A stretch of DNA of 9,386 bases from Pseudomonas sp. (GTDB taxonomy: Bacteria > Pseudomonadota > Gammaproteobacteria > Pseudomonadales > Pseudomonadaceae). A program made the position numbers and the translations under genes. The notes beneath the pieces are model-generated. The model searched no databases, was not told where the DNA came from, and saw only the letters and a program-made list of their open reading frames with translations. The stretch lies in NCBI GenBank assembly GCA_003523465.1, contig DQAA01000412.1:3075-12460 (forward strand). Reading direction: 5' to 3'. This document shows positions 1 through 9,386 of the stretch, in pieces (the first letter of the stretch is position 1; every line of letters starts with the position of its first letter).

Positions 1-646
1 AGGCCAGCAGCGGGCGGCGCAGATGCCAGCTGCCTTGCGCCGTTACCAGCAGCATCTCGAAGTCGTCGGGGTTCTTGCCGGCATAGGCCAGGTGCTTCAC
101 CAGTACCATCTTCGGCCCGCGCACCAGCAGCTCCCGGGCCATGCCGACGCACTCCTCCAGCGACTGCGCGCGACGGCCGGCGAAGCTGTCCAGTTCCAGC
201 TGGTTCGGACACAACAGGTCCGCCGCCGCCACCGCTTCTTCCAGCAGGAATTCACTGACCTCCAGCGGCACGATACAGCCCTTCTCCGGATGCCCCATCA
301 CCGGGTCGCACAGGTACAGCGCCCGCGGGTTGGCCTGCTTGACCCGCTGCACGACGGCGAGAATCGCCCGGCCCTGCTCGGCGCTGCCAAGGTAGCCGGA
401 TAGAACTGCGTCGCAATTGCCCAACTCACCGATATTGCTAATCCCTTCCACCAACGCGGGAATTTGCGCCGGAGCAAGCACTTCGCCACTCCAGTGGCCA
501 TACTGAGTGTGGTTGGAAAACTGCACGGTATTGAGTGGCCAGACATTCACCCCGACCCGCTGCATGGGAAACACTGCAGCACTGTTGCCGGCGTGGCCAA
601 ACACGACGTGAGACTGGATCGCAAGCAGGTGCGGTGTGCGTTTCAT
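1..646 (-). CDS. pdxY: Pyridoxal kinase PdxY (5' part, cut by window edge)
   Basis: Salvage kinase that phosphorylates pyridoxal with ATP to give pyridoxal 5'-phosphate; cytosolic, ribokinase (PfkB-like) fold. The 215 residues visible from ATG at 646-644 follow E. coli PdxY closely: [17 protein letters not shown] near residues 8-24, [15 protein letters not shown] at 36-50, [10 protein letters not shown] at 83-92, [12 protein letters not shown] at 113-124 and [10 protein letters not shown] at 181-190. The family is about 287 residues long, so about 70 C-terminal residues, including the GVGDVTSG-type ATP-binding loop with the catalytic Asp, lie beyond base 1. Nothing in the visible part suggests damage. 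Only a weak GGAC-type ribosome site precedes the start. The gene diverges from the DUF3301 gene across 116 bp. Identity is very likely; PdxK is the only realistic alternative and the motifs fit PdxY better. Confidence 0.95.
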
Positions 647-762
647 GCGGGACGTCCAAACCAGGGAATGACAAACAGGGCGCGCAGTATGGCGCCAAAT
701 GCCACCTGTACGACAGGCCGTGGTGGCAGTTAAGCTGGCACACCTCGTTGGAGCATGCGTAG
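647..762. promoter_or_regulatory. Divergent intergenic region with nested inverted repeats
   Basis: This 116-bp gap between the starts of pdxY and the DUF3301 gene must hold both promoters. Two nested inverted repeats are visible: outer arms TGCCACC (700-706) and GGTGGCA (722-728), and an inner palindrome CCTGT-acg-ACAGG (705-717). The inner one has the size of a repressor operator. No convincing -35/-10 pair was found for either direction. A TTGGAG ribosome site at 748-753 serves the plus-strand gene. The function of the palindrome is inferred only from its symmetry and position. Confidence 0.35.
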
Positions 763-1155
763 ATGGTTACCCTCGAAAACATCCTGGTGTTGATGGTCCT
801 GGCCACGGCGGGCGCCTGGCTCTGGCACAACCATGGATTGCGGGAAAAAGCCCTGGAGCGGGTCAAGCAGCATTGCGCCAAGCTCGATCTCGAACTGCTC
901 GACGGTGCCGTCGCGCTGAAGAAGATCGCTTTCGTGCGCGACGCCAATGGCCGCAAGCGCCTGGCCCGGATCTACAACTTCGAATTCACCGTGACCGGCG
1001 AGCAGCGTCATCCGGGCACCGTTACCCAGTTCGGCGCCCACAGCGTGCAGATCGAACTGGCGCCCTACCCCTTCGAAATCAAGACGCCGGCGCACGGCGA
1101 CAACGTGATCGAAATGAAACAGTGGCGCCAGGAACACAACCGCTGGCGTCAGTGA
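763..1155 (+). CDS. DUF3301 family protein, membrane-anchored, unknown function
   Basis: Small protein of 130 residues. The first ~20 residues ([18 protein letters not shown]) form one hydrophobic helix, so it is probably anchored in the inner membrane with a soluble C-terminal part. The rest has the DUF3301 pattern: an arginine/lysine-rich helix with [14 protein letters not shown] around 41-54, then [17 protein letters not shown] around 59-75, which reads as short beta strands. The ATG at 763 is supported by GGAG at 750-753, nine bases upstream. Its stop overlaps that of the convergent cobW-like gene by 7 bp (1149-1155). No catalytic motif is visible and I know of no assigned function. The family call rests on recalled sequence pattern. 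Confidence 0.8.
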
Positions 1156-2126
1156 TCCAGCGGCAGGCGGCACGCCAGCAGGTCTCGCTCCAGTGCCGCA
1201 GGATCCTGGGCCTTGTCGAAAATCAGCTCGACCCGCGAATCTCGCCGCCAGGCGCTCTCCTCCCAGTCCCACGCTTGCCCGGCCAGGGCATTGGCCGAGC
1301 GCCAGCCCTGCGCCGTGTGGATAACCATCTTGGCCCGGCGCCATTCCAGATGTTCCAGAAAACCCCGCACTAGAGCGTTATCGAGGCGTTGCTGTGGATG
1401 AAATCGCCAGCCAATGCTCCAGCCCTCGGGGGCCTGTTGATAACTGCATAACGGGCGTTGTGGATCTGTCCACAGGGCCGAAATCGGCGTTTTCTGTTCG
1501 GAAACAATGTTATCCACAGGAGACTTATCCACTGGCGGTTGAGTGGATACAGGAAGATCTGCCAGTGAAATCCGACCGTGATCGACCCAAAGTAGAGGCG
1601 CCTCAGGCAGGCGCGAAGTTATCCACAGTCGTTTTTCTTCATCCACAGCGGATGCCTTGTTCATGACCAGCAGGCCAGCGCTGTCCAACGCTTGTTGCTG
1701 GGCGTCCGGCAATGCGTTACCTGCCGCAAGGGCCAGTGCATCCAGCACCAGCACGGCAGGCTGTACGGCAAGTACACCGGTCCAGGGCGGGGACTGTAGC
1801 TGCGCCAGCAGTTGCGCCGGGTGACCCAGGCCAGACGGTTCGATAAACAGCCGATCCGGCCGCGCCTTTCGCAGCAGGCGGCCCAACCCGACCTGGAACG
1901 GCGCACCATTCACGCAGCACAAGCAGCCGCCAGCCACCTCGCCCATGCTGACCCCGTCGTCATCGGTGCTGAGCAGGGCCGCATCGAGGCCGATCTGGCC
2001 GAACTCGTTGATAAGCACGGCCCACCGCTCATTGGCCGGGCGCTGGCCGAGCAGGTGGCGGATCAGGCTGGTCTTGCCGGCGCCGAGGGGGCCGGCAATC
2101 AGATGGGTCGGAATGTTCTGCAGCAT
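1149..2126 (-). CDS. CobW-like COG0523 P-loop GTPase (putative metallochaperone)
   Basis: G3E-family GTPase of 325 residues, third gene of the zigA-DUF1826-cobW operon. Visible motifs: Walker A GPLGAGKTS (12-20), the family-defining metal-binding CLCC (68-71) in GGCLCCVNG, a Walker B-like IEPSGLGHP (95-103), and NKAS (156-159) where most relatives have NKxD. An interdomain linker of about 60 residues with a repeated PVDK/PVDN stretch follows, then a CobW C-terminal-type domain (about 220-325) ending in VELIFD. COG0523 proteins move or insert metal with GTP hydrolysis; here zinc is inferred from the Zur context and the client is unknown. There is no histidine-rich loop. The start at 2126 fits the family N-terminus, but no Shine-Dalgarno precedes it, so translation may be coupled to upstream genes. 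The linker DNA carries the DnaA-box cluster described separately. Confidence 0.9.
   Translation of the reverse strand: MLQNIPTHLIAGPLGAGKTSLIRHLLGQRPANERWAVLINEFGQIGLDAALLSTDDDGVSMGEVAGGCLCCVNGAPFQVGLGRLLRKARPDRLFIEPSGLGHPAQLLAQLQSPPWTGVLAVQPAVLVLDALALAAGNALPDAQQQALDSAGLLVMNKASAVDEEKRLWITSRLPEAPLLWVDHGRISLADLPVSTQPPVDKSPVDNIVSEQKTPISALWTDPQRPLCSYQQAPEGWSIGWRFHPQQRLDNALVRGFLEHLEWRRAKMVIHTAQGWRSANALAGQAWDWEESAWRRDSRVELIFDKAQDPAALERDLLACRLPLDH
1316..1647. promoter_or_regulatory. Cluster of DnaA-box sequences inside the cobW-like gene
   Basis: Perfect TTATCCACA boxes lie at 1316-1324 (minus), 1510-1518 (plus) and 1619-1627 (plus). One-mismatch copies lie at 1393-1401 (minus), 1525-1533 (plus) and 1639-1647 (plus). 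Two-mismatch copies at 1459-1467 (minus), 1466-1474 (plus) and 1542-1550 (minus) complete the set. A given 9-mer is expected about once per 131 kb counting both strands, so three perfect copies in 330 bp is far beyond chance. Most of them fall in the interdomain linker of the encoded protein. No AT-rich unwinding element accompanies them, so this is not an origin by itself. A DnaA-binding or titrating site is inference. Confidence 0.5.
1459..1474. repeat. Inverted repeat made of two head-to-head degenerate DnaA boxes
   Basis: TGTGGA (1459-1464) and TCCACA (1469-1474) form a perfect 6-bp inverted repeat with a 4-base spacer. Each arm is the conserved half of a DnaA box. It lies within codons for the WTDPQ part of the cobW-like linker. 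Confidence 0.5.
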
Positions 2127-2170
2127 AAGGAGTCGTTCGGCCTGGGAATCTTCGTCACTATGCTCCGGGC

Positions 2171-2806
2171 TCAGGCCAGCCAGTCAAGGGTCAGGATCAA
2201 CCGGCGCTCGCCGTTGAGCGGCGAGGGCGAGCGATGCACCAGCCCGGCACCCTCGTTGCCCAGCCATTTCTCGCCCTTGAGCAGCGCCACATCACCGCAG
2301 GCCAGACGCTGGATGTGCGCCGGATCGACGTCCTCCTGGGCCAACCGGCGACGGTTGACCACGCCCTCCTCCAGCCATTCGCTGGCCGGGCCAGCGTAGG
2401 TGGTGATCAGCCGCAGCGGCACGTGGTCGACATGGAAACGCGGGCACATGGCGTTCTCCAGCACCCGCAGGCGCAAGCCCACGCTGCGGGCGTCGAGCAG
2501 GCAGGCGTAGGCGCCCACCAGCCAGCTGAGGTCGGCGATAAAGCCCTCGTACCCGGCCAGGTCGGCGTAGGCGCGGGCAATGCCGTCGAGCACTGGAACT
2601 TCGCCGTCCTTGCCGATCTCCAGGGTGCGGGCATCGGCCAGCGGCTCGTTCAGCGACAGCAGCAGGCGGGCGAAGTCCTCGATGTGCGCTGGCAGCCGAC
2701 GCTGCCAGACCGCCAGGTTGACGCCATCCTGCAGTGCTTGCGTCAGCACCTCCGGCGTTTCACCAAAGGCCTGGCGCACCGGTACCAGCGACTCGGCGAG
2801 CAACAT
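2171..2806 (-). CDS. DUF1826 family protein, possible metal-dependent oxygenase fold
   Basis: Protein of 211 residues, middle gene of the zigA operon. DUF1826 proteins commonly sit beside COG0523 genes in zinc-starvation loci; their biochemical role is, to my knowledge, not established. The best-conserved stretch here is CPRFHVDHVPLRLITTYAGP (121-140), followed by TEWL-like SEWLEEG and, further on, LLKGEKW (176-182) and GLVHRSP (188-194). H125, D127 and H191, with R201/R202 ten or eleven residues later, follow the HxD...H...R spacing of Fe(II)/2-oxoglutarate oxygenases; this is an inference. ATG at 2806 is preferred over GTG at 2809, because AGGAGG ends seven bases before the ATG but only four before the GTG. 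The ATG shares one base with the zigA stop (TGATG), so translation is probably coupled. There is no signal peptide; the protein is cytosolic. Confidence 0.85.
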   Translation of the reverse strand: MLLAESLVPVRQAFGETPEVLTQALQDGVNLAVWQRRLPAHIEDFARLLLSLNEPLADARTLEIGKDGEVPVLDGIARAYADLAGYEGFIADLSWLVGAYACLLDARSVGLRLRVLENAMCPRFHVDHVPLRLITTYAGPASEWLEEGVVNRRRLAQEDVDPAHIQRLACGDVALLKGEKWLGNEGAGLVHRSPSPLNGERRLILTLDWLA

Positions 2807-4017
2807 CACGCCACCTCCTCTTCGTCATACCAAGGGCCGAACGGGTCCGGCAGGCGCAGCCAGTTGGGGGCGCCCAGGGCCATCTCTTCGTCGTTCAGCA
2901 GGCAGGCATCGAGTTCGGCATGCAGGCGCGACACGTCGAGGTGCTGGCCGATGAACACCAGTTCCTGACGGCAGTCGCCGCATTCCGGGTCCCAGTGCTG
3001 GAGGATGGCTGCGGTGCTCTGTGGATCTTCCGGCCATTGGGCCTTGGGCACGAAGCGCCACCAGCGTCCGGCGAAACCATGACGCATCATGCCGCCAGCC
3101 TGGGACCAGCTTCCGGCTTCCTGGTATTTGCTGGCGAGCCAGAAGAAGCCCTTGGAACGCAGCAGCCGCCCGTTCTCCCACGGCCTGTGGATAAAGTCGA
3201 AGAAGCGCTGCGGGTGCAGGGGCCGGCGGGCCTGCCAGACACTGGCGGCAATGCCGTACTCCTCGGTTTCCGGAACGTGCTCCCCGCGCAGTTCCTGCAA
3301 CCAGCCGGGCGCACTGGCGGCACGTTCGAAGTCGAAGAGGCCGGTATCGAGAATCTGCTTCAGATCCACCTGGCCCATGACCATCGGCACGATGCGAGCG
3401 TGGGCGTTGAGGCGGCGAAGGATGGCGCTGAGTTCGTCGCGTTCGTGACTGCTGATCAGGTCGATCTTGCTCACGAGGATGACGTCGGCGAACTCCACCT
3501 GGTCGATCAGCAGGTCGCTGATGGAGCGTTCGTCGTCTTCGCCAAGGGTTTCGCCGCGGGAAGCGAGGCTGTCGGCGGCCTGGTAGTCACGCAGGAAATT
3601 CAGGCCGTCGACCACGGTGACCATGGTGTCGAGCCGCGCCATCTCGGCCAGGCTGCGGCCCTGGTCGTCGCGGAAGGTGAACGTCTCGGCCACGGGCAGC
3701 GGCTCGGCGATGCCGGTGGATTCGATCAACAGGTAATCGAAACGGCCTTCGGCGGCGAGACGGCCGACTTCTTCCAGCAGGTCCTCGCGCAGGGTGCAGC
3801 AGATACAACCGTTGCTCATCTCCACCAGCTTTTCTTCGGTGCGGTTGAGGCTGACGTTGCGCTGCACTTCGGTGGCATCGATATTGATCACGCTCATGTC
3901 GTTGACGATGACCGCGACCCGCAGGTTGTCGCGATTACGCAGCACATGGTTGAGCACCGTGCTCTTGCCGGCACCAAGGAAGCCGGACAGCACGGTTACG
4001 GGAAGACGATCGGACAT
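2806..4017 (-). CDS. zigA: ZigA-type COG0523 GTPase, zinc-starvation metallochaperone
   Basis: GTPase of 403 residues, first gene of the operon and nearest the Zur-like operator. Visible motifs: Walker A SGFLGAGKST (11-20), CICC (71-74) in SNGCICCTLRED, Walker B-like LLIESTGIAEPLPV (97-109), the guanine-binding position as SKID (183-186), and the C-terminal RQELVFIGQHLD (350-361) typical of the ZigA/YciC subgroup. A CGDC pair (C346, C349) directly precedes the last motif and could add metal ligands. The long histidine-rich loop of some relatives is absent. Family knowledge: ZigA supports zinc-dependent enzymes when zinc is scarce and is repressed by Zur. The start at 4017 is chosen because GAGGAA lies about seven bases upstream and MSDRLPVTVLSGF is a normal family N-terminus; an in-frame upstream ATG at 4068 would overlap the promoter region. 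Confidence 0.93.
   Translation of the reverse strand: MSDRLPVTVLSGFLGAGKSTVLNHVLRNRDNLRVAVIVNDMSVINIDATEVQRNVSLNRTEEKLVEMSNGCICCTLREDLLEEVGRLAAEGRFDYLLIESTGIAEPLPVAETFTFRDDQGRSLAEMARLDTMVTVVDGLNFLRDYQAADSLASRGETLGEDDERSISDLLIDQVEFADVILVSKIDLISSHERDELSAILRRLNAHARIVPMVMGQVDLKQILDTGLFDFERAASAPGWLQELRGEHVPETEEYGIAASVWQARRPLHPQRFFDFIHRPWENGRLLRSKGFFWLASKYQEAGSWSQAGGMMRHGFAGRWWRFVPKAQWPEDPQSTAAILQHWDPECGDCRQELVFIGQHLDVSRLHAELDACLLNDEEMALGAPNWLRLPDPFGPWYDEEEVA
3186..3194 (-). promoter_or_regulatory. Isolated perfect DnaA box (TTATCCACA) in zigA
   Basis: An exact TTATCCACA on the minus strand within zigA codons. It is one of three perfect copies in this window outside the main cluster. Alone it could be chance, but six perfect copies in 9.4 kb is not. 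Confidence 0.35.
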
Positions 4018-4059
4018 GGCGCGGTTCCTCATCAGGGCGGCAAAGTGCATTCGAGCGAT

Positions 4060-4073
4060 GCATTTCAAAATGC
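4060..4073. repeat. Perfect inverted repeat overlapping the edge of the Zur box
   Basis: GCATTT-ca-AAATGC is a perfect 6-bp inverted repeat with a 2-bp spacer. It shares three bases with the left edge of the putative Zur operator and covers the expected transcription start of zigA. It could be a second operator or an accidental repeat; no protein can be assigned. Confidence 0.3.
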
Positions 4074-4085
4074 TACATTATAACA
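4071..4085. promoter_or_regulatory. Putative Zur operator between zigA and the small exported-protein gene
   Basis: TGCTACATTATAACA matches the gammaproteobacterial Zur core TGTTATANTATAACA at 12 of the 14 defined positions. On the minus strand it contains TATAAT (4082-4077), a perfect -10 hexamer for zigA that would give a 5' leader of about 50 nt. On the plus strand TATAAC (4079-4084) could act as a -10 for the gene at 4136. Binding of Zur with zinc would block both, so one site may control both directions. No good -35 hexamer is seen in either direction, which fits a weak or activator-helped promoter. Zur is inferred from the motif and from the zinc-sparing genes on both sides. Confidence 0.75.
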
Positions 4086-4135
4086 ATGCAACTTTACCAA
4101 CCACTTATCCGCCGCTTGTGCGTTCGAGGATATTC

Positions 4136-4516
4136 ATGACGTTGTTGAACCGAGGACTGTGGATAACCTTGCTGTGTGCCATCGGTAGCGCCCAGGCCAT
4201 GCCCCGTACCGACCTTGCCCACTGCACGCGCAGCGCCAATCTGCTGGCCTGCGCGGATCGCCAGGGCAGTTACTACAGCGTGCAAACCCAAGGGACGACC
4301 ATTTACCTGCGGGGTTACGACGCCCCAAGCGCTCGACGTTGGGCGCAAACCAATAGCCGCTATGGCCAGTTGAATTTCTATACCGGCATCGCCAGCGATG
4401 GCGAAGCCTGGGTGGGTTACAGTCGCAAGGTGGGCTGGACCACGATCAACCGCGTATCCAGTTCCAGCGGTCAACGTTTCAACCTTCGCTGCAACCGGTT
4501 GAGCGGTTGTCAGTAG
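4136..4516 (+). CDS. Small exported protein of unknown function in the Zur region
   Basis: I do not recognise this 126-residue protein. Residues 1-21 form a signal peptide: a short positive N-terminus, the hydrophobic WITLLCAIG core, and SAQA before the likely cleavage site. The mature part, about 105 residues, has four cysteines in two outer pairs (C30, C39, C119, C125), which could form two disulfides in the periplasm or outside the cell. The middle is rich in Tyr, Gly, Ser and Trp (YYSVQTQGTTIYLRGYD, RYGQLNFYTG, AWVGYSRKVGW) and looks like a small beta protein. There is no lipobox and no obvious His/Cys metal cluster. GAGGA at 4126-4130 supports the ATG at 4136. The gene stands between two Zur-like operators, diverges from zigA and precedes folE2, so zinc-dependent expression is plausible but unproven. 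Confidence 0.75.
   Translation: MTLLNRGLWITLLCAIGSAQAMPRTDLAHCTRSANLLACADRQGSYYSVQTQGTTIYLRGYDAPSARRWAQTNSRYGQLNFYTGIASDGEAWVGYSRKVGWTTINRVSSSSGQRFNLRCNRLSGCQ
4158..4166 (-). promoter_or_regulatory. Isolated perfect DnaA box near the start of the small exported-protein gene
   Basis: Exact TTATCCACA on the minus strand, about 75 bp from the Zur-like operator and inside the signal-peptide codons. DnaA also acts as a transcription factor, so an effect on the divergent promoters is possible, but position is the only support. Confidence 0.35.
4492..4509. repeat. Hairpin-forming inverted repeat at the 3' end of the small exported-protein gene
   Basis: CAACCG (4492-4497) and CGGTTG (4504-4509) form a 6-bp stem with a 6-base loop, ending just before the stop codon. 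No run of T follows, so it is not a standard Rho-independent terminator, though it might protect the 3' end or slow transcription. Confidence 0.25.
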
Positions 4517-4545
4517 GGCGATGGAAAAAGTGCTGGCAACTGAAT

Positions 4546-4560
4546 CGTTATAATGTAACG
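4546..4560. promoter_or_regulatory. Putative Zur operator and -10 region of folE2
   Basis: CGTTATAATGTAACG is a near-palindrome that differs from the Zur core TGTTATANTATAACA at three defined positions, two of which are a symmetric outer pair. It contains a perfect -10 hexamer TATAAT at 4549-4554, giving a predicted start near 4561 and a leader of about 30 nt to the folE2 ATG at 4592. Its 11-mer GTTATAATGTA is identical to the minus-strand reading of the zigA-side operator (4084-4074), so both operons are transcribed outward from the same element. No clear -35 is present. Confidence 0.7.
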
Positions 4561-4591
4561 TATTGCAACTTTCTCGCTGATGGTTCGCAAC

Positions 4592-5479
4592 ATGACCGCC
4601 CTGACCCTCCCCGATATTGCTGCCCAGGCCAGCGGACAGTCCTTGCCCCTGGATTGGGTTGGCATGTGCGGTATCGCCCTGCCGATCCGTATTGACCAAC
4701 AGTCCCTTCAAGCCACGGCTGATGCCGGCGTCGATCTGGCCGACGGCACCTCTCGCGGTATTCACATGTCGCGCCTGTACTTGGCGCTTGCGGCATTCAA
4801 GGATGAAGCGCTGTCGGTGGCGCTCATTGGCCGTGTTCTACGGCAATTTCTCGACAGCCATAACGGTCTCTCCACCCGCGCCCACCTCACCCTTCGCTTC
4901 GACCTGATGCTGGAACGGCCTGCGTTGGTGAGTTCGGAATCCGGGCACAAACGATATCCGTTGGTCATCGAAGCTCGACTCTCCGACGAAATGTTCCACG
5001 TGGAACTATCCACCGATGTGGTCTATTCCTCGACCTGCCCTTGCTCTGCCGCGCTCGCCAGGCAGTTGATTCAGCAGCAATTCCTGACCGACTTCGGCAA
5101 TCGCAAGCTGACCCACGAAGACATCCTCAGCTGGCTCGGCAGCCCGCAAGGTATCGTCGCAACGCCCCATAGCCAGCGCAGCACCGCGAAACTGCGGATA
5201 CGCTTGAAGCAGGACTGCAATGAGCTACCGATTCGGGAATTGATCGATCAGGCCGAAGCCGCCTTGGGCACCGCCGTACAAACGGCAGTGAAGCGCGCCG
5301 ACGAACAGGCGTTCGCCCTGGCCAACGGGCAGAACCTGATGTTCTGCGAGGACGCCGCGCGGCGCCTGCACCTGGCATTGCGACACCTGCCTGAGGTGGC
5401 TGGCTTCCACCTGCGTGTGGAACACGCAGAAAGCCTGCATGCCCATGACGCTGTCGCGCAAAGCCAGTGGAACTGGTAA
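4592..5479 (+). CDS. folE2: GTP cyclohydrolase FolE2 (type IB, zinc-independent)
   Basis: Converts GTP to 7,8-dihydroneopterin triphosphate, first step of tetrahydrofolate synthesis. FolE2 works with metals other than zinc and replaces zinc-dependent FolE under zinc starvation. The 295 residues have the family marks: PLDWVGMCGIALPI (19-32), SRGIHMSRLY (54-63), the active-site stretch SSTCPCS (146-152) with C149 the likely catalytic cysteine, TPHSQRS (191-197), FCEDAARR (251-258) and the C-terminal VEHAESLHAHDA region. Length is normal. ATG at 4592 (MTALTLPDIAAQ) is chosen because it looks like the usual N-terminus; ATG at 4580 would add four residues, and neither has a good Shine-Dalgarno. 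The gene lies about 30 bp downstream of a Zur-like operator overlapping its -10, and 18 bp upstream of the carbonic anhydrase gene, with which it probably forms an operon. Confidence 0.95.
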   Translation: MTALTLPDIAAQASGQSLPLDWVGMCGIALPIRIDQQSLQATADAGVDLADGTSRGIHMSRLYLALAAFKDEALSVALIGRVLRQFLDSHNGLSTRAHLTLRFDLMLERPALVSSESGHKRYPLVIEARLSDEMFHVELSTDVVYSSTCPCSAALARQLIQQQFLTDFGNRKLTHEDILSWLGSPQGIVATPHSQRSTAKLRIRLKQDCNELPIRELIDQAEAALGTAVQTAVKRADEQAFALANGQNLMFCEDAARRLHLALRHLPEVAGFHLRVEHAESLHAHDAVAQSQWNW

Positions 5480-5497
5480 CCGAACGGAGAGACCTCG

Positions 5498-6058
5498 ATG
5501 ATCCGCAAGAACCCGACCGGCGACCTGCCGGTGATTGCCGAATCCGCCTACATCGACCACACCGCGATCATCTGCGGGAAGGTGGTGATTGGCGAAAATG
5601 TGTTCGTCGGCCCCTATGCCGTGATCCGCGCCGATGAAGTGGACGACAGCGGTTCGATGCAGCCGATCACCATTGGCTGCAACTCGAACATCCAGGATGG
5701 CGTGGTGATCCATTCCAAGTCAGGCGCTGCAGTGACCATCGGCGAATTCAGCTCCATCGCCCATCGCTCCATCGTGCATGGTCCCTGCGTAGTGGGCGAC
5801 CGGGTGTTCATCGGCTTCAACAGCGTGCTGTTCAACTGCGTGGTCGGCAACGGCAGCGTGGTGCGGCACAACTCGGTGGTGGATGGCCGCGACCTGCCGG
5901 AAAACTTCTACGTCCCTTCCACCACCCGCATTGGCCCGCTCACCGACCTCGCCCAGTTCCCGCCGGTCAGCATCAGCGCTTCGGAGTTTTCCGAAGACGT
6001 AGCCCACACCAACATCGATCTGGTGAAGGGCTACAAGGCGCTGCAAAACGAGTTCTAG
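5498..6058 (+). CDS. Gamma-class carbonic anhydrase-like protein (left-handed beta helix)
   Basis: Protein of 186 residues in the gamma-carbonic anhydrase family (trimeric left-handed beta helix, CO2/bicarbonate interconversion). Hexapeptide turns such as VVIGEN, ITIGCN, VTIGEF and CVVGDRVFIG run through about residues 20-125, with a C-terminal helix from about 160. The three expected metal-binding histidines are present at H72, H89 and H94, with R44, D46, Q66 and D67 at the positions that match active-site residues of the archaeal enzyme Cam. Some gamma enzymes work with iron or cobalt, so a role replacing zinc carbonic anhydrases under zinc limitation fits the context; activity is inferred. 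GGAGA at 5486-5490 supports the ATG. It follows folE2 by 18 bp and is probably under the same operator. Its stop overlaps the stop of the convergent DUF3617 gene in a CTAG palindrome. Confidence 0.9.
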   Translation: MIRKNPTGDLPVIAESAYIDHTAIICGKVVIGENVFVGPYAVIRADEVDDSGSMQPITIGCNSNIQDGVVIHSKSGAAVTIGEFSSIAHRSIVHGPCVVGDRVFIGFNSVLFNCVVGNGSVVRHNSVVDGRDLPENFYVPSTTRIGPLTDLAQFPPVSISASEFSEDVAHTNIDLVKGYKALQNEF

Positions 6059-6582
6059 CTGCGCGGCTTGACCGTTCCACAATCAGCACCGAGCCAAACT
6101 GCCCGGGTGTTCATGCTGCCTTGCTGCTGAACCCCCGAGGCATTGAAGGTGCCCTGCACCTTGGTAAGGAATTCCCGATCACTGAGGAACTGCGCCTGGC
6201 CAGTGCCCTGGGCCTTGGGACAGCTGAACTCGAAATTCCAGGTCTTGCCGTTGCGATCGGTGATGCGCTGGGTGCAGCCCGACTGTGGGTCCTGCAGCGG
6301 GATGTCATCGGTCTTCACCTGCTCCGGAGTCAGGCATGAACGCACGCCCTTGCCGGCGACACTGATGCCCTGCTTGGCGAGCACGCCTTCCATCATCGCG
6401 CGCTGCTCGGGCGGCAGGTTCTTGAGCTGGCCGAGCATGAACTCCATGTCCGGCAGCGGTTTGCCATCGACCTGCATATTGCTGGTGGTCAGTTCCCACA
6501 AGCCGGGTTGCAGCATCTGCGCCTGGACCAGCGGACTCGACAGGCCAACCAGCAGCGCCAGCGCCGACACACGAATATTCAT
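6055..6582 (-). CDS. DUF3617 family exported protein
   Basis: Protein of 175 residues with a clear signal peptide: [17 protein letters not shown], cleavage likely after A21. The mature N-terminus carries the family mark [20 protein letters not shown] (25-44). Four cysteines (C83, C103, C121, C168) could form two disulfides in the periplasm. The central part is rich in Met and Gln ([22 protein letters not shown]). No enzyme motif is visible and the family has no assigned function that I know. ATG at 6582 follows a strong AGGAG at 6590-6594, seven bases away. The gene diverges from cls over 129 bp and meets the carbonic anhydrase gene tail to tail. It shows no sign of Zur control. Confidence 0.85.
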
Positions 6583-6711
6583 CTAGTGACTCCTGAAAGT
6601 TCCGGCCCAATGCCGGACGTGGGATTAGACGTCAAAAACCCCATCGGGTTGCAAGACCCGCACGGAACATGCTCTGTTAGTGAACTGTTCGGCGGACGGC
6701 ACAGGACGTGT
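6583..6711. promoter_or_regulatory. DUF3617/cls divergent region with hairpin-forming repeats
   Basis: This 129-bp gap holds both promoters. A perfect stem TCCGGC-ccaat-GCCGGA lies at 6601-6617. Further on, AACCC-catc-GGGTT (6637-6650) and CGGGT-tgcaag-ACCCG (6645-6660) share the GGGT segment, so in the cls leader only one of the two can form. AGGA at 6703-6706 is the cls ribosome site. No convincing -35/-10 pair was found for either gene. Confidence 0.35.
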
Positions 6712-8151
6712 ATGGATTACCACAGCCCCCAGTTCTTCGCGTACCTGATAGGTGCAACCCACTTCATCGGTGCGGTCGCCGCCCTGCATGCGGTGTTCAC
6801 CGTGCGCACCGCCCAAGGCTCGATCGCCTGGGCCCTGTCGCTGCTGTTCATTCCCTACCTGACCCTGATCCCCTATCTGGTTTTCGGCAGCCGCACCTTC
6901 GACGCTTATATCCAGGCCCGCCGCCAGGCCAACCAGGAAATGCACGTGGCCATGGCCGACCTGAACTGGCGCCCCTGGGTCGAAGAAGCCCTGGCCGCCA
7001 GCAACTCCCCCGCCTATGCCGGACTTCGTGCCCTGCCCAAGCTCGGGCGCATGCCCTGCCTGGCGAACAACCGGGTACGCCTGCTGGTCGATGGCACCGC
7101 CACCTTCGAGGCCATCTTCCAGGCCATCGAGCAGGCCCGCGATACCGTCCTGGTGCAGTTCTTCATCATTCATGACGATGAACTCGGCCGCCGGCTTCAC
7201 GCCCTGCTGCTGAAAAAGGCCGCCGCCGGGGTGAAGGTCTATGTGCTCTACGACGGCGTCGGCAGCCACGCCCTGCCCGCCCGCTACAGCCAGAGCCTGC
7301 GCGAAGGTGGCGTGGAGATCCGCGCCTTTGCCACCAAGCGCGGCTGGTTCAACCGCTTCCAGGTCAACTTCCGCAACCACCGCAAGATCGTCGTGGTGGA
7401 CGGCGTTCAAGGTTTTCTCGGCGGGCACAACGTCGGCGACGAATACCTTGGGAGCAAGCCGCCGCTGTCCCCCTGGCGCGATACCCATGTGCAGGTGACA
7501 GGGCCGGTGCTGGCCTGTCTCCAGGAGTCCTTCGCCGAGGATTGGTACTGGGCCGCACGGAAATTGCCACCGTTGATTCTTCCGGAAACCTACCCCGACA
7601 ACGGCGTGCTCTGTCAGGTCCTCGCCAGCGGTCCGGCGGACCCGCAGGAAACCTGCTCGCTGTTCTTCGTCGATGCCATCCAGGCGGCCCAGCACAGGGT
7701 GTGGATAACCAGCCCGTACTTCATCCCGGATGAAGCGGTATTCGCCTCGTTGCGCCTGGCGGTGATGCGCGGTGTGGATGTACGCATCCTGATTCCATCA
7801 CGCCCCGACCACCGCATCGTCTACGCCGCCTCCAGCCTGTTCGCCTTCGAAGCGGTCCGCGCCGGGGTGCGGATGTTCCGCTACCAGCCAGGTTTCCTGC
7901 ACCAGAAGGTCATGCTGGTGGACGATGATGTCGCCGCCATTGGCAGTGCCAACCTCGACAACCGCTCGTTCCGTCTCAACTTCGAAATCACCCTGGTGAC
8001 CATCGACCCCGGCTTCGCCGCCACGGTGGAGGCGATGCTGAGCAAGGACTTCGAACAGTCCCGGGAGATCACCCCGGAGGACAGTCGCGACACCCACCGC
8101 CTGCAACAACTCGGGATGCGTATCGCGCGATTGATTTCACCGATTCTCTGA
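6712..8151 (+). CDS. cls: Cardiolipin synthase (ClsA-type, phospholipase D superfamily)
   Basis: Inner-membrane enzyme that makes cardiolipin by transphosphatidylation of phosphatidylglycerol. The 479 residues match the usual ClsA length. Two N-terminal membrane helices (about 10-30 and 37-58) contain the family's [15 protein letters not shown]. Both catalytic HKD motifs are intact: H223-K225-D230 in [10 protein letters not shown], followed by [13 protein letters not shown], and H397-K399-D404 in [10 protein letters not shown], followed by [15 protein letters not shown] (411-425). [10 protein letters not shown] at 332-341 is also typical. ATG at 6712 is chosen because it starts directly before the first membrane helix and has AGGA five bases upstream; the reading frame is open further upstream into the DUF3617 gene, which is non-coding on this strand. 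The TGA stop abuts the convergent cfa stop with no gap. A perfect DnaA box lies within it at 7700. Confidence 0.95.
7700..7708 (-). promoter_or_regulatory. Isolated perfect DnaA box in cls
   Basis: Exact TTATCCACA on the minus strand, within codons for the HRVWITSP stretch of cardiolipin synthase. It is the sixth perfect copy in the window. Confidence 0.3.
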
Positions 8152-9333
8152 TCAGCGATAGAGATCTTCGCGGGTCAGCGGCAAGTCGTGGCTGCCATCG
8201 GCCTTCGGTTTGACGGCAAGGATCTGGTGCAGGTTGATCCAGCCGCGGGAGAACGCGTAGGAACAGCCGGCCAGGTACAGGCGCCAGATGCGCAGGGCCT
8301 TTTCCGGGACCATGGTGGCGGCCTTGTCGAGATTGGCTTCGAGGTTGTCGCTCCAGAACTTCAAGGTCCGCGCGTAGTGCAGGCGCAGGCTTTCCACGTC
8401 GACCACTTCCAGCCCCGCCTCGCTGAGGAAGCCGCTGATCATCGACATATGCGGCAGCTCGCCGTGGGGAAAGACATAACGCTCGATGAAGTTGCCGGCG
8501 CCGCGCCCCACCGGACGGCCATCGGTGTGCCTGGCGGTGATGCCGTGGTTCATCACCAGCCCACCCTCGCGCACCGCGCCAAACAGACGCTGGCTGTACA
8601 ACTCCAGGTTGGCGTGGCCGACGTGCTCGAACATGCCGACGCTCACCACCTTGTCGAAACGACCGTCCTGGGGAAGATCGCGGTAATCGAGGATCTGCAG
8701 GTCGACCTGTTTCTTCAGGCCCTCGGCCGCCACCCGCTCGCGGCCCAGCTTGAGCTGCTCCTTGCTAAGGGTGATGCCGAACACCTTGGCCCCGTATTCC
8801 CGCGCGGCGAACCGCGCCAGCCCGCCCCAGCCGCAACCGACATCCAGCAGATAGTCGCCCCGCTGCAAGCGCAACTTGCGGCACAGGTGATCGAACTTGT
8901 TCTGCTGGGCCTGTTCGAGGCTGTCGCCGGGGGTCTTGAAGTAGGCGCAGGAGTAGGCCATGTCCGGGTCCAGCCACAGCTGGTAGAAGGCATTGGACAG
9001 GTCGTAGTGGTAGGAAATGGCCGACGCGTCAGTGGCCTTGTCATGCTTGCTGCGCACCGGCAGCACGTCCTCCTCGTCCTTGAGCAGCGCTTCGCTGAGT
9101 TCATCGCACAGGCGGATGACCTCGCTCATGGTCCCTTCCAGTTCCAGCTTGCCTTCCACAAAGGCCGCGCCCAGTTCGTCCAGGCCTGGATGCGTCAGCT
9201 GGGTGATGAGGCTCGGGTCCTTGAGCATGATGGTGACCTGGGGTTGCGGGCCCAGATCGAACTCATGTCCGTCCCACAGGCGCAGACGGAGCGGAAGACG
9301 CAGGCTTTGCAGAACCGAGAGTTGCGCAAGCAT
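8152..9333 (-). CDS. cfa: Cyclopropane-fatty-acyl-phospholipid synthase (SAM-dependent)
   Basis: Transfers a methylene group from S-adenosylmethionine to the double bond of unsaturated acyl chains in membrane phospholipids. Of 393 residues, the first ~100 form the N-terminal lipid-interacting domain, then SYHYDLSNAFYQLWLD (107-122) and the SAM-binding LLDVGCGWGG (162-171). Residues matching the bicarbonate-binding active site of E. coli Cfa are all present: C129 in AYSCAYF, E236 in GMFEHVGH, H263 and I265 in NHGI, Y320 in LHYARTL. ATG at 9333 is chosen because a strong GAGGAGG at 9342-9348 lies eight bases upstream; the frame stays open to 9369 but would run through that site. Many Pseudomonas carry two cfa-type genes, so this may be the paralogue rather than the main stationary-phase enzyme. 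It faces cls, and both act on membrane phospholipid. Confidence 0.93.
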   Translation of the reverse strand: MLAQLSVLQSLRLPLRLRLWDGHEFDLGPQPQVTIMLKDPSLITQLTHPGLDELGAAFVEGKLELEGTMSEVIRLCDELSEALLKDEEDVLPVRSKHDKATDASAISYHYDLSNAFYQLWLDPDMAYSCAYFKTPGDSLEQAQQNKFDHLCRKLRLQRGDYLLDVGCGWGGLARFAAREYGAKVFGITLSKEQLKLGRERVAAEGLKKQVDLQILDYRDLPQDGRFDKVVSVGMFEHVGHANLELYSQRLFGAVREGGLVMNHGITARHTDGRPVGRGAGNFIERYVFPHGELPHMSMISGFLSEAGLEVVDVESLRLHYARTLKFWSDNLEANLDKAATMVPEKALRIWRLYLAGCSYAFSRGWINLHQILAVKPKADGSHDLPLTREDLYR

Positions 9334-9386
9334 GAAGTGAGCCTCCTCATATATAACGTGGGACGTCACGGAAACAGGGTAGTTCA
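9334..9386 (-). promoter_or_regulatory. cfa upstream region (partial)
   Basis: Only 53 bp of the cfa leader are in view. A TTATAT element at 9356-9351 resembles a -10, but a start from it would fall within the Shine-Dalgarno at 9348-9342, so it is probably not the promoter. A short inverted repeat CGTG-ggacgt-CACG (9357-9370) lies just upstream. The real promoter is probably outside the window. Confidence 0.25.

Follow-up and report, generated by a model that had tools for sequence, protein, structure and literature searches.

A DnaA-box cluster written into a Pseudomonas cobW-like gene as one node of an origin-flanking, putatively DnaA-titrating domain

It has been debated for decades whether bacteria time replication to start once per cycle by counting DnaA against its boxes on the chromosome, and the initiator-titration model describes a mechanism of this type (review, PMC5835720). 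In Bacillus subtilis, removal of six oriC-proximal DnaA-box clusters (DBCs, Okumura et al. 2012) leads to early initiation (PMC5295017, PMC13220808). Early initiation is reported to be partly relieved when one cluster is put back at various places (PMC5295017), and a strong effect to be seen only with all six clusters removed (PMC5295017, PMC13220808). Review text also denies the clusters a significant role in initiation, and over-initiation did not follow when DnaA was overproduced tenfold (PMC5295017, PMC13220808). In Escherichia coli, boxes concentrate near oriC, and the chromosome is described as controlling, or titrating, free DnaA (Olivi et al. 2025, PMC12371093). Two further kinds of E. 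coli loci act outside oriC: datA, which is non-coding and is described as needing an IHF site and boxes of the same direction at optimised intervals, and DARS, in which a core of boxes I-III reactivates DnaA (PMC5742627).

Here we compare with these systems a cluster of DnaA-box-like sites in a stretch of 9,386 nucleotides from Pseudomonas sp. (the window; GenBank assembly GCA_003523465.1, contig DQAA01000412.1, positions 3,075 to 12,460). The window aligns over 8,808-9,384 of its 9,386 bases, at 86-88% identity, in all four relatives compared. Its genes are, in order, a pdxY-type kinase, DUF3301, the cobW-like gene that hosts the cluster, DUF1826, a larger cobW-family gene, a small ORF, folE2, a hexapeptide-repeat gene, DUF3617, a phospholipase-D-type gene and a cyclopropane-fatty-acid-synthase-type gene; beyond the Pfam families, these names (pdxY-type, folE2, gamma-carbonic-anhydrase-like for the hexapeptide-repeat gene, and others) are what we take the genes to be. 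Two stretches, at 4067-4090 (5' of the larger cobW-family gene) and 4547-4570 (5' of folE2), resemble what is presumably the Zur operator motif (GTTATAAT-type), fitting a putative zinc-starvation operon. A structure model of the cobW-like protein, of moderate confidence (mean pLDDT 75.8, built from 24 sequences), predicts a disordered linker between the domains, and two further stretches of this protein (residues 41-53 and 65-74) also have pLDDT <50. Table 1 gives the coordinates.

Table 1. Positions in the window of the DnaA-box-like sites, the gene that hosts the cluster and its predicted linker.
Feature	Position	Strand	Remarks
cobW-like GTPase gene, cluster host	1149..2126	(-)	325 aa, YjiA-like; Pfam PF02492 E 9.7e-40; PDB YjiA 1nij E 5e-12
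Predicted disordered interdomain linker, residues 197-218	1473..1538	(-)	pLDDT <50
Exact DnaA box TTATCCACA, C-terminal site	1316..1324	(-)	codons GTT ATC CAC; exact in 70/81 orthologues, 2/4 nearest relatives (DNA alignment)
One-mismatch DnaA box	1393..1401	(-)	identical 9-mer in 3/4 nearest relatives
One-mismatch DnaA box TTATCAACA	1435..1443	(-)	identical 9-mer in 4/4 nearest relatives
Two-mismatch site	1459..1467	(-)	motif scan
Two-mismatch site	1466..1474	(+)	motif scan
Exact DnaA box in linker	1510..1518	(+)	encodes P-V-D-N; exact in 4/4 nearest relatives
One-mismatch DnaA box in linker	1525..1533	(+)	encodes P-V-D-K; identical 9-mer in 1/4 nearest relatives
Two-mismatch site	1542..1550	(-)	motif scan
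Exact DnaA box, end of GTPase domain	1619..1627	(+)	L-W-I-T, rare ATA codon; exact in 19/81 orthologues, 4/4 nearest relatives
One-mismatch DnaA box	1639..1647	(+)	identical 9-mer in 3/4 nearest relatives
Exact DnaA box in larger cobW-family gene	3186..3194	(-)	ORF listed 2806-4068, likely start ~4017; exact in 4/4 nearest relatives
Exact DnaA box in listed ORF 3794-4516 (ATG at 4136)	4158..4166	(-)	exact in 4/4 nearest relatives
Exact DnaA box in phospholipase-D-type gene	7700..7708	(-)	not conserved: 0/4 nearest relatives

The cluster, at 1316-1647, contains three exact, four one-mismatch and three two-mismatch DnaA boxes in both orientations. An initial annotation of this DNA had reported exact sites at 1316, 1510 and 1619 in both orientations, which our motif scan confirms, and three two-mismatch sites, which we locate at 1459, 1466 and 1542. 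Its one-mismatch sites at 1393, 1525 and 1639 are also present, and a fourth at 1435 corrects its count of three. The annotation had further stated that most sites coincide with the interdomain linker. This does not hold: two of the ten sites (1510 and 1525) lie wholly inside the predicted linker and those at 1466 and 1542 are at or just past its edges, while the end of the GTPase domain has 1619 and 1639, and the C-terminal part has 1316, 1393 and 1435.

Sites with up to two mismatches number 26 in the window, compared to a mean of 12.0 in 200 shuffles (sd 3.4, largest 25). Ten sites have at most one mismatch, and seven of these are inside the cluster. Neither three exact nor seven near-exact sites per 335 bp arose in any of 600 first-order or 600 third-order Markov sequences, in which the largest 335-bp clusters had 1 exact and 2 near-exact sites, versus 3 and 7 in the window. 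Base composition as the cause of the cluster is ruled out by these Markov shuffles together with permuted 9-mers.

The exact 9-mer, TTATCCACA, is the DnaA box that has been published for oriC in P. putida and in Pseudomonas sp. UW4, in both cases between rpmH and dnaA (PMC3056050, PMC3596284). In 7/7 genomes, 2-5 exact copies coincide with the C-terminal mark of dnaA or precede it by 1.3-1.6 kb; the boxes in cobW are thus of the type that these species carry at their own dnaA/oriC region. Where cobW and dnaA share a contig, they are 34 kb apart in P. bharatica, 44 kb in P. putida 31753, 58 kb in P. protegens FD6 and 83 kb in P. fluorescens FW300-N2E3. The expectation that orthologues of this gene lie near oriC is therefore borne out in four relatives, from which we infer that the window is also close to oriC. 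The cluster is not oriC itself, whose boxes would lie in the rpmH-dnaA intergenic region: it sits inside a coding gene, at those distances from dnaA in the four relatives.

To separate constraint on the protein from constraint on the DNA, we used the window's gene and those of 80 Pseudomonas loci (80 of 362 relatives; two loci, L052 and L053, share one strain). These 81 orthologues are related, so the counts below are not independent trials. Together they contain 177 exact boxes, compared to 12.9 after synonymous shuffling within each gene, which preserves the protein and its codon usage; this codon test covers cobW alone, and p is <0.05 in 67 of the 81 genes. At least two exact boxes occur in 63/81 orthologues, and three of the 80 loci (L028, L058 and L061) have none. 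The boxes recur at three places, namely the linker region (gene 560-690), the C-terminal part and the end of the GTPase domain (66, 70 and 19 of 81, respectively). Linker and C-terminal sites are found together in 58 orthologues, and all three places are occupied in 17. Their conservation in orthologues, which the initial annotation had proposed as a check, is thus evident across the 81 genes.

The linker had also been thought to be where the protein is least constrained, and this is what we see: amino-acid identity averages 0.39 in a wider linker alignment compared to 0.81 in the GTPase domain, and linker length varies. The codons tell a different story from the residues. Among the 66 orthologues with a linker V-D, regardless of box presence, a T-ending codon precedes V in 61 (12.6 expected), GTG encodes V in all 66 (34.1 expected) and GAT encodes D in 64 (39.6 expected), and the residues that precede V in in-frame exact linker boxes are of eight different kinds. 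In P. mosselii (L022), the box is displaced further along the linker and V-D-N moves with it. The V codon of the C-terminal site is GTT in 72/79, the strongest codon bias among 251 columns. Of the 70 orthologues that have Ile at the GTPase-domain site, 29 encode it by ATA, a codon used for 60 of 1,163 Ile residues in the rest of the gene. The synonymous shuffles and the codon columns rule out protein constraint as the cause of the boxes, which are held in coding DNA through codon choice. Shuffle, codons and positional conservation in three of five genome pairs (given below) all point to selection on the DNA as what maintains them.

How far this extends was assessed in a family-wide set of 70 loci, made up of the best 30 matches (in which L139 is the same gene as L001) and 40 loci chosen from 134 genomes with a match (17 at >110 kb from dnaA, 3 at 61-79 kb and 20 at 22-62 kb). 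An exact cobW box is present in 16 of the 70 loci and the other 54 have none; in 14 of the 148 family genomes searched there was no cobW match. None of the 17 cobW genes more than 110 kb from dnaA has an exact box. However, these genes belong to other lineages and shuffles expect almost no boxes there, so we set this result aside as support. The cobW node therefore belongs to part of the family only, whereas a box-rich domain around the origin is found in 11 of the 12 genomes that we counted.

This domain spans about 110-130 kb and is sharply bounded, and the cobW cluster is one of its nodes. In the first three genomes (360-400 kb fetched), 40/45, 34/39 and 34/38 exact boxes lie within -75 to +55 kb of dnaA, and the 10-kb bins beyond these limits, which were set after viewing the same three genomes, are nearly all without boxes. 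As a share of all boxes in the genome, the domain has 40/135 (G002), 34/135 (G005), 34/101 (G009), 37/146 (G004), 37/151 (G014), 30/110 (G019), 31/149 (G131), 34/132 (G034), 24/90 (G031), 20/33 (G100) and 13/19 (G098). In 11/12 genomes its box density is 13-85 times that of the rest of the genome, with 13-40 exact boxes in 130 kb, oriC boxes included, and 8/12 have 30-40. In the twelfth genome, G105, which has 23 boxes, the 120 kb fetched contains 4, and oriC accounts for two of these. When 2.5 kb on either side of the dnaA mark is left out, 33 boxes remain in FD6 (to +56 kb), 31 in G034, 32 in G014 and 24 in G019. By comparison, 400 permuted 9-mers average 0.1-0.3 copies, with a largest count of 8, in the same 130 kb of seven genomes. 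Boxes outside oriC are thus concentrated near the origin beyond chance in 11/12 genomes, and by extension probably in that of the window. The densest stretch among the genomes counted is in G034, where seventeen exact boxes occur in ~10 kb, -39 to -29 kb from dnaA (L275-L276).

General abundance of the 9-mer had been raised as a point that could undo the significance of the cluster, and here the answer is mixed: the 9-mer is abundant across the genome (11/16 genomes have 101-160 copies), yet ~2% of the chromosome accounts for 21-34% of them in the eight dense genomes, in which 66-79% lie outside the domain. Genome-wide it is commoner than a reversed control in 14/16 genomes; it is not commoner in G098 (19 vs 20) and is rarer in G064 (48 vs 109). 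A lagging-strand bias as reported in E. coli is not evident, the arm counts of seven genomes being even by eye.

Positions within the domain are partly kept between genomes. Of the aligned boxes, 18/23 are shared by P. putida 31753 and P. fluorescens FW300-N2E3 (26% for AT-matched 9-mers), 14/20 by P. bharatica and FW300-N2E3 (26%) and 20/35 by P. bharatica and P. putida 31753 (31%). In the distant G131 and G100, 4/20 and 1/15 boxes are kept, without clear excess over the 17% and 12% of controls. In P. protegens FD6, cobW lacks exact boxes and yet the domain has 37, indicating that the dose persists as sites turn over. The box totals of eight genomes range from 30 to 40 with a variance/mean of 0.31, in a non-random sample of related genomes, and this underdispersion may come from common descent. 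The dose is not constant across the family, as three genomes have 24, 20 and 13 boxes and G105 has 4. One node of four boxes, 8.4-9.3 kb from the dnaA mark, is conserved and lies inside parA and rsmG (genes named by reading translations). At this node (L090:18409-19351), spacings of 333 and 433 bp are repeated in G002, G004 and G014.

A DnaA-titrating role is the best-supported reading of the cluster. It seems probable to us that the whole origin-flanking domain, cobW node included, works as a DnaA sponge by initiator titration. Free Pseudomonas DnaA would bind the boxes. Because these flank oriC, they would be doubled soon after each initiation, so that binding capacity would jump and free DnaA would drop below what oriC needs until growth supplies more DnaA, leaving oriC without refiring. 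Selection would bear on how many sites each origin has, more than on single sites. The titrating site proposed in the initial annotation survives in this form, as one node of an origin-wide domain and not as a stand-alone element. One could go further and suppose that a near-fixed dose of ~35 oriC-flanking boxes times replication in Pseudomonas, written, in part or more, in the codons of core genes (cobW, parA, rsmG). The sponge would then be distributed and intragenic, with selection counting sites per origin as single sites are gained and lost. We regard this more specific proposal as tentative and lean somewhat against it; if true, it would make Pseudomonas an almost pure natural example of the initiator-titration model.

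Compared to the described systems, the Pseudomonas boxes resemble the B. subtilis DBCs in forming clusters outside oriC that are "oriC-proximal". They differ in number, with 30-40 exact boxes per 130 kb in eight genomes as opposed to six clusters. The cobW boxes are moreover written into codons, and the phyla are unrelated. As in Pseudomonas, boxes in E. coli gather around oriC, but there the enriched zone is broad (centisomes 98 to 5) and degenerate motifs were used for scoring (PMC12371093); the main text of that paper does not contain the word "Pseudomonas". In the 150 kb around the E. coli oriC, which is what our comparison covers, we counted 4 exact copies of TTATCCACA. DARS1 and DARS2 share with the cobW cluster that they are multi-box loci outside oriC.

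Instead of titrating DnaA, the cluster and its sister nodes could be places where DnaA organises or segregates the origin region, through domain folding or a link to ParA/ParB. The sharp edges of the domain would suit such a role, as would the well-conserved node inside parA and rsmG. However, box positions differ between groups while the numbers are similar, which suits dose better than architecture, and we consider this explanation unlikely.

Less likely again is a datA-like element, in which IHF-assisted assembly of DnaA would speed the hydrolysis of DnaA-bound ATP and the cluster would be more than a passive sink. Like datA, the cobW cluster is a compact group of putative DnaA boxes outside oriC, with several boxes in ~330 bp close to oriC in relatives, and its linker and C-terminal sites co-occur in those 58 of 81 orthologues. 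Unlike datA, it is coding. The IHF consensus WATCARN4TTR occurs neither in the window nor in gene 450-900 of any of the 81 orthologues, as judged by a strict consensus that a weak site could escape. Box direction is mixed, the two commonest sites (linker and C-terminal) being opposite, and the interval between them is not fixed, shifting with linker length. Loss of the exact boxes from cobW is also tolerated in P. protegens FD6. The likeness to datA drawn in the initial annotation is thus not sustained, and we reject membership in the datA class given the absent IHF consensus and the mixed orientation.

The remaining explanations carry little weight. Another protein might mainly read the 9-mer in this region; this is hard to reconcile with the 9-mer being the box at dnaA/oriC in the same genomes and in the published P. 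putida oriC, and we think it very improbable. Slightly poorer still are the prospects of the switch on the zinc-starvation operon that the initial annotation had offered, in which the cluster would let DnaA regulate transcription. DnaA is a known transcription factor, and the exact box at 4158, kept in all four nearest relatives, precedes the larger cobW-family gene's likely start (4017) by ~140 bp. However, the cluster itself is in the last gene of the likely operon, ~480-810 nt into that gene and ~2.4-2.7 kb from the operon start, a position that does not fit transcriptional control, and similar boxes are spread across the whole origin region. That the boxes are a by-product of conserved protein sequence or base composition is scarcely credible: the sites do often encode V-D-N/K and V-I-H, but synonymous shuffles yield only 12.9 of the 177 boxes, the linker boxes follow eight kinds of residue and a T-ending codon precedes V-D in 61/66, and permuted 9-mers are almost absent from the domain.

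Returning to titration, that origin-proximal boxes titrate DnaA is already known. What looks new are the sharp borders of the domain, its strength, a similar dose maintained with turnover, and encoding at the level of codons. In titles and abstract openings of the open-licence literature, preprints aside, we found no Pseudomonas origin-proximal DnaA-box domain. The E. coli case is complicated by loci that switch DnaA between ATP and ADP forms and by a broad gradient of boxes; the bounded, enriched and maintained domain of Pseudomonas would be a clean place to test titration. Since boxes lie inside genes, they can be removed by synonymous changes that leave the proteins untouched, node by node or together. 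Our results also suggest that replication control can shape protein-coding sequence, down to the linker residues V-D-N/K.

Boxes also gather farther from the origin. A second multi-box cluster lies ~543-602 kb left of dnaA in G005, G004 and G014, with similar box order and shared spacings (e.g. 259 bp). Its coordinates are L249:3612-6333, L250:4355-6786 and G014:C1:142053-146260, and an ETF-alpha-type gene adjoins it in L249 and L250, in which we found no tRNA or known RNA at the cluster. It is a candidate distal control locus, perhaps datA- or DARS-like. In P. bharatica, a group of boxes ~332-335 kb from dnaA (L251:3283-8361) adjoins a tRNA-Thr, two integrase-type genes and a radC RNA; these surroundings are likely a mobile element.

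Finally, a pair of exact boxes facing each other across a 5-bp gap (TTATCCACA-N5-TGTGGATAA) recurs in four genomes (L254:2235-2257, L255:2145-2167, L256:2027-2049 and G014:C8:40235-40257). In L255 and L256 the pair is just upstream of a 152-aa ORF (DUF1232 in L255), and in L255 a gene for an FKBP-type isomerase adjoins it. The site is possibly a DnaA-controlled promoter.
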